Assembly (NCBI GenBank): GCA_005880985.1 | Contig: VBIQ01000015.1 | Location: 1 to 64,000, forward strand | Source of the DNA: Chloroflexota bacterium | GTDB taxonomy: Bacteria; Chloroflexota; Dormibacteria; Aeolococcales; Aeolococcaceae | DNA: 64,000 nucleotides | Direction: 5' to 3' | Shown: positions 1 through 64,000 of the stretch, piece by piece | Layout of the letters: each line of letters opens with the position of its first letter | Position numbering within the stretch: the first letter of the stretch is position 1 | Position numbers and translations under genes: made by a program | The notes under the pieces: model-generated | Database searches by the model: none | What the model was told of the DNA's origin: nothing | Seen by the model: the letters and a program-made list of their open reading frames with translations, nothing else

Positions 1-1
1 G

Positions 2-187
2 GTGGAGCGCTTCAACCGGACCCTCCTCGAGGAGTGGGCCTACGTCCGCCCTTACTCCTCGAACGAGGCCCGGGCGGATTTGCTTCCCGTGTGGCTGCAC
101 GAGTACAACCACCACCGGTCTCACACCGCCCTGGGAGGCAGGCCACCCGTCGCCCGTGTCAACAACCTCCCTGGGAACTACAGCTAG
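2..187 (+). pseudogene. C-terminal fragment of an IS481/IS3-type transposase (cut by window edge)
   Basis: The 61 visible residues are the end of an rve-type integrase core. The stretch ERFNRTLLEEWAY, followed by YNHHRSHTALGG, is the usual tail of IS481-like transposases, including the last catalytic Glu region and the closing HTALGGRPP motif. Only the 3' end lies in the window, so it cannot be said whether the full element is intact. The stop sits directly against the convergent folD stop, and no terminal inverted repeat is evident in the few bases between them. This is the only mobile-element sequence recognised here. Confidence 0.75.
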
Positions 188-1056
188 GCCGCGCCCGTCA
201 CCGCCAGCCCCCGACGCGCCGCCGCCAGCGCGACCGCGTTGCTCATCAGCATGGCGATGGTCATCGGGCCGACGCCGCCGGGCACCGGGGTGAGCAGACC
301 GGCGATCGGTTCCACCGACTCGCGATCGACATCGCCGCGCACACGGCCGCCGACCCGAGTGTTGCCGACGTCGATCACCGCGGCCCCCGGCTTGACGAAC
401 GACCCGTCGATCATGTCCACCTTGCCGGTGGCGGCGACCAGGATGTCCGCCTCGCGGCAGACACCGGCGAGGTCGGCGGTGCGCGAATGGCAGACCGTCA
501 CCGTCGCATCGGCGTTGGTGAGCAGCAGCGCCATGGGACGGCCGACGATGGTGCTGCGGCCCACCACCACGGCACGGGCGCCGCGGACCGGCACCTCGTG
601 GTGGCGCAGGATCTCCATGCAGCCCAGCGGGGTGCAGGGCGCGATGCGCGGTCGTCCTTCGGCGAGCAGCCCGAAGTTGACGGGGTGGAACCCGTCCACG
701 TCCTTCTCCGGCGCCACCGCATCGAGCACCCGGCCACTGTCGATCTGGGGGGGAAGCGGCACCTGCACCAGGATGGCATCGACCTCGTCGTCGCCTCCCA
801 GCCGGCCGACCAGGGCGAGGAGCTCCTCGGTGGAGCTGTCGGCCGGCGGCCGGTGCACCTCGGAGCGGATGCCGACCCGCTCGCTGGCCCGCGCCTTGCC
901 GGCGACGTAGGTTGCCGACGCCGGGTCGTCGCCGCAGAGGACGACGTGCAGGCCCGGCGACGGGTGACCGGCGTCGCGCCAGGCCGCGATCTGGCGACGC
1001 ACCTGATCCTCGACCTGGGTCGCGATCGCCTTGCCGTCGACGATGGTCGCGGCCAT
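184..1056 (-). CDS. folD: Bifunctional methylenetetrahydrofolate dehydrogenase / methenyltetrahydrofolate cyclohydrolase FolD
   Basis: Cytosolic enzyme of one-carbon metabolism that interconverts 5,10-methylene-, 5,10-methenyl- and 10-formyl-tetrahydrofolate using NADP. At 290 aa it is the family's normal length. The catalytic Y-x3-K is visible as YVAGK (about residues 50-54). The dinucleotide-binding motif VGRSTIVGRPMALLL lies near residue 165, and the C-terminal signature PVPGGVGPMTIAML near 260. The ATG lies 3 nt after the larC stop, so it is the last gene of a folB-larC-folD operon that pairs folate synthesis with folate use. It converges with the transposase fragment. Confidence 0.97.
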   Translation of the reverse strand: MAATIVDGKAIATQVEDQVRRQIAAWRDAGHPSPGLHVVLCGDDPASATYVAGKARASERVGIRSEVHRPPADSSTEELLALVGRLGGDDEVDAILVQVPLPPQIDSGRVLDAVAPEKDVDGFHPVNFGLLAEGRPRIAPCTPLGCMEILRHHEVPVRGARAVVVGRSTIVGRPMALLLTNADATVTVCHSRTADLAGVCREADILVAATGKVDMIDGSFVKPGAAVIDVGNTRVGGRVRGDVDRESVEPIAGLLTPVPGGVGPMTIAMLMSNAVALAAARRGLAVTGAA

Positions 1057-1059
1057 CGG

Positions 1060-2286
1060 TCAGATCTCCCGCGCCGTGGCAGGCTGCGCCGCGCTCGCCT
1101 CGACGAAGGCGGCGCGCGCCGCGGCGGTGACGGTGTCGACGACCTCGTGCAGTGGACGGCCGGTGGCGGTTGCCAGGCGGCCGCAGTCGTCCAGCTCGGG
1201 GCGCGCGTCGACCAGCCGTCCCCGCCACCGCTTGCACTTGACCCGCACCGGTCCCAGCGGGGAGTCGAAGTCGAGCACCTCGCGGGCCGCCACCATGCGT
1301 GCCGCCTCGGTGCGCCGGACCCCGAGCGTCGGACTCTCCTCGAGAAGCAACGCCGCGAGCGCCGCGTCGCCACCGCGCGGAACCAGCGCGTGCAGCACGT
1401 GGCCGGGGCGACCCTTCTTCATCGTCGCCGCCACCACCCAGACGTCGAGGGCGCCCGCCTCCAGGCACCGGCCGGCCAGGGCCGCGACGACTGCCGGGCT
1501 GACGTCGTCGAGGTTGGTGCGGAGCTCGACGCAGTCGTCGTCGAAGCGGGCGCCGGCGTCATTCTCGCCCCCTCCGGCCGGATCGCCCAACCACGCGCGC
1601 ACCAGGTTGGGCCGGCGCGGATCATCGCGGGTGCCGGCCCCGCAGCCGACCGCGTGCAGGCGCATCGCCGGAACCTCGAAGCGGGCCAGAGTGGCGAGCA
1701 GCGCCGCCGCCGTGGGGGTCACGTGCTCCACCTGGCCGGGTGCCGGCAGCAGCAGCGCCTCCGTCCCGGCGAGGAGCTCCAGCGTCGCGGGCGCCGGGAG
1801 GGGAAGCCGGCCGCGGTCGCCGGCGAGGCTGCCCGAACCTGCGGGTAGCGGGCTGCACCAGATCGAGTCGACGTCGAGGTCCTCGAGGGCGGCGCAGACG
1901 CCGACCACGTCGACGATGGTGTCGGTGGAGTCGAGCTCGTCAAGGTGGAGGGCGCCCGCCGGCACACCGTGGAGGCGACCCTCGGCGGCGGCGATGCTGC
2001 CCAGCACCGCCGCCGCCCGATCCCGCACCCGCGCAGGCAGGGGTGCATCGGCCAGCGCCGCCAGACGGCCGGCGAGGTCACCCTCCCCTGACCGGCTGCC
2101 GCCGTCGACCCTGAGGTGAAGCCCTCGCAGACCGGATCGCGTCACCTCCTCGGTCTGCAGCGACAGCTCGACCAGGTCACAGGCCGCGAGCGCGGAGCGC
2201 ACCGCACCGAGCGACGCCCCGGCGTCGAGCAGCGCGGCGAGCAGCATGTCTCCAGCGGCGCCGTGGACGCAGTCGAAATAGACGAG
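1060..2286 (-). CDS. larC: LarC-type nickel-pincer cofactor biosynthesis protein (DUF111 family); start codon unclear
   Basis: LarC inserts nickel into the pyridinium-dithiocarboxylate mononucleotide cofactor of lactate racemase-type enzymes. The N-terminal signature YFDCVHGAAGDMLLAAL and the long DUF111 body (about 408 aa) are clear. The frame is open back to a GTG at 2502, but residues before the conserved block are only the shadow of folB. No ATG, GTG or TTG occurs in frame between that GTG and the YFDC motif. The end given marks the expected start region, just after the folB stop. Either a non-canonical start or a small sequence error is possible. No LarA, LarB or LarE gene is in the window. 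Confidence 0.85.
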   Translation of the reverse strand, partial: LVYFDCVHGAAGDMLLAALLDAGASLGAVRSALAACDLVELSLQTEEVTRSGLRGLHLRVDGGSRSGEGDLAGRLAALADAPLPARVRDRAAAVLGSIAAAEGRLHGVPAGALHLDELDSTDTIVDVVGVCAALEDLDVDSIWCSPLPAGSGSLAGDRGRLPLPAPATLELLAGTEALLLPAPGQVEHVTPTAAALLATLARFEVPAMRLHAVGCGAGTRDDPRRPNLVRAWLGDPAGGGENDAGARFDDDCVELRTNLDDVSPAVVAALAGRCLEAGALDVWVVAATMKKGRPGHVLHALVPRGGDAALAALLLEESPTLGVRRTEAARMVAAREVLDFDSPLGPVRVKCKRWRGRLVDARPELDDCGRLATATGRPLHEVVDTVTAAARAAFVEASAAQPATAREI

Positions 2287-2291
2287 CGCGG

Positions 2292-2672
2292 CTAGCCCTC
2301 CACCGCCCCGGCGGGCCGAGCTCGCTCGATGACGACGGCGAAGGTGTCGAAGCCGCCCCGCAGCGGCGGCTGCTTGGCGACGCGGACGCGCACCCCCTCG
2401 GCGCGCGGCTGCTCGAGAAGAGCGTCGGCGATCGCCTGCGCGACCGCCTCGAGCAGGCGGTACTGCCGATCCTCGACGACCTCGCGCACCAGTTGGAAGC
2501 ACCGGACGTAGTCCAGGGTGTCGACCAGCGAATCGCTTCGGCCGGCGGCGCGCAGGTCGGCGCGCAGCTCGACGTCGACACGGAAGCGACCGCCCAGCGC
2601 GCGCTCGGCATCGATGTCACCGTGAAACCCGTAGAACTCCATCCCCTCGAGGAGGAGGCGGTCGCCGCTCAT
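2292..2672 (-). CDS. folB: Dihydroneopterin aldolase FolB
   Basis: Converts 7,8-dihydroneopterin to 6-hydroxymethyl-dihydropterin and glycolaldehyde in folate synthesis. The 126-aa product from the ATG at 2672 has the family opening LLLEGMEFYGFHG and the central DTLDYV stretch, ending in the usual strand-rich GGFDTFAVVIER. The ORF track starts 26 codons upstream, but the ATG at 2672 matches the family N-terminus. It has a TACAAT hexamer at 2685-2680, 7 nt upstream, typical of a leaderless start. It is the first gene of the folB-larC-folD run. folP and folK are at the far end of the window (59.5-61.3 kb). Confidence 0.93.
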   Translation of the reverse strand: MSGDRLLLEGMEFYGFHGDIDAERALGGRFRVDVELRADLRAAGRSDSLVDTLDYVRCFQLVREVVEDRQYRLLEAVAQAIADALLEQPRAEGVRVRVAKQPPLRGGFDTFAVVIERARPAGAVEG

Positions 2673-2713
2673 CGCGGGGATTGTACGGAGGGGCAGTTCC
2701 GCCCCTGCTCCCA

Positions 2714-2731
2714 CGAATCGCAAGCGATTCG
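2714..2731. repeat. 18-bp near-perfect inverted repeat upstream of folB
   Basis: CGAATCGC-AA-GCGATTCG is an 8-bp perfect inverted repeat with a 2-nt centre. It lies between the end of the small HTH gene and the folB -10 hexamer. A 2-nt loop is too tight for a good RNA hairpin, so a protein-binding operator is more likely than a terminator. No U-tract follows on either strand. Confidence 0.5.
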
Positions 2732-2759
2732 CGGGAACCCTGGCTTTCAACAGGCGCGG

Positions 2760-3029
2760 TTAGACCGCGCGGGCGCCGGCCTCGGGACGCAGCACCTGTT
2801 CTTTGTGGTCGACCGGGTTCACCATCACCACCTGGAACAGGTCCTCGAAGTCGCACTGGAAGAGCTGCATCAGCGCCTGGCGCAGCTTGGGGCCCGGGTT
2901 GCGCGTCCCCGCCTCGAGCGCGGGGATGTAGTTCTGGGTGACCCCCAACCGACGAGCCAGTTCCCGCTGGGTCAGCTGGTGTCGCTCGCGCATGATGCGC
3001 AGGCCGACGGCGCGGACCTCGACGTTCAC
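2760..3029 (-). CDS. Small XRE-family helix-turn-helix transcriptional regulator
   Basis: A Cro/C1-type HTH fills residues 8-65 of an 89-aa protein: IMRERHQLTQRELARRLGVT, followed by the recognition stretch QNYIPALEAGTRNPG. The tail has no recognised domain. The ORF track starts at 3104, but a GTG at 3029 follows TTGACA-N17-TACGGT (3064-3036) by 6 nt, so a leaderless GTG start is the better choice. A GTTG/CAAC dyad overlaps the -35 and could be its own operator. It is codirectional with folB. Its targets are unknown. Confidence 0.85.
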   Translation of the reverse strand: MNVEVRAVGLRIMRERHQLTQRELARRLGVTQNYIPALEAGTRNPGPKLRQALMQLFQCDFEDLFQVVMVNPVDHKEQVLRPEAGARAV

Positions 3030-3035
3030 GATGCG

Positions 3036-3065
3036 ACCGTAGTACCCCAAAGTTGTTTTGTCAAC
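3036..3065 (-). promoter_or_regulatory. Promoter of the XRE regulator, with an overlapping dyad
   Basis: On the minus strand TTGACA (3064-3059), a 17-bp spacer and TACGGT (3041-3036) form a sigma70-type promoter. The predicted start of transcription falls on or next to the GTG at 3029. The sequence GTTGTTTTGTCAAC (3052-3065) has 4-bp inverted arms over the -35, in a good position for autoregulation. Confidence 0.55.
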
Positions 3066-3133
3066 ACCATCCCGGCGCATGTGTGCCTGCAACCGCGAAA
3101 ACAACGCTCCGTGCCGGTGGCTATCCTCGGCTC

Positions 3134-3499
3134 ATGTGCCGCGTCTGCCAGAAGCGTCCGGAGATCCCGGAGGAGCGACACGGGCGGTGCGAGGCGTGTG
3201 CCAGGGCGGGCCGGATCGCCTACCGCTTCCGGCTCGCGAGCGCCCGAGGCGGGCCCGGCCTGGCGGTCCGCGCCGGCGAGATGTCGCCGCGGGCCCTCCG
3301 CCAGAAGCTGCGCGAGCAGCTGGCGGCCTGGAACCAGCCGCCGGGGACCCGCCGGCAGCTGGGGCTGCACGAGGTCGAGCTCGTTGTCGCGCGCGACCGC
3401 CTGGAGACGGTCCGCGGAGCGCCCGATCTCGCCGGCCGCCCAGACGAGGTGATGGAGGCGCTGCGCACGGCGGCCGAGCGCACCGAAGCCGCCTGGTAG
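3134..3499 (+). CDS. Small zinc-ribbon protein of unknown function
   Basis: A 121-aa cytosolic protein whose first 30 residues hold two Cys pairs, CRVC and CEAC, a probable single zinc ribbon. The rest is charged and mostly helical with no recognised fold. The ORF track begins at 3053, but the ATG at 3134 starts exactly at the zinc knuckle and has TATCCT at 3122-3127, six bases upstream, matching the leaderless pattern of this genome. It is transcribed away from the XRE regulator and converges with the glycoside hydrolase gene. I do not recognise the family. Confidence 0.7.
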   Translation: MCRVCQKRPEIPEERHGRCEACARAGRIAYRFRLASARGGPGLAVRAGEMSPRALRQKLREQLAAWNQPPGTRRQLGLHEVELVVARDRLETVRGAPDLAGRPDEVMEALRTAAERTEAAW

Positions 3500-3533
3500 C
3501 GGGGGGACCGGCGGAGATGCCGCGGATCCGGGT

Positions 3534-4664
3534 TCAGAAGCTCCAGATGGCCCGCTGGGCGTCCTGGGGATCGTGCCCCCGCAGGATGCGAACCGCCGCC
3601 ACCCCGGCGTTCCACCAGCGGGGATCGCGGACCCACGACTCGACGCCCCAGAGCAGCACCAGGTTGGCGCTGCTGTCGGCGTACTGGGAGGCGCTGAGCA
3701 ACAGGTCGTCCGGGGTGAAGCCGTCGGTGCCGGGCCACGGCGCGGCCTGCAGCTCGGTCACCCACAGCTGCTTGCCCTGGGCCAGGGCGCGTTGGGACCA
3801 GTAGTCGAGGATGTCGTGCTTCCAGCCGATGCGCCGGGCGGCGGGCACGTCGGCGAGGGCACTGGTGTTGCCGGTGATCACGTAGACGTCGAGGCCGAGC
3901 ACGTCGGAGACCTCGAGAGCGGACAGGGGATGACCCACCGGCTGGGGCCCGGGCAGGTGCGCGAAGACTTCGCCGAAACGGCTCGACCCCACTGCGTCGA
4001 GGTCGACGTGCGCCGAATTGTAGGTGGTCACCGCCACCGGGTGATGGGGGTCGAGGAGGTGCACGCTGTCGACCTCCGCCCGCACCTGGGCGACGGGCAT
4101 GGCCACGTTGACCGGCTGGCCGCTGGCAACATCGTCGAGGGGTTCGTTCTCCACCTGCCACGCCTGGAGCAGCGGGTTGTGCGCGTAGCGGCGCACCGAC
4201 GCGGTCAGGTACTCGGCGTAGTCGGGTCCGCGCACCAGAGCGGCCACCGACAGCGCCTTCTCCGGTGGGATCCACTCCGGCAGGTACACCTCGGGAAAGC
4301 CGAGGTTGCGAGCGCCGACGACGAGGACGACGTGGGTGGGACGCTGCCCAGGCTGCGCGTTGTGGGCGGCCACCAGCGTGAGCATCCCGTCGACCTCGCC
4401 GAAGGCGAAGTGGTGGGGGGCGGGGGCGACGTCGCTCCAGTAGACGGGGAGCCGCACCACGTCGGGTCGCAGGCGCCGCAACAGCTCGCTCAGGGCGGCA
4501 TTGGGATCGAGGCCGGCGTAACCCGCTGCCACGGGGCTGAACGAGAAGCCGACCTGCGGCGGATCTGTCCTGGGCAGGTCAGGCAGGGCCGGGCCCATGG
4601 CCACGGCGACGGCGACGGCTGCGCCGGCCCAGCCGAGCCGGCGCCACGCGCTCGCTCTCCTCAC
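3534..4664 (-). CDS. Exported clan GH-A glycoside hydrolase (cellulase/beta-glycosidase-like TIM barrel)
   Basis: The product is 376 aa from the GTG at 4664. It has an N-terminal basic stretch plus a hydrophobic Ala/Val segment (residues 9-28), either a signal peptide or a membrane anchor. The body is a (beta/alpha)8 hydrolase with the clan GH-A pair of acids: Glu174 in ENEP (acid/base) and Glu304 in WVTEL (nucleophile). The substrate cannot be read from the sequence. The ORF track extends to 5177, but the extra N-terminus overlaps the carboxypeptidase gene and looks like shadow. The spacing after dacF suggests it may be read with it. Confidence 0.8.
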   Translation of the reverse strand: MRRASAWRRLGWAGAAVAVAVAMGPALPDLPRTDPPQVGFSFSPVAAGYAGLDPNAALSELLRRLRPDVVRLPVYWSDVAPAPHHFAFGEVDGMLTLVAAHNAQPGQRPTHVVLVVGARNLGFPEVYLPEWIPPEKALSVAALVRGPDYAEYLTASVRRYAHNPLLQAWQVENEPLDDVASGQPVNVAMPVAQVRAEVDSVHLLDPHHPVAVTTYNSAHVDLDAVGSSRFGEVFAHLPGPQPVGHPLSALEVSDVLGLDVYVITGNTSALADVPAARRIGWKHDILDYWSQRALAQGKQLWVTELQAAPWPGTDGFTPDDLLLSASQYADSSANLVLLWGVESWVRDPRWWNAGVAAVRILRGHDPQDAQRAIWSF

Positions 4665-4741
4665 GCCGGGGGCCAATGGTGACGCTCGCCACCGGCCGCC
4701 TGCATGAGGGGTCGCTGAGAAGAAGGGTCCCGGAGAGTCGC

Positions 4742-5962
4742 TCAGCCGTGGACCAGGCGCCACCAGATCGAGGGGCCGGGCACCGCCGCGCCGCAGAGCA
4801 CCGGCCACTCCGCCACCACCCGACCGCCCAGGCGGGCTCGCACCCACCCCACCGTCTGACCGGATTGCAGCGGCGCCGGCACCGGACCGACCGCAGGGTC
4901 GAGGCTCAGGACCGCCGCGCGCCGCAGCGCCCGCGGTGAGGCTGCCGACGGGCCGAGGCGCGCGGCCGCGCGATCGCCCCAGGAGGTGGTGACCGAGCCG
5001 CCGGCGCCCGGAGGTGGCGTGGTGAGCGAGACGCCCACGTAGCCGGCGAAGGCCGCGTCGGCGGTGCGGCGCGCCGCCTCGAGCGCCTGCGCCAGGTGCG
5101 GTTGGCCGAGCACGGCGCCCACCAGGGTGGCCGACGCCCCCGCCCCCACCTCGCGGCGGGCGGCAAACAACAGGCAACCGCCCGCGGTCGGAGTCTCGCC
5201 GGTCTTGATGCCCAGCCAGCCGGGGACCGCGCTGAGCAGGGTGTCGAGGTTGTGCAGGGGCGTGCCGTCGGGCAGCACGGCCGCGGGAGTCGCCACCAGC
5301 TCGGAGAGGGTCGGGCTGGCGAGCACGGCTCGTCCCAAGCGGATCAGGTCGGCCGCGCTCGACACCGTCGCCGGACTGAACCCGCTGGCATCCTCGAAGT
5401 GGGTGCGGGTCATGCCCAGCGAGAGCGCTGTCCGGTTGAGCCGGGCGACGAAGGCGGCGTTCGACCCCGACACCCAGCGGCCGAGGCTGTCGGCGACGTT
5501 GTTCGCCGAAGGCAGCAGCAGGGCGAGGAGGAGCCGCCGTTCGCTGAGTCGCTCGCCCTCGGTCACCGCCAGGGCCGATCCGTCGGCGGCGATGGTCGCC
5601 TGGTAGCCGGCGACATCGGCGGCGGTCATGGTCAGCACCGGACCCTCATCGGACGCGGACAAGGGACGTGCCTCCAGCACCACCAGGGCGGTCATCGCCT
5701 TGGCCACCGAGCCGACCGCACGCACCGAGTCGGGGTCGACGGCGGCAAGCCGTGTGTCGGCTTCACCATCGACGACCAGGCTGCCCGCTGATGGCAGAGG
5801 GATGTCGACGGGCGTCCCCGGTGCGGACAGCTCCGCCGGCAGCTCCAGTGACACGCTCGCGGGCGGCGACGCTCCGCGGAGGCGGATGACGCCGGCGGCT
5901 GCGCAGAACGCCAGCGCGGCGACAGCAGCGACAACGGCCGCAAGCTGGAGCGGCCGTCTCAC
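4742..5962 (-). CDS. D-alanyl-D-alanine carboxypeptidase (penicillin-binding protein, peptidase S11)
   Basis: Trims the terminal D-Ala of peptidoglycan stem peptides outside the membrane. All three active-site motifs are present: SVAK (Ser about 85, Lys about 88), SAN in PSANN, and KTG in IKTGETP. An N-terminal hydrophobic helix (about residues 5-27) serves as signal or anchor. The start is taken at GTG 5962, which overlaps the fur stop as GTGA, rather than the upstream codon at 6004 inside fur. The protein is 406 aa, typical of DacA/DacF types, and is translationally coupled to the regulator. Confidence 0.92.
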   Translation of the reverse strand: MRRPLQLAAVVAAVAALAFCAAAGVIRLRGASPPASVSLELPAELSAPGTPVDIPLPSAGSLVVDGEADTRLAAVDPDSVRAVGSVAKAMTALVVLEARPLSASDEGPVLTMTAADVAGYQATIAADGSALAVTEGERLSERRLLLALLLPSANNVADSLGRWVSGSNAAFVARLNRTALSLGMTRTHFEDASGFSPATVSSAADLIRLGRAVLASPTLSELVATPAAVLPDGTPLHNLDTLLSAVPGWLGIKTGETPTAGGCLLFAARREVGAGASATLVGAVLGQPHLAQALEAARRTADAAFAGYVGVSLTTPPPGAGGSVTTSWGDRAAARLGPSAASPRALRRAAVLSLDPAVGPVPAPLQSGQTVGWVRARLGGRVVAEWPVLCGAAVPGPSIWWRLVHG

Positions 5963-6402
5963 GCCCGGCGCGTCACCGATGCGGCTCGCCGGCAGGCGGC
6001 GCACTCACCCTGGATCATCAGGTCGACGCTGCCGATGTGAAAGGAGTGACGCTCGGCGAGGCGGACGCTGATCTCTCGCAGCACATCCGCGGGCACGTTC
6101 TGCACCGTGCCGCAGCGCACGCACACCAGGTGATGGTGGCGATCCGGATGGTCGACAGCCTCGAAGTGGGCCACACCGTCTCCGAGGCGCGTCTGCTGCA
6201 CCAGCCCCATGGCGCTGAAGAGCTCGAGAACGCGATACGTGGTGGACCGGTTGAACGACGGGTAGTGCTGGTTGACCGCCCGCCAGACGTCGTCGGCGGT
6301 CAGGTGGCGATCACCCGCCTCTCGCAGCACCTGCAGCACCATCTGGCGCTGTGGCGTGGCCCGGAAACCGGACGACCGGAGCAGCTCGGCGGGATCGCTC
6401 AC
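5959..6402 (-). CDS. Fur-family metal-dependent transcriptional regulator
   Basis: Winged-helix repressor of the Fur/Zur/PerR family, 147 aa from GTG 6402. The N-terminal DNA-binding domain has FRATPQRQMVLQVLRE. The dimerisation domain has the HHHL metal segment and two structural zinc pairs, CVRC and CAAC. CATGAT lies 6 nt before GTG 6402, supporting it over the ATG at 6450. It is divergent from a CDF metal exporter with about 70 bp between starts, so a role in zinc or related metal homeostasis (Zur-like) is a fair inference. Which metal it senses cannot be decided from sequence. Confidence 0.9.
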   Translation of the reverse strand: MSDPAELLRSSGFRATPQRQMVLQVLREAGDRHLTADDVWRAVNQHYPSFNRSTTYRVLELFSAMGLVQQTRLGDGVAHFEAVDHPDRHHHLVCVRCGTVQNVPADVLREISVRLAERHSFHIGSVDLMIQGECAACRRAASVTRRA

Positions 6403-6472
6403 GTCGCCATCATGCCATCGCCCGGTGACATCCACGGCGAGTTGAGCCATCGCGCCCGTCTACGATGCCGCC

Positions 6473-7516
6473 ATGAGCAGCGGGCGGCGGCGGCAGGAGG
6501 GTTCTCACCGGCACCGTCCGGGAGCGAGTCCCGCTCACCACCGCGACCATACGCATCGGCCTGGAGCGCTTGCGGCGGGAGGACCGGGGGCATTGCGCGT
6601 GGTCGCCATCAGCTCGATCGCTCTGGTGGCGGTGGCGGTCGCGGAGCTCGCCGTGGCGGTGACCACGCACAGTGCCGCGGTCCTCGCCGACGGCGTACAC
6701 AACGCCGGCGACGTGTTCACCACCGTCGCCCTCGGGGTTGCCTTCCTGCTGAGCGGTCGCGCCCCCACCCGGCGCTTCCCCTACGGATATCACCGCGGCG
6801 AGGACCTCGCCGGACTGCTGGTGCTGCTGCTGATCGTCGCCGGCGCGGTCGCGTCGGGGACCACGTCGGTCGAGCATCTGGTCCATCGCCAGCCGCTGAC
6901 CACACCCGGTGCCGCCCTGGCCGTGGCACTGCTCGGCTTCGTCGGCAACGAGGCGGTGGCCCGCTTCAAGGTGACGGCGGGGCGGCGGCTCGGCAGCGTG
7001 GCGCTCGCCGCCGACGGCGAGCACTCGCGGGTCGACGGACTGGCGTCGCTCGGTGCCGCCGCCGGGGTGGCGGGCTCGTGGGCGGGCGTGCCGGTTCTCG
7101 ACCCCGCCGCCGGCCTTCTGCTGACGGTGGTGATCGCGCTGGTCGCCTGGGAGACGGCGCGCAGTGTCAGCGCCCGGCTGCTCGACGAGGCCGACGCGTC
7201 ACTGGTCGCCACCATCGAGGCGGTGGCGGCCGCCGTGCCCGGGGTGGTCGAGGTGCGCGAAGCGCGGGCCCGCTGGACCGGCCGGCAGGTTCAGGCGGAG
7301 CTGACCCTGGCGGTGCCCGGCGAGCAGACGGTGGCCAGCGCGCACGCCCTGGCGGAGGAGGTGCGCCATGCCCTGTTCCACCGGGTGGAGCGGTTGGCGG
7401 ACGTCATCGTCCACCTCGATCCCGCCGGCGACGCGGCCGCCCATGCGGCCACGTCACATCACCTGACCGCCGCTCCCGGCTCTGGGGGTCAACCGGCCCC
7501 ACCCCACGACGGCTGA
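6473..7516 (+). CDS. Cation diffusion facilitator (CDF) divalent-metal efflux transporter
   Basis: A 347-aa inner-membrane proton/metal antiporter with about six transmembrane helices after a His-rich N-terminus (HRHRPGASPAHHRDHTH). The transport-site residues are visible in TM2 (ADGVHNAGD) and TM5 (ADGEHSRVD). The C-terminal cytoplasmic domain follows YGYHRGED and a helix-rich linker. The family exports Zn2+, Co2+, Fe2+ or Mn2+. ATG 6473 lies 6 nt after TACGAT (6461-6466), a leaderless-type start. It is divergent from the Fur regulator, which probably controls it, and converges with the HU gene. Confidence 0.93.
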   Translation: MSSGRRRQEGSHRHRPGASPAHHRDHTHRPGALAAGGPGALRVVAISSIALVAVAVAELAVAVTTHSAAVLADGVHNAGDVFTTVALGVAFLLSGRAPTRRFPYGYHRGEDLAGLLVLLLIVAGAVASGTTSVEHLVHRQPLTTPGAALAVALLGFVGNEAVARFKVTAGRRLGSVALAADGEHSRVDGLASLGAAAGVAGSWAGVPVLDPAAGLLLTVVIALVAWETARSVSARLLDEADASLVATIEAVAAAVPGVVEVREARARWTGRQVQAELTLAVPGEQTVASAHALAEEVRHALFHRVERLADVIVHLDPAGDAAAHAATSHHLTAAPGSGGQPAPPHDG

Positions 7517-7526
7517 ACCGCCCCCG

Positions 7527-7880
7527 CTACCTCCTGGCGGTCTTCTTGGCGCTCTTCTTGGCCGCCGTCTTCTTGGCACCGCTCGTCCGCGAGGACTTGG
7601 AGGCCAGGGCCTGACGAAGGATCGTGCTGGGGGTGAAGCGCACCACGCGACGCGCCGGCACCTGGACCGCCTCGCCGGTCTGCGGATTGCGCCCGACCCG
7701 CGCCGCCCGCTGCGCCGTCTTGAAGGTGCCGAAGCCGTGAACGCGGATCTCGTTGCCGCTCCTGAGCGCGTCAGAGATGGTGTCGAACAGCCAGGTGACC
7801 TCGCCTCGGGCCTCGGCGAGGCTGATCTCAGCGCGGTCTCTCAGCTTCGAAGCGATGTCATCCTTCGTGATTTGCGCCAT
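7527..7880 (-). CDS. HU-type nucleoid DNA-binding protein with a lysine-rich tail
   Basis: A 117-aa histone-like protein. The HU fold covers residues 1-92 (MAQITKDDIASKLRD, then GFGTF and the arm GRNPQTGEAVQVPARR). A 25-residue basic tail, GAKKTAAKKSAKKTARR, resembles the extended HU of Actinobacteria. It bends and compacts DNA and binds structured DNA or RNA. It has a real leader: GGAG 7 nt before the ATG and a promoter about 40 bp upstream. It is the only obvious nucleoid protein in the window. Confidence 0.95.
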   Translation of the reverse strand: MAQITKDDIASKLRDRAEISLAEARGEVTWLFDTISDALRSGNEIRVHGFGTFKTAQRAARVGRNPQTGEAVQVPARRVVRFTPSTILRQALASKSSRTSGAKKTAAKKSAKKTARR

Positions 7881-7916
7881 GAGAAATCTCCGTGAACCCC
7901 GTCAAGAACGCGCGGA

Positions 7917-7945
7917 ATTGTAAGCGCCGCAAGGGCTTCTGCCAA
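7917..7945 (-). promoter_or_regulatory. Strong sigma70-type promoter of the HU gene
   Basis: On the minus strand TTGGCA (7945-7940), a 17-bp spacer and TACAAT (7922-7917) precede the HU ATG, leaving a leader of about 30 nt with a GGAG ribosome-binding site. It is one of the best -35/-10 pairs in the window, which suits a highly expressed protein. Confidence 0.65.
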
Positions 7946-7965
7946 CTGCCGCGCAAGCCGGGACG

Positions 7966-9258
7966 CTAACGCCAGACGCGTTTCATGATCACCCGGGCCA
8001 GCTTGTCGGGGTCATGGTGGGTGGAGATCTGGTTGCTGACCACGTCGGCGAGGATGAAATGAAGGGGGCGTCGCGCCGCCCGGTCGCGGTCGAAGACGAC
8101 CCGGGCGATGCCGGCGTCGACCGCCGAACGCGGCAGCGGCAGGCCGTAGTTGCTGTTGCACACCACGTAGTCGAAGAGGCTCCCCCGGACGTGATCCTCG
8201 ATGGCGTCGAGGTGCTGACTGACGGTGAAGCCGGTGGTCTCGCCCGGCTGGGTGGCCACGTTACAGATGTACACCTTGACCGCGGGACTGGCACGAAGCG
8301 CCTCCACCATGCCCTCGACCAGCAGGTTGGGCAGGATCGAGGTGTAGAGCGAACCGGGGCCCATGATGATCAGCTCGGCCTCGAGAATGGCCAGCTCGGC
8401 CTCGGGGTTGATGGGCGGATCCGAGGGCTCGAGAAAGACGTGATCGATGGGCTCCTCGCCATGGGGAACCCGCGATTCCCCCACCCTCACCTCAGGGCCC
8501 GCGGTGGCGCAGAGAGTCACGTCCTGCAGCGTCGACGGAACGATCTGGCCGCGAACGGCCAGAACGCGTCCGGACTCGCGCAGGGCATGCTCGAAGTCGC
8601 CGGTGATCTCTGCCATGGCCATGATGAACAGGTTGCCGAAGGAGTGCCCCCCCAGCGAGCCCTCACCGGTGAAGCGATGGGTGAACAGCTCGGTCATCAG
8701 CGGCTCGGTCTCCGCCAGGGCGATCAGGCACTGGCGGAAGTCGCCGGGCGGCAGGACTCGGTACTCGGAGCGAAGCCGGCCGCTCGATCCCCCGTCGTCG
8801 GCGACGGTGACGATGGCGGCGAGGTTACCGGTGTACTTCTTGAGACCACGCAGCATGGTGCTCATCCCCGTCCCGCCGCCGATGGCGACGACGTGGGGAC
8901 CCTTGGCGAGGGCACGCCGCACGTAGAGCTGTTCGGCGAGACCGCGCTCACCGCCCGACCCGACCGGCAGGAACGGCCCGATGATCGACTTCCCCAGCTT
9001 GTAGAAGCTGAGCACCAGCAGCCCGATGCCGACCGCCGCGAACAGCAGAGCGCGGCCGCCACGGGGCAGGAACTGGAGGGTGAGCGGGCCCGCGATCGAC
9101 GGGAAGCGGACGCTGGTGTAGGCGTCCTTGAGCGCGTAGCCCACCGCCAGGCTGATCATCACGATGCTGCCGAAGAGCAGGGCCAGCCAGCGCTTGACGT
9201 AGAGCCCCGGGGTGAACCAGCGCCAGAGCTCGGGACTGACGCGGCGGAGGACTCGCAT
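7966..9258 (-). CDS. YvcK/CofD-like protein (gluconeogenesis factor family), membrane-anchored
   Basis: The 430-aa product starts with two hydrophobic segments (about residues 18-40 and 60-85) and continues with the YvcK/CofD fold. Motifs are VVAIGGGTGMSTMLRGLK, TVADDGGSSGRLR, LPPGDFRQCL and GHSFGNLF. YvcK binds UDP-sugars and is needed for cell-wall synthesis on gluconeogenic carbon in Bacillus and mycobacteria. The membrane anchor is an added feature. ATG 9258 lies 7 nt after GACAAT. It is codirectional with glpX upstream, consistent with gluconeogenesis. Confidence 0.88.
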   Translation of the reverse strand: MRVLRRVSPELWRWFTPGLYVKRWLALLFGSIVMISLAVGYALKDAYTSVRFPSIAGPLTLQFLPRGGRALLFAAVGIGLLVLSFYKLGKSIIGPFLPVGSGGERGLAEQLYVRRALAKGPHVVAIGGGTGMSTMLRGLKKYTGNLAAIVTVADDGGSSGRLRSEYRVLPPGDFRQCLIALAETEPLMTELFTHRFTGEGSLGGHSFGNLFIMAMAEITGDFEHALRESGRVLAVRGQIVPSTLQDVTLCATAGPEVRVGESRVPHGEEPIDHVFLEPSDPPINPEAELAILEAELIIMGPGSLYTSILPNLLVEGMVEALRASPAVKVYICNVATQPGETTGFTVSQHLDAIEDHVRGSLFDYVVCNSNYGLPLPRSAVDAGIARVVFDRDRAARRPLHFILADVVSNQISTHHDPDKLARVIMKRVWR

Positions 9259-9311
9259 CAGCGCGATTGTCCCATGAGCTCGGCCAAAGATCCCTCCGCC
9301 ATCGTGCCCGC

Positions 9312-10334
9312 CTAGCTGACCCCGGCCTCCGCCGGCGCCCGCTGCCGCAGCCGGGTCAGGTCGTGCTGCGCCTCGACGTAGCGGGTGGTCCCCGAGTAGG
9401 AGCGCATCACCAGGCTGTGGGTTTCGGCGGTGTCGCCGCGAAATCGGACGCCCTCGAGCAGCTCGCCATCGGTGATCCCGGTGGCGGCGAAGAAGACGTT
9501 CTCGCCGGCGCAGAGGTCGTCCAGGCCCACCACCGCATCAGGGTCCTTGCCCTCATGGCGAACCACCGCGCGCTCGCCGTCGTCGCGCGGCCAGAGCCGC
9601 CCCTGCATGCCGCCGCCGAGGCACTTGACGGCGCAGGCGGCGAGCACCGCCTCCGGGGCGCCGCCGATGCCCATCAGCACGTCGATGCCGGTGCGATGCT
9701 CCATCGCCGCCATCAGCCCGGCGGCGACGTCACCGTCCATGATCAGCTTCACCCGCGCCCCCGCCGCCCGGATGTCGCGCAGCAGCCGGTCATGGCGGTC
9801 GCGGTCGAGCACCACCACGGTGAGATCCTCGACGCTGCGGCCCTCGGCCCGAGCGATGCGGCGGAGGTTGACGGCAACGCTGTCGGTGATGTCGATCACC
9901 CGGGCCGCCTTCGGTCCGACGATCAGCTTCTCCATGTAGGCGCAGTGGGTGTGGAAGAGGGTCCCGCGCTCGGCGAGCGCCACGGTGCTGATGCCGCCGG
10001 GAAGCCCTCGAGCCACCAGCCGGGTGCCGTCGATGGGATCCACGGCGACATCGACCTGGGGCGGATTGCCGTTGCCGACGCGCTCGCCGATGTACAGCAT
10101 CGGCGCCTCGTCCTTCTCCCCCTCGCCGATGACCACCTCGCCGTCCATGTCGACGAAGCCCAGGCTGCGCCGCATCGAATCGACCGCGGCCTGATCGGCC
10201 TCCTCTTTGTTGTTGCGGCCCATGTAGCGCCCCGCCGCCATGGCCGCGCCCTCGGTGACCCTGACCAGCTCCAGGGCCAGGTTGCGGTCGATCGGCGTTC
10301 CCAGATCGCGCGAGCGAGGGCTCCGGGGAGGCAT
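9312..10334 (-). CDS. glpX: Class II fructose-1,6-bisphosphatase GlpX
   Basis: Hydrolyses fructose-1,6-bisphosphate to fructose-6-phosphate, the committed step of gluconeogenesis. Class II signatures are DVAVDPIDGTRLVARG, EVVIGEGEKDEAPML and the late GGAPEAVLAACAVK. The length is 340 aa from ATG 10334. That start is preferred over 10370 because TATGAT lies at 10349-10344, about 9 nt upstream. It is divergent from a membrane protein gene and lies just upstream of the YvcK-like gene. Confidence 0.95.
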   Translation of the reverse strand: MPPRSPRSRDLGTPIDRNLALELVRVTEGAAMAAGRYMGRNNKEEADQAAVDSMRRSLGFVDMDGEVVIGEGEKDEAPMLYIGERVGNGNPPQVDVAVDPIDGTRLVARGLPGGISTVALAERGTLFHTHCAYMEKLIVGPKAARVIDITDSVAVNLRRIARAEGRSVEDLTVVVLDRDRHDRLLRDIRAAGARVKLIMDGDVAAGLMAAMEHRTGIDVLMGIGGAPEAVLAACAVKCLGGGMQGRLWPRDDGERAVVRHEGKDPDAVVGLDDLCAGENVFFAATGITDGELLEGVRFRGDTAETHSLVMRSYSGTTRYVEAQHDLTRLRQRAPAEAGVS

Positions 10335-10454
10335 GGTCTCGGGATCATACGCAGCGGGGCCGGAAGCCATGCGGGCCGCGAGTCCGTGACAGCCCGGTCA
10401 CAGTTCCGCCTATCGATGCAAACGCGAGGACCGGCGGTCGCTAGCGTGGTGGCG

Positions 10455-11084
10455 ATGCCTGCATACCTCTGTCTGGCCCACCGCCGGCCCTCGCGGGCAA
10501 GCTGCAGTGACTGCGGCGCCCCGGTGTGCGCCGACTGCGCGGTCGAGGCAGGGGGAGCCCCCCTCTGCCGCGAATGCGCCAACCGAGACCACGACCTGGC
10601 CTCCCTCCGCAGCGAGGGCATGGAGGCGCGCCTGATGCTCCGCCGCGCCGGGGTGCGCGTCCGGCGCGTCGCCGGTGATCCCCTCATCGTTCGCTCCGGC
10701 GGGATGCCGGTCGCCTTCGTCGTCATCGTCCTCACCGCGACCCTCACCGCCACCGTCGCGGTGCTGCTGGCCGGCGCCGCCGAATCGTGGGGGGTCAGCG
10801 TCGCTCTCCTTGGCATCGTCGCCGCCGCCGTCATCGGCAGCGGCGTCCGCCTCCTGTTCGGCGGGACTTCGACCACCGCGGGGGTGCTGGCGGCGCTCCT
10901 CGCCCTCACCGCCGTCACCCTTGGCAGCTCGCTGGCGCAGCTCGACGTTGCCAGCAGCGGAGTGGTGGTCGCCTGGCGCCACCTTCCCGGGCCGCCCGCG
11001 CTCGACCGGGCCACCTTCGCCGCCTGCTACGTGCTGGCCGCGGCGCTCGCCTATCGCGGCGCCGCCGGACGGCGGGTGCGCTAG
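10455..11084 (+). CDS. Zinc-binding N-terminal (B-box-like) membrane protein
   Basis: A 209-aa protein. The N-terminal 45 residues hold a Cys/His cluster (CLAHRRPSRASCSDCGAPVC, then CADC and CRECANRDHD) that fits a B-box or treble-clef zinc finger. Five or so hydrophobic helices follow. This 'zinc knuckle plus membrane' architecture is common in Actinobacteria and Chloroflexota, but its function is unknown. The ORF track starts far upstream in glpX shadow. ATG 10455 is chosen because TAGCGT ends 7 nt before it and the Cys motif begins at once. Confidence 0.75.
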   Translation: MPAYLCLAHRRPSRASCSDCGAPVCADCAVEAGGAPLCRECANRDHDLASLRSEGMEARLMLRRAGVRVRRVAGDPLIVRSGGMPVAFVVIVLTATLTATVAVLLAGAAESWGVSVALLGIVAAAVIGSGVRLLFGGTSTTAGVLAALLALTAVTLGSSLAQLDVASSGVVVAWRHLPGPPALDRATFAACYVLAAALAYRGAAGRRVR

Positions 11085-11116
11085 CCGGAACCGCCGCGCC
11101 CGCTGCTCGGCGGCGG

Positions 11117-11132
11117 GCGATGCTAGCATCGC
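11117..11132. promoter_or_regulatory. 16-bp perfect palindrome upstream of the DUF4388-like gene
   Basis: GCGATGCTAGCATCGC is fully self-complementary and sits directly before the hexamer TACTCT (11133-11138), about 20 bp ahead of the gene start at 11154. Its position and symmetry fit an operator for a dimeric regulator. No similar site was noticed elsewhere in the window. Confidence 0.45.
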
Positions 11133-11153
11133 TACTCTCGGAACCAGCCGCCG

Positions 11154-12050
11154 GTGCGCGCCCCGCGCGCCGACGCTTCCCCGGATGCGGAGCTGGCCAT
11201 GTCTGACGATGTCATCGACCGGGTTGGGCAGCGCGGGGACGGCGACATCAGCCTCGCCGAAGCCCCGGCGGACGCCGCAGCGGGCGAGCAAGGAGCAGAG
11301 ATGGCGCGGAGCGAGCAACGACCGGCGACCGAGGAAGCCGCGCCCGCCAGCGCGCAGACCGGCACCGAGCATCTCACCCCGCCGCCGGCCGAGGCCGGCA
11401 ACGGAGCTCCGCCCAGCGGGCTGAGCGAGCTCGGATCGATCCTTTCCTGCCCGGTCCCGAGGGGGGCGGCACTGTTCGGCCAGCTCACCTCGGCCTTCGT
11501 CGACGGCCAGCGCCTGCTCCAATTCCTCGCCGACCGCAAGCACACCGGCGCGCTGGTGGCGACGGGCCCCTCGCGGGCCGAGATCGCGGTGATCTACGAG
11601 GGGGCGGTGATCGGACTGATCTCCACCAGCGACGGCATCACCCGCCGCCTGAGCCGGCTCAGCCTGTCTGGACCGGGCAGCGGCGAGGAGCACGAGCTCA
11701 CCGTGTTCACCTACCGGCCCGAGGTCGCCCTCGCGGTGGGCCAGATGATCAACCTGCCGGTTCGTTTCGAGGGCCTGCACGGCTCGTTCGTGGACTTCCC
11801 GGCCTTGCTGAGCTTCCTGCGCCGGGAGAACGCCAGCGGTGCGGTGCGCATCAGCACCCATGTCGACGTGGGCGTCGTGCTGCTGCGCAACGGTGAGGTG
11901 CTCGGGGCATACAGCGGCAGCCAGCCCGACCTCGACGACGCCGAGACGGTGTTCGCCCTGGCTCGCGAGCCCGATGCGGAGATCGACGTCCATGTCGGTT
12001 CGCCGGTAGCCCCAGCCGGCGCACCGGGCGCGGCCACGGTCGGCGCCTGA
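11154..12050 (+). CDS. DUF4388-like double-domain protein, paralogue of the product at 54.9-56.0 kb
   Basis: The 298-aa product has an acidic, Pro/Ala-rich and probably disordered N-terminal third. Two copies of an alpha/beta module of about 75 residues follow. The first runs SAFVDGQRLLQFLADRKHTG...YEGAVIGLIS; the second runs GSFVDFPALLSFLRRENASG...NGEVLGAYSGSQ. Both align by eye with the product at 54888-56003. DUF4388 proteins occur near two-component and motility genes, but the role is unknown. An alternative start is ATG 11199. The lipoprotein gene follows 8 nt later, suggesting one operon. Confidence 0.7.
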   Translation: MRAPRADASPDAELAMSDDVIDRVGQRGDGDISLAEAPADAAAGEQGAEMARSEQRPATEEAAPASAQTGTEHLTPPPAEAGNGAPPSGLSELGSILSCPVPRGAALFGQLTSAFVDGQRLLQFLADRKHTGALVATGPSRAEIAVIYEGAVIGLISTSDGITRRLSRLSLSGPGSGEEHELTVFTYRPEVALAVGQMINLPVRFEGLHGSFVDFPALLSFLRRENASGAVRISTHVDVGVVLLRNGEVLGAYSGSQPDLDDAETVFALAREPDAEIDVHVGSPVAPAGAPGAATVGA

Positions 12051-12058
12051 CGGGTCGC

Positions 12059-12553
12059 TTGCGCGGCCGGGTCGTCTGCGTCCTCGCCATCATCGCCGCG
12101 ACCACGCTGCCCGGCTGCGGCTCGAGCTCGGCCTCTCTCGACACCCATAGCTCACCCGGCGGAGCCGTCCGCGGTTTCGTCAACGCCGTCCGAGCCGACC
12201 AGCTGGATGCGGCCCGGGAGTGGGTCGCCCCCGCCGGACGTGAGCAGTACGCAGCGTTCTTCCGGCAGGCCAAGCTGCTCGACCTGACCGTCCACTTCCG
12301 GGTCAGCGACTTCAGCGTGGTCAGCGAGCACGTCGAGCCCGATCATCCCGATCGCGCCCACGTCCTGACCCGCGGCGAGCTCGACGTCTGTGTCGACGGT
12401 CCGGCGCTCAGCGGCGCGACCTGCAGCCCCTTCCAGGGACCCGAGTCGGGAGTGGCCGCCAACGGCAGCAGCGACGACGACTACGTCTGCACCCGCGAGG
12501 GCGGGCGTTGGTACATCAGTATCGACGCCCCGCTGCCGCTGCCCGCGCAGTGA
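12059..12553 (+). CDS. Putative lipoprotein of unknown function
   Basis: A 164-aa protein with a short basic N-terminus, a hydrophobic segment and the lipobox LPGC around residue 17-20, so it should be lipid-anchored outside the membrane. The mature part has the form of a small NTF2-like or Cys-containing accessory domain (residues PGGAVRGFVNAVRADQLDAA). The family was not identified. The start is TTG 12059, 8 nt after the previous stop. Its stop overlaps the next start as GTGA, so it is coupled to the MgtE-N/CBS gene. Confidence 0.7.
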   Translation: MRGRVVCVLAIIAATTLPGCGSSSASLDTHSSPGGAVRGFVNAVRADQLDAAREWVAPAGREQYAAFFRQAKLLDLTVHFRVSDFSVVSEHVEPDHPDRAHVLTRGELDVCVDGPALSGATCSPFQGPESGVAANGSSDDDYVCTREGGRWYISIDAPLPLPAQ

Positions 12554-13803
12554 ATTTCCTCAGCGACTTCCTGCGGGCCGACGCCGTCGACGTGTATCAG
12601 AAGCCGGTCGGCACCGTGCGTGACCTGCTGGTGCGGATGCAGGAACCCTACCCGGTGGTCACCGCCGTGGCCCTGCGACGTCGCCCCGCCGGCGTGCCCG
12701 AGGTCATCGACTGGTCGACGGTGCGGGCCTGGGTGGACCGCGAGCTCAGCCTCAAGCTGGCTGCCGCGGCGCTGACCCCGTACCCCCGCGCGCAGGACGA
12801 CGTCTGGCTGTCACGCGACATCCTGGACAAGCAGATCGTCGACACCGACGGCCGCCGGCTGGTGCGGGTCAACGATCTGCAGCTGCAGGCGAGCGATCGG
12901 GATCTGCTGCTGGTGGGAGTCGACATCGGCGCCCGCGGACTTCTCCGACGGCTCAACGCCGAGCGCCTCGCACGCCGGCTGGCCCGGCTCGCCGGCGGCG
13001 ACTTTCCCCAGCGGCTGATCTCGTGGGACGCGGTCGACCCGGTGCAGGGCGACGCGCGCTCGATGCGGCTGCGCATCGCCCATGCCAAGCTGGCCAAGCT
13101 GCATCCCGCCGACATCGCCGAGATCGTCGGTCAGCTGGGTGGCAAGGATCGCGCCGCCATCTTCGCCAGCCTCGATGACGAGACCGCGGCCGACACGCTC
13201 GAGGAGTCGAGTGACGAGGTCCAGACCCAGATCCTGGCGCGGCTCGACGACGAACGGGCCGCCGACATCCTCGAGGCCATGGCGCCGGACGAGGCCGCCG
13301 ACCTGCTCGCCGACCTGCCCGAGGACCGGCGCGAGCAGCTCATCGCCAGCATGGACGAGGACGACGCCGAGGACGTCGAGGACCTGCTGGGATACGAGGA
13401 GGGCACCGCCGGCGGAATGATGACGCCGGACTTCGTGGCCATTCCCACCAGGCTCAGCGCGGAGGGCGCGATCGAGTACCTGCGGATGCGTAAACCCGAT
13501 GCGGAGACCATCTATTACCTGTACGTCAGCGACGATGACGGCAGGTTGATCGGTGTGCTCAGCCTGCGCGATCTCATCGTCGCCGACCCGCAGACGCCCG
13601 TCTCGGAGCTGATGATCATCCGGGTGATCACCGTCGAACCCGACACCCGCACCGCCGATGTGGCCGCGGTGCTCGCCAAGTACAACCTGCTGGCGGTGCC
13701 CGTCGTCGACGGTGAGCGGCGCATCCAGGGCATCGTCACCATCGATGACGCCCTCGACAAGGTGATGCCCGCCCGGCTGCGGCGCAAAGCGCGGGCACTG
13801 TGA
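12550..13803 (+). CDS. Pore-less MgtE-N / CBS-pair protein with a PRC-barrel-like N-terminus
   Basis: The 417-aa soluble protein starts at GTG 12550, overlapping the lipoprotein stop. Residues 1-170 look like two PRC-barrel-type halves (VYQKPVGTVRDLLVRM and DTDGRRLVRVNDLQL). An MgtE N-terminal superhelical domain follows (HPADIAEIVGQL, DDERAADILEAMAPDEAADLLADLP), then two CBS motifs (GTAGGMMTPDF to GRLIGVLSLRDLI, and VSELMIIRVITV to IQGIVTIDDAL). In true MgtE this cytosolic part senses Mg2+ and gates a five-helix pore, which is absent here. The NRAMP-like carrier begins 9 nt later and is the likely partner. Confidence 0.9.
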   Translation: MNFLSDFLRADAVDVYQKPVGTVRDLLVRMQEPYPVVTAVALRRRPAGVPEVIDWSTVRAWVDRELSLKLAAAALTPYPRAQDDVWLSRDILDKQIVDTDGRRLVRVNDLQLQASDRDLLLVGVDIGARGLLRRLNAERLARRLARLAGGDFPQRLISWDAVDPVQGDARSMRLRIAHAKLAKLHPADIAEIVGQLGGKDRAAIFASLDDETAADTLEESSDEVQTQILARLDDERAADILEAMAPDEAADLLADLPEDRREQLIASMDEDDAEDVEDLLGYEEGTAGGMMTPDFVAIPTRLSAEGAIEYLRMRKPDAETIYYLYVSDDDGRLIGVLSLRDLIVADPQTPVSELMIIRVITVEPDTRTADVAAVLAKYNLLAVPVVDGERRIQGIVTIDDALDKVMPARLRRKARAL

Positions 13804-13812
13804 GGCCTCGAA

Positions 13813-15156
13813 GTGCCGCCTCCGCCCCGGACGAGCGCGGTGCGCCGCGCGGCACGGGCGGTCACGCCCCGTAGACGCAGCGGCGCAACGGCGTCCTCGC
13901 GGCGCCGGGGAGGTCTGTGGCGCTATCTGGCGATTCTCGGCCCCGGGCTGATCGCCGCCAACGCCGGCAACGACGCCGGCGGAGTCTTCACCTACAGCAA
14001 CACCGGCGCCAAGTACGGGTTCAGCCTGCTGTGGACGGTGATCCCGACCCTGATCGCGCTGATCGTCGTCCAGGAGATGGTCGCCCGGCTCGGGGTGATG
14101 ACCGGCAAGGGTCTGATGGACCTGATCCGCGAACGGTTCGGGGTGGCCTGGACCCTGTTCGCCTCGCTGGTGGTCGTCGTCGCCAACGGTGGCACCACGC
14201 TCGCCGAGTTCGCCGGGGTTGCCGCCGCCCTCGGGTTGCTCGGCGTTCCCATCCCGGTTGCGGTGATCGGAGCCGCGCTGATGATCGGGGTGATCACCCT
14301 GCGCGGCAACCGGCGGCTAGTGGAGCGGATCTTCCTGGCGCTGGGCCTGGCGTTCGTCTCCTACATCATCACCGCCATCGCCGTGCATCCCGACTGGAGC
14401 GCGGTGGCACGCGACTCGGTGGTCCCCGGGTTGAATCCCCACGGCACCCCGACCAACGCCTACCTCGCCGACGTCATCGCCCTGCTCGGCACCTCGATCA
14501 CCCCGTACATGCAGCTCTATCTGCAGTCCTCGATCGTCGACAAGGGAACCACCGAGAAGGACTATCGCTACGTGGTCGCGGACGTGGTCAGCGGCTCGAT
14601 CTTCGCCGAGATGGTGGCGGCGTTCATCATCATCACCACCGGATCGACGCTGTTCCTGCACGGCGCCGCCGGCCAGGGAGTCGACAGCGCCCAGACGGCG
14701 GCCCAGGCGCTGGCCCCGCTGGCTGGCGCCCACGCGAGTCAACTCTTCGCCGTCGGGCTGCTGGGCGCGTCCCTGCTGGCGGCGGCGGTGCTGCCCCTGA
14801 GCACCGCCTTCGTGGTGTGCGAGGCGTTCGGCGCCGAGCGCAGCCTGCAGAACCGCTTCGCCGAGGCGCGGTTGTTCTTCACTCTGCTCATCGGTCTGCT
14901 TGTGCTGGGGGCGGGAATCATCCTCATCCCCAGAGTGCCGCTCGCCGGAGTTGCCATCGGCACCCAGACCCTCGACGGCATCCTGCTGCCGGTGCTGCTG
15001 GTATTCATCATCCTGCTGGCCAACGACCGGCGGTTGCTTGGCCGGCGGTGCAACGGTCGCATCTACAACACCGTCGCGGTCGCCCTGGCGACGCTGCTCG
15101 GCCTGCTGAGCCTCTTCCTTCTGGCGAGCACACTCTTCCCGTCACTGGTCCGCTGA
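13813..15156 (+). CDS. NRAMP-family divalent-metal carrier with an altered metal site (possible Mg2+ type)
   Basis: A 447-aa membrane protein with about 11 helices after a basic N-terminal tail. The Nramp framework is clear: GPGLIAANAGNDAGG in TM1 and ALLGTSITPYMQLYLQSS in TM6. Aligned with classical Nramps, DPGN reads DAGG, so the Asp is kept and the Asn lost, and the TM6 Met-Pro-His reads Thr-Pro-Tyr. Loss of the methionine is known from Nramp-related Mg2+ transporters, so Mg2+ or Mn2+ rather than Fe2+ is plausible. It lies directly behind the MgtE-N/CBS gene and its end overlaps the convergent pfkB-type gene by 15 nt. Confidence 0.88.
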   Translation: MPPPPRTSAVRRAARAVTPRRRSGATASSRRRGGLWRYLAILGPGLIAANAGNDAGGVFTYSNTGAKYGFSLLWTVIPTLIALIVVQEMVARLGVMTGKGLMDLIRERFGVAWTLFASLVVVVANGGTTLAEFAGVAAALGLLGVPIPVAVIGAALMIGVITLRGNRRLVERIFLALGLAFVSYIITAIAVHPDWSAVARDSVVPGLNPHGTPTNAYLADVIALLGTSITPYMQLYLQSSIVDKGTTEKDYRYVVADVVSGSIFAEMVAAFIIITTGSTLFLHGAAGQGVDSAQTAAQALAPLAGAHASQLFAVGLLGASLLAAAVLPLSTAFVVCEAFGAERSLQNRFAEARLFFTLLIGLLVLGAGIILIPRVPLAGVAIGTQTLDGILLPVLLVFIILLANDRRLLGRRCNGRIYNTVAVALATLLGLLSLFLLASTLFPSLVR

Positions 15157-16044
15157 GCGAACCACCTGCTGGGGCTGCGCACCGGCGGGCGCGCTGAGGA
15201 GCCCGGCCGTGCCGAAGGTGCCGATGGCGTCGGCGGCGCAGCGAATCCCGGCGCCGAGTGCCTCCGGGAAGAAGCCCTCGTCATCCCGCTCGGCCCGCGC
15301 GCACGCCCCCAGGAATCCTCCGGCGAGCGCGTCGCCGGCACCGGTGGGATCGACCACCTGGCGCACCGGGTGGGCCTCCATCTCCAGCACATCGCCGGCG
15401 CTGACGCAGGCGGCTCCGAGGGGACCGGCCTTGACCACCACCGCCCGCAGCCGGCCACGGCCACAGAGCGACAGCGCCGCGCGCTGCCAGCGATCCTCCC
15501 CCGCGCCGGTGAGCGCCGACAGCTCGGCGCGGTTGAGAAAGAGGATGTCGGCCGACTCGGCGACCCGCCGCACCTCGTCGCCGTCCGCGCCGATGAAGAC
15601 GGTCATGCTGTCGGCGCCGATGAACCGGGCCTGCGACTGGCCGAGGATCGCCAGTTGCAGGCCGGGTCGCATGCTGCCGACGAAGAGCACCTCGGCGGCG
15701 GCCGCGGCCGGCGACAGACGCGGTCGCCAGGCGCCGTACGCCCCCTCCTCCGTCTCCTCGTCGGCGGTCACCCAGCGTTCGAAATCGTGCACCGCACGCC
15801 AGCGGAAGGTGGGCAGCGCGCTGCTCTCCAATCCCTCGAGATCGATGGGGAGCGAACCCAGGAGAGCCCGCACCTCCGCGCCGTCGCCCGACTCGACGGT
15901 TCCCGCGAGATAGACCGGCGCAAAGCGCGACGCCGCGAGCGCGAAGTACACCGCCGATCCGCCGCGCTGGTCGCGCCGACGCCCCGCCGGCGTGGTGACG
16001 TCGTCCAGGGTGACCGTGCCGGCGACGGCGAGCTGCCAGGCCAC
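15142..16044 (-). CDS. PfkB-family sugar/nucleoside kinase
   Basis: A ribokinase-fold enzyme of 300 aa from GTG 16044. The C-terminal PfkB signature DPTGAGDALAGGFLG holds the catalytic Asp and anion hole. The N-terminal part shows the substrate side (VAGTVTLDDV, GGSAVYFALAASRF). The substrate cannot be assigned. The ORF track start at 16131 would overlap the neighbouring gene. The chosen GTG lies just before the first conserved strand, though the GGAGG stretch is unusually close to it. It is codirectional with the two unknown genes upstream. Confidence 0.85.
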   Translation of the reverse strand: MAWQLAVAGTVTLDDVTTPAGRRRDQRGGSAVYFALAASRFAPVYLAGTVESGDGAEVRALLGSLPIDLEGLESSALPTFRWRAVHDFERWVTADEETEEGAYGAWRPRLSPAAAAAEVLFVGSMRPGLQLAILGQSQARFIGADSMTVFIGADGDEVRRVAESADILFLNRAELSALTGAGEDRWQRAALSLCGRGRLRAVVVKAGPLGAACVSAGDVLEMEAHPVRQVVDPTGAGDALAGGFLGACARAERDDEGFFPEALGAGIRCAADAIGTFGTAGLLSAPAGAQPQQVVRSADQ

Positions 16045-16063
16045 CCTCCGAGTCGCCGCGCGC

Positions 16064-16474
16064 TTACGCCAGCGACGCGGTGCGCGCTTCCAACCCGTCG
16101 CCGAAGAGCGGGATGATCGGGGCCAGTGCACCGCGACGCTCGTCGGACAGGCGACGGATCAGCTCTTCCTGCGCGTCGAAGATCGACTCGGTCAGATGGT
16201 CGGGGTCGCGGTTGATGCCGACCTCATCGGCGAGCGTGCCGTCGATGCCGCCGAGAAACTGGACCGCCCTGGCCCAGAGCGCGGTGGGCACGAGACGGTG
16301 GCGGCGGAGCCGGCACTGCTCGACCAGGTCGAGAATCAGGTCCGACTCGCGCAGCAGCCGGCGGGTGCGCAGCGACCCGTGACGGCGGAACGCGGCGGCG
16401 CGGCGCAGGCGCTCGAGCTCCACGCAGGTCCGCTCCAGCGGGCCCGGCGAGTGGGTCGCGGTCGACGGCAGCAT
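16064..16474 (-). CDS. Conserved-looking helical protein of unknown function
   Basis: A 136-aa Arg/Leu-rich, predominantly helical cytosolic protein (ERLRRAAAFRRHGSLRTRRLL, then DLVEQCRLRRH) with no recognised motif. The ORF track starts at 16768, inside the next gene. ATG 16474 is preferred because TACAAT (16486-16481) lies 6 nt upstream, matching other starts here. It is followed 19 bp later by the PfkB kinase gene. Confidence 0.6.
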   Translation of the reverse strand: MLPSTATHSPGPLERTCVELERLRRAAAFRRHGSLRTRRLLRESDLILDLVEQCRLRRHRLVPTALWARAVQFLGGIDGTLADEVGINRDPDHLTESIFDAQEELIRRLSDERRGALAPIIPLFGDGLEARTASLA

Positions 16475-16532
16475 CGACGCATTGTAGCCATGCCCCCTGC
16501 GCCGCTCCTCGTGGCGAGGCCAGCGTCCCCTC

Positions 16533-17228
16533 TCAGCCGTGAACTCCCGCCGCCTCCGGCGGATAACACAGAGAGCGCCAGCGCCCGTGCTCGGCGACCA
16601 GGTGCACCGTGCGCGGGAGACGCAACGACTGCGTCCCCGAGCGGACGGTGTACTCCACCACCAGCTCGGCCACCTCCTCGTGGCAGCGGCCGCTGTCGGG
16701 ATCGGTCCAATCCCGGAGCAGGCGAACGCCGTGCACGGCCACGCCGCAGAGGTCGGCCGCACCCTCACCCTGGCCGGCGGCGAACGCCTGGGGCGTTCCC
16801 CAGCGGCGCTGGCAGTCGGGGGCGAGCAGTCCCCACGCCCGCTCGAAGCTACCCTCGCGCATCAGCTCGACGAAGAGCATCTCGCTGTGCGCCGGATCGG
16901 GACGAGGAGCCCGCCCAAGACGGGCGAGGCTGCGCTCCTGGGCAGCCAGCAGGGCGGCGACGCGACGGCCCACCGGGACCGGCCGGGCAGCCGGGATCGA
17001 CGCCTCCACCAGGGTCTCGGCGGCGGCGGCGCCGCGAGACCAGAACGTCCAGGATCCTGCATCGACCAGCAGCGGTCCCCGGCTCAGCGGCGCGTCGGGC
17101 TCCGGCTGACCGGCGGCGGCGGCCACGTCAAGCAGCGAGGGGGATGACGGCGACGCCGGAGAAGGCGGCGGTGGAGCGGAGACCAAGCCCATCGCGGACG
17201 TGGCCCGGGCCCACAGCCTGCTCAGCAC
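16533..17228 (-). CDS. Protein of unknown function (possible NTF2-like C-terminal domain)
   Basis: The 231-aa product has a Pro/Ser-rich N-terminal 50 residues that look disordered. The C-terminal half resembles ketosteroid-isomerase-like domains in length and pattern (SEMLFVELMREGSFERAWGLL, ending RWRSLCYPP). No catalytic residues can be named and the assignment is weak. GTG 17228 is chosen over 17276 because TATCCT lies 7 nt upstream. Confidence 0.5.
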   Translation of the reverse strand: MLSRLWARATSAMGLVSAPPPPSPASPSSPSLLDVAAAAGQPEPDAPLSRGPLLVDAGSWTFWSRGAAAAETLVEASIPAARPVPVGRRVAALLAAQERSLARLGRAPRPDPAHSEMLFVELMREGSFERAWGLLAPDCQRRWGTPQAFAAGQGEGAADLCGVAVHGVRLLRDWTDPDSGRCHEEVAELVVEYTVRSGTQSLRLPRTVHLVAEHGRWRSLCYPPEAAGVHG

Positions 17229-17284
17229 GACAGCAAGGATATCCCGCGCCGGCAGCCGTGGCTGTTCCGCGACCACGACGGCGG

Positions 17285-17659
17285 TCAGGGAAGGGTTTGC
17301 AGAAGCCGGTCCAGCTCGCGCCTGGAGACGTCGGGAGCGGCGAGCAGGTCCTCCAGCCGGTCGCGAAGAGAGACGAGATCCTCGACGGAGAGGTCGACGA
17401 GTCGCGTCTCGGCCAGCTGCATCCGCGCCAGCGCGTCGGTCACCGCCACGGCGCGGCGCGGCGGACGGACGGTGGCCTTCCTCGCCGCACTGTCCTTCCC
17501 CACGCTCCCTGTGGCCGGGTTCTTCCTGGCGGTGCGCTTCCGGGCAGCGGCGGGGTTGGTCGGAGTCGCGCCGGGCGACGGTGGAGGCGGTGGGCTGTGC
17601 GCCGCACCGGTGGGACCGAAGAGCTCGTCGGCACTGGGCAGCTCGATCCGCTTAGGCAC
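17285..17659 (-). CDS. Small disordered partner protein of an orphan ParA (McdB/ParB-like candidate)
   Basis: A 124-aa protein that starts at GTG 17659, inside the last codons of the ParA gene (8-nt overlap), so its translation is coupled to it. The N-terminus is a short conserved-looking stretch, PKRIELPSADELFG. The middle is Pro/Ala/Lys/Arg-rich and likely disordered. The last 45 residues form amphipathic helices (LVDLSVEDLVSLRDRLEDLL). It has no ParB, KH or HTH motif. Small, basic, disordered partners downstream of orphan ParAs are typical of cargo-positioning systems, but this match is by architecture only. Confidence 0.6.
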   Translation of the reverse strand: MPKRIELPSADELFGPTGAAHSPPPPPSPGATPTNPAAARKRTARKNPATGSVGKDSAARKATVRPPRRAVAVTDALARMQLAETRLVDLSVEDLVSLRDRLEDLLAAPDVSRRELDRLLQTLP

Positions 17660-18440
17660 GCGACTCCACCTCCTCCGCCAACCGGCGGTACGCCTCCGCC
17701 CCGGGCGAGCGGGCATCGTACTCGAGCAGGCTCAACCCGCCGGCGCTGGCCTCGGGGAAGCGGACCGAGCTGCGAACCACCGCCTCGAAGACCAGGTCGC
17801 CGAAACGCTCGCGCACGCGGGACAGCACCTCGTCACTGTGCAGAGCGCGGCCACGATGCATGGTCGGCAGGATGCCGATCACCCGCAGCGGTGGGTTGTG
17901 GGCATCGCGCACCCTGCTGATCGACTGGAACAGTGCCTGCATCCCGCGCAGGGCCAGGAACTCGAGTTGCAGCGGCACCAGCACCCCGTCCGACGCGGCG
18001 AGGGCATTGACGGTGAGCAGGCCGAGATTGGGTGGCGAGTCGACGAGCACGTAGTCGAATCTCCCGCCCACCTCCCGGAGCGCCGCTCGCAGCCGCAGCT
18101 GGCGGTCCTCCGCGCCGGCATGGGTCACCTCGAAGGCGGCGAGGGCCAGCGACCCGGGCAGGAGCCAGACGGTCTCGGGAAGCCGGGCTCGCACGGTGGT
18201 GCCGCACCGCGGCCTGGTGATCGCCTCCGCCGCCGGCGCGCTTCCCGCGAGGCACTCCGCCACCGTCACCGCGCCGTTGCCGACGGCGACACCGCACATC
18301 GTGGTCAGCGCCGCCTGGGGATCGAGGTCGACGAGGAGCACCTCACGTCCGCGCTCGGCCAGCGCGACTCCGAGGTTCTGCGCGGTCGTGCTCTTGCCGA
18401 CGCCTCCCTTCTGGTTGGCGATGGCGATCACGCTGGGCAC
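17652..18440 (-). CDS. Orphan ParA-family ATPase
   Basis: Deviant-Walker ATPase, 262 aa from GTG 18440. Walker A is KGGVGKST with the signature lysine, followed by LLVDLDPQAALT and the Walker B stretch YVLVDSPPNLGLLTVNA. It binds DNA as an ATP dimer and positions plasmids, chromosomes or protein cargo. There is no ParB next to it; the parAB pair is 19 kb away. TACACT (18452-18447) lies 6 nt before the start. It is divergent from the lipoprotein gene at 18542. The overlapping small gene downstream is its likely partner. Confidence 0.9.
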   Translation of the reverse strand: MPSVIAIANQKGGVGKSTTAQNLGVALAERGREVLLVDLDPQAALTTMCGVAVGNGAVTVAECLAGSAPAAEAITRPRCGTTVRARLPETVWLLPGSLALAAFEVTHAGAEDRQLRLRAALREVGGRFDYVLVDSPPNLGLLTVNALAASDGVLVPLQLEFLALRGMQALFQSISRVRDAHNPPLRVIGILPTMHRGRALHSDEVLSRVRERFGDLVFEAVVRSSVRFPEASAGGLSLLEYDARSPGAEAYRRLAEEVESRA

Positions 18441-18541
18441 GGCGGGAGTGTACGGAGCGGTGACCCGGCGGTGGCGGCGTCCGGCGGCGAACGCCCCGTA
18501 TGATGCCCACCCGCACGCACCACCCCGGCGAAGGAGCACCA

Positions 18542-19279
18542 ATGAGCGCTGGAACGCGAGCGGCCGCGGCGCTGGCGGGGGCAGCGACCCTGCTCGCCGC
18601 CTGCGGCTCGGGCGGCAATGGCGAGGCGGACAAGTCGGCCGGCGCCATTCTCAGCGATGTCTCGGCGGCCGTCCGGGGGGCCCACTCCTACCGGCTGATC
18701 TTCAGCGGCAAGGACTCCAGCGGCGACGTCAACTTCGAGATCGACGTCGCCAGCAAGAACAACGCCAAGGGCTCGCTCACCAGCCAGGGCGCGACCGCCG
18801 AGTTCGTCTACAGCGGATCCAAGTTCTACCTGCGAGGGCGCCAGTTCTTCGACAAGGTCGCAGGTGCGGCGGTGGGCCAGCGCATCGGTGATCACTGGGT
18901 GTCGCTGCCCTCCGCCAGCGCCGGCGTCACCCAGCTTCAGGAGTTCACCGACCCCGGCAAGCTCGCCGACTGTCTCGGCAGCGAGCACGGCACCCTCAGC
19001 AAGGGCGGCACCTCCTCGGTCAACGGCAAGGACGCCGTGGTGGTGGTCGACGCCGGCGACAAGCCGGGGACCAGCCCCGGCAAGCTCTACGTCGCCACCA
19101 GCGGAAGCCCCTACCCGCTCAAGCTCGAGCAGACAGGTCCCGCCAAGCCCGGCGGCTCCACCACCGCCTGCGGCGGCAACAGCACCACGACTCAGGGCAA
19201 CGGTGTCTTCGACGAGTACAACAGCTCGATCTCGGTCACCGCCCCCAAGGACGCCATCGACATCTCCACCCTCGGCTGA
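18542..19279 (+). CDS. LppX/LprG-like lipoprotein (LolA-type fold)
   Basis: A 245-aa exported protein with a signal peptide and lipobox LLAAC near residue 20. The mature part has alternating strands and one long helix (SAGAILSDVSAAVRGAHSYRL...), as in the LppX/LprAFG family that carries lipids across the mycobacterial envelope. Here the lipid cargo is unknown. ATG 18542 has the ribosome-binding site GAAGGAG 7 nt upstream, and a TATGAT hexamer at about 18498 gives a true leader. It converges with the Fe-S gene across a double hairpin. Confidence 0.75.
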   Translation: MSAGTRAAAALAGAATLLAACGSGGNGEADKSAGAILSDVSAAVRGAHSYRLIFSGKDSSGDVNFEIDVASKNNAKGSLTSQGATAEFVYSGSKFYLRGRQFFDKVAGAAVGQRIGDHWVSLPSASAGVTQLQEFTDPGKLADCLGSEHGTLSKGGTSSVNGKDAVVVVDAGDKPGTSPGKLYVATSGSPYPLKLEQTGPAKPGGSTTACGGNSTTTQGNGVFDEYNSSISVTAPKDAIDISTLG

Positions 19280-19318
19280 CCGTCTCAACGCGGCAACGTC
19301 GCTCCGGAAGGAGGGTGC

Positions 19319-19390
19319 GCTGCTGCGCGAAGCGGCGTGGCGCAGAGGGGAAGCTCCCCTCTCAGAGGGGGTACGTGCTGTGCCCCCTTC
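19319..19390 (-). repeat. Copy of a dispersed hairpin repeat (minus orientation)
   Basis: The reverse complement of 19319-19343 matches 23680-23704 at 22 of 25 positions. The adjoining part keeps the same order of elements as 23743-23792: a GGCACA-x-CACGT block, a GAGGGG...CCCC hairpin and a GCCAC-x-CCGC block. It is intergenic. No coding function is seen. Confidence 0.5.
19344..19388. terminator. Two adjacent hairpins between convergent genes
   Basis: AGAGGGG-AAGCT-CCCCTCT (19344-19362) is a perfect 7-bp stem. A second stem pairs AGGGGG with CCCCCT (19366-19388). They lie between the lipoprotein and the Fe-S gene, which face each other, so they could end both transcripts. No T-run follows. 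The sequence also matches the dispersed repeat at 23.7 kb (see findings). Confidence 0.5.
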
Positions 19391-19872
19391 TAACGTCGTC
19401 GCGCAGGTGGCACCGGAAGCACCGCCGGCGCCAGTTGGGGAGCCGGCGGCAGCACCCCGTCCGCCTCCAGCCGGGTGATCACCAGGTCGCGGATCTGGCC
19501 GAGTGGAACATTGGTCGGACAGACCGCCTGCGCCGCCGCCCAGTCGAGCGAGTCGAGGGCCAGGTCGCGCGTCGCCCAGACCTCGGGAAGGCTGCGGGTC
19601 AACTGGAGGGGCAACCGCTCGGCGGTCAGGTAGCCGGACCGGGTGGCGGCGAAGGTGCACAGCCCGCAGGCGATGCAGCGGCCGTGCCCGGCGAGAGCGG
19701 CGCGCTCCTCCGGGGTGAGCCGGCTGATGCGGTCGCGCCGGTAGAGCGCATCGAAGGCGGCCAGGCCGCCCCATCCACCGCGCCGGACGAGCCGGGACAT
19801 GGTGTGGCGCGAGTAGCCCACCGCCAGCCGGCCCAGAGCAGCCACGCGACGCAGCCGTGCCGCCGTGCTCAC
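19390..19872 (-). CDS. [4Fe-4S] iron-sulfur protein coupled to GlpA
   Basis: A 160-aa protein with one cluster motif, CIACGLCTF, plus a distal Cys-Pro (VCPTN), as in ferredoxin and HdrC/GlpC-like subunits. The N-terminal part is basic and amphipathic and may touch the membrane. GTG 19872 overlaps the glycerol-3-phosphate dehydrogenase stop as GTGA, so the two are coupled. It is probably the electron acceptor or membrane-link subunit of that dehydrogenase, a role like GlpC but with half the clusters. The upstream part of the ORF-track entry is shadow of glpA. Confidence 0.8.
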   Translation of the reverse strand: MSTAARLRRVAALGRLAVGYSRHTMSRLVRRGGWGGLAAFDALYRRDRISRLTPEERAALAGHGRCIACGLCTFAATRSGYLTAERLPLQLTRSLPEVWATRDLALDSLDWAAAQAVCPTNVPLGQIRDLVITRLEADGVLPPAPQLAPAVLPVPPARRR

Positions 19873-21494
19873 GGCGTCAACGCCCCCCGGGTCAGCTCCT
19901 CCTGGGCGGCGCTGACGCCACGCAACACCACCGGGCGGTCGCGCCAGCGGGCATCGAGAAACGCGCGCACCTCGTCCCCGACGCGGGCCGGCGACCAGCC
20001 GCGTTCCGCGCCCATCAGCTGCGCCGCCGCCCAGCAGCACCGCATTCCCTGGCAGGCGCCGCCGGTGCAGCGCACCCGCCGGTAGAGGTCCTCCAGCCGC
20101 TCGACGTGCTCGTGGCGGATGCTGTGGCGAAGCTCCGCCCGGGTGACCCCCTCGCATTCGCAGACGACGGTGCCGCGGTCGCCGGCCTCTGCCTCGCGGA
20201 GCAGCGCCCAGACACCGTCGCCATGGCGTCCGGCCAGGCGCTGAGCCAGGTGCAGCGGCACCGCCATCGAGTTTGCGACATCCTCGACGTCAACCGGCGA
20301 GCCGCCGCCGGGCAGCGGCCGGCGGTGGGTGGTGCAGGCGGGGAGACCGCGGCCGAGTCTCCGGACAACAGCATCGACGGCGTCCTCGGCCATCTTGCGG
20401 AACATCGACATCTTGCCGCCGGCAACGGTGACCAACCCTTGGGCCCCGTCGACGGCATGATCGAAGACCTCGTACTCGCGGGACAGGTCGTCCTCGTAAC
20501 GGCTCCAGCGGTGCAGTGTCGGGCGGACCGCCGCGGTGGCGTGGGCGATGCGGTGCTGACGGATGCTGGGGAGGACTCGCTCGGTCGCCTGGAGCAGGTA
20601 CTCGATCTCGTCCTCGGTGACGTCGAGGCGCTCGGGGTCGCCGTAGTGGTCGTCGTCGGTCGTGCCCAACAGCGTGGTGCCGGCGTGGGGAACCAGCAGA
20701 AGCCCCCTCCCGTCGATGGCCTCGATCGAGAGGGCGACGTTGGTGATGCGCCGGTCGTAGACGAGATGGATGCCCTTGGCCGGCCGCAGCTGCAGCTCGA
20801 CTCCGGCCATGGCGCAGACCTCGGCGGCCCAGGGACCGGCGGCGTTGCACACCACCGCGGCGCGGATCTCCTCCTCGACGCCGGTGAGCCGGGAACGCAC
20901 TCGAGCGCCGGTGACCGCTCCGCTGCCGTCGCGCAGCAGGCCGGCGACCTCGGTCCAGGTGCGCAGCTCGGCTCCGTTGGCTCGCGCGTCGAGGGCATTG
21001 AGCACGACCAGGCGCGCGGCATCGACTCCCCATTCGTCCATGGTCAGCGCGCCCACCAGCCCGCGCGGGTTGAGACCGGGCTCGAGGATCAGCGCTTCGT
21101 CCGCCGACAGGCGCACGTGGGGCCGCCCCGCTTTGTACGGCTGGAAGCGGTCGTAGGCCTCCAGCCCGACCTCCATGACCTCGATGCCGAGCTTGGCATC
21201 CGCATATACCGGCACCAGGAAGACCACCGGGAAGAGCAGATGGGGTGCGATGCGCTTGATGTAGCCGCTGTCGAGGCAGGAGATGCGGGTCGTCTCCCAG
21301 TCGTGCTCGAGATACCGGATCCCCCCATGGATCATCCCGCTGCTGCCCCAGGTGGTACCGGAGGCGAAATCGCGCTGCTCGACCAGGCAGACGCGCAACC
21401 CGCGCAGCGCCGCGTCGCGAGCGACCCCGGCACCGGTCACACCACCGCCGACGACGAGCAGGTCAAGAGCCTCGTCGCTGGTCGAGGTGATCAT
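19869..21494 (-). CDS. glpA: FAD-dependent glycerol-3-phosphate dehydrogenase with C-terminal BFD-like [2Fe-2S] domain (GlpA type)
   Basis: Oxidises sn-glycerol-3-phosphate to dihydroxyacetone phosphate and passes electrons onward. The N-terminal FAD motif is LLVVGGGVTGAGVARDAALRG. Substrate-side motifs are GTTWGSSGMIHGGIRYLE and TVAGGKMSMFRKMAEDAV. The C-terminal region has the BFD-like Cys set CECEG...RCTGGACQGMRCC, which marks the anaerobic GlpA rather than GlpD. It is 541 aa. ATG 21494 is divergent from the receiver gene. The Fe-S gene overlapping its end probably completes the enzyme. Confidence 0.92.
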   Translation of the reverse strand: MITSTSDEALDLLVVGGGVTGAGVARDAALRGLRVCLVEQRDFASGTTWGSSGMIHGGIRYLEHDWETTRISCLDSGYIKRIAPHLLFPVVFLVPVYADAKLGIEVMEVGLEAYDRFQPYKAGRPHVRLSADEALILEPGLNPRGLVGALTMDEWGVDAARLVVLNALDARANGAELRTWTEVAGLLRDGSGAVTGARVRSRLTGVEEEIRAAVVCNAAGPWAAEVCAMAGVELQLRPAKGIHLVYDRRITNVALSIEAIDGRGLLLVPHAGTTLLGTTDDDHYGDPERLDVTEDEIEYLLQATERVLPSIRQHRIAHATAAVRPTLHRWSRYEDDLSREYEVFDHAVDGAQGLVTVAGGKMSMFRKMAEDAVDAVVRRLGRGLPACTTHRRPLPGGGSPVDVEDVANSMAVPLHLAQRLAGRHGDGVWALLREAEAGDRGTVVCECEGVTRAELRHSIRHEHVERLEDLYRRVRCTGGACQGMRCCWAAAQLMGAERGWSPARVGDEVRAFLDARWRDRPVVLRGVSAAQEELTRGALTP

Positions 21495-21542
21495 CGGGGC
21501 CGCCCTTTTCCGCGAGGTGCGGCCTCGCTAGCATGTCGCGAC

Positions 21543-21926
21543 ATGGAAGGAGGCGCCGGCCGCCCCACCATCCTGCTCGCCGAGGACGAGACGGGGGTGG
21601 GCCGCGTGATCAGCGGCCACCTCGGCGACGAGGGCCTCGAGGTGAGATGGGTGCGGACCATCCGCGAGGCGCGCGTCGAGCTGCGCGAGCATCCCCCGGA
21701 CCTGCTGCTCCTGGACACCTCGCTGGAGACCGACGGGCTGGAGTTCTTCCAGGCGCTGCGCAGCCTGCCGGAACACCCGCGGGGTGGGGTGGTGGTGCTC
21801 GCCGACGAGCGCGACGTGCGCGCCAGGGAGCGGGCGTTGCAGCTCGGCGCCGCCGCGGTGGTGACCAAACCGCTCCGGGACCAGACGGTCCGCACCACCG
21901 TGCGCGAGCTGGTCGCCTGCCTGTAG
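21543..21926 (+). CDS. Stand-alone response-regulator receiver domain
   Basis: A 127-aa CheY-like protein: the acidic pocket AEDE near residue 14, the phospho-acceptor Asp in LLLLDTS (about 59) and the conserved Lys in VTKPL (about 109). There is no output domain and no adjacent histidine kinase. ATG 21543 follows TAGCAT by 8 nt. It may act by protein-protein contact or as a phosphorelay intermediate. Confidence 0.85.
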   Translation: MEGGAGRPTILLAEDETGVGRVISGHLGDEGLEVRWVRTIREARVELREHPPDLLLLDTSLETDGLEFFQALRSLPEHPRGGVVVLADERDVRARERALQLGAAAVVTKPLRDQTVRTTVRELVACL

Positions 21927-21957
21927 CCGCTGCCACCGCGCGGCGGGGCGCAGCCGT

Positions 21958-22515
21958 TCACGCCGCCAGGCGGAGTCCGGCGAGGGCGACGCTGGTGGCG
22001 GCCCAGAATGCCACCAGGCCACCGAGGTAGAGCGGCACCGACCCGCCTCTGCGGTGCCAGGCGGTGAGGCGCGCGCCGGTCATGGCGACGATCGCGGCGA
22101 CGTCGAGGAGCGCGAAGAGCAGGCTGCCCAGCAGGGGCCCGAGCTGCAGCCCGTCGCCGGCGGTGACCTGGTCGGCGAGCAGCGAGGTGAGTCCCAGTGC
22201 TGCGGTCATGGCGAGGATGGCGATCTGGGCCCGGCGCACCCAGGCATGCTGCCGCGTCAACAGGGTGCCGATGACGATGAGGGAGGCGGCGAGCGCGCCG
22301 CTGGAGAACGCCTGCAGCAGCTGAACCGGAAGCGACAGCGTCACCGTGCGCCCGTGCTCCTCGACACCGCCGCCGAACGCGGCCAGGGCGCCGAACAGCG
22401 CCAGCACCGCGAGCACCATGTCCCACACGTACACCAGCAGCAGGCTGGTGGGCCTCCGCTCTTCGGCGGCGTGCGCCGGACGGCTGGCGTCCGAACCCTG
22501 GGGACTGGGAACCAC
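21958..22515 (-). CDS. Integral membrane protein of unknown function
   Basis: A 185-aa protein with about four to five hydrophobic helices (YVWDMVLAVLALFGALAAF, then LLQAFSSGALAASLIVIG, and a final AFWAATSVALAGL) after a polar N-terminus. No family motif is seen. GTG 22515 lies 6 nt after TATGAT (22527-22522). It is divergent from the dehydrogenase gene at 22580 with compact facing promoters. Confidence 0.7.
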   Translation of the reverse strand: MVPSPQGSDASRPAHAAEERRPTSLLLVYVWDMVLAVLALFGALAAFGGGVEEHGRTVTLSLPVQLLQAFSSGALAASLIVIGTLLTRQHAWVRRAQIAILAMTAALGLTSLLADQVTAGDGLQLGPLLGSLLFALLDVAAIVAMTGARLTAWHRRGGSVPLYLGGLVAFWAATSVALAGLRLAA

Positions 22516-22579
22516 GCCGGGATCATAGGCAGTGCGACGGGCCGGCCCGGCGCGCCGGCCGCCTGGCTACGCTAGCGGC

Positions 22580-23665
22580 GTGCCAACCATCGCCGTGCTG
22601 GAGGGGGACCAGACCGGGCAGGAGCTGCTCGTTCAGGCTCTGCGGGTGCTCGATCCGGCGGTGATCGGGGCCGAGCTGAGCCTGGAGCGGTACGACCTGT
22701 CGCTGGGGAACCGGCGGGCCACCGCCAACCAGGTCGTGCTCGACGCCGCTGACGCGATGGTCCGATGCGGCTTCGGGCTCAAGGCGGCCACCGTCACCCC
22801 CGAGGCGAAGGGCGATGTCGGCAGTCCCAACGCGATCCTCCGCGAGCGGGTCGGTGGCCGCGTGATCGTCCGCACCGGGAGGCGCATCCCCGGTGTCGCC
22901 CCCATCGCCGGGGTGAGCGCCCCGATCAGCGTGGTGCGCATGGCGGTCGACGACGCCTACGGTGCGCGCGAGTGGCGCGAGGGCGAGGGCGAGGGCGGAG
23001 CCGAGGTCGCCTTCCGCACCGAGCGCATCTCGCGGTCCACCTGCCGTGCGGTCGCAGAGTTCGCCTTCACCCAGGCCGAACGCAGCCATGCGATGGTCTT
23101 CGGCGGTCCCAAGTACACCGTGTCACCGGTCTACGAGGGGATGTTCAAGGAGGAGATGGACGCCGCCGCGGCGCGTCACCCCGGCGTCGCCTACGAGCCG
23201 CAGCTGATCGACGCGACCTACGCCCTGCTGCTCACCCGCGGAGGCGAGGCGATGGTGATCCCCGCTCTCAACCGCGATGGCGACTGCCTTTCCGACTTCG
23301 TGCTGCAGCTCTTCGGCAGCATCGCCGGGGCGGAGTCGATCCTCATCGGTTTCGCCGATGACAGCTCCCATCCCGAGGTGGTGATGACCGAGGCGCCGCA
23401 CGGCACCGCCCCCTCGCTGCAGGGCAAGAACATCGCCAACCCGATGGCGATGATCCTCGCCGGCGCCTCGCTGCTCAGCTTCATCTCCGACCGCCGCTGC
23501 CGGACGGCGTCGCGAGCCATCTACGAGTCGGTGTTCGAGGCGGTCCGCGAGGGCGTGCGCACCGCCGACCTCAACGGCCACGCCTTCACCGACGAGTTCA
23601 CCGCCGCCATCATCGACCGGGTCCGCGGAAAGCTCGACGTCTGGGACTCCCTGGGGGTGGAATAG
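22580..23665 (+). CDS. Isocitrate/isopropylmalate-family dehydrogenase (probable isocitrate dehydrogenase)
   Basis: A 361-aa beta-decarboxylating dehydrogenase. The opening TIAVLEGDQTGQELL is the nucleotide-side strand. LNRDGDCLSDFVLQLFGSIAG matches the substrate/Mg2+ Asp segment (usually Y-G-D-x2-SD), and EAPHGTAPSLQGKNIANP is the cofactor loop. Isocitrate as substrate is favoured over 3-isopropylmalate because the EGDQTGQE opening recurs in isocitrate-annotated members, but this is not proved here. GTG 22580 follows TACGCT by 6 nt, so it is probably leaderless. A hairpin-rich repeat region follows. Confidence 0.85.
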   Translation: MPTIAVLEGDQTGQELLVQALRVLDPAVIGAELSLERYDLSLGNRRATANQVVLDAADAMVRCGFGLKAATVTPEAKGDVGSPNAILRERVGGRVIVRTGRRIPGVAPIAGVSAPISVVRMAVDDAYGAREWREGEGEGGAEVAFRTERISRSTCRAVAEFAFTQAERSHAMVFGGPKYTVSPVYEGMFKEEMDAAAARHPGVAYEPQLIDATYALLLTRGGEAMVIPALNRDGDCLSDFVLQLFGSIAGAESILIGFADDSSHPEVVMTEAPHGTAPSLQGKNIANPMAMILAGASLLSFISDRRCRTASRAIYESVFEAVREGVRTADLNGHAFTDEFTAAIIDRVRGKLDVWDSLGVE

Positions 23666-23988
23666 GGGCGCTTGCCACGGCGCCACTCCGCTTCGCGCGG
23701 CTGCTTTGGCGACAGTCTTGACGGCGCGCTACCGCGCGGCGGGAGGGCGGCACACCACGTGCCACCCACGGAGGGGGCTGCCGCCCCCTGCCACGGCGCG
23801 ACTCCGCGCCGGGCGCGGCTTTGCCGCGCTGAGCCGGCCCGCTAAGCCTCGGCGGCGCAGGGCGTGGGTGAGGCTGAAGGCCGAACCGGCGCGGAGTCGC
23901 GCCGTTGGGGAGGTGAGGCGTGCGGGCTCTGCTCGCGCGCCGAGGAGGGCGGGACTGCCCTCCTGTCGAAGCCGCGGCGCGGTGGGCA
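23666..23988. repeat. Hairpin-rich intergenic repeat cluster upstream of the cysteine desulfurase gene
   Basis: This 336-bp gene-free stretch is densely structured. Stems include GGGGGC-TGCC-GCCCCC (23773-23788), GCGCGGC-TTT-GCCGCGC (23813-23829) and AGGAGGGC-GGGACT-GCCCTCCT (23943-23964). A 20-bp inverted repeat has its arms at 23793-23812 and 23886-23905. Blocks resemble each other and the intergenic repeat at 19.3 kb. The long ORFs listed across it are GC-driven shadows. It ends at the -10 hexamer TACACT (23989) of the desulfurase gene. Confidence 0.6.
23793..23905. repeat. 20-bp perfect inverted repeat with a 73-bp spacer
   Basis: ACGGCGCGACTCCGCGCCGG (23793-23812) is the exact reverse complement of 23886-23905. 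The spacer contains the GCGCGGC-TTT-GCCGCGC hairpin. The transcript could form a long branched stem. The layout, two arms around a small hairpin with no ORF, is that of a miniature repeat unit. Confidence 0.6.
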
Positions 23989-24001
23989 TACACTTCTGGG
24001 C

Positions 24002-25180
24002 ATGAGCGGCTCCGAGATCGTCTACCTCGACAACGCCGCCACCACCCGACTCGCCCCCGAGGTACGGGATGCCATGCTCCCGTTCCTCGACTCCGCCTTC
24101 GGCAACCCGTCGTCGATGCACTCCGCCGGGCGTGAGGCGCGCAATGCCGTCGATGCGGCTCGCGACCGTGTCGCCGCCGCCCTCGGATGCGCCCACCGCG
24201 AGGTCGTCTTCACCTCCGGGGGAAGCGAGGCCGACAACCTCGCCCTGCGCGGCATCCTGGAACGCCAGCGCGAGCGCGGCCGCCACCTCGTGATCACCGC
24301 GATCGAGCACGACGCGGTGCTCAAGACCGCCGAAGCGCTTGCCGAGAGGGGCATCGCGGAGGTCACCGTGGTCGGCTGTGACGCGCGGGGATGCGTCGAC
24401 GCCGCCGAGGTGGCGGACGCGGTCCGCGACGACACCCTGCTGGTGTCTGTAATGCTCGCCAACAACGAGGTCGGCACCATCCAGGACGTGACCGCGGTGG
24501 CGGCCGGGGTGCGCGCACGCAACCCCCGCACGCTGCTGCACAGCGACGCGGTGCAGGGCTTGGGGAAGCTGCCCATCGCGGTCGGCACCCTCGGGGTCGA
24601 CCTGATGACGGTGACGGCGCACAAGGTCTACGGCCCCAAGGGCGCGGGGGCGCTCTTCGTGCGCAGCGGAGTGGCGCTCGACCCGCAGATCACCGGTGGC
24701 GGTCACGAACGGAACCGCCGCAGCGGCACGGAGAACGTCGCCGCCATCGCCGGCTTCGGCGCCGCCGTCGACCTGGTCGAGCGCGAACGCGACGCCGAGA
24801 TGCCGAGGATGGCGCGGCTGACGGAGCGGCTGCGCTCGATCGTCTGCAGCGGGATCCCCGACGCGGTGGTGACCGCCGACGGCGCACCCCGCCTGCCGAG
24901 CTTCGCCACCTTCGCCTTCCCGGGGCTGGAGACCGAGGTGCTGGTCACCCTGCTCGACCAGCAGGGCGTCTGCGTGTCCGGGGGCTCGGCCTGCTCCAGT
25001 GGCGCCCACATGCCGTCACACGTGCTGGTGGCGATGGGCCTGCCGCCCGGCCTCGCCGGCGGAGCGCTGCGCTGCACCCTGGGGCGCGACACCTCCGACG
25101 CGGATGTCGACCGGGCCGGAGGTGCCATCGTGGCGGCGGTGAGGCAGCTGCGGTCGACGGGGATGCCGGCGGCCGTCTGA
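24002..25180 (+). CDS. Class I (NifS/IscS-type) cysteine desulfurase
   Basis: PLP enzyme that removes sulfur from L-cysteine as an enzyme-bound persulfide. The 392-aa product shows the PLP Lys in TAHKVYGPKG, the SGTEN loop and the catalytic Cys in GSACSSGAHMPSHVL, a class I arrangement. It differs from the class II SufS later in the cluster. It may feed tRNA thiolation or other sulfur acceptors. ATG 24002 follows TACACT by 7 nt, and the upstream part of the ORF-track entry lies in the repeat region. The Rrf2 regulator gene starts 44 bp downstream with its own promoter. Confidence 0.93.
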   Translation: MSGSEIVYLDNAATTRLAPEVRDAMLPFLDSAFGNPSSMHSAGREARNAVDAARDRVAAALGCAHREVVFTSGGSEADNLALRGILERQRERGRHLVITAIEHDAVLKTAEALAERGIAEVTVVGCDARGCVDAAEVADAVRDDTLLVSVMLANNEVGTIQDVTAVAAGVRARNPRTLLHSDAVQGLGKLPIAVGTLGVDLMTVTAHKVYGPKGAGALFVRSGVALDPQITGGGHERNRRSGTENVAAIAGFGAAVDLVERERDAEMPRMARLTERLRSIVCSGIPDAVVTADGAPRLPSFATFAFPGLETEVLVTLLDQQGVCVSGGSACSSGAHMPSHVLVAMGLPPGLAGGALRCTLGRDTSDADVDRAGGAIVAAVRQLRSTGMPAAV

Positions 25181-25224
25181 CCCCGGCGGCGGCTCCGACC
25201 CTCGGGCTCGCTATAATCCTGACC

Positions 25225-25743
25225 ATGACGGTAGGAATTTCGCGCTCGGCCTCGTTCTCGATGCGGGTCTCGTCCAAGGCCCACTACGGCCTGCGGATGA
25301 TGACCGAGTTCGCCAAGGCCTACGGTCGCGGGCCGCTCAGCCTGGCCGAGGTCGCCCGGGTGGAGCAGCTGCCGCTCTCCTACCTCGAGCAGCTGGCCGC
25401 CCAGCTCCGCCGCGGCGGTCTCATCGAGAGCACCCGGGGGGTGCACGGCGGCTACGTCCTGGCCAAGCCGCCGCTGGAGATCACCGTCCTCGACATCGTC
25501 ACCCTGGTCGAGGGCGAGGTGGCCCCGGTCGACTGCCTGGCCCACGGCTACGAGCCCGGCTCCTGCGTCCGCGAGGGCGACTGCGCGTCGCGCTCGCTCT
25601 GGGGGCGGCTCAAGCAGAGCATCGACTCCGTCCTCTCCGGCACCACCCTCGCCGAGCTGGTGGCCGACAACACCCTGGTGCACGCGCTGGCCCCGCTCGA
25701 GCGGCTGCCGGTGCTCACCAAGGAGGCGGCGGCCCGTGCCTGA
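25225..25743 (+). CDS. Rrf2-family regulator of the suf operon (SufR/IscR-like)
   Basis: A 172-aa winged-helix protein: SSKAHYGLRMMTEFAKAYG at the N-terminus, then LPLSYLEQLAAQLRRGGLIESTRGVHGGY (recognition helix and wing). Three Cys near residue 105-118 (DCLAHGY...SCVREGDC) can hold an Fe-S cluster, as in IscR and RsrR. ATG 25225 lies 7 nt after a perfect TATAAT (25212-25217). Its end overlaps sufC, so it heads the suf operon and is well placed to autoregulate it in response to cluster supply. Confidence 0.92.
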   Translation: MTVGISRSASFSMRVSSKAHYGLRMMTEFAKAYGRGPLSLAEVARVEQLPLSYLEQLAAQLRRGGLIESTRGVHGGYVLAKPPLEITVLDIVTLVEGEVAPVDCLAHGYEPGSCVREGDCASRSLWGRLKQSIDSVLSGTTLAELVADNTLVHALAPLERLPVLTKEAAARA

Positions 25744-26497
25744 GCGCCCGACCCTGGTCGTCGAGGGGCTGCACGCCGCCGTCGAGGGCAAGGAGATTCT
25801 CCGCGGCGTCGACCTCCGGGTTCCCGCCGGTGAGGTCCACGCGCTGATGGGCCCCAACGGCTCGGGCAAGAGCACCCTCGCCTACACCCTGATGGGTCAT
25901 CCCAAGTACGAGGTGACCGGCGGGCGCGCCGGCTTCGACGGTCACGATCTGCTGCCGCTGAGCGCCGATGAGCGCGCCCGGCTTGGCCTCTTTCTCTCGT
26001 TCCAGTATCCGACCGCGATTCCCGGCGTCACCACGGTGAACTTCCTGCGCGCCGCGCTCAAGGCGCTCGGCAAAGAGCTGCCGGCGCGGCAGTTCCTGCA
26101 GACGCTCAGCAGCGAGATGGCCACGCTCAAGATCGACGAGGGCTTTCGCGCTCGGTATATCAACGACGGCTTCTCGGGCGGCGAGAAGAAGCGCATGGAG
26201 ATCCTGCAACTGGCGGTGCTGCGACCCCGGATGGCGATTCTCGACGAGACCGACTCCGGACTCGACATCGATGCCCTGCGCACCGTTGCCGAGGGCGTCA
26301 ACCGGGTGATCGGTGAGGACATCGGCATCCTCCTGATCACTCACTACTCCCGCATCCTCGAGTACCTGCGGCCCGACGCGGTGCATGTGCTGCATCACGG
26401 CCGGGTGGTGGCCAGTGGCGGACACGAGCTCGCTCGCAGGATCGAATCCGAAGGCTACGACCCCATCCTGGGCGCCGCGGCGGGCGCGCCGGCATAG
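25736..26497 (+). CDS. sufC: SufC, ATPase of the SufBCD Fe-S scaffold
   Basis: ABC-type ATPase of the SUF machine, 253 aa. Walker A is GPNGSGKST, the signature is [11 protein letters not shown] and Walker B is [12 protein letters not shown], the Glu-Thr-Asp form specific to SufC. It drives the conformational change of SufB-SufD that builds or releases clusters. GTG 25736 overlaps the Rrf2 gene by 8 nt, implying coupled translation. sufB follows after a 19-nt gap. Confidence 0.97.
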
Positions 26498-26516
26498 CAC
26501 GAGGAACACCAGCACC

Positions 26517-27917
26517 ATGGCTGTCGAAGCACACGAGCTGACCAAGGACTACAAGTACGGCTTCCACGACGCCGACATCTCGGTCTTCCGCACCGAGAAG
26601 GGGCTCTCGGAAGCGGTCGTCGCCGCCATCAGCGACCACAAGCACGAACCGGAGTGGATGCTCCGATTCCGCTTGAAGGCGCTCGCCCACTTCCAGAAGC
26701 GCGCCATGCCCGCCTGGGGCGCCGACCTCTCCGGCATCGACTTCGACAACATCTACTACTACGTCAAGCCCGTCGAGGAGCAGAGCCGCAGCTGGGACGA
26801 CGTGCCGGCCTCGATCAAGGAGACCTTCGACAAGCTTGGCATCCCCGAGGCGGAGCGCAAGTTCCTGGCCGGAGTGTCGGCTCAGTACGACTCGGAGGTC
26901 GTCTACCACAACATCCGCGAGGACCTGGGCAAGCTCGGCGTCGTCTTCGGCGACTGCGACACCGGTCTGCGCGAGCATCCCGAGATCTTCCGGAAGTACT
27001 TCGGCACGGTGATCCCGCCCAACGACAACAAGTTCGCCGCCCTCAACAGCGCGGTGTGGTCGGGAGGTTCGTTCGTCTACGTTCCCGCCGGGGTGCGCGT
27101 CGACATCCCGCTGCAGGCCTACTTCCGCATCAACAGCGACAACATGGGTCAGTTCGAGCGCACCCTGATCATCGCCGAGGAAGGCGCATACGTCCATTAC
27201 ATCGAGGGCTGCACGGCGCCGAACTACTCCAGCGATTCGCTGCACTCCGCGGTGGTGGAGATCATCGCCCACAAGGACGCCCACGTCCGCTACACCACCA
27301 TCCAGAACTGGTCCGACAACGTCTACAACCTGGTCACCAAGCGCGCCGTCGCCTACCAGGGCGCCAAGGTCGAGTGGATCGACGGCAACCTCGGCAGCAA
27401 GGTGACCATGAAGTACCCGGCCATCTATCTGATGGGCGAGCACGCCCACGGCGAGGTGCTCTCGGCGGCGTTCGCCGGACCAGGCCAGCACCAGGACGCC
27501 GGCGCCAAGTGCATCCATGTCGCTCCCCACACCACCAGCAACATCGTGTCGCGCTCGATCAGCAAGGGCGGCGGACGGACCTCATACCGCGGTCACATCA
27601 AGGTGTATCCCAAGGCGGAGGACGTGCGGGTCAACGTCCGCTGCGACGCCCTGCTCCTCGACGAGGATTCGCAGAGTGACACCTATCCGTACATGGACGT
27701 GGAGAACCCCGAGGTCACCATCGGCCACGAGGCCACGGTGAGCAGGGTCGGGGAGGACCAGATCTTCTACCTGATGTCGCGCGGCATCCCCGAGCAGGAC
27801 GCCACCGCGCTGATCGTCAACGGCTTCTTCGAACCATTCGTCAAGGAGCTGCCGATGGAGTACGCGGTCGAGCTCAACCGCCTGCTCGCGGTGCAGATGG
27901 AGGGGTCGGTCGGGTGA
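26517..27917 (+). CDS. sufB: SufB, Fe-S cluster scaffold protein
   Basis: Core scaffold of the SUF system, 466 aa, right-handed beta-helix. Family segments: [52 protein letters not shown] and the C-terminal [21 protein letters not shown]. The conserved Cys in [15 protein letters not shown] is visible. ATG 26517 has GAGGA 11 nt upstream, and the upstream part of the ORF-track entry lies in sufC. It forms the SufBC2D complex with its neighbours. Confidence 0.97.
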
Positions 27918-27945
27918 GGATCGAGCCCCTCTCCGCCCTTTGACC

Positions 27946-29301
27946 ATGTCCATCCAGCTGCCCATCGCGGGAGCGGTCGGGGCGGCGGCCGTCGAGGCGC
28001 GTCGCGCCGGCGCACCTGCCTGGCTGGCAGAGCGCCGCAGCGCCGCCTGGGAGGCATTCACCGAGCTGCCCATGCCCTCGCCGCAGCGCGACGAGGACTG
28101 GCGCCGGACGGATGTGTCCGAGCTGCGGCTGGAGGAGTACATCGCCGATCCCGGCACAGCCGCGGCCGGGGAGGCGTTGCTGCAGGCGATGTCGCAGCTC
28201 CGACTCCGCGCCGCCCCGGAGGCGGCCTTCGTGGCCAGCACCCGCCGGGGCCTGCGCCGTCGTGAGGGCACCGACATGCTCGACGCGCAGGGGGTGATCA
28301 TCTGCTCCCTCGACGATGCCGCCGTCCAGCATCCCGAGCAGCTGCGGCGAGCGCTGTCGACCGTCCCCCCCGAGGAATCGAAGTTCCTCGCCCTCTGGAA
28401 CGCGCTCTGGCGTGGCGGTTGCTTCGTCTACGTGCCGCCGGGGGTGGAGGCGCGGGTCCCGGTGTGGGCGGCCCACACCGCCGCCGGGGCCGGCGCCGCC
28501 ATCTTTCCGGCCACCGTCGCCGTGCTCGACGACCGCGCCTCGCTCACCCTCATCGACGTCTACGCCTCGCCGGCGGGAGACGACGACATGGTCAGCGTCG
28601 CCGCCACCCCGCTGGTGCTCGGCGAAGGAGCGCGCCTCGACTACTGCCTGCTGCAGCAGTGGGGCATGGGCACCTGGCACGTCGCCACGCACCGTGCCAG
28701 CGCCGGCCGGGACGCCCGGCTGCGGTTCTTCGGCGCCACCCTGGGAGCACGCCTGCAGAAGGCGTACTGGGAGGTGCTGCTCGACGGTCAGGGAGCCGAG
28801 GCCACGCTGACCGGGATCTGCTTCGGCGACGGCGCGCAGCACCTCGACCACCAGTCGCTGCAGGATCACCGTGCCCCCCAGACGCGCAGCGACCTGCTCC
28901 TCAAGGTCGCGGTGCGCGATGAGGCGCGCAGCATTTACGGCGGTCTGATCGAGGTGCAGCGGAGGGCTCAGCAGAGCGACGGATACGTCCAGAACCGCAA
29001 CCTGATGCTCAGCCGCGGCGCTCGGGCCAGCGGCATCCCGCGCCTGGAGATCAAGGCCGATGACGTGCGCTGCAGTCACGGGGTGACTGCCGGGCACATC
29101 GACAACGACCAGCGCTTCTACCTGGAATCCCGCGGTGTCCCCAGGGCCGAGGCCGACCGCCTCATCGTCCGCGGCTTCATGCAGGACGCCCTCGACCGCT
29201 GCCCCCACCAGGGGGTGCGCGAGCTGCTCACCGAGCTGCTCGACGAGGAGATCGCCGGACACCCCGTCGCCGGGGTGAGCAGCGACGAGGACGTGGCATG
29301 A
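27946..29301 (+). CDS. sufD: SufD, partner of SufB in the Fe-S scaffold
   Basis: A 451-aa SufB/SufD-family protein. It shares FVYVPPGVEARVPVWAAH and the C-terminal SHGVTAGHIDNDQRFYLESRGVPRAEADRLIVRGF with SufB, but has the more divergent N-terminal helical domain typical of SufD (ELPMPSPQRDEDWRRTDVSEL). The start is ATG 27946; a TTG two codons earlier is an alternative. Its stop overlaps the Rieske gene as ATGA. Confidence 0.95.
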   Translation: MSIQLPIAGAVGAAAVEARRAGAPAWLAERRSAAWEAFTELPMPSPQRDEDWRRTDVSELRLEEYIADPGTAAAGEALLQAMSQLRLRAAPEAAFVASTRRGLRRREGTDMLDAQGVIICSLDDAAVQHPEQLRRALSTVPPEESKFLALWNALWRGGCFVYVPPGVEARVPVWAAHTAAGAGAAIFPATVAVLDDRASLTLIDVYASPAGDDDMVSVAATPLVLGEGARLDYCLLQQWGMGTWHVATHRASAGRDARLRFFGATLGARLQKAYWEVLLDGQGAEATLTGICFGDGAQHLDHQSLQDHRAPQTRSDLLLKVAVRDEARSIYGGLIEVQRRAQQSDGYVQNRNLMLSRGARASGIPRLEIKADDVRCSHGVTAGHIDNDQRFYLESRGVPRAEADRLIVRGFMQDALDRCPHQGVRELLTELLDEEIAGHPVAGVSSDEDVA

Positions 29302-29663
29302 GCGCGCTGCGGTACCCCCGCGAGGAGGGTGAGCCGACGGCGCCGCGCTGGGTGACCGTCGGTCGCACCGAGGACATCCCCGCCGGGCATGCGGCCCGGG
29401 TCGACATCCACGGCACTGCGGTGGCCATCGTCAACTGCAACGGCGAGCTCTTCGCCATCGACGACACCTGCTCCCACGCCGAGGCGTCGCTCAGCGAGGG
29501 CGAGCTCTATCCGGACGAGTGCGCCATCGAGTGCCCGCTGCACGGCTCGACCTTCAACCTGCGCACCGGCGAACCGCTGACCCTGCCCGCCGTCGAGCCG
29601 GTGCGCGCCCATCGCATCGCCGTCGAGGACGGTCTGATCAAGGTTGCCCTGGAAGAGGACTGA
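29298..29663 (+). CDS. Rieske-type [2Fe-2S] ferredoxin of the suf operon
   Basis: A 121-aa single-domain Rieske protein with cluster boxes CSHAEASL and CPLHGSTF (Cys/His ligand pairs). It resembles ferredoxin subunits of aromatic dioxygenases and the 'non-heme iron oxygenase ferredoxin' found in actinobacterial suf operons. It probably delivers electrons for cluster assembly or persulfide reduction, although its role in SUF is not settled. It is coupled to sufD by an ATGA overlap and is followed 4 nt later by sufS. Confidence 0.92.
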   Translation: MSALRYPREEGEPTAPRWVTVGRTEDIPAGHAARVDIHGTAVAIVNCNGELFAIDDTCSHAEASLSEGELYPDECAIECPLHGSTFNLRTGEPLTLPAVEPVRAHRIAVEDGLIKVALEED

Positions 29664-29667
29664 CCGA

Positions 29668-30915
29668 GTGACCGCGATCACCGACCCGGCAACCCTCGAC
29701 GTCGATCGTGTCCGCGCCGACTTCCCGGTGCTGGCGCGGCGCATCGGGGAGCGACCGCTGGTCTACCTCGACTCCGCCGCCACCTCGCAGAAGCCGCTGC
29801 CGGTGCTCGACGCGGTCGAGCGGTACTACTGGTACAGCAACGCCAACGTCCACCGCGGAGTCCACACCCTGGGTACCGAGGCCACCGAGCTCTTCGAGAA
29901 CGCCCGCCGTCGCATCGCCGCCTTCATCGACGCCCCCGAGGACGGCGTGGTCTTCGTGCGCAACGCGACCGAGGGCATCAACCTGGTGGCGGCGTCGTAC
30001 GCCCGCGAGCTGCTCTCCCCCGGTGACCGCATCGTCCTCACCGAGATGGAGCACCACAGCAACCTGGTCCCGTGGCAGCTGGCGGCGGAGCACGCCGGGC
30101 TCGAGCTCGCCTACATCGGGGTGCGCGACGACGGCACCCTCGACCTCGAGCGCGCCGCGGAGCTGCTCCGGCCACCGACCAGACTGCTCAGCATCGCCCA
30201 TCAGAGCAACGTGCTGGGGACCATCAACCCGGTGCGACAGCTGGTGGAGATGGCGCACGAGCACGGCGCCGTGGTGTGCGTCGACGCCGCCCAGAGCGTC
30301 CCGCACATGCCCGTCTCGGTGCGCTCGCTCGACTGCGACTTCCTCGCCTTCAGCGGGCACAAGATGTGCGCTCCGATGGGGATCGGCGTGCTCTGGGCGC
30401 GGCCGGAGCTGCTCGAGCGCATGCCACCCTTCCTCGGGGGTGGCAGCATGATCCTGCGCGTCGACCTGGACCATTCCACCTGGAACAGCGTGCCCCACAA
30501 GTTCGAGGCGGGCACCCCGGACGTGGCCAGCGCCGCCGGGCTGGCGGTCGCCTGCGACTACCTCGACGCCGTCGGCCGCGACCGCATCCATGCGCATGAG
30601 CTGTCGCTGACCCGGCACCTCCTCGACGTCCTCGACGAGGTGGGCGGGCTCTCCGTCTACGGGCCGGGCAGCGTCCCCGAGCGAGGCGGAGCGGTGTCCT
30701 TCAACGTCGCCGACGTCCACCCTCACGACGTCGGCACCATCCTCGACCGCGAGGGCGTGGCCGTCCGCGCCGGGCACCACTGCTGCCAGCCGCTGATGCG
30801 GCGGCTCGACGTCGACGCCACGGTGCGCGCCTCGATGTACCTGTACAACACGCACGCCGAGATCGACGCGCTGGGAGCGGCCCTCCACGAGGTCAAGCGG
30901 GTCTTCAGGGTCTGA
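29668..30915 (+). CDS. sufS: SufS, class II cysteine desulfurase
   Basis: PLP-dependent sulfur donor for the SUF scaffold, 415 aa. It shows DSAATSQKPLPVLDA at the N-terminus, the PLP Lys in FSGHKMCAP and the catalytic Cys in RAGHHCCQPLM, the class II arrangement. The start is GTG 29668, 4 nt after the Rieske stop. The ORF-track start at 29644 overlaps that gene. SufU, the zinc-dependent sulfur acceptor of such enzymes, follows 24 nt downstream. Confidence 0.96.
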   Translation: MTAITDPATLDVDRVRADFPVLARRIGERPLVYLDSAATSQKPLPVLDAVERYYWYSNANVHRGVHTLGTEATELFENARRRIAAFIDAPEDGVVFVRNATEGINLVAASYARELLSPGDRIVLTEMEHHSNLVPWQLAAEHAGLELAYIGVRDDGTLDLERAAELLRPPTRLLSIAHQSNVLGTINPVRQLVEMAHEHGAVVCVDAAQSVPHMPVSVRSLDCDFLAFSGHKMCAPMGIGVLWARPELLERMPPFLGGGSMILRVDLDHSTWNSVPHKFEAGTPDVASAAGLAVACDYLDAVGRDRIHAHELSLTRHLLDVLDEVGGLSVYGPGSVPERGGAVSFNVADVHPHDVGTILDREGVAVRAGHHCCQPLMRRLDVDATVRASMYLYNTHAEIDALGAALHEVKRVFRV

Positions 30916-30939
30916 GCCCCGCCGGGTACAATCTCTACC

Positions 30940-31395
30940 GTGGCAGTCGGATTTTCCAGTGTCGACGACGAGCTCTTCCGGGAGATCATCCTCGACCACT
31001 ACCGCAACCCCCGGCACAAGGGCGGCCTGGATCCCGCCGACGTCACCCTGGAGGCGAACAACCCCCTCTGCGGTGACGAGATCCTGCTCAGCCTGCGGCT
31101 GCGCCAGGGGGCGGTGGAGGGCATCGCCTTCTCCGGCCGGGGCTGCTCGATCAGCCAGGCGTCGGCGAGCATGATGTGCGACAGCGTCGCCGGCAAACCG
31201 ACCGACGAGGCGTCGGCGACGGTGCAGCGCTTTCGCGACATGATGCTCGCCGAGGGCGGCGTCGACGGGCTGGGAGATCTCGAGGCTCTGCAGGGCGTGA
31301 AGCGCTATCCGGTGCGGGTCAAGTGCGCGCTGCTCCCGTGGAACGCTCTGCTCCAGGGTCTCGCCGATGGCAGCGCCGGGGAGAACCGACCATGA
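30940..31395 (+). CDS. sufU: SufU, zinc-dependent sulfurtransferase
   Basis: A 151-aa IscU-fold protein that takes persulfide sulfur from SufS. Ligand residues are visible in NPLCGDE (Cys, Asp), GRGCSISQAS (Cys) and RVKCALLPW (Cys). The insertion between the second and third Cys is typical of SufU rather than IscU. GTG 30940 follows TACAAT (30927-30932) by 7 nt, so it may be transcribed separately as well as with the operon. Its stop overlaps sufT. Confidence 0.95.
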   Translation: MAVGFSSVDDELFREIILDHYRNPRHKGGLDPADVTLEANNPLCGDEILLSLRLRQGAVEGIAFSGRGCSISQASASMMCDSVAGKPTDEASATVQRFRDMMLAEGGVDGLGDLEALQGVKRYPVRVKCALLPWNALLQGLADGSAGENRP

Positions 31396-31772
31396 GCGCA
31401 GAGCAACCTGTACCCGCCGGGGAGAACGGCGACGGCATCGACCACGACGGTGATGGGGCGGAGGAGCGGCCGAGCAACGACGCCGTTCTCGAGGCTCTCA
31501 GCCAGGTCTACGACCCGGAGATCGGCATCGACATCGTCAACCTGGGGCTGGTCTACGACACCGACGTCGACGACGACGGGCTGCTCACCGTCGACATGAC
31601 CCTCACCTCGCCGTACTGCCCGATGGGGAGCATCATCCAGACCCAGGTGCATGCCGTCGCCACCCAGCTGCCCGGCGTCAACGACGTCCGCGTCAACCTG
31701 GTCTGGTCGCCTCCCTGGGATCCCCGGGTCATGGCCTCGGACGAGGCCAAGCTGGAGCTGGGCATCTACTGA
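31392..31772 (+). CDS. sufT: SufT / MIP18-family (DUF59) Fe-S assembly factor
   Basis: A 126-aa protein with an acidic N-terminal tail of about 30 residues and a DUF59 domain: VLEALSQVYDPEIGIDIVNLGLVYD, then the TLTSPYCPMGSII loop with its Cys. SufT aids Fe-S maturation under high demand and is usually the last suf gene in Gram-positive and Chloroflexota-type operons. ATG 31392 overlaps the sufU stop. The DUF2203 start overlaps its own stop by one base (TGATG). Confidence 0.93.
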   Translation: MSAEQPVPAGENGDGIDHDGDGAEERPSNDAVLEALSQVYDPEIGIDIVNLGLVYDTDVDDDGLLTVDMTLTSPYCPMGSIIQTQVHAVATQLPGVNDVRVNLVWSPPWDPRVMASDEAKLELGIY

Positions 31773-32152
31773 TGACGGTGGACGAGCGGCTGTTCACCCG
31801 CGAGGAGGCGGAGGTCCTGATCCCGCGGCTCTGTACGCTGCTCGAGGGGCTGGTGGAGGTCAGCCGGCAGCTGGCCGACCCGGAGCTGCTGCGCACCGCT
31901 CGCACCGGCGCCGCCGGCAACGGCGGGGGACGGGCGGCGCGCCAGCTGCTCGAGGGCGGCGACCGGTTCAACCGGATCGTCGGCGAGATCGAGGACCTCG
32001 GCATCGTCGTGCGCGACCCGTCCACCGGTCTGGTGGACTTCCCCGCGGAGCGCGACGGCCGTCCCGTCTACCTCTGCTGGCGGCTCGGCGAGGCGGCGGT
32101 CGGTTTCTGGCACGACCGCGACACCGGCTACATGGGGCGGCAGCCTCTCTAG
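31772..32152 (+). CDS. DUF2203-family protein
   Basis: A 126-aa soluble helical protein matching DUF2203: LFTREEAEVLIPRLCTLLEGL at the N-terminus and DFPAERDGRPVYLCWRLGEAAVGFWHD at the C-terminus. The family has no established function; its position as last gene of this suf operon (1-nt overlap with sufT) hints at a link to metal or cluster metabolism. It converges with lysA, with only 6 bp between the stops. Confidence 0.85.
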   Translation: MTVDERLFTREEAEVLIPRLCTLLEGLVEVSRQLADPELLRTARTGAAGNGGGRAARQLLEGGDRFNRIVGEIEDLGIVVRDPSTGLVDFPAERDGRPVYLCWRLGEAAVGFWHDRDTGYMGRQPL

Positions 32153-32158
32153 GGAACG

Positions 32159-33451
32159 CTACCCGACCTCACAGCGAAGCATGTCGTCGAGGGTCTCGCG
32201 CCGGCGCACCAGCCGCGCCCTCCCGTCGCCGACGAAGACCACGGCCGGTCGCGGGTTGACGTTGTAGTTCGAGGCCATCGCCAGCGAGTAGGCCCCCGAG
32301 GCGGGAACGGCGATGACGTCACCGGGGACCAGCCGGGGAAGCTCGACGTCGTGGGCCAGGATGTCGGTGGACTCGCAGTAGCGACCGGCGATGGTCACCG
32401 TCTCGACCGGCCTGCGCTCGGCGTCGCCGGCGAGCATCGGCTGATAGCGGGCGCCATAGAGCTTGGGCCGGATGTTGTCGCCCATCCCCCCGTCAACCGC
32501 GACGTAGGTGCGCACCCCCGGGATCTCCTTGCGACCCCCCACCGTGTAGAGGGCGACCCCGGCCGGACCGGCGACGCTGCGCCCCGGCTCGACCAGCAGG
32601 GCGGGCAGCGGCAGTCCCCGCTCACCGAAGACGGCGCCGACTGATTCAGTCACAACCGACATGAACTCCCGAGGCGTGGGCGGATCGTCGTCGTCGGTGT
32701 AGGCGATCCCCAGGCCACCGCCGACGCTGAGCTCGCGGGCGACGAAGCCGAGCTCGTCGCGTGCCGCCGCCAGGAGGCCGGCGGCGATGCCGATGGCAGC
32801 GGGATAGCAGCGCAGGTCGAAGATCTGCGACCCGATGTGCATGTGCACGCCGCGCAGGTCGATCGCGCCGACACCGATCGCCCGGCGTAGCGCCACCATC
32901 GCCTGACCGCTGTCGACGCCGAAGCCGAACTTGCTGTCCAGCTGGCCGGTGCTGATGAAGTCGTGGGTGTCGGGGCGGATCCCGGGGGAGATCCGCACCA
33001 GCGCACCGGCTGACGGGCGGCGCGGGGAGGCGGCGAGCAGGTCGAGCTCGTGATCGGAGTCGATGACCAGATGACCGATGCCGGCGCCGAGCGCGGCCTC
33101 CACCTCGGCGGCGTCCTTGTTGTTCCCCGCGAACCCGATCCACGCGGGCGGCATCCCCGCCTCCAGGGCGATCGAGAGCTCGCCACCGCTGACGACATCG
33201 ATGCCGCAGTCCTCGTCGCGGAGGATTCCGACCATGGCGCGGCCGAGGTAGGCCTTGGCGCTGTAGAGGACCTCGCCTCCCGCGGGCCATTGCCGCAGGG
33301 CCTCGCGATAGCCTCGCAGCCGGGCACGCAGGGTGGCCTCGTCGAAGACGTAGAGCGGCGTGCCGAAGCGGTGGGCGAGCTCGACCAGGTCGCAACCACC
33401 GACCGACAGCCGGTCGCCGGCGGTGCGCGCGGCGGTGTCGGGCAGGAGCAT
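32159..33451 (-). CDS. lysA: Diaminopimelate decarboxylase LysA
   Basis: PLP enzyme that makes L-lysine from meso-diaminopimelate. Alanine-racemase-fold N-domain: LYSAKAYLGRAMVGIL (Lys of the Schiff base), GFGVDSGQAM and VHMHIGSQI. C-domain: GDVIAVPASGAYSLAMASNYN and the catalytic Cys in RYCESTDIL. 430 aa. ATG 33451 is chosen because TACCAT lies 8 nt upstream and the protein begins as expected for the family; the ORF track runs to 33625. No other lysine gene is adjacent. Confidence 0.95.
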   Translation of the reverse strand: MLLPDTAARTAGDRLSVGGCDLVELAHRFGTPLYVFDEATLRARLRGYREALRQWPAGGEVLYSAKAYLGRAMVGILRDEDCGIDVVSGGELSIALEAGMPPAWIGFAGNNKDAAEVEAALGAGIGHLVIDSDHELDLLAASPRRPSAGALVRISPGIRPDTHDFISTGQLDSKFGFGVDSGQAMVALRRAIGVGAIDLRGVHMHIGSQIFDLRCYPAAIGIAAGLLAAARDELGFVARELSVGGGLGIAYTDDDDPPTPREFMSVVTESVGAVFGERGLPLPALLVEPGRSVAGPAGVALYTVGGRKEIPGVRTYVAVDGGMGDNIRPKLYGARYQPMLAGDAERRPVETVTIAGRYCESTDILAHDVELPRLVPGDVIAVPASGAYSLAMASNYNVNPRPAVVFVGDGRARLVRRRETLDDMLRCEVG

Positions 33452-33509
33452 GACGGCCGATGGTAGTGGGCGCCAGGAAAGTCGCGTCCTGCGCGCCGCG
33501 TCCGGCGGG

Positions 33510-33767
33510 TACACTGAGCGCGCGTCTCCGGCCGACGTGCCCCCCTGCACCCGAGAACCGACGCAGCGGGCTGGGCACGCGGTACTCCGAGAAAAGGAGG
33601 GTCCTGCCGATGCCCGATAGTCCAAGTACGACTTCCGTCGTGACCAGCGCCGAGGTGGGGAGCTGACGGACGGGTCCTCACTGATCTAGGAGGCGCAGAC
33701 CGCGACCCGTCGCGGTCGTCTCACCTCCGAGCGCTTGCACGGGGCGTCCACCGGCCGGTGGGCGCCC
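33510..33767 (+). ncRNA. Candidate structured transcript carrying a tiny ORF, between lysA and the SRPBCC-like gene
   Basis: A TACACT hexamer (33510-33515) starts a plus-strand stretch with no long gene. It contains a strong ribosome-binding site (AAGGAGG) before an 18-codon ORF. Then come the perfect stem GACCGCGA-CCCG-TCGCGGTC (33701-33720), framed by GGAGG/CCTCC, and a 14-bp stem GGGGCGTCCACCGG / CCGGTGGGCGCCCC (33740-33767), terminator-like in strength. The next plus-strand gene is almost 1 kb away, with an opposing gene between, so this would be an independent RNA. No Rfam family was recognised. Confidence 0.35.
33610..33666 (+). CDS. Candidate 18-residue ORF with a strong ribosome-binding site
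   Basis: ATG 33610 follows AAGGAGGG by 8 nt, one of the strongest Shine-Dalgarno sequences in the window. It encodes MPDSPSTTSVVTSAEVGS and then TGA. The frame is open further upstream but has no other start after the predicted promoter. It is too short for the ORF track. It could be a leader peptide or a small protein; composition alone says nothing about function. Confidence 0.3.
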   Translation: MPDSPSTTSVVTSAEVGS

Positions 33768-33817
33768 CGTTGTGCTGTCAGGGCACGCGCCGGCGGAGAC
33801 CGGAGGGGACGGTGGGT

Positions 33818-34426
33818 TCAGCCCAGCGTGGCGATGCGCGGCTGCGCCTCGCGAGTCGCCTCGGCCGGCGCCGGCACCAGCTGGTCCTTCTCGACGTATC
33901 CCTCGGCCCCGCTGCCCAGACGCACCTCGACCAGGGTGCCGTGGTCGGCAATGGCGGTGATGCGCGAGGCGGTCAGGATGGCCTCACCGCGCGGACCGTC
34001 GACTCGCGGCTCGAGGAGCAGCCGGTAGGGCATCCCCGCCCACGACGCCACCAGGCTCACCGGCCCGGGCGGGATGATCCGCTCGCGATAGATGGTTCGC
34101 TTGTCACGCGCCCCGCGGGAGAGCAGCTGCACCACCTGCAGGGCGCGGCTGGTGGGGCTGGCGCCGGCGCTCGACTCGACCAACACCTCGGTGCCGGCCG
34201 CGACCGGGCGGGCCTCCACGCGCACCTGCCGCGGACGCGGCACCCGCCGGCGCCACTGGCCGAAGAACCCGCGCCGCGCGACCTCGACCGCCCGGGCGAC
34301 GTCCGGGCCGAGAACCTCGAAGCGGTACGGAGGCGTCCCCGCGACCTGCTCGGTGGCGGCGAAGACCTCCCGCGCCGGCGCGGGGGTGACAAAGCGCCAG
34401 GTGTGGGCGCGCGGTCTGCCGAGCAT
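33818..34426 (-). CDS. SRPBCC-like protein of unknown function
   Basis: A 202-aa cytosolic protein. The first 150 residues have the length and strand/helix pattern of a START/SRPBCC fold (HTWRFVTPAPAREVFAATEQV at the start and ALQVVQLLSRGARDKRTIY as the long helix). The last 60 form a small beta-rich region (VEVRLGSGAEGYVEKDQLV), perhaps SH3-like. The ligand is unknown. ATG 34426 follows TACAAT by 6 nt. The ORF-track extension to 34663 is not needed. Confidence 0.6.
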   Translation of the reverse strand: MLGRPRAHTWRFVTPAPAREVFAATEQVAGTPPYRFEVLGPDVARAVEVARRGFFGQWRRRVPRPRQVRVEARPVAAGTEVLVESSAGASPTSRALQVVQLLSRGARDKRTIYRERIIPPGPVSLVASWAGMPYRLLLEPRVDGPRGEAILTASRITAIADHGTLVEVRLGSGAEGYVEKDQLVPAPAEATREAQPRIATLG

Positions 34427-34704
34427 AGCGGGATTGTAGGCACCAGCCGACGCCGGCCCGGATCTGCACCGTCCGACACGCCGGCTCCCAGTGAGCCACA
34501 CCTGCTGCCCGTCATCTGCACCCTCGCCACTGTCTTCGTCGGGTTGGAACGACTCGTCACCCTCGCCCGACGGGTGAGCACTGCCCGCGGATCTCGGATA
34601 CGCTCGCCGCATCAGCGGCGGCCGCCCGGTTGCGGTCGCAGCGGTCGCCGCGCCCGTCGTCACCGCAACCGTCGCAGCAACGCGTCACCGCTGAGGACAG
34701 ACCC

Positions 34705-35217
34705 ATGCCCGCACTGCCCGTTGCCCAGGCCGCCCTCGCGCTCGGCTGGTCGGAGGACACCGTCCGCCGTCGCGTCAAGTCCGGCCAGCTGGAGTCGAGC
34801 ACCGACCCGCTCGGCCGCCTCCTGGTGATGGTCAACCCCGCTGACGTGGTCGAGGACATCGGCACCGTGGAGGTCACCGGTCGGTCTGCCGCGGATGCCA
34901 ATGGCGCAACGCCCGCAGACCTGCGTTCGACGCTGGCGCAGCTGGCGGCGACGGACGCACGGGCCGCAGCCCTCGAGCGCGAGCGCGACCTGCTCGCCGG
35001 TCATGTCCAGACGCTCACCGCCGAGCTCGACGCTCGCCGCACCGAGGTCGGCGACCTGGTGCGGGCGCTGCATCAGCAGCAACTGCTCCACGCGCGCAGC
35101 GCCGGGATCCCGCTGCTGAGCGCCGGCGGCGACGTCGTCGTCGCCGAGACCAGCGTTCCGGCGGGGCAGCGGCCCTGGTGGCGCCGGCGCCATCGGAACA
35201 CCTCTCCGGTCCCCTGA
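34705..35217 (+). CDS. Helix-turn-helix protein with a coiled-coil and basic tail
   Basis: A 170-aa protein. Residues 1-50 look like an excisionase/MerR-type HTH (VAQAALALGWSEDTVRRRVKSGQLESS, then DPLGRLLVMV). Residues 70-130 form a heptad-like coiled coil (LAATDARAAALERERDLLAGHVQTL). The C-terminus is Arg-rich. This is the architecture of DNA-binding scaffold proteins found near chromosome-partition loci, but no family is recognised. ATG 34705 is preferred; a TTG at 34630 is possible. The 280 bp upstream hold a TACGCT hexamer at about 34602 and nothing else notable. Confidence 0.65.
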   Translation: MPALPVAQAALALGWSEDTVRRRVKSGQLESSTDPLGRLLVMVNPADVVEDIGTVEVTGRSAADANGATPADLRSTLAQLAATDARAAALERERDLLAGHVQTLTAELDARRTEVGDLVRALHQQQLLHARSAGIPLLSAGGDVVVAETSVPAGQRPWWRRRHRNTSPVP

Positions 35218-35376
35218 CGGCGGGTGGCCCGGGTTGTCGACCGCTTGGACCGGGCAGCCTGGGTCGTGCCACGGTTGTTTGTCGCTCATACAAGTAGGAT
35301 GGCCGCCACCCTCCGAGCCGGAACCCGCGGGCAGCGGGTGGGCAGCGGTGCCAGCCAGAGAGGCGCAGACAGGCCC

Positions 35377-36438
35377 CTAGGTGAGCAGCGGTCGCCTGCG
35401 CAGCGCGAGCCGTTCGGCCAGGCGCGGCAGCGGTCCCAGCCAGGGCCACAGCGCCAGCTCCTGGCAACGGTGGTGGCGCACCACCTCGCCGTTCCAGCGG
35501 GTCTTGAACTCGAAGTACCCCGCCCCCGGCGCGGCGGGGTCTTCGTGGTTGGGAACGCCCCACATGTCGTACGTCCGGCAGCCGCAGCCGAGCCCCCACT
35601 CGATCGCCCGCCAGTGGAGCAGGTAGCTGGGATGGAGACGGGCATGGGCCGGCGAGCTGCCGCCGAACAGGTAACACAGGCGCGGGCCGGCCGCGACCGC
35701 GATCATCCCCGCGGCGTCCTCGCCGCTGACCGACGCCAGCAGCACCGCGACCGGACAGCTGCCGCGCAGGCAGCGCACCGCCGCGCGGTGGTAGTCGAGA
35801 TCGCGCCCGACGAAGCCCCCGCGCCTTGCCGCCTGATCGAAGAGCGGCTGGAAGCGCGCCACCGCGGGCTCCGCGTCCGCCCCAGCGTGGATCTCCACCC
35901 GGACACCCGACCGGTCGGCGTGGCGGATGTGATGGCGGGTGCTGGCCTTGAGCCCGGCAAGCACGGCCTCGGTGCCCGGCGCGAGGTCCAGCAGATAGGT
36001 CTTTCGATGCTGAACGTCGTACCGGCTGGGGCGCAGCCGCAGCGCCCGCAGCAGCCCGGGCGCCTCCGGGTCTTCGATGCGCCACTCGGGATCCAGCTTG
36101 AGGACCAGGGAGCGGTGGCGGCGGGCGATCGCTGCCGCGGCGCCGAGCAAAGCCGCGGCGGGCGCCACCTCGGAGGTGCCGGTCAGGGCCGGACCCCGGG
36201 GCCCATAGGCGAATCCGGCCCCAACCGGGCCGCGCCGCACCAGCAGCTGGAGGGCGCCGGTGGCGCCCTCCGGGCCCTCGGCGAGCAGGCGGTGCACCCG
36301 CCAGCCGCCCTGCTGCTTGAGCTCGCCCCACCCCCAGGTCTGCAGCAGGTTGCCCCCCGCCGCGTCGAGGACGAAGCGGTCCCACCGGGCTCGATCCGCG
36401 GAATGAGCGAGACGGACGCTGACCGCGGTCGTCGGCAC
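35377..36438 (-). CDS. FemAB-family peptidyltransferase (FemX-like), copy 1
   Basis: The 353-aa protein has two GNAT-like domains: LLQTWGWGELKQQGGWRVHRLL near the N-terminus, and in the second half YLFGGSSPAHARLHPSYLLHWRAIEWG with TYDMWGVPNHEDP, the FemAB signature. Such enzymes add amino acids from charged tRNA to the peptidoglycan stem, or act as acyltransferases. The start is taken at GTG 36438. The ORF-track start at 36681 overlaps the LAGLIDADG gene. A second copy lies at 56148-57224. Confidence 0.85.
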   Translation of the reverse strand: MPTTAVSVRLAHSADRARWDRFVLDAAGGNLLQTWGWGELKQQGGWRVHRLLAEGPEGATGALQLLVRRGPVGAGFAYGPRGPALTGTSEVAPAAALLGAAAAIARRHRSLVLKLDPEWRIEDPEAPGLLRALRLRPSRYDVQHRKTYLLDLAPGTEAVLAGLKASTRHHIRHADRSGVRVEIHAGADAEPAVARFQPLFDQAARRGGFVGRDLDYHRAAVRCLRGSCPVAVLLASVSGEDAAGMIAVAAGPRLCYLFGGSSPAHARLHPSYLLHWRAIEWGLGCGCRTYDMWGVPNHEDPAAPGAGYFEFKTRWNGEVVRHHRCQELALWPWLGPLPRLAERLALRRRPLLT

Positions 36439-36536
36439 GGTGCTGCATTGAAGCGCAGGCCACCCCTCCGGTGTGCCGGGCCGCCCGGAGCGGACGGCGC
36501 GGCCACCCCAGAAGGCGGCGGGCGCTCGACCCGACC

Positions 36537-36917
36537 TCAGACGGCCGGCGGCGGCAGCGCCACGGCGTAGCGGCGGCACATCTCGCGGAAGCGCTCTTGC
36601 GCCGGGGCGTCGAGCAGGTGTTCGTGGCGGGCAACCAGGGGGGCGACGACCTGGCGCAGCTGAGGCCCCCGCGCCATCCACTGGAAGTAGCTGCGACCGC
36701 CATGGTGGTAGGGGCCGTAGAGGGTCGAGCCCGGGAACGTCCGCTGGAGCCAGCGGAACAGGTCCTCGTGGCGGGTGTGCATCCGGAGCGTCACCTGGGG
36801 CTGGCGGCCATCTCCACCGAAGTGGCCCTCGCCTGTGAGCAGGCCGAGGAAGAACCCGGCCGATAGGTCACCGATCTCGAGCCCATGGTGCTCCGGAGAG
36901 GTGAGCTCGCTTGCCAC
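36537..36917 (-). CDS. Free-standing single-motif LAGLIDADG endonuclease-like protein
   Basis: A 126-aa protein with one LAGLIDADG-type helix, LSAGFFLGLLTGEGHFGGDG, with Glu as the metal-binding acid. The alpha-beta-beta continuation VTLRMHTRHEDLFRWLQRTFPGSTLYGPYHHGGRSYFQW follows. Single-motif proteins act as homodimers. It is not inside an intron or intein here, since the flanking genes are whole. GTG 36917 follows GATGAT by 6 nt. It sits next to the parS-like site and parA. It may be a DNA-binding protein derived from a homing endonuclease. Confidence 0.75.
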   Translation of the reverse strand: MASELTSPEHHGLEIGDLSAGFFLGLLTGEGHFGGDGRQPQVTLRMHTRHEDLFRWLQRTFPGSTLYGPYHHGGRSYFQWMARGPQLRQVVAPLVARHEHLLDAPAQERFREMCRRYAVALPPPAV

Positions 36918-36952
36918 CCTGGAATCATCCGGGCCCGCTGTTTCACCGTCAA

Positions 36953-36966
36953 GATCCACGTGGAAC
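36953..36966. promoter_or_regulatory. parS-like site upstream of parA
   Basis: GATCCACGTGGAAC matches the parS palindrome form GTTCCACGTGGAAC at 13 of 14 positions. It lies 84 bp before parA, where chromosomal parS sites are common. Only this site was noticed by eye in the window; further copies elsewhere are likely. Confidence 0.6.
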
Positions 36967-36972
36967 CCGCGC

Positions 36973-37001
36973 CCGTCCACAGTGTCCACGGCGTGTCCAC
37001 A
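36973..37001 (+). promoter_or_regulatory. Three DnaA-box-like GTCCAC repeats before parA
   Basis: GTCCAC occurs at 36975, 36984 and 36995 (spacing 9 and 11 bp). The first is within CCGTCCACA, the same 9-mer found near dnaA (45237) and, reversed, after dnaA (46830). They resemble TTATCCACA-type boxes adapted to high GC. A function in DnaA binding is inference. Confidence 0.4.
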
Positions 37002-37040
37002 GCCGACAACCCGGCCCGCCACGCCGTTGCGCCGCCATAA

Positions 37041-38803
<1,763 letters not shown>

Positions 38804-38977
38804 CGCCAGGCGGTCACACTGATAGTGTCAACTCAGACAAAAACTCACCAGCGCCCACCGCCGCCGGTGACCTCGCAGCCGCCACGCCTGCGCCATCGTC
38901 GGCCGAGAACGCGACAGCCGATGGCATGCCGTCCCACCACGGCGGTGACGGCGGTTCGGCGTCGCAGCCACCCCCCC

Positions 38978-38983
38978 TACAAT
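38978..38983 (+). promoter_or_regulatory. -10 hexamer for a leaderless lepB
   Basis: TACAAT ends 8 nt before GTG 38992, inside the 5' part of the long ORF that begins at 38800. It supports an independent promoter and a shorter signal peptidase. The 190 bp between parB and this GTG hold low-complexity coding-like sequence and nothing else notable. Confidence 0.5.
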
Positions 38984-38991
38984 GGGTCGCC

Positions 38992-39732
38992 GTGTCCGAG
39001 GTCGCCGCGCCCCCGCCGCCAGTACGGACGCGTACCCGGACCTCACGCACGCTGGTGCGCGACATCCTCGAGGTGCTCGCCCTCGCCCTCGCCCTCTACA
39101 TCGTCATCGCCTTCGCGCTGCAGACCGTCCGCGTCGACGGCACCAGCATGGTTCCCACCCTCGACAACAACGATCTGCTCTTCGCCAACAAGCTCTCCTA
39201 TCACTTTCACGCGCCGGAGCGCGGCGACATCGTCGTGCTGCGCCCGCCTGACGACCCCTCGCGTGACTTCATCAAACGGGTCATCGGGGTCCCCGGTGAC
39301 ACCCTGCAGATCGACGGCAAATGGGTCGATCCCGGCAAGCCCGGTTCCGCTCCTCAGACGGCGATCCTGATCAAGCCCGACGGACGCGGCCCCTGGCAGC
39401 ACCTCAGCGAGCCGTACCTCCCCGATCCCTGGGTGACCAACACCTTCTGCTGCGACAGCACCGGACACACCACCAGCTCGCCGTCGCCGCTGACCCTGCC
39501 CAAGGATCAGTTCTTCGTCCTCGGCGACAATCGCAACGAGTCGCGTGACTCCCGCTTCATCGGGCTGATCCCTCGGGCCAACATCATCGGCAAGGCCTGG
39601 GTCCGCATCTGGCCGCTCGGCCGCCTCGGCTTCTTCGGTTCGGGTCCGAGCCTTGCACCGGTGGCGGCGATGACGCTGCCGCTGCCGCTGGTGCGCCGCG
39701 GGCGCCGCCGGCAGCTTGCTCGCGCCGCCTGA
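38992..39732 (+). CDS. lepB: Signal peptidase I
   Basis: Membrane-bound leader peptidase that releases exported proteins. After a short cytosolic tail comes one helix (DILEVLALALALYIVIAFAL). The catalytic Ser is in DGTSMVPTL, the Lys in DFIKRVIGVPGDTL, and box E is GDNRNESRDSRFIG. It is 246 aa from GTG 38992; a GTG at 38800 overlapping parB would add 64 Ala/Ser/Pro-rich residues. It converges with ndk. Confidence 0.93.
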   Translation: MSEVAAPPPPVRTRTRTSRTLVRDILEVLALALALYIVIAFALQTVRVDGTSMVPTLDNNDLLFANKLSYHFHAPERGDIVVLRPPDDPSRDFIKRVIGVPGDTLQIDGKWVDPGKPGSAPQTAILIKPDGRGPWQHLSEPYLPDPWVTNTFCCDSTGHTTSSPSPLTLPKDQFFVLGDNRNESRDSRFIGLIPRANIIGKAWVRIWPLGRLGFFGSGPSLAPVAAMTLPLPLVRRGRRRQLARAA

Positions 39733-39752
39733 CCAGGCCGGGCGCAGAGCCG

Positions 39753-40208
39753 CTACTCGAGGACCCAGCGGGCGACGGTCCGCTCCCACTCCACCAGCTC
39801 GTCGCCGCGGAAGAACAGGGCCACCTCCGCGGCCGCGCGCTCGGGAGAGTCGCTGCCGTGGACGACGTTCATCCCGATGTCCACCGCGAGGTCGCCGCGG
39901 ATGGTCCCCGGCGCCGCCTGGGCCGGGTCGGTGGCGCCCATCATCGCCCGCACCATGGCCACCGCCCCCGAGCCTTCCCAGACCATCGCCACCACCGGCG
40001 CCGAGGTGATGAACGCCACCAGCCCGGCGTAGAAGGGCTTGCTGCGGTGCTCCGCGTAGTGGGAAGCGGCCAGACCCTGGCCGACCTGCAGCAGCTTCAG
40101 CCCCATCAGCTTCAGCCCGCGCCGTTCGAGCCGGCCGATCACCTCGCCCACCAGCCCCCGCTGCACACCGTCGGGCTTGACCAGGACCAGGGTGCGCTCC
40201 ATGGCCAT
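39753..40208 (-). CDS. ndk: Nucleoside diphosphate kinase
   Basis: Transfers the gamma-phosphate among nucleoside triphosphates. The catalytic His lies in [16 protein letters not shown] and the N-terminus is [21 protein letters not shown]. It is 151 aa, slightly longer than usual because of a short C-terminal end. ATG 40208 (MAMERT) or 40202 could both serve; a GGGGAG sequence lies upstream. It is codirectional with the M16 protease gene, 50 bp downstream of it. Confidence 0.95.
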
Positions 40209-40257
40209 CAAGCATCTCCCCATGCGACGCCGGCGCGTGCCCTGCCCGCGGTCCGGG

Positions 40258-41577
40258 TCATCTGGTCAGCATCGTCATAAACTTCTCGGGGCTGCGGAAG
40301 GGGCCGATCACCGCGCCGCGCAGCCCGCTGGCCAGCGCCTCACCGGCGACCCGCCGCAGGTCGGCGGCGGTGACCGCGTCGAGCCGAGCCACCACCTCGG
40401 CGGGCGTTTCGATCCCGCCGCACAGCAGCTCCTGCTGACCGAGGAAGTTGCAGAGGGCATTGGTGCCCTCCAGCTGGAGCTCCAGCCGCCCCTTGCAGTA
40501 CTCGCGGGCCTTCTCCAGCTCCGGCTCGGCGACCGGCTCGGCCGCGAGCCGCTCCAGCTCGGCGACGGCGGCGGCCAGGGCGGTGACCGCCCGCCGGGGC
40601 TCGCAGCCGAGGTAGACGCCGACGCAGCCGGTGTCGCGGTGCTTGATGGTGAAGGAGTGCACGTCGTACGCCAGGCCACGCCGCTCACGCAGCTCGAGGA
40701 AGAGCCGGCTCGACATCCCCTCACCCAGGACCGCGTTGAGCACGTCGACCGGGTAGCGGTCCGGCGACAGGTAGGACGCCGACCTTGCCCCCACCACGAG
40801 ATTGGCCTGCTCGGTGCGCTTGGAGAGCAGGCGCAGCCGGGGCTCCTCCGGAGGCGGGGCGGCCGCCTCGAACACCGGCCGGGGCCCGTGCCCCCACCCC
40901 TCCACCGCCGCCCCGAGCCGTTCCGCCACCCCGTCGCCGTCGAGCGCACCGGCGACGCTGATCACCAGGTTGTCGGCATGGTAATGCCGGCGCAGATGGT
41001 GCAGGCAGTCGTCGCGCTCGAAGCTGCGCACCGTCGCCTCGGTGCCCGCGGTGTCGCGACCGAGGGGATGACCCGGCCACATCACCTCGTCGAAGAGGGT
41101 GTGGACGTAGTCCTGGGGGTTGTCCTGGTACATCCGCAGCTCTTCGATGACCACCTGGCGCTCCTTCCGAAGCTCGTCGGAGTCGAAGCCCGCATGGAAC
41201 ACCATGTCGCTGAGCACGTCGACCGCCAGCTCGAGGTGCGCCCGCGGGACCTTGGCCCAGTAGAGGGTGATCTCCTTGTCGGTGGCCGCGTTCAGCGCCC
41301 CCCCGACCCCCTCGATCGCCTCGGAGATCGCCCGCGCGGTGGGATAGCGACGCGCACCCTTGAACACCATGTGCTCGATGAAATGAGCAAGCCCGGTGGT
41401 GGTGGCGGTCTCGTGGCGAGAACCCACCCCGAACATCAACGCGAGCGACACCGAGGCTCGCTCGCGCATCGGCGCAACGATGATGCGCGCGCCGCTGGGA
41501 TGACGGACGAGGCGGTACGCGCTCTCGGCGCCGGGCACGGCGGCCCAGTCTATCGGGGACGCCGGCGCCGGGCGCAT
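40258..41577 (-). CDS. M16-family zinc protease (processing-peptidase-like)
   Basis: A 439-aa protein with the inverted zinc motif HFIEH in [13 protein letters not shown], and the downstream Glu in the [11 protein letters not shown] and [11 protein letters not shown] regions. The C-terminal half is the inactive partner domain ([17 protein letters not shown]). Soluble proteases of this kind are common near rpsO-pnp or ndk genes; the substrate is unknown. The start ATG 41577 comes one base after the lipoprotein stop, so they are co-transcribed. Confidence 0.93.
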
Positions 41578-41578
41578 C

Positions 41579-42184
41579 TCAGCCCGGCTCGCGCGCCAGC
41601 TGGCGGCGGCCCAGGATCAGGGCGTCGCCCAGTCCGGTGGCACCCTGCCGGCCGCGCACCAGCAGCCGGTTGACCAGCGCTCCACTCCGCCATTCGAGCG
41701 TCACCTGCACCGCGGTGATCCCGGTGGGGGCACTCGCCGCCTCGATGGTGGCGTGGCCGGCGTCGCCGAGGGGGCCGGTCGACAGCAGCTCGGCGCCGGC
41801 GACATGGTCGAAGGCGGCGACCTCGCTGGCGTAGGCAGCGGCCGCCCCCGCGGTGCTGCCGAAGCGCTCGACCAGGCTGATCACGTCGAGCGGCCCGTTG
41901 GCGGTGGCCAGCTCCGGGGCGGGGAGCAGATAGCGCGCCCTGGCGGCGTCGACCAGCCCGTCACCCCGCAGCGTCGCCGCCGACACCCCCGCCGGCGCCG
42001 CCCCGCCCACGTCGATGCGGTGCGCCGCCTCGACCACGGTGAAGCCGGCAGACGGGAGGTCGTCGAGCCGCAGCACGTAGCCGGTGGCCAGCACCGACCT
42101 GGCCGGCGGCGAGACCGCCGAGCCGCACCCCGGGGCGACGATCGCCGGCAGGACCGCCAGCGCAGCCCACCGGACGACGGCCAT
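41579..42184 (-). CDS. Putative lipoprotein of unknown function
   Basis: A 201-aa protein with a short signal sequence and the lipobox IVAPGC at residues 15-20. The mature part has alternating strands and helices with no recognised motif. It sits between jag and the M16 protease gene in the same direction: 8 nt after jag and one nt before the protease gene. Membrane insertion by YidC nearby is coincidental as far as can be seen. Confidence 0.65.
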   Translation of the reverse strand: MAVVRWAALAVLPAIVAPGCGSAVSPPARSVLATGYVLRLDDLPSAGFTVVEAAHRIDVGGAAPAGVSAATLRGDGLVDAARARYLLPAPELATANGPLDVISLVERFGSTAGAAAAYASEVAAFDHVAGAELLSTGPLGDAGHATIEAASAPTGITAVQVTLEWRSGALVNRLLVRGRQGATGLGDALILGRRQLAREPG

Positions 42185-42192
42185 CGCGCTGT

Positions 42193-43023
42193 TCAGCGCG
42201 GTCCGTACCCGCTCCGCGGAGGGCGACCGCCGCGCTCGCCGCCACCCGGCCGGCCGCCGCGGTATCCCGGACGCGGTCCTCGGGGGATGCCGTGGAACGT
42301 GCCGGCGACCTCCTCCGGCCCCCCCTGCGCCGGTCCGGTGGGATGGATGGTGACCCGCCGTCCCGGCTCCTGACCGACGCTCTCGGTGCGCACCCCCTCA
42401 TCGCTCTCCAGGGTGATGTGGATCACCCGGCGCTCGTACGCGTGCATCGGATCGAGGGAGTAGCGCTGACCCGTCCGCTTCACCCGATGCGCCAGGCGAA
42501 GCGCGAGCTCGCGCACCTGCTCCTCGCGCCGCGCGCGGTAGCGCTCGACATCGAGCACCAAGCGCCGTCCTTCGGTCTGGTTGTCCCCCATCATCAGATT
42601 GAGCACCGTCTGCAGCGCCCGCAGGTTCTCGCCTCGCCAGCCGATCAGCAGCCCGAGGTCGTCGCCGCTGACGTCGAGCACCACCGGCTCGCGACCGGCG
42701 TCGGCGGGACGGGTCGCCGCCACCCGCCGCACCGTCACCCGGGCCGGGATCTCCATGCGGGTCAGCAGCTCCTCGAGCAGCGCCCGCGCCCGGGCCGCGT
42801 ACTCGTCGAGGGGACGCACCCGCACCCTGGCGGTCGCCGTCGACATCCGCTCACCGGGAAACGCCCTGGCTCCCTCGGAGAGAACCTCGATCTCCGCCTG
42901 GTCCCGCTCGATCCCGAGCTCTGCCAGCGCCTGGGCGACGGCCTCATCGACCGTGTCCGCGCTGGCCTCCGCCACCTTCTCTGCGCTCGAGGGCGCTGCT
43001 GCACCCGCGCTGGTCTCGCTCAA
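42193..43023 (-). CDS. jag: Jag (KhpB-like) RNA-binding protein with KH and R3H domains
   Basis: The 276-aa protein has a Jag_N domain (VDEAVAQALAELGIERDQAEIEVL), a KH domain (GDDLGLLIGWRGENLRALQTVLNLM) and an R3H domain (RELALRLAHRVKRTGQRYSLDPMHAYERR). The C-terminus is Gly/Arg-rich (GGRPGGGERGGRP), a frequent RNA-binding tail. It starts at TTG 43023 with GAGAGG close by. It follows yidC, the usual order in the rpmH-rnpA-yidD-yidC-jag operon. Confidence 0.93.
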   Translation of the reverse strand: MSETSAGAAAPSSAEKVAEASADTVDEAVAQALAELGIERDQAEIEVLSEGARAFPGERMSTATARVRVRPLDEYAARARALLEELLTRMEIPARVTVRRVAATRPADAGREPVVLDVSGDDLGLLIGWRGENLRALQTVLNLMMGDNQTEGRRLVLDVERYRARREEQVRELALRLAHRVKRTGQRYSLDPMHAYERRVIHITLESDEGVRTESVGQEPGRRVTIHPTGPAQGGPEEVAGTFHGIPRGPRPGYRGGRPGGGERGGRPPRSGYGPR

Positions 43024-43065
43024 CCTCTCACTCCCCGACTGCCGGCCACCGCGCCGGTCCGATGC

Positions 43066-44109
43066 TCATCGCCTGCGTTTGCGCCGCGACCCGCCCCCGG
43101 AGCGTCCGGCGCCGACGGGCTGACGCCGTGGATGGCCCCCGGCACCAGGACGGCGGCCGTCACCGCCGGCAGCGCCGCGCGCCTCCGGCTCGACCTTGCT
43201 GCCGCCACTGGGACGCTGATTGGTCAGCGCCGCCGCGGGAACCGGCCTCGAGTACTTCGTCGTCCGCCCCGCCCCCGGGAACCACGGCGGCACGCTGAGG
43301 CTGCCCCAGCCGACCACGAAATACTGCTGCACGATCATGAAGACGCTCTGGGTCACCCAGTAGAGCGCGATGCCCTGTGGAAAGGTGATGCCGAAGATGA
43401 AAATGACCGGCGGCATGATGTAGGCCATCTGCCGGCTCATCTGCTGCGCCTGCTTCTGCTGATCGCTCATCACCGGCGTGCTGCGCGGCATCATCATCTT
43501 CGACTGCACGAAGGTTGCCAGCGCCGAGAGCAGCGGCAGGATGAGCACCGCGGGATGGCTGAGAGCGCCCACCAGATAGTCGCCGTGCATCACGTGATGG
43601 GCCTTGTCGACCCCGGTGGTGCAGCAGGCGTCGACGCCGGTCTTGGTGACGTTGCCGACCCAGAGAAAACCGAGATCGCTGTGCAGATCGCGGGTGACCC
43701 CCTGGATGCCCTGATACAGCGCCAGCAGCACCGGCCACTGCACCAGCAGCGGCAGGCATCCCGCCAGCCCCGAGAAGGGACTGATGCCGTGCTCGCGGTA
43801 GAGCTTCATCATCTCCGCGTTCAGCGTCTGCGGATCCTTGCGGTACTTCCTCCGCAGCTCCTGCATCTGCGGCGCGATGATCGCCTGCTCCTCCTGCGTC
43901 TTCCTCGAGACGCGCAGCTGCCAGGTGAACAGCGGAACCAGCAGCGTCCGGATGATCAGGGTCACCAGGATCACGGCGAGTCCAAAGGCCCCGATCGACT
44001 TGGTCGCGCTGAAAGAGGCGAAGCCGTTGTGGAAGTGCGTCAGCAGGAACTGGACGGGAACGACGAGCGCGTAGTGCCAGAGGTCACCGATGGCCTGCGC
44101 CGGGTTCAC
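43066..44109 (-). CDS. yidC: YidC membrane-protein insertase
   Basis: Inserts membrane proteins alone or with Sec. The 347-aa form lacks the large periplasmic domain of proteobacterial YidC. The conserved core is visible: [21 protein letters not shown] with its Arg, [19 protein letters not shown], and the final helices [19 protein letters not shown]. The C-terminal tail is Arg/Gly-rich. GTG 44109 overlaps the yidD stop as GTGA. Confidence 0.95.
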
Positions 44110-44399
44110 GCCGACGACCTCTGCTTGGCAACCGCCTTGGCGGCGTGGCGGCGGCGCCTCGCCTGGCGCCAGCTGAGGTACTCCTCCGGCACCGGGTCGT
44201 AGCCGCTCTCGAAGAACGGGTTGCAGCGGGCGATCCGCCGCATTCCCAGCCACCAGCCCCGGCGAGATCTGAAGCGGGTGATCGCCTCCTGGGTGTACTG
44301 GGAGCAGCTGGGATGGAAGCGGCAGCTGCTGAACAGCGCGAAGAGCGGTCCCAGAGTGACCCGGTAGAGGCGGATGAAGGCGAGGCTGAGGCTGGTCAT
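44106..44399 (-). CDS. yidD: YidD, membrane-protein insertion efficiency factor
   Basis: A 97-aa DUF37 protein with the family signature [28 protein letters not shown] and [18 protein letters not shown]. It is an amphipathic protein at the membrane that aids YidC. ATG 44399 overlaps the rnpA stop (ATGA). A short basic tail follows the conserved part. Confidence 0.95.
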
Positions 44400-44827
44400 G
44401 GAGCAGGCGGACCGGCGGTGGTCAGCCCATTGTGCGCGGCGACCGCCGCCCGAGCGCCGGACGCGGTGGCCGCCGGCGCCTCGTCGCCCGCGCACCGGAG
44501 CCGGGCGACCGCCGCCTCCAGGCTTCGCGCGAGGTGAAGGCCCAACTCGGCCGAGGTCGCCGCCGCCGCGCCCGGCGCGGCGACCACCACCAGGTCGATG
44601 CCCGCCAGCTGCTGCAGCTGCGGTTGCAGCAGGGCCCGCAACCGCCGCCGCAGCCGGTTGCGGACCACCGCGCTCCCCTGGCTGCGGGGAATGCTGAAGC
44701 CGACCCGGGCGACGGCGACCGGGTTGCGCCCGGCGTGGACGCGCAGCGGCCCGCTCATCCCCGAGGCCCGCCACGCGCGGACAGCGACGAATCCGCGCGA
44801 ACCCCTCAGGCGATGCCCGCGGTTCAC
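44396..44827 (-). CDS. rnpA: Ribonuclease P protein component
   Basis: Protein subunit of RNase P, which matures tRNA 5' ends. The RNR motif is visible in [23 protein letters not shown], preceded by [13 protein letters not shown]. It is 143 aa from GTG 44827, which overlaps the rpmH stop (GTGA), with an Ala-rich C-terminal extension beyond the usual 115-120 aa. The ORF-track extension to 45178 is a frame-shifted shadow of rpmH. Confidence 0.93.
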
Positions 44828-44970
44828 CGGACGGGCGCAGGTGTCAGGCGCTTGCGGCCCTTGCGGCGCCGCGCCTTGATCACCTGCCGGCCTCCCGGGG
44901 TGGACATGCGGATACGGAAGCCGTGGGTCTTGCGCCGGTAGCGCTTCTTCGGCTGATAGGTCCGCTTGAT
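44824..44970 (-). CDS. rpmH: 50S ribosomal protein L34, apparently with an ATC start
   Basis: The frame encodes [20 protein letters not shown] and continues to [12 protein letters not shown], a full L34 of 48 residues. The codon at the Met position is ATC (44970-44968), preceded 9 nt by GGAG. No ATG, GTG or TTG lies in frame upstream. ATC is a rare but permitted initiator; a one-base error in the CCC run before it would instead link to an upstream GTG. It is too short for the ORF track. First gene of the rnpA-yidD-yidC-jag operon. Confidence 0.88.
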
Positions 44971-45041
44971 GGGAGTGCACTCCGTGCTCGAAACTCGTCC
45001 GGGGGCTGCCGTAGCGCCGCATCCGGACGGAGGGCGTGCGG

Positions 45042-45050
45042 AGTATACCA
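45042..45050 (-). promoter_or_regulatory. Extended -10 promoter of rpmH
   Basis: TGGTATACT on the minus strand is an extended -10 (TGN plus TATACT), giving a leader of about 65 nt before rpmH. No good -35 precedes it, as is common for extended -10 promoters. Confidence 0.55.
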
Positions 45051-45166
45051 GCCGCCCCGCGCGCCTTCACCGCCAGACGCCGCGCCACCGCCACGTCCGC
45101 TGGGTGCGTGTCAAGGTGCCGCTGTCTGTCAGTCCCGCTGTTGCGGAACCGCCCCCTCCGACCTCG

Positions 45167-45194
45167 TTGACACCTCAACCGCCATTGCTAGACT
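45167..45194 (+). promoter_or_regulatory. dnaA: dnaA promoter
   Basis: TTGACA (45167-45172), a 16-bp spacer and TAGACT (45189-45194) point at dnaA, leaving a leader of about 190 nt that contains DnaA-box-like sequences. This fits autoregulation by DnaA. A ribosome-binding site GGAAGG precedes ATG 45393. Confidence 0.65.
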
Positions 45195-45236
45195 CCTTGG
45201 GCTCCGGCGGGGGGTCCGGCTCCCGGGATCCACGTT

Positions 45237-45304
45237 CCGTCCACAACCCCCGTCACGGCGCCGACAGATTGGCTTATCCACGGCTGTGCACAACCTGTGC
45301 ACGA
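45237..45304. promoter_or_regulatory. Cluster of DnaA-box-like 9-mers upstream of dnaA
   Basis: Four candidate boxes lie together: CCGTCCACA (45237-45245), TTATCCACG (45274-45282, one mismatch to TTATCCACA), TGTGCACAA (45285-45293, reverse of TTGTGCACA) and TGTGCACGA (45296-45304). They lie in the rpmH-dnaA gap, a classic origin location. The whole gap (44971-45392) holds no gene. Confidence 0.6.
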
Positions 45305-45392
45305 GGGAGCCGGGGCGGAACACCCGACCGCCGTTCCTCCGGCATTCCCACCGGACTGACCGCGGCATGGGGAGGCGACCTGGAAGGTGTCA

Positions 45393-46811
45393 ATGGAGTT
45401 CGTACCACGCGGTGGGGGGGCGGGTACGACACCCGCCGATGCCGACCAGATCTGGCAGGCGGCCCAGGAGGAGTTGCGCTTCCAGCTGGCTCGCCCCGGG
45501 TACGAGACCTGGCTGCGCAACGCCGTCCTGCTCGGCTGCGAGGACGGCCGCCGCTGGACCATCGGCGTCCCCACCCGCCTGGCCCGTGACTGGCTCACCG
45601 AGCGCTACGTGCCGCTGATCCGCGAGACGCTCTCCGGCCTACTGGCCCGCGACTGCGAGGTGGTGATCACCGTCGACCCGGCCGCGGCACCCGCCCTCGA
45701 CGAGCCGGCCCCACTCTCGGAGCCGGAGCCGGCCGCGCCCATGGCCGACCTCTTCGAGCCGATCCAGCAGGGGTCGGGCGCCGCACGCCTCAACCCCAAC
45801 TTCACCTTCGCCACCTTCGTGGTGGGCAACAGCAGCCGCTTCGCTCATGCCGCCGCCCGCGCTGTCGCCGACGCTCCTGGACGGGCCTACACCCCGCTCT
45901 TCCTGTACGGCGGCGTGGGCCTGGGCAAGACCCACCTGATGCACGCCATCGGCCATGCGGTGCGCGAGGCCAGCGCCCGCCGTCCTCCGAAGGTCGCCTA
46001 CGTGACCTCCGAGAAGTTCATGAACGAGATGATCGCGTCGATCCAGGAAAACCGGATGAACGACTTCCGGACGCGGTACCGCACCGTCGACGTGCTGCTC
46101 ATCGACGACATTCAGTTCCTTGCCGGCAAGGATCGCACCCAGGAGGAGTTCTTCCATACCTTCAACGCACTGCACGAGGTGCAGAAGCAGATCGTGGTCA
46201 GCAGCGACCGCCCGCCGAAGGACATACCCACGCTAGAGGACCGGCTTCGCAGCCGCTTCGAAGGCGGCCTGATGGCCGACATCCAGCCGCCGGACTTCGA
46301 GACCCGGCTGGCGATCCTCAACAGCAAGCTCGGCACCAACTCCTCGCTGGTCGATGACGAGGTCTGCTCCTTTATCGCCCATCGCATTCAGAAGAACATC
46401 CGCGAGCTCGAGGGTGCGCTCATCCGGGTCCTCGCCCATGCCTCGATGTACGGCCAGCCGGTCAACCTCGAGGTGGCGCAACAGATCCTCGCCGACATCA
46501 TCCCCGACGGCAGCAGCCGTCCCATCTCGGTCGAGCTGATCCAGGAGGTGGTGGCCACCCACTACAACATCTCGCTCGAGGAGATGAAGGGACGGCGTCG
46601 CGACAAGCACATCGTCTTCCCCCGCCAGGTGGCGATGTTCCTGATCCGCGAGGAGACGGCGTCGTCACTGCCCGCCATCGGAGGCGCCTTCGGCGGCCGC
46701 GACCACACCACCGTGCTCCATGCCTTTGAGAAGATCAGCGAGCTCAGCCGCGAGGACGCGCGCCTGCAGGCCGACCTCCGTCACCTGCGCGAGCGCCTGG
46801 CGACGCGCTGA
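45393..46811 (+). CDS. dnaA: DnaA, replication initiator
   Basis: AAA+ initiator of 472 aa. Domain I covers residues 15-90 (IWQAAQEELRFQLARPGYETWL). A short acidic linker follows, then the AAA+ core with Walker A YGGVGLGKTHLMHAIG, Walker B VDVLLIDDIQFLAGK and the arginine finger region RLRSRFEGGL. Domain IV binds DNA (FPRQVAMFLIREETASSLPAIGGAFGGRDHTTV). ATG 45393 has GGAAGG 5 nt upstream; GTG 45387 is an alternative. Divergent from rpmH. Confidence 0.98.
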   Translation: MEFVPRGGGAGTTPADADQIWQAAQEELRFQLARPGYETWLRNAVLLGCEDGRRWTIGVPTRLARDWLTERYVPLIRETLSGLLARDCEVVITVDPAAAPALDEPAPLSEPEPAAPMADLFEPIQQGSGAARLNPNFTFATFVVGNSSRFAHAAARAVADAPGRAYTPLFLYGGVGLGKTHLMHAIGHAVREASARRPPKVAYVTSEKFMNEMIASIQENRMNDFRTRYRTVDVLLIDDIQFLAGKDRTQEEFFHTFNALHEVQKQIVVSSDRPPKDIPTLEDRLRSRFEGGLMADIQPPDFETRLAILNSKLGTNSSLVDDEVCSFIAHRIQKNIRELEGALIRVLAHASMYGQPVNLEVAQQILADIIPDGSSRPISVELIQEVVATHYNISLEEMKGRRRDKHIVFPRQVAMFLIREETASSLPAIGGAFGGRDHTTVLHAFEKISELSREDARLQADLRHLRERLATR

Positions 46812-46829
46812 GTGCCCGAGGGAGGCGGC

Positions 46830-46982
46830 TGTGGACGGCACCTGGACGAGCGGAGCACAGTCCCGGAGCGGCCCTGCGCTGTGACTCGTCTGGGCATGAC
46901 ACGTCCCGGCATCAACAGCCCGTCCCGCGGCGCCAGGCCGGACTCGCAAATCGCCCCGGCCGGTTATCCCCGCTGTGCACCC
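46830..46982. promoter_or_regulatory. dnaA-dnaN intergenic region with DnaA-box-like sites
   Basis: The 261-bp gap has TGTGGACGG (46830-46838, reverse of CCGTCCACA), TTATCCCCG (46964-46972) and TGTGCACCC (46974-46982). Further on are CTCTCTA-C-TAGAGAG, an inverted repeat, and an AT-richer GATTAATCTT stretch near 47020 that could melt. It is a second candidate for part of a split origin. Confidence 0.45.
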
Positions 46983-47072
46983 TCTCTACTAGAGAGTCCT
47001 GATGTACAGATCACCCGGCGATTAATCTTCACCTGGTGACAACCGCCTGCCAACGCTGAGGAACACCCCTCG

Positions 47073-48194
47073 ATGAAGTGCACCGTCTCCTCGTCGGCCC
47101 TGAGTTCCAGCCTGAGCCTGGTCTCGCGCGCGGTGTCACCGCGGTCCACCCTGCCGATCCTGGGCAACGTGCTGGTCGAGACAGGCGACGAGGGTCTGCG
47201 GCTCACCGCAACCAACCTCGATCTGACCATCAGCGTCGCCGTTCCGGCGGAGGTTGCCAGCGAGGGGCGGACCACCATCCCGGCCCGGCTGCTGACCGAG
47301 TACGTGGGGTCGCTGCTCGACGCCCCCTGCACGCTCGAGCTCAACCCCAGCACTCAGGTGCTGCGCCTGGTGTGCGGGATCCATCGGACCAACATCCACG
47401 GCATCGACGCCATCGAGTTCCCCCCGCTGCCGCCTCGCGATACGGGGGCGGGGATCGAGGTGGACGGGCCGGCGCTGGCGGCGGCGGTGACCCAGACGGC
47501 GATGGCGGCCAGCGGCGACGAGGCCCGGCCGGTCCTCACCGGGGTGCTGGTGCAGTTCGACGCCGACCGGCTGACCCTGGTGGCCACCGACGGGCACCGC
47601 CTGGCGGTGAAGACGCTGGAGGTGGCCGGTGGCGGTGAGGACGCACCCACCGGCAGCATCATCGTGCCGGCCCGTCATCTCACCGAGGTCGCCCGGGCCA
47701 TCACCCCGGCGCGCCCGGTGGTGCGGGTCGCGGTCAGCCCCTCCCGCAACCAGGTGTTCTTCACCATGCCCGACCTGGAGATCTCCTCGCGACTAATCGA
47801 GGGGACCTATCCCAACTACGCCCAGGTCATCCCCGGCGAGAGCACCACCACCGTTACCCTGCCCACCTCGGCGCTGTTGCGCGAGACCCGCACCGTCTCC
47901 GTTCTGGCCAAAGATGCCGCCAACGTCGTGCGGCTGCGGACCGGGGACGGGACGCTCACCCTGCTGGCCCAGACCGCCGAGGTGGGCGATGATGAGGCGC
48001 CGTTGGAGGCGAGCGTCAACGGTGACGACCTGCACATCGCCTTCAACGCCCGCTACGTCCTCGATGCCCTGGCCGCGGTCGACTCCGACCAGGTGCAGCT
48101 TTCGTTCAACGGGCCGTTGAGCCCCGGAGTGATCCGCCCGGTGGGAACCGACGACTACCTCTGCATCATCATGCCGGTGCGGGTCCCGATGTAG
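47073..48194 (+). CDS. dnaN: DNA polymerase III beta sliding clamp
   Basis: Ring clamp of the replicative polymerase, 373 aa with three similar domains. Clear family stretches: LPILGNVLVETGDEGLRLTATNLDL, TLVATDGHRLAVK, LIEGTYPNYAQVIP and the terminal CIIMPVRVPM. It follows dnaA in the same direction. A CACCGGCGCCGGTG palindrome follows its stop by 9 nt. Unlike many bacteria, recF is not downstream but opposed. Confidence 0.97.
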   Translation: MKCTVSSSALSSSLSLVSRAVSPRSTLPILGNVLVETGDEGLRLTATNLDLTISVAVPAEVASEGRTTIPARLLTEYVGSLLDAPCTLELNPSTQVLRLVCGIHRTNIHGIDAIEFPPLPPRDTGAGIEVDGPALAAAVTQTAMAASGDEARPVLTGVLVQFDADRLTLVATDGHRLAVKTLEVAGGGEDAPTGSIIVPARHLTEVARAITPARPVVRVAVSPSRNQVFFTMPDLEISSRLIEGTYPNYAQVIPGESTTTVTLPTSALLRETRTVSVLAKDAANVVRLRTGDGTLTLLAQTAEVGDDEAPLEASVNGDDLHIAFNARYVLDALAAVDSDQVQLSFNGPLSPGVIRPVGTDDYLCIIMPVRVPM

Positions 48195-48203
48195 GAGAGG
48201 GCG

Positions 48204-48217
48204 CACCGGCGCCGGTG
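48204..48217. terminator. GC palindrome between dnaN and the DciA-like gene
   Basis: CACCGGCGCCGGTG is a 14-bp perfect palindrome 9 nt after the dnaN stop, between convergent genes. No T-run follows. It may act as a weak bidirectional terminator. Confidence 0.35.
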
Positions 48218-48255
48218 GGCGTCATCGCGCATCCGGCGGAGCCAGGGCTTCTGGT

Positions 48256-48567
48256 TCAACGTCGTCGCGCATCGCCGCCGTCCAGGGGGGTGAATGCCAG
48301 GCGCCGCACCGCGTCGGCGCCGATGCGGGCGTTGACACCGGCGACGATGCGCGGCGACTCCAGCTGGAGCTGGTGGGCGAGGGCGGAGTGGGCGGTGGCG
48401 ACCAGCAGCGCCCCTCGGCGTAACGACACGGCGCGGCAGAGCGGTGCCACCGCAGCCCCGACCACGTCCGCGAAGGCCTCCTGGACCTGGGCCTCGCGGA
48501 CCTGGGCGCGAATCCCCATGCGCCGCAGCGCCGGATCGAAGAGGTCGCTCAGTCGCTGTTCGCTCAT
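48256..48567 (-). CDS. DciA-like (DUF721) protein
   Basis: A 103-aa protein of the DUF721 family, whose DciA members help load the replicative helicase. Family-like stretches are LSDLFDPALRRMG, VQEAFADVVGAAVAPLCR and LRRGALLVATAHSALAHQLQLE. ATG 48567 overlaps the recF stop (ATGA). Its place beside dnaA, dnaN and recF supports a replication role. Confidence 0.85.
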   Translation of the reverse strand: MSEQRLSDLFDPALRRMGIRAQVREAQVQEAFADVVGAAVAPLCRAVSLRRGALLVATAHSALAHQLQLESPRIVAGVNARIGADAVRRLAFTPLDGGDARRR

Positions 48568-49757
48568 GCGCCGGCCGCGCCCGCCAGGGCGGCCGGCGTC
48601 TCGCCGGTGACGCTGACCCGTCCGGCCTCGACGCTCATGTGCCGCACCTCTCCATGGCGCTCGAGGTCGAGGCCGCCGGCCGCGCTGGTGGTCAACAGCG
48701 CCTGAGTGCCGCGCCCGGCCCCGAGCTCGTCGAGCAGCCGGCGGCGGCGCTCGCCGTCGAGCTCGCTGAGGACGTCGTCGAGCAGGAGCACCGGCGTTGT
48801 CCCGGTGGCGGCCGCCACGTGCCGGACCTCGGCCAGCTTCCACGCCAGGACGATGCTGCGTTGCTGTCCCTGCGACGCGGCCGCGCGGGCAGGCCGGCCG
48901 TCGAGGGTGATCACCACGTCGTCGCGGTGGGGCCCGGCCAGGGTGGCGCCGCGGGCGAGCTCGTCCCCGGCACGTCGGCGCAGGGTCTGCGCCAGCGCCT
49001 CGGAGGCGGCCTCGGGATCGGTCGCCGCCGTCTCGCCGCTCTCTCCGTCGACGGCGTAGGCGAGGCCGAGGCGCTCGCTGCCGTCGCTGAGGACGTCGAG
49101 CCCCTCGGCGGCCAGCGGTTGCAGCGCCGCCACCAGGCGGGCGCGGGCGGCCCGAACCCAGCCCCCGGCGCGCACCAACTCCTCGGTGAACCCGGCCAGC
49201 GGGGCCGCCGAGGCCTCGCCGGCCCGGACCCGGCGCAGCAGCGCGTTCCGCTGCTCGAGGACCCGGCGGAAGCGGACCATCTCGGCTGCGGTGCGAGGCT
49301 CGAGCTGGGCGAGGACGACGTCACACAGCCGGCGGCGCGCTTCCGGTGCTCCCTTGACCACCAGCAGGTCCTCCGGCCAGAAGAGCACCACCGGGCACAG
49401 GCCGAGGACGGACCTGGCGGGCCGCGGCCTGCCGTCGAGGCTGATGCTGCGCCCGACCCGCTCCGAGCCGTCGGACCGGTGCAGGCGCAGGTCGATCGTC
49501 ACCGGCGCGGCCGGGCGATGGATGGCGGCCTCGATGTGGGCCGCCGCCTGTCCCCAGCTGATCACGTCGGCGGCGGTGGCGGCGCGGGGTGAACGGGTCA
49601 GAGCGGCGGTGGCGACCGCCTCGAGCAGGTTGGTCTTCCCCTGGGCGTTGCGCCCGGCGATGACGTTGAGCCCGGGACCGAGCTCGATCGTCTCGGCCGC
49701 GTAGTTGCGGAAGGCGAACAGCCGCAGGCGGTCGACCCTGCAGGCGGCCTCGGTCAT
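48564..49757 (-). CDS. recF: RecF, DNA repair and recombination ATPase
   Basis: SMC-like ATPase that loads RecA at gaps, 397 aa. Walker A is IAGRNAQGKTNLLEAV, the signature ASQGQQRSIVLAWKLAEV and Walker B TPVLLLDDVLSELD. It overlaps the DciA-like gene downstream and the glycosyltransferase gene upstream (ATGA at 49754-49757), so the three form a coupled run that faces dnaN. Confidence 0.95.
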   Translation of the reverse strand: MTEAACRVDRLRLFAFRNYAAETIELGPGLNVIAGRNAQGKTNLLEAVATAALTRSPRAATAADVISWGQAAAHIEAAIHRPAAPVTIDLRLHRSDGSERVGRSISLDGRPRPARSVLGLCPVVLFWPEDLLVVKGAPEARRRLCDVVLAQLEPRTAAEMVRFRRVLEQRNALLRRVRAGEASAAPLAGFTEELVRAGGWVRAARARLVAALQPLAAEGLDVLSDGSERLGLAYAVDGESGETAATDPEAASEALAQTLRRRAGDELARGATLAGPHRDDVVITLDGRPARAAASQGQQRSIVLAWKLAEVRHVAAATGTTPVLLLDDVLSELDGERRRRLLDELGAGRGTQALLTTSAAGGLDLERHGEVRHMSVEAGRVSVTGETPAALAGAAGA

Positions 49758-50965
49758 CTGCGTCGGCGGGCGAGGCGCGACACCAGCCCGGCGATCTGGG
49801 CGGTGGCGTGCGGCCGGGCGGCATGGGGCAGAGCGGCGCGCATGGCGGCGAGGGCGGGCGAGCCGGGAGCGCTGAGCTCCGCGACGGCGCCCACCAGGTC
49901 GCGGATTCCGGGGACATATCGCCCCGCGCCGAGGCCGACGACCAGGTCGACGTTGCCGCGCTCCTGGCCGGGCAGGTACGAGGTGAGCAGCAGCGGGAGC
50001 TCACAGCTGAGGGCCTCGGTGATGGCACCGGGCCCGGCCTTGGTGACCACCAGGTCGGCGGCGCCCATCCAGTCCGCCATGTTGTCGACAAATCCGGCCA
50101 CAACGAGCCGGCTGTCCGCGACCAGGCTCTCGAGCCGCCGGCGGAGCCGGGCGTTGCGGCCGCAGATGACCGCAACCTGGAGATCGAGGTTCGCGTCGAG
50201 GAGCGCGGTGGCGCGGCGCTCCAGCCCGCCCGAACCTTCGCCGCCGCCGCTGAGCAGGACCACGAACCGGTCGTGGCCGAGGCCGAGGCGGCGTCGCAGC
50301 TGGGCCCGTGCGGGCGGGGTGTGGCGAAGGAAGCGCGCGTCGACGGGCAGGCCGAGGTCGAAGCAGCGCTCGGGGGCCATCCCGGCGCGGCGGCAGGCGT
50401 CCAGGGCGGCGGGGGAACCGGTGACCAGCGCGTCGACCCCGGCGTAGGTCCAGGCGGCGTGGACGTCGACGAGGTCGGTGATCACGGTGATCAGCGGGAT
50501 GGACGCACCCGGCAGGCGCTGCAGGACGTGGGCGGCGGGATGGTTGAGCAGCGGGTGGAAGGAGACCACCGCGTCCGGGTGCAGGGCGGTGATCACGTCG
50601 TCGAGGCCGGGCTCGACCAGCCGTAGCACGGTGCCGCGCAGGGCGGCGACCGCGGCGCGCGAGTTGGTCGCGCGGAACAATGCTCCCCACACCCACGGTG
50701 CATGCCGGATCAGCGGCGAGTACAGCGCCACCACCCGCCCGACCACTGCCGGCGAGGCGTCGGCGAACGGGTCGAGGACATGAACGCTCCAAAGCCCCGC
50801 CTCGCCGGTCGCCAGGCAGTGCGCCACCGCCATCGCCGAAGCCCGGTGACCGCCGCCGGTGTCGGCGATGAGGAAGAGCAGGTCGCGCGGTGCCGTCGTC
50901 CCGGGTGCCGTGTCCGTGGTCGCGGCCGCGGGTAGGCCGACCCGAGGCCGGGCCGAGATCGCCAT
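49754..50965 (-). CDS. GT28-type glycosyltransferase (MGDG synthase / MurG-like)
   Basis: The 403-aa protein has the MGDG-synthase N-domain opening LFLIADTGGGHRASAMAVAHCL. The C-terminal nucleotide-sugar site includes GFVDNMADWMGAADLVVTKAGPGAITEAL and LPLLLTSYLPGQERGN. It probably adds sugar to diacylglycerol or another lipid at the membrane. ATG 50965 follows TACGGT by 6 nt. Divergent from the MshA-like gene. Confidence 0.87.
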   Translation of the reverse strand: MAISARPRVGLPAAATTDTAPGTTAPRDLLFLIADTGGGHRASAMAVAHCLATGEAGLWSVHVLDPFADASPAVVGRVVALYSPLIRHAPWVWGALFRATNSRAAVAALRGTVLRLVEPGLDDVITALHPDAVVSFHPLLNHPAAHVLQRLPGASIPLITVITDLVDVHAAWTYAGVDALVTGSPAALDACRRAGMAPERCFDLGLPVDARFLRHTPPARAQLRRRLGLGHDRFVVLLSGGGEGSGGLERRATALLDANLDLQVAVICGRNARLRRRLESLVADSRLVVAGFVDNMADWMGAADLVVTKAGPGAITEALSCELPLLLTSYLPGQERGNVDLVVGLGAGRYVPGIRDLVGAVAELSAPGSPALAAMRAALPHAARPHATAQIAGLVSRLARRRR

Positions 50966-50971
50966 GGGAAT

Positions 50972-50981
50972 ACCGTACGCT
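50972..50981. promoter_or_regulatory. Overlapping divergent -10 hexamers
   Basis: TACGGT on the minus strand (50977-50972) and TACGCT on the plus strand (50976-50981) share two base pairs within ACCGTACGCT. Each lies 6-9 nt before its gene start. The two glycosyltransferase genes could hardly be transcribed at the same moment from this site. Confidence 0.5.
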
Positions 50982-50990
50982 CTCAACTCC

Positions 50991-52295
50991 ATGAGGTCCT
51001 CCGCCGCCGTCCCGGGACCGTCGCGTCCGCGCCAGGCACTGGCGGTGCTGTCGGTGCACACCTCGCCGCTGGGCGATCTGGGACGGGGAGAGAACGGTGG
51101 AATGAATCTGGTGGTGCGCCGGCAGTGCGCCGAGCTGGCGGCCCGAGGCGTGCCCAGTGACGTGTTCACCCGGCGCGACGATCCCGGCGCGCCAGCCGAG
51201 GAGTTGATCGCGCCCGGCAGCCGGTTGATCCGCATTCCGGCGGGGCCGGCCCGCCCGCTTCCGAAACACGAGGTGCTTGCCTGGCTGCCCCATTTCACCG
51301 CCGGCGTGGTGGCGCACGCCGCCTCGGAGGGACGCGAGTACCGCCTGGTGCATTCCCACTACTGGCTCAGCGGCTGGGTGGCGCGCGGAGCGGTGCAGCG
51401 CTGGCGGGTTCCGTGGGTGCACAGCTTTCACACCCTCGCCCGGGTCAAGGCCGCCGCCGGGCTGCCCGCCGAACCCCAGCGGGCCGAGGCGGAGGTGGTG
51501 CTCGCCCGCGCCGCCGATCGGCTGGTGGCGATGAGCCTGGCCGAGCAGGCCGACCTGGTCGGCCTCTACCAGGTGTCGCCGGAGCGCATCTGCGTGGTCC
51601 CACCCGGCGTGGACCTCGAGCGGCACTCGCCTCGTCCGGTCGGCGCCGTGCGCCGCCGCATGCACCTCGACGGCCGGCGGGTGGTGCTCTACGTGGGCCG
51701 CCTCGAGCCGCTCAAGGGCGCCGAGATGCTGATCGATGCCGCCGCGCTGCTGGCCGAAGATCCCACCTTCTCCGACGTCGTCACCCTGGTCGCCGGCGAC
51801 GACAGCGGGGACGGCAGCCGCCAGGCCGAGCCCTTTCCCGGTGAACGCGCGCGGCTGATGGCGCTCGCAGCACGGCGGGGCATCGCCCATCGGGTGCGTT
51901 TCCTCGGCGCGGTTCCCCACGCCGAACTCGCCGCCCTCTACGCCCTCGCCGACGTGTGCGTGGTGCCGTCGCTGACCGAGTCGTTCGGACTGGTCGCGCT
52001 CGAGGCGCAGGCGTCGGGCACGCCGGTGGTGGCCACCGCGGTCGGCGGCCTGCGCGACATCGTCGCCGACGGTCTCACCGGCCACCTGATCGGCGGCCGC
52101 CATCCGGCGGCGTTCGCCCGGCGCATCGGCGAGCTGCTGGCCGACCGCGACCGCCGGGCGCGCATGGGCGAGGCGGCGCGGACGCGCGCTGCGCTCTACA
52201 GCTGGGAGCGCAGCGCCGACCGCCTGCTGTCGCTGTACGACTGTGTCGAATCTCCCGAGCCGGCCGCACCGCTGGAGAGCTGCGCCTGTCTCTGA
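50991..52295 (+). CDS. GT4-family glycosyltransferase (MshA-like)
   Basis: The 434-aa retaining glycosyltransferase has the N-terminal acceptor domain with SVHTSPLGDLGRGENGGMNLVVR and VHSHYWLSGWVARG, then VPWVHSFHTLARVK, and the donor domain with VLYVGRLEPLKGAEMLIDA and VVPSLTESFGLVALEAQASGTPVVAT (E-x7-E). It resembles MshA of mycothiol synthesis and sucrose-phosphate synthases. Without mshB or mshC in view, the acceptor is unproved. ATG 50991 follows TACGCT by 9 nt. The HAD gene follows 5 nt after its stop. Confidence 0.87.
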   Translation: MRSSAAVPGPSRPRQALAVLSVHTSPLGDLGRGENGGMNLVVRRQCAELAARGVPSDVFTRRDDPGAPAEELIAPGSRLIRIPAGPARPLPKHEVLAWLPHFTAGVVAHAASEGREYRLVHSHYWLSGWVARGAVQRWRVPWVHSFHTLARVKAAAGLPAEPQRAEAEVVLARAADRLVAMSLAEQADLVGLYQVSPERICVVPPGVDLERHSPRPVGAVRRRMHLDGRRVVLYVGRLEPLKGAEMLIDAAALLAEDPTFSDVVTLVAGDDSGDGSRQAEPFPGERARLMALAARRGIAHRVRFLGAVPHAELAALYALADVCVVPSLTESFGLVALEAQASGTPVVATAVGGLRDIVADGLTGHLIGGRHPAAFARRIGELLADRDRRARMGEAARTRAALYSWERSADRLLSLYDCVESPEPAAPLESCACL

Positions 52296-52300
52296 CAGAG

Positions 52301-53104
52301 ATGGCGGAAACTGGCGAGACTGCCTGGCCGTTGCGGTCATCGGGCACTCCACCGCTGCGCACCGTGTTCTTCGACCTCGGTGACACCCTGATGCACGTGC
52401 ACCCCGACGTGCCCACCCTGTACCGGCAGACTTGCGCCGAGCTCGGCGTCGAGGCCGACGCGGCTGCCATCGCCGTCGCCCTGTCCGCGGGCGAGCATCT
52501 CTATCGCGACGCCCTCCGCTCCGGGCGCACCTTCGAGTGCTCGATGAGCGACGCGCGGGCCTTCTGGCAGGAGTACAACGAGATGATCCTTACCCATCTC
52601 GGAGTCGACAGGCGTCGGGCGGAGCTGGCGCAGGCGCTGTCGGAGCGGTTCTGGGAACCGCATTCCTGGCGGGTGTTCCCCGAGGTGCACGGGGTGCTCA
52701 GCGCGCTGCGCGAGTCCGGGCTGCGCCTGGCGGTGATCTCCAACTTCACCGACGCGCTACTGGCGGTGTGCGAGACGCACGAGCTCGCGGGATATTTCGA
52801 GTGTCTGGTGGCGTCGGCGTCGACCGGGTCGCAGAAGCCGGATGCTGGCATCTTCCGGGAGGCGTTGCACCGCACCGGGGCCGATCCGGAGACCTCGCTG
52901 CACGTTGGCGACAATTACGTCGCCGACGTGCTGGGGGCGCGCGGCAGCGGGATCGACGGCGTGCTCGTCGACCGGACCCGCGCCGGTGGCGCCGGCATGT
53001 TCGACTTCACCCTGCGTCCGGGCCTGGGAGGGAGCCGCGGCGTCCGCCTCGACTGTCCCGTGATCGCCGACCTGCGCCCGCTGACAGCGCTGGCGGCGCG
53101 GTAG
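52301..53104 (+). CDS. HAD-superfamily hydrolase
   Basis: The 267-aa protein has all four HAD motifs: FFDLGDTLM (Asp nucleophile and acid), VISNFTD (Ser/Thr), the Lys in GSQKPDAGIF and HVGDNYVADVLGA (acid pair). The cap is helical (C1 type). A phosphatase for a small metabolite is likely. It lies 5 nt after the glycosyltransferase gene and may act on its product, a guess from position only. Confidence 0.88.
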   Translation: MAETGETAWPLRSSGTPPLRTVFFDLGDTLMHVHPDVPTLYRQTCAELGVEADAAAIAVALSAGEHLYRDALRSGRTFECSMSDARAFWQEYNEMILTHLGVDRRRAELAQALSERFWEPHSWRVFPEVHGVLSALRESGLRLAVISNFTDALLAVCETHELAGYFECLVASASTGSQKPDAGIFREALHRTGADPETSLHVGDNYVADVLGARGSGIDGVLVDRTRAGGAGMFDFTLRPGLGGSRGVRLDCPVIADLRPLTALAAR

Positions 53105-53118
53105 CTGGGTCCTCGCGT

Positions 53119-54858
53119 CTAGCCGCCGAACGAGACCGACGCGGCCTCCAGCTGTCCCGCGGCGAAGGCGGTGAGCGCCGCCGGGTTGCTGCCGTCGGCA
53201 TTCTCGATGTAGGCCTGCACGCCGCCATCGCTGCCGGCCCCGAGGAAGGCGACCTGCCGCCGGCTCGGAACCGCCACCGCGCTCGCCAGCTCCGCTCCCG
53301 CCGCCGGCGGCGCCAGCCGGACGCGGTCGCCGCTGCCGACGCTGACCCGCACCAGGCTGTCGGTCTCGGAGCGTTCCAGGGCGAGAAGCGTGGCCGGCGC
53401 CGTGTAGGAGACCGGCACCAGGTCGTCGCCCAGCCGCCGCGGCGCCGCCCCGCCGCTGCGCAGCCGCACCACCCAGGTGCCGGTGACCCCACTCCCGTCC
53501 CGCCGCAGCGCCAGCTCGCCGCCGTCGGGGCTCGGTGCCGGGGCGGTGGCGTCACCGGCGGCGATGCCGGGCACCGGGTAGCGCACCCCGAGCAGCGGAT
53601 CGGCGAGGTCGATGTGCGCCACTCCGGCCGGCGACCGGACGGGAAGCGCCAGGACGCTGCCGTCGCCGCTCCAGACCGGGGCGGCGTCGAGCGGATCGCC
53701 GGCGGGCAGGCGGATGTCGCTCGGGGGGGCGCGGGCCAGCAGGTGCACCCCGTCGGGCGCGCCGTAGGCGAGCACCCGCGCCGACGGCGACCAGGCCGGA
53801 TGCTGGGCCGCTCCGAGGTCGAGATCGGGGCCGCCGAGCAGAGGGATGACGTGCAGCACCGGCGGCGCGCCGCCGATGGTGAGGTCCTGCGCGACGACGG
53901 CGAGGGCGCGGCCGTCAGGCGCCAGCGCCGCCTCCAGGTAGGCGAGAACCGGCTGGTCGCGGCGCACCGCACCGCACGAATCCTGCTCGCAGCGCGGCGC
54001 GCGCAACACCGTGGTCGCCGCCGTGGGTTCCCCGGGTTGGAGCGGGCCGAGGGCGGTGAGGAGTACCTCTGAGGCGGCCTCCGCGGGGCGGCGGGCCAGG
54101 ACCAGGGCGTGCCCGCCGCCACTCAGGCCGCCGGTGCGGAAATGGATGACCACCGGCGCCGCGAGATGCTGGCCGTGCTCCTCGCTGGCCGCGGCCCCGA
54201 CCTGCAGGGTGTAGGCGGTGTCGGGGTCGAGCAGCCGCCCCGGCAGGATCACCACCCGGCCGCGGTTGTTGGTGTTGCCGACCACCCGCGTGCCCGTCAC
54301 TGGCGGGACGAGGTGGATGGCCCCGGCGGTCGGTCCCGGAGCCATGGCCGTCGAGAAGCTGACCACCAGCGGGGTGTCGATCGCGACCCCGGTGCTGCCG
54401 TCGTCGGGGCTGGTGCCGGTCACCACCGGGGCCGGAGCGCTGGTCAGCCGCCAGTGATGGTCGAGAGAGTTGACGCTGCCGTCCCGCGAGCTGACCCCCG
54501 GCGACAGGGTGAGCGTGTACTGCTGGTTGGGCTGGAACGGCGCTCCGCCATGGAACAGGGTGAACCCCGCCGAGTCCGATCGCCAGACCACCCGGCAGGA
54601 GGCGGTCGGTGGGGCGCTGAAGGCGGCAGCGGGATCGGCGCACCCGCTGAGCGACGGGTCGATGTGAAAGCGCGCCGTCACCGACCCGCGGTTCACCGGT
54701 TGATCGAAGTCCACCCTGATCGGGGTGTCGGCGCCCACCGAGGTGGAGCCGTTGACCGGGCTGAGCGCCAGGATCTGCGGCGGCGACGAGAAGCAGGCGG
54801 TGAGCGCGATTCCGGCGAGCAGGCCGAGCGCGCTGGTGCCGGCGAACCGCCGAAGCAC
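53119..54858 (-). CDS. Lipoprotein with Ig-like (Big_5) repeats and a beta-propeller-like C-terminal half
   Basis: A 579-aa exported protein with a lipobox LTAC near residue 21. Two Big_5/SbsA Ig-like domains follow: ALSPVNGSTSVGADTPIRVDFDQPVN and TGTSPDDGSTGVAIDTPLVVSFSTAM. The C-terminal 330 residues repeat strands of the TolB/WD40 type (PDGRALAVVAQD, PAWSPSARVLAYG, PVWSGDGSVLALP, PSPDGGELALR). It is probably a surface sensor or binding protein. GTG 54858 follows the DUF4388 gene by 29 bp. Confidence 0.8.
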   Translation of the reverse strand: MLRRFAGTSALGLLAGIALTACFSSPPQILALSPVNGSTSVGADTPIRVDFDQPVNRGSVTARFHIDPSLSGCADPAAAFSAPPTASCRVVWRSDSAGFTLFHGGAPFQPNQQYTLTLSPGVSSRDGSVNSLDHHWRLTSAPAPVVTGTSPDDGSTGVAIDTPLVVSFSTAMAPGPTAGAIHLVPPVTGTRVVGNTNNRGRVVILPGRLLDPDTAYTLQVGAAASEEHGQHLAAPVVIHFRTGGLSGGGHALVLARRPAEAASEVLLTALGPLQPGEPTAATTVLRAPRCEQDSCGAVRRDQPVLAYLEAALAPDGRALAVVAQDLTIGGAPPVLHVIPLLGGPDLDLGAAQHPAWSPSARVLAYGAPDGVHLLARAPPSDIRLPAGDPLDAAPVWSGDGSVLALPVRSPAGVAHIDLADPLLGVRYPVPGIAAGDATAPAPSPDGGELALRRDGSGVTGTWVVRLRSGGAAPRRLGDDLVPVSYTAPATLLALERSETDSLVRVSVGSGDRVRLAPPAAGAELASAVAVPSRRQVAFLGAGSDGGVQAYIENADGSNPAALTAFAAGQLEAASVSFGG

Positions 54859-54887
54859 TCGGCGCGCGGCTGACCCGCGCCGCCGGG

Positions 54888-56003
54888 TCAGATCACCTTG
54901 CGCAGCGCTCCCTCGACGTCGATGCCCACGGGTGATCCGGCGCCCGCCTTGACCTCGATGCGCGCGGTGCGCTCGGCGGCGAGCGGGGCGATGCTCGAGG
55001 CCGAGTCGCGCAGCTCGCGCTGGGACTGGGTGTAGGCGCCGTGGATCTCGCCGCGGCGGAGGAGGATCACGCCCGTCTCCGTGCCGCCGGTCACCACCAA
55101 CGACCCGTCGACCTTCTCCTCGGCGAGGTACTCGAGCAGCGCCTCGAAGTTGATGAACCGCGCCAGCAGGCCGGTGAACAGAGGACGGGCGGTCAGCAGC
55201 TGGGCCAGCGCCACCACCGTCTCGCCGCTGAGCTCGACCACGTCGACCAGGCCTTCGCCGCGGTCCATCCGCCGGCGGAACTGCTGGAACGCGGGCTCGC
55301 CCTCGTCGATCATCCCGCCGCTGAACAGCGCCTCCATCACGTGGCCGTCGTGGAGAAGGAGGACGCCGGCGAAATCGCCACCGTCGAGCCGGACGTACCC
55401 GGTGTGACCGTCCGCCTCCAGGGTGCGCAGCAGTTTCGGGAAGTCGACGAAGGCGCTCTTGAGGCTCTCATACACGGGCTTGCCGGCCGGCAGCGGGTAG
55501 AGCTCGGTGAGCGGCGCGGCGTTGGGATTGCCGTAGACCGCGGCGGCGGCGGGAGGGGAGGCCGGCTGGCTCACCGCGGCGATCTCGAACGAGGGGCCCT
55601 CGGCGTCGACGGCGACCGCCGCCGTCTCGGCGGTGGCGGTGAGGCCGGGTCCGTTGACGGCGGCTGCCGCCGCCGCCCCGTCGGGACGGGATCCGTTGCC
55701 GTCGCCGCGCCGGCGTGCCTCCTCCAGCAGCTCCCCGGTGGCGGTCTTGATGGTCTCCTCGGCCGGGAGCTTGGCGCGGGGGTCGAAGAGGAAGCTGCCG
55801 TCCGACCAGCCGAGGGCACCGATCACCGCCTCCTCGCCCTGGCCGAGGTCGCCGGCGGCGTGGAAGAGGTGGCCGAACAGGAAGTAGAGGGCACAGCTCT
55901 CGCCGCCATGCTGCACGGAGAGGGTGCCGGTCGCCCGCTCGGACTGCATGGTCTCGAGGAGGGAGGCAAGGCTGGTCTGCGTCAGCGAACCCTGGGTCTG
56001 CAC
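54888..56003 (-). CDS. Three-module DUF4388-family protein
   Basis: The 371-aa protein starts at GTG 56003, with GGGAGGA 4 nt upstream. An N-terminal DUF4388 domain (SLTQTSLASLLETMQSERATGTLSVQ...GHLFHAAGDLGQGEEAVIGAL) is followed by a disordered Ala/Pro linker. Two further modules follow (SAFVDFPKLLRTLEADGHTG...HDGHVMEALFSGG and ARFINFEALLEYLAEEKVDG...RRGEIHGAYTQSQ). The last two align with those at 11154-12050. The family's function is unknown; some members occur with gliding or signalling genes. Divergent from the FemAB gene. Confidence 0.78.
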   Translation of the reverse strand: MQTQGSLTQTSLASLLETMQSERATGTLSVQHGGESCALYFLFGHLFHAAGDLGQGEEAVIGALGWSDGSFLFDPRAKLPAEETIKTATGELLEEARRRGDGNGSRPDGAAAAAAVNGPGLTATAETAAVAVDAEGPSFEIAAVSQPASPPAAAAVYGNPNAAPLTELYPLPAGKPVYESLKSAFVDFPKLLRTLEADGHTGYVRLDGGDFAGVLLLHDGHVMEALFSGGMIDEGEPAFQQFRRRMDRGEGLVDVVELSGETVVALAQLLTARPLFTGLLARFINFEALLEYLAEEKVDGSLVVTGGTETGVILLRRGEIHGAYTQSQRELRDSASSIAPLAAERTARIEVKAGAGSPVGIDVEGALRKVI

Positions 56004-56147
56004 GTGATCCTCCCGAGGTGCCCCCGGTCGTCGGACCGGGGAGGCTGCCGCCTGCGCCCTGCAGGGCACGTCGAAAGTGAGGAGCATAGTACCAGCCGAA
56101 ATCGCGGTGATCGAGTTGACCGCACGGGCAACCCTATGATCAACCCC

Positions 56148-57224
56148 GTGCCGGCGAACCGCCCCGCCCCGCCGGTCGCCGGTGCGGCCGCCGAATGGGA
56201 CACGGCGCTGCGCGCCTGGCCCCGCGCCCATCTGCTGCAGACCCACGGGTGGGGGGAGGTCCAGGCCGCCGCCGGCTGGCAACCGCACCTCCTCCGGGTG
56301 GAGGTCGGTGGCCGGCTGCTGCCCGTCCTCGCGCTTGCCGGTGACGCCGTGCTTCCCGGGCTGCCACCGCGGCTGTGGGTTCCCAAGGGTCCCGCCTGCG
56401 GCGCGGACGACACCGACGCCTGGCAGGCGGCCGCGGCGGCGTTGACCGAGCTGGCCGCCTCGCTCGGCGCGGCCAGCGTCGAGATCGAACCCAACGCCTG
56501 GGAGGCGGAGGCGGACGCGCTGCTGCGCGCCCTGGGGGGACCCTGGCGGCGGGGGCTGGGGCGGGAGCCCGCCAGCACCGCGGTGGTTGACCTCCGCGGC
56601 GGTTGGGAGGCGGTGCTGGCGGGCATGCGACCGCAGGGGCGGCGCAACGTGCGCCTCGCCGAGCGCCGCGGGGTGGACGTCGGCGACCTGGACGGCGACG
56701 CCGCGGTGGCGACCCTCGCGCGGATGGCGTCGGAGACGGCGTCGCGGCAGGGGATCGCGCTCCCCGGTGCCGCCCACTACCGGCGGGTCCTCGCCGCGGT
56801 GCCCTCGGCGCGCGTCCACGTCGCCCGCGTCGAGGGAGAGGTGGTCGCCGCGGTGCTCGCGGCGGCGTTCGCGGCCGAGGCGATCTATCTGTACGGCGGC
56901 TCGACGCTGCAGCATCGCGAGCGGCAGCCGTCGGCGGCAGTGCACGCGCACGTGATGCGCGGGGCGATCGCGTCGGGGTGCGAACGGTACGACCTCTGGG
57001 GCATCCCCCCCGACGCCGACCCGCTCCATCCGTGGCACGGCCTGCGACAGTTCAAGCTGGCCCTGGGGGGTGTCGAAATGAAGACCGCCGGTGCGGCGAT
57101 CTGGACCCGCCGTCCGGTGCTCGTCCGCGCCATCGAGGTGGCCACCGCGGCCCGCGCCGGCGTCCGCCGGGCACGGCGCAGACTCCGCGTGGAGCGCCGG
57201 GTCGGTCGTCAGGACTTCGCGTAG
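56148..57224 (+). CDS. FemAB-family peptidyltransferase (FemX-like), copy 2
   Basis: A 358-aa double-GNAT protein: HLLQTHGWGEVQAAAGWQPHLLRVE near the N-terminus, YLYGGSTLQHRERQPSAAVHAHVMRGAI and RYDLWGIPPDADPLHPWHGLRQFK in the second half. It resembles the copy at 35377-36438 in order of motifs but is clearly diverged. It is likely to add the cross-bridge amino acid to lipid II, or to act on another acceptor. GTG 56148 follows TATGAT by 7 nt. Fourteen bp before the response regulator gene. Confidence 0.85.
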   Translation: MPANRPAPPVAGAAAEWDTALRAWPRAHLLQTHGWGEVQAAAGWQPHLLRVEVGGRLLPVLALAGDAVLPGLPPRLWVPKGPACGADDTDAWQAAAAALTELAASLGAASVEIEPNAWEAEADALLRALGGPWRRGLGREPASTAVVDLRGGWEAVLAGMRPQGRRNVRLAERRGVDVGDLDGDAAVATLARMASETASRQGIALPGAAHYRRVLAAVPSARVHVARVEGEVVAAVLAAAFAAEAIYLYGGSTLQHRERQPSAAVHAHVMRGAIASGCERYDLWGIPPDADPLHPWHGLRQFKLALGGVEMKTAGAAIWTRRPVLVRAIEVATAARAGVRRARRRLRVERRVGRQDFA

Positions 57225-57237
57225 AATCGCGACCGAA

Positions 57238-57978
57238 TTGGCCACCCAGTCGAGCGCGGAGACAGGCCGCGGACTCAACAGCCAGCGTCGCGTCCTGGTC
57301 ATCGACGACGACGCCATGATCCGGAAGACGGTCCGGATGACCTGCGAGCGCGAGGGGTACTCGGTCCAGGAGGCCGAGATGGGGGCCGAGGCGCTCGCCA
57401 GGGTGGAGAGCTTCCGTCCGGACCTGATCCTGCTCGATCTCATGCTGCCGGATGTGTCGGGCTTCGACGTCTGCCGCGACATCCGCCGGATGGGCTCGCG
57501 GGTGCCCATCATCATCCTCTCGGCGAAGACCGAGGAGATCGATGTCGTCGTCGGTCTGGAGATCGGTGCCGACGACTACATCGTCAAGCCCTTCCGTCCG
57601 CGCGAGCTGCTCGCCAGGATCGCGGCCCACCTCCGCAAGGCGCGCAGCGAGGAGGACCACGACGGCGACGGCCGGATGGTGTTCCGCGATCTGATCATCG
57701 ACACCAACGAACGCCGCGTGTTCCGCAACGACGAGGAGGTGTCGCTCACCCACACCGAGTTCGACCTGCTCGCCTTCCTCGCCTCCAACGCCGGCAAGGT
57801 GCTGTCCCGCGAGAAGATCCTCAACTCGGTGTGGGGATACGAGTTCCCCATCGAGACCCGGGTGATCGACGTCCACGTCCGCAATCTCCGGCGCAAGATC
57901 GAGGCGGAGCCCTCGCGGCCCCTCTACATCCTGGCGGTACCGGGCATCGGCTACCGCTTCACCGCCACCAAGCCCTAG
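57238..57978 (+). CDS. OmpR/PhoB-family response regulator
   Basis: A 246-aa protein with an N-terminal receiver (VLVIDDDAMIRK; phospho-Asp in LILLDLMLPDVSG; Lys in YIVKPFRPRELL) and a C-terminal winged helix (VSLTHTEFDLLAFLASNAGKVLSREKILNSVWG...VIDVHVRNLRRKI). The start appears to be TTG 57238, 10 nt after TAGAAT. There is no histidine kinase nearby. Cell-wall or membrane targets would fit the neighbouring FemAB gene, but this is inference. Confidence 0.93.
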   Translation: MATQSSAETGRGLNSQRRVLVIDDDAMIRKTVRMTCEREGYSVQEAEMGAEALARVESFRPDLILLDLMLPDVSGFDVCRDIRRMGSRVPIIILSAKTEEIDVVVGLEIGADDYIVKPFRPRELLARIAAHLRKARSEEDHDGDGRMVFRDLIIDTNERRVFRNDEEVSLTHTEFDLLAFLASNAGKVLSREKILNSVWGYEFPIETRVIDVHVRNLRRKIEAEPSRPLYILAVPGIGYRFTATKP

Positions 57979-58079
57979 CCGGCTCTGGGGGACCGAAGGG
58001 GCGCGGCCACCCGGCCAGCCACCGCCGGGGCCGCCCGGCCGAACCCGCCGCGCCCGGCCGCGGCGACTAGACTGGACCC

Positions 58080-58346
58080 GTGAGCACCCCGCCGATGCTG
58101 GAGGCGCGAGACCCTGCCCCCCGGCCGCTCCGCTCGCAGCCCGATCCGGCGATGGCGGTCGGCGTCCTCTTCCTCGGGCTCACCGCCGTCGGCCTGCTCC
58201 TCGAAGGCGTCCTCGCCGTGTACTCCTACGCGACCCCGGGGGCGGCGCGCCCGCTCTTCTACGGGGTGATCGCAACCTTCGCGGTCGCCCTGGGGGTGCC
58301 GCTGCTGGCGGCGGCGGCACGGGCGCTGCGCCGCGGAGGCGGCTGA
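58080..58346 (+). CDS. Small two-helix membrane protein
   Basis: The 88-aa protein has a polar N-terminus, two transmembrane helices (AVGVLFLGLTAVGLLLEGVLAVYSYA and LFYGVIATFAVALGVPLLAAAARAL) and a short basic end. GTG 58080 follows TAGACT by 6 nt. The next gene begins 2 nt later. No function is recognised. Confidence 0.65.
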   Translation: MSTPPMLEARDPAPRPLRSQPDPAMAVGVLFLGLTAVGLLLEGVLAVYSYATPGAARPLFYGVIATFAVALGVPLLAAAARALRRGGG

Positions 58347-58348
58347 CG

Positions 58349-59008
58349 GTGGAGCGCCCCCGCCACGGCGACCCCGAGACCGGCCCGTTGCACGAGCAGC
58401 CGGCCCCCTTCCCCAGCTACGAGGAGCTCGCCTCGGACCTGCTCGAGGCCCTGGACGGCGCCGGGCTGACCATCGATGACGTGCGCCACGAGCTCGAGCC
58501 CGGGGTGGGCGAACGGCGCTTCGAGTGCACCGTCCGGATGGCGCCCGCCGACCCCCCCTCCCACTACCACGCCCACCTGACCTTCAGCTGGGACGCCCTG
58601 ATGACCTACGTGGCCGCCTACGGTCCGGGGGCGGACTGCGACCTCTATCACGAGGACGACGAGGAGACCGACTGTCCCCACCGCCATCTGGCGCCGCAGC
58701 CCTTCGTCGAGGTGGAGGCGGAGTTCGTGCTCGGTGACGGGGGCTACGAGCTGCACGACCTCGGCGAGGTCAGCGGCTGGGTGGACACGGTGCAGGGACT
58801 GCTGGCCAAGGCGTTTCCCGAGGACGACCGTCCCAGCGTGCACGTCGGTCTGGCCGCCCTGGGCGGGACGGTGCTGGTGGAGAAGCTCACCGCCGAGCAT
58901 TCCTGGCTGCTCGACTTCGACACGCCGCCCGACTTCGCCGGCATCGCCGGGCAGGTCCAGGCCGCCCTCCGCATCGTCCCCCAGCTCGCCGATCGACTCC
59001 CGATCTAG
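58349..59008 (+). CDS. Acidic cytosolic protein of unknown function
   Basis: A 219-aa acidic protein. It has a His/Asp/Glu/Cys-rich stretch (DCDLYHEDDEETDCPHRH) that could bind metal, flanked by strand-rich segments (FECTVRMAP, FVEVEAEFVL). No family was recognised. GTG 58349 is 2 nt after the preceding stop, implying coupled expression with the small membrane protein. Confidence 0.6.
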   Translation: MERPRHGDPETGPLHEQPAPFPSYEELASDLLEALDGAGLTIDDVRHELEPGVGERRFECTVRMAPADPPSHYHAHLTFSWDALMTYVAAYGPGADCDLYHEDDEETDCPHRHLAPQPFVEVEAEFVLGDGGYELHDLGEVSGWVDTVQGLLAKAFPEDDRPSVHVGLAALGGTVLVEKLTAEHSWLLDFDTPPDFAGIAGQVQAALRIVPQLADRLPI

Positions 59009-59106
59009 TGACGAGCCGGTCGCGGCGGTCAGGCGCCGGGTCGCCCGCCAGCTTCGGGATCGCACAATGCGCGCGTCCCACGAACGAGTGAGAAGGGGAG
59101 TGCGCG

Positions 59107-59583
59107 ATGGCGATCGACACCGAGGTGAGCATCCACATCGACGCGCCGCCGGCACGCGTCTACGAGCTGGTCGCGGACATCAGCCGGATGGGAGAGTGGA
59201 GTCCCGAGACCTACCGGACCGAGTGGATCGATGAGGCCGCGGGCGCGGTGCCCGGAGCGCGGTTCAAGGGGTACAACCGGTACGGCCGGATCAAGTGGGC
59301 GACCACCTTCGAGATCGAGGCCGCGGATCCCGGGCGCCAGCTGAGCTTCGCGACCCGCTTCGGCAAGAAGACGGTGGGCACCCGCTGGAGCTTTGCGCTG
59401 CGGCCGGAGGGCGGCGGCACCGAGCTGACCCAGACCCGTGAGAATCTCTGGACCTCGCGAGTGGTGCGCGGTTTCGAGGCGGTCTTCATGCGTGGCCATG
59501 AGGCCTCGTTCGAGGCGTCGATGCGCCAGACGCTCGAGCGGATCAAGGCGGCGGCGGAGGCGAAGGCGGCCGCTCAGGCCTGA
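59107..59583 (+). CDS. SRPBCC-family protein (polyketide cyclase/dehydrase-like)
   Basis: The 158-aa protein has the START-like fold: EVSIHIDAPPARVYELVADISRMGEWSPE, then GARFKGYNR, strands through FALRPEGGGTELTQ and a long C-terminal helix. Binding of a small hydrophobic ligand is typical. A ribosome-binding site AAGGGGAG precedes the ATG by 6-7 nt. Its 3' end overlaps convergent folK by 41 bp. Confidence 0.87.
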   Translation: MAIDTEVSIHIDAPPARVYELVADISRMGEWSPETYRTEWIDEAAGAVPGARFKGYNRYGRIKWATTFEIEAADPGRQLSFATRFGKKTVGTRWSFALRPEGGGTELTQTRENLWTSRVVRGFEAVFMRGHEASFEASMRQTLERIKAAAEAKAAAQA

Positions 59584-60028
59584 CAAAGATCCCGCCGCGC
59601 TGGGCGAACCTCCAGCCTTCGGGGTGGCGCAGCCCGGGTGCGAGCTCGTCGAGCAGGGCGCACAGGAACGGCCGGTCGCCGAGCATCGGATGCGGCACCG
59701 CCAGGTCGGGCTGGTCGACCCGCATCTCTGCGCGCTCTCCGAGCAGCAGCAGGTCGACGTCGGCGCGACGCGGGCCCCAGTGATACGTCGGCAACCGGCC
59801 GGCGGTTCGCTCCGCCTCCTGGCAGAGCTGCAGCCACCGCCGGGGGGACAGGGGGAGCGGCGCGTCGAGCCGGAGCACCTGGTTGAGGAAATCGGGCTGG
59901 TTGCGCACCCCGGCGGCGCGGGTCACCAGCAATCGCGACGGTGTCACCCTCGCCCCACCTGCGGCGAGCAGCTCGCGCAGCCGCGCCAGGGTTCGCTCGC
60001 GGGCGCCGAGGTTGCACCCCAGCGCCAC
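59543..60028 (-). CDS. folK: HPPK, 6-hydroxymethyl-dihydropterin pyrophosphokinase FolK
   Basis: Adds pyrophosphate to hydroxymethyl-dihydropterin, the step before FolP. The core is visible: VALGCNLGARERTLARLREL at the N-terminus, VTRAAGVRNQPDFLNQVLRL, the signature HWGPRRADVDLLLLG and LAVPHPMLGDRPFL. It is 161 aa from GTG 60028. The folP stop lies 21 bp upstream, so the two form an operon. Its end overlaps the SRPBCC gene. Confidence 0.93.
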   Translation of the reverse strand: MALGCNLGARERTLARLRELLAAGGARVTPSRLLVTRAAGVRNQPDFLNQVLRLDAPLPLSPRRWLQLCQEAERTAGRLPTYHWGPRRADVDLLLLGERAEMRVDQPDLAVPHPMLGDRPFLCALLDELAPGLRHPEGWRFAQRGGIFVRPERPPSPPPPP

Positions 60029-60048
60029 CCAAGCGCGGGCGGTGGCGG

Positions 60049-61281
60049 TCAGCCGGTCTTCCCCGGCGGCGTCAGCGCCAGCACCGCCGCAGGCGTTCCG
60101 CGCAGGACCGCGTCGCTGACCCGCAGCGCCCGCACCGTCTCGGCCACGTCGTGGGCGCGGATGATCGCGGCCCCGGCCGAAGCGCACACCACCGCCAGCG
60201 CCAGGCTGCCCTCGAGTCGCTGCTGCGGCGGCGCGCCTTCGAGTAGCACGCCGATGGTGGACTTGCGCGACGCGCCGACCAGGATGGGCCGGCCCAGGCC
60301 GCGCAGCTCGCCGAGCCGGCGGATCACCTCGAGGTTGTGAGCGGGCGTCTTGGCGAACCCCAGACCCGGGTCGATGATGATGCGCGCCGCGTCGATGCCG
60401 GCCCGCGCGGCGACTTCGAGGCTGGCGCGAAGGCCGTCGCAGACATCGGCGACGACGTCGCCGTACTCGGGTGCCGCTGCGTTGTGCATCGCCACCAGCG
60501 CCACCGAGCCCGCTGCCACCACCGCGGCCATCTCCGGGTCGCCGCGCAAGCCCCAGATGTCGTTGACGATGCTGGCCCCGGCCGCGACCGCGGCGTCTGC
60601 CACCACGGCCTTGCGGGTGTCGATGCTCACCGGCACGGGCACCGCGGCGGCGAGGTCGCGCACCACCGGCAGTACCCGTGCCACCTCCACCTCGGCCGGC
60701 ACCGGGGTGGAGTCGGGTCGAGTGCTCTCGCCGCCGACGTCGATGATGTCGGCGCCGGCCTGGGCCATGGCGACGCCGAGGGCGACCGCGCCGGTCACGT
60801 CGCCGCCGACCCCGTCGCCGCTGAAGGAGTCGGGGGTGACGTTGACCACGCCCATCACCAGGGTGCGCTGCGAGAAGTCCAGGCGGTGGCCGCCGGCACT
60901 GACGGGCGCCGGCCACGCCCCCTTGCCGGACAGCGCCTGGCGCAACGCCAGTCCCAGCGATTCGGTGCGGTGGCCCCACTCGATCAGCCCTGTCGGCAGA
61001 GTGCCGAAGGCGCTCAGCGGACCCAGCAGCAGGGCGCGAGAACCATCGCCGCTGCTCACCATCGAGCCGCCGAGCCGGCGCAGCTCGCGCTCCAGCACGC
61101 GCGCCTGGTCCGGTGCCAGGCCGCGCACCGCGAATGCCTCGGCGGTGCCGTGCCTGGCGAGCACGGCGATGTCCCCACCCGGCTGCAGGTCGGTGACCGC
61201 CTGACGGAGAGCCTCGAGCGGCCCAGGTAGCAGCGGCCGCACCGAGTAGCGGGCAGCTTCCTCGGCGGACGGCCCGTCCAC
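60049..61281 (-). CDS. folP: Dihydropteroate synthase FolP with an N-terminal extension
   Basis: Condenses hydroxymethyl-dihydropterin pyrophosphate with p-aminobenzoate. The TIM-barrel core is clear: LVMGVVNVTPDSFSGDG, DIIDVGGESTRPDSTPVP, SIDTRKAVVADAAV, IIDPGLGFAKTPAHN and LVGASRKSTIG. The total is 410 aa, about 130 more than usual, from an N-terminal domain without recognised motifs. Starts at GTG 61281, 15 nt after the MaoC-like gene; folK follows. Confidence 0.95.
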   Translation of the reverse strand: MDGPSAEEAARYSVRPLLPGPLEALRQAVTDLQPGGDIAVLARHGTAEAFAVRGLAPDQARVLERELRRLGGSMVSSGDGSRALLLGPLSAFGTLPTGLIEWGHRTESLGLALRQALSGKGAWPAPVSAGGHRLDFSQRTLVMGVVNVTPDSFSGDGVGGDVTGAVALGVAMAQAGADIIDVGGESTRPDSTPVPAEVEVARVLPVVRDLAAAVPVPVSIDTRKAVVADAAVAAGASIVNDIWGLRGDPEMAAVVAAGSVALVAMHNAAAPEYGDVVADVCDGLRASLEVAARAGIDAARIIIDPGLGFAKTPAHNLEVIRRLGELRGLGRPILVGASRKSTIGVLLEGAPPQQRLEGSLALAVVCASAGAAIIRAHDVAETVRALRVSDAVLRGTPAAVLALTPPGKTG

Positions 61282-61296
61282 GGTCGCTGCCGCGGG

Positions 61297-61803
61297 TCAG
61301 CCCGAGGCAGACCCCGCCGCCCGGCTGTCGGCCGGCTGCAGGTCGGGGTGCGCCTCGCGCTTCGGCACCATCACGCGGCGGCGGAAGGTGCAGACGCGCT
61401 CGCCCCGCTGGTTGTGGGCACGCGTCTCCACGGAGACCACGCCGCGGTCGGGCTTGCTCGTCGACTCCTTCTTGTCGAGGACAGTGGTCTCCGCGTAGAT
61501 GGTGTCGCCGTGGAAGGTGGGGTTCTCGTGCTTCAGCGACTCGACCTCGAGGTTGGCGATCGCCTTGCCGGACACGTCGGCGACGCTCATTCCCAACGCC
61601 AGGCTGTAGACGAGGTTGCCCACCACCACGTTGCGCTTGAACTGGGTCGCGGTCTCCGCGTAGTGGGCGTCGAGGTGGAGGGGGTGATGGTTCATGGTGA
61701 GCAGGCAGAAGAGATGGTCGTCGGCCTCGGTGATGGTCTTGCCGGGCCAGTGCCGGTAGACCGCGCCGACCTCGAACTCCTCGAAATACCGCCCGAACTG
61801 CAC
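61297..61803 (-). CDS. MaoC-like (hot-dog fold) dehydratase
   Basis: The 168-aa protein has the R-specific hydratase signature TITEADDHLFCLLTMNHHPLHLDAHYAE, with the catalytic Asp and His, and VVGNLVYSLALGMS. It probably hydrates an enoyl-CoA or related thioester. GTG 61803 has GGAGAGG 6 nt upstream. It lies ahead of folP-folK with a 15-bp gap, though no pathway link is evident. Confidence 0.87.
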   Translation of the reverse strand: MQFGRYFEEFEVGAVYRHWPGKTITEADDHLFCLLTMNHHPLHLDAHYAETATQFKRNVVVGNLVYSLALGMSVADVSGKAIANLEVESLKHENPTFHGDTIYAETTVLDKKESTSKPDRGVVSVETRAHNQRGERVCTFRRRVMVPKREAHPDLQPADSRAAGSASG

Positions 61804-61918
61804 GCTCAGCCTCTCCTCGCCGGGTGATCGCCGAGTCCCACTGTAGCGACCACGGCAGCGTCCCCGGCGCGCCCGCCGGGGACGTTCACGCAAGCCCGGG
61901 ATGTGATACTCCGGCCGG

Positions 61919-62788
61919 GTGCTGACCATCACCACCGGCGCCGTCGTCCACGCCGACGCCCTGGCGGCGCTGCGAGACGTCCCCCCGGGCAGCGCCGGAC
62001 TAGTCTATGCGGATCCGCCGTTCAACACCGGGCGTCCCCGTCGCGGTCTGCGTCTCCGGGTCGCCCTCGACCCCGATGGTGGTGATCGCACCGGCTTCGC
62101 GGGAAGGCGCTACCGCAGTGAGCGCCTGCTCCTCCAGCAGTACCCCGACAGCTTCGACGACTACCTGGGCTGGCTGGCGCCGCTGCTCGAGGAGTCGCGC
62201 CGGGTGCTGGCCCCGCACGGGACTCTCTATCTCCACCTGGACCCGCGGGAGTCGCACTACTGCAAACTGCTCCTGGACCAGATCTTCGGGCGCGACCACT
62301 TCCTCAACGAGCTGGTCTGGGCCTACGACTATGGCGCCCGCAGCACCCGTCGCTGGTCGGCCAAGCACGACGTCATCCTGGTCTACGTGCGCGACCGTCG
62401 CGCCTATCACTTCGACGCCGCAGCGGTGGAGCGGATCCCCTACATGGCTCCGGCGCTGCAGCGCCCGGACCGCGCCGCCCTCGGCAAGCTGCCCACCGAC
62501 GTGTGGTGGCAGACGATCGTGCCCACCAACTCACGGGAGCGCACCGGCTATCCGACGCAGAAGCCGCTCGCCATTCTCAGACGCATCATCGCCGCCTCGT
62601 CGCGTCCCGGCGAGCTGGTGCTCGACTGGTGCGCGGGCAGCGGCACCACCGGGGTGGCCGCCCACCAGTTGGGGCGGCGCTTCCTGCTCATCGACCACGG
62701 CACCGACGCTGTGGCGCTGATGCGGCGGCGGCTCGAGGACGTGCCCGGCCTGCGCTGCACCGCGTCGGTGAGCGAGCTGCTCGGCTGA
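61919..62788 (+). CDS. Solo DNA methyltransferase (N6-adenine/N4-cytosine, beta class)
   Basis: The 289-aa protein has the catalytic DPPF motif first (GLVYADPPFNTG) and the SAM-binding DWCAGSGTTGVAAHQLGRRF near the C-terminus, an order of motif IV then motif I that marks the beta class. A conserved PTQKPLAILRRII follows the recognition region. GTG 61919 follows GATACT by 8 nt. No restriction endonuclease gene is adjacent, so it is probably a regulatory or orphan enzyme. Its recognition sequence cannot be read. Confidence 0.9.
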   Translation: MLTITTGAVVHADALAALRDVPPGSAGLVYADPPFNTGRPRRGLRLRVALDPDGGDRTGFAGRRYRSERLLLQQYPDSFDDYLGWLAPLLEESRRVLAPHGTLYLHLDPRESHYCKLLLDQIFGRDHFLNELVWAYDYGARSTRRWSAKHDVILVYVRDRRAYHFDAAAVERIPYMAPALQRPDRAALGKLPTDVWWQTIVPTNSRERTGYPTQKPLAILRRIIAASSRPGELVLDWCAGSGTTGVAAHQLGRRFLLIDHGTDAVALMRRRLEDVPGLRCTASVSELLG

Positions 62789-62817
62789 GGCCCGATACCG
62801 CGTCGACCACTCTACGG

Positions 62818-63990
62818 GTGCTGCTCTCGGTGCAGGCCCTGCGCGCTCTCCTCTACGGCTTCGGCAGCGTGCTCCTCGGCACCGTGCTCGCTGCCGAGGG
62901 GCTGTCCGATACCGCCGTCGGCGGCGTCTTCGCCGCGATGCTCGCCGGCATGGCCTTGGTGTCGGTGGCGGTCGGCCGGTGGGGTGACCGCGCCGGCCGC
63001 CGGCGCCTCTACCGCGGGCTGCTCATGCTGATGGGCGCGTCGGGAGTCGTGTTTGCCGTCACCTCGTGGCTGCCGGCGCTGCTGCTGGCCGCGCTCACCG
63101 GCACGCTCTCGACGGACCCCAATGAGTCCGGGCCGATCACCTCGCTGGAGCAGGCGATGCTCGGCGGGGTTTCGCCGTCGGCGCGGATCCGCGCCTTCGG
63201 GCGCTACAACGCCATCGCCTACCTGGCGGGCGCGGTGGGAGCGTTGCTCGCCGGCGGGCCCGCGGCGTTGAGATCGTTGTTCCCGGCACTGCCTGCCGAT
63301 CAGCGCTGGTTGCTGGCCTTTCCCGTCGTGGCCGCCGTCTGTGTCGCCGTGTCCACCCGGCTCCATCCAGAGGTTGAGGTGCCACCGTCGGCCATCGAGC
63401 CGGAGCACGTTGCGCGGCGGTCCTCCGCGATACGCGGGCTGGCTGCGCTCTTCGCGGTCGACGCCTTCGGCGGCGGCATGGTGGTGCAGAGCTTTCTGGT
63501 CTTCTGGTTCCACCGACGCTTCGGCGCGTCGGCGCCGACGATGGGGGTCGTGCTCTTCGGCGCCGGCCTCCTGGCTGCCGGATCCGCCGTCGTCGCCGCC
63601 CGGCTGGCGGCGCGCATCGGGCTTCTGGAGACGATGGTGTTCACCCACCTTCCCTCCAACCTTCTGCTCACGCTGATTCCCGTGATGCCGTCGCTGCCAT
63701 GGGCCATCGCGATACTGCTCAGCCGGTTTGCGCTGTCGCAGATGGATGTGCCCGCACGTCAGGCATACGTCGTTGCCATGGTCGCTCCCGAGGAGCGCAC
63801 GGCGGCGGCGGCGTACACCAACACCGCACGATACGTCGGTCGGCCGGGTGGGCCGGCGGTGGGCGGAGCGCTGATGCAGCACGCGGCGGTGGGGGCCCCG
63901 TTCGTGGCGGCGGGAGCCTTGAAGATCGCGTACGATCTGGTGCTCTACCGGCTCTTCCGGCGAGTGCCGATCGAGCGAGGCGATGAGTGA
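62818..63990 (+). CDS. Major facilitator superfamily transporter
   Basis: A 390-aa protein with about 12 hydrophobic helices and the family motif A region VAVGRWGDRAGRRRLYRG between helices 2 and 3. A late loop has the Pro-rich DVPARQAYVVAMVAPEERT. The substrate is unknown. GTG 62818 is chosen because it begins the first helix directly; the ORF track start lies in the methyltransferase. An ATG at 63983, overlapping its end, may start a next gene cut by the window edge. Confidence 0.85.
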   Translation: MLLSVQALRALLYGFGSVLLGTVLAAEGLSDTAVGGVFAAMLAGMALVSVAVGRWGDRAGRRRLYRGLLMLMGASGVVFAVTSWLPALLLAALTGTLSTDPNESGPITSLEQAMLGGVSPSARIRAFGRYNAIAYLAGAVGALLAGGPAALRSLFPALPADQRWLLAFPVVAAVCVAVSTRLHPEVEVPPSAIEPEHVARRSSAIRGLAALFAVDAFGGGMVVQSFLVFWFHRRFGASAPTMGVVLFGAGLLAAGSAVVAARLAARIGLLETMVFTHLPSNLLLTLIPVMPSLPWAIAILLSRFALSQMDVPARQAYVVAMVAPEERTAAAAYTNTARYVGRPGGPAVGGALMQHAAVGAPFVAAGALKIAYDLVLYRLFRRVPIERGDE

Positions 63991-64000
63991 CCGCCGCGGG

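Follow-up and report, generated by a model that had tools for sequence, protein, structure and literature searches.

Two genes on the same strand, encoding a pore-less MgtE-type sensor protein and a carrier of the Nramp family, lie next to each other in the window, the 64,000-nucleotide stretch of Chloroflexota DNA analyzed here (Table 1). The sensor gene starts with GTG and ends with TGA, and exactly 9 bp (13804-13812) separate it from the carrier gene, the spacing given in the original prediction. The GTG start at 12550 was supported by the similar N-termini of related sensors, which open with MNYFSELLG, MLYLSQMMG or MFFLSKLLG where the window protein reads MNFLSDFLR. A glpX-type FBPase gene upstream and a convergent PfkB gene downstream were conserved neighbours of the pair. 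A small lipoprotein-like ORF further upstream (12059-12553), for which no Pfam match was obtained, shares its last 4 nt with the start of the sensor gene; this ORF was absent from the two family relatives examined, and an operon role for it was therefore rejected. No M-box was found between positions 8000 and 17000 of the window.

Table 1 Features of the sensor and carrier genes, in window coordinates
Feature	Position	Strand	Evidence or remark
Pore-less MgtE-type sensor protein, 417 aa	12550..13803	+	PRC-like barrels, MgtE_N, CBS pair, short basic tail
PRC-barrel match, sensor residues 88-127	12811..12930	+	Pfam, E=1.3e-5
MgtE_N, sensor residues 184-284	13099..13401	+	Pfam, E=9e-30
Sensor D215	13192..13194	+	Aligns with TtMgtE E59 (site Mg7); acidic in 89% of 121 sensors
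Sensor D247	13288..13290	+	Aligns with TtMgtE D91 (site Mg4); acidic in 92% of 121 sensors
Sensor D251	13300..13302	+	Aligns with TtMgtE D95 (site Mg6); acidic in 99% of 121 sensors
CBS pair, to sensor residue 405	13411..13764	+	Two Pfam CBS domains, E=1e-17
Sensor D400 and D403	13747..13758	+	Align with TtMgtE D247 (Mg4) and D250 (Mg5)
Short basic C-terminal tail MPARLRRKARAL	13765..13800	+	At the position of the MgtE plug helix and pore
NRMT-type carrier, 447 aa, Nramp fold	13813..15156	+	GTG start; Pfam Nramp (PF01566), E=4.9e-81
TM1 metal-site motif DAGG (DxxG), carrier residues 54-57	13972..13983	+	Alignment
TM6 metal-site motif GTSITPY (TxxT), carrier residues 226-232	14488..14508	+	Alignment

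All full-length sensors examined with Pfam contained PRC barrels, and the sensors of relatives showed two of them, near residues 1-66 and 85-127. The stop of the window sensor comes only 12 residues beyond its second CBS domain, and a proline-basic motif ended 44 of the 62 short sensor tails. The MgtE pore had been predicted to be missing from this protein, and its absence was confirmed: Pfam returned no match to the pore family (PF01769), and a strict scan for TM-like 19-mers, which flagged sensors of Coriobacteriia relatives only, gave no sign of a pore or TM segment in the window sensor, so that neither method uncovered an overlooked C-terminal TM domain. Its NCBIfam mgtE score of 190.4 also fell under the cut-off of 232.75. 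Sensors of the Collinsella/Olsenella type (L107-L112, L166) carried a C-terminal membrane extension of ~200 aa with neither a Pfam nor a PDB match, and the idea of an MgtE pore in these long extensions was rejected on this ground. Eggerthellaceae sensors had a single C-terminal TM helix.

The N-CBS part of the sensor matched the cytosolic domain of Thermus thermophilus MgtE (TtMgtE; PDB 2yvy/2zy9) with E=6e-46, and the modelled sensor fold agreed with Mg2+-bound TtMgtE at a TM-score of 0.83. Both proteins share the N domain, the CBS pair and most Mg2+-site acids, whereas the sensor lacks the plug helix and the pore, gains PRC-like barrels and has Leu in place of Phe227. Single Mg2+ sites of TtMgtE are disabled by mutations at D91/D247 (Mg4), D226/D250 (Mg5), D95 (Mg6) and E59 (Mg7) (PMC5882242). 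Five of these six mutation-tested cytosolic acids were kept in the window sensor; the remaining position, that of D226, holds N379 and was acidic in just 26% of 121 sensors. At the positions of TtMgtE D247 and D250, 92% and 81% of these sensors were acidic, and the mean acidity over all 51 aligned MgtE acids was 56%. The Mg2+-site positions were more conserved than the other MgtE acids, with a permutation p=0.007 that is indicative only, since positions were treated as independent and the sequences are related. F227 is the ATP-stacking residue of TtMgtE and is essential for ATP binding (PMC5529423). Its position is occupied by L380 in the window sensor and by Leu in 98 of the 121 sensors; among the other ATP-site residues, N203 was variable and R187 and Y170 were mostly kept. 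With the Mg2+-site acids mostly retained and the ATP site lost, the sensor module appears, from these residues, to be capable of binding Mg2+ but incapable of binding ATP in the manner known for TtMgtE, and the window sensor itself presumably binds Mg2+.

PRC barrels are known in assembly and docking proteins, for example RimM and reaction-centre subunit H, and a partner containing them might buffer Mg2+, or assist the carrier as a chaperone or assembly factor, without acting as a gate. Metal-chaperone activity was indeed raised as an alternative by Shin et al. (2014, PLoS Genet, PMC4072509). We consider this explanation quite improbable, as the sensors keep the very residues of the Mg2+ bridges that drive closure of MgtE, beyond general acidity, and as carriers were expressed and functional without the partner (PMC4072509, PMC8806188).

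Alignment of the window carrier with DraNramp and with EleNRMT of Eggerthella lenta (PDB 7qia) placed DAGG at the position of DPGN and GTSITPY at that of GATVMPH, and no intact DPGN or MPH occurred elsewhere in the protein. The NRMT signature has been defined as DxxG-TxxA/T (Ramanadane et al. 2022, eLife, PMC8806188), and the window carrier, reading DxxG-TxxT, carries it. The alignment and the published signature together showed that the original prediction had called these residues correctly, both in the change of the TM6 Met-Pro-His to Thr-Pro-Tyr and in the likeness to Nramp-related Mg2+ transporters. The TM1 Asp (D54) and the TM10 Gln were retained, and the metal-site Met, which favours transition metals, was replaced by Thr, leaving hard ligands only. 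EleNRMT was the best PDB match of the carrier (E=2.6e-95, compared with ~1e-27 for classical MntH structures), and the two proteins, 43% identical over the aligned part, share the DxxG-TxxA/T site, the Nramp fold (TM-score 0.93) and the loss of the TM6b proton-relay histidines, whose positions hold Tyr and Leu in the window carrier and Trp and Asn in EleNRMT. They differ at the Met position (Thr in the window carrier, Ala in EleNRMT) and after the proline (Tyr and Trp, respectively). Classical Nramp/MntH proteins such as DraNramp have the fold and the family (PF01566) in common with the window carrier, but their DPGN, MPH and proton-relay histidines are missing from it. Signature, sequence score and fold thus support placing the carrier in the NRMT (Mg2+) branch, and it probably transports Mg2+ in this organism.

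The gene pair recurred across genomes, a point on which the original prediction was open to checking. Among 151 genomes of the phylum, MgtE_N was encoded <4 kb from the carrier homologue in 42 of 67 close, 17 of 36 middle and 3 of 47 remote cases; the remote homologues sampled mostly read DPSG-TxxS. Chance adjacency was excluded by the difference between the close and middle groups (59/103) and the remote group (3/47; Fisher p=5e-10), against a chance expectation of ~0.25% per carrier. Some linkage misses corresponded to contig ends, and in one genome (G038) the sensor adjoins the carrier but is truncated. Gene order in the fetched pairs was sensor to carrier in 48, carrier to sensor in 8 and on opposite strands in 3, counts in which certain loci occur more than once and certain second carriers are included; the median sensor-to-carrier gap was ~16 nt. 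Furthermore, when named genomes were scanned with an alignment led by EleNRMT, 80 loci emerged, and in 68 of them the sensor and carrier genes were neighbours; one of these 68 (L135) shows the PRC part only. Of the 12 sensor-negative loci, at least L113 and L123 sit where the contig or locus ends. Represented were Actinomycetota, Chloroflexi, Bacillota, Acidobacteria, Desulfobacterota, Nitrospirae, Omnitrophota and others, with one archaeal MAG among them. The counts support a conserved pairing of sensor and carrier. Some carriers had no linked sensor, and some sensors stood alone. No natural sensor-carrier fusion was found among the homologues and loci surveyed; long open frames in G082, G130, G148 and G122 were rejected as fusions because they were overlapping frames in GC-rich DNA. 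Tandem duplicated NRMT carriers were seen beside one sensor gene at L094 and L040 (G075, G134).

An M-box Mg2+ riboswitch was found in 17 of 79 loci of the named-genome scan, upstream of the sensor in 13 and directly before a sensor-less carrier in four (L130, L140, L142 and L143), a pattern that would fit partial interchangeability of sensing by RNA and by protein. In Clostridium pascui (L143:528-1364), two fluoride riboswitches lay upstream of the M-box NRMT. The genome of the window contains exactly one M-box (C13:172425-172595, minus strand), just upstream of a second NRMT-type carrier (L042; G000:C13:170835-172595 including the M-box) that reads DAGG and GTTVAPW and has extra C-terminal TM segments. 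A second pore-less PRC/MgtE_N/CBS sensor is encoded at C10:26906-27214 (L044:4496-5764) with no carrier adjoining. In relatives, sensors of the C10 type adjoin carriers of the C13 kind, and by this comparison the C10 sensor may serve the C13 carrier in trans. A search of this 93%-complete genome for the MgtE pore, CorA and MgtA-type families gave no member of any of them, which leaves the two NRMTs as its only Mg2+ importers recognised across the families covered. A third Nramp-like carrier (L043; G000:C19:97588-98922) reads DPSG and GTTISPY and belongs to a group almost never linked to MgtE_N.

The existence of unlinked sensors, one of them in the window's own genome, could mean that the partner controls other targets, such as transcription or other membrane proteins, and that adjacency reflects shared Mg2+ regulation only; an M-box common to both genes would then explain their co-location. 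However, the pairs mostly have no M-box and are still adjacent, the sensor and carrier distances correlate (r=0.64 over 50 pairs, not corrected for the species tree), and Pfam detected no DNA-binding domain in the sensor. We therefore give this explanation very little weight.

The pairing itself has a published history. Shin et al. reported that most NrmT genes adjoin a gene for an MgtE N-terminal-like protein, with an M-box upstream of the pair in many species, and speculated that the MgtE-like fragment gives cytoplasmic feedback regulation (PMC4072509). As in the window, the MgtE-like gene lies upstream of the carrier; the window locus has no M-box, which is not a required feature. In that article the partner appears only as an MgtE N-terminal domain, to which the PRC barrels are an added detail. 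Since the same hypothesis and gene pair were published in 2014, the window pair is not a new system: it is real and coherent, and its pairing has been known since then. In the literature searched, from which subscription journals were largely absent, no later test of the MgtE-like partner on NrmT was found. The main text of the EleNRMT study contains neither 'operon' nor 'CBS', and a partner gene was apparently not discussed there (PMC8806188).

The published functional data bear on which metal the pair handles. The A. capsulatum NrmT, which has an adjacent MgtE-like protein, seemed to be mainly a Mn2+ transporter; its rescue was full for Mn2+ but, for Mg2+ uptake, limited to low millimolar Mg2+, and co-expression of the partner gave no better Mg2+ rescue than the carrier alone (PMC4072509). 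NRMT worked without a partner in B. subtilis complementation (PMC4072509), and EleNRMT, active in liposomes without a partner, carries both Mg2+ and Mn2+ (PMC8806188). Alternatively, Mn2+ or some other divalent metal might be the main substrate of the carrier, and the partner might respond to this metal instead of Mg2+; the A. capsulatum data, the Mn2+ transport by EleNRMT and the lack of an M-box at the window locus agree with this view. We regard it as unlikely: the Met-to-Thr change leaves only hard ligands in the window carrier, the genome's only other recognised Mg2+ importer is the M-box NRMT, and elsewhere the pair itself is placed under M-boxes.

The reading that we favour, with some confidence, is that the pair forms a Mg2+ uptake unit composed of an NRMT carrier and a separate MgtE-derived cytosolic sensor that adjusts it. 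The carrier would bring in Mg2+, perhaps Mn2+ too, and its cytosolic partner, descended from the regulatory portion of MgtE, would sense cytosolic Mg2+. At high Mg2+ the sensor module, in which the closing part is kept and the plug helix and pore are absent, would close; the closed sensor would change its contact with the cytosolic face of the carrier and lower import, most likely by closing the carrier. Both the contact and this direction of control are presumed, and docking through the basic tail, the PRC barrels or both would be a guess. When sensor and carrier were modelled with AF2 as a single read-through chain (29 in-frame paired rows), both halves folded well and the linker was disordered; the pTM of 0.69, with no interface score, does not demonstrate an interface. 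Speaking against the Mg2+ uptake unit are the A. capsulatum result, the partner-free activity of NRMTs, the unlinked genes, the lack of an M-box at the window locus, the failure to find a natural fusion, this AF2 outcome and N379. More tentatively, and with the balance leaning the other way, the Mg2+-sensing module of MgtE might be a free-standing, ATP-insensitive regulatory subunit of an unrelated LeuT-fold carrier, forming a widespread feedback-gated two-protein importer, with some genomes, such as that of the window, running a protein-sensed and an M-box-sensed NRMT side by side.

Beyond the published pairing, the present analysis adds the breadth count, the residue-level comparison of the Mg2+ and ATP sites, the PRC barrels, the arrangement of M-boxes and sensors, and a sensor gene beside an Eggerthella carrier near-identical to EleNRMT. 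If the sensor gates the carrier, a channel would have passed a regulatory module on to an unrelated carrier, and work on EleNRMT, the NRMT of known structure, would have left out its likely partner. The conserved residues and the Eggerthella gene pair make the role of the sensor, a question dating from 2014, directly testable: in Eggerthella sinensis (L096), the sensor gene lies directly upstream of a carrier 96% identical to EleNRMT.
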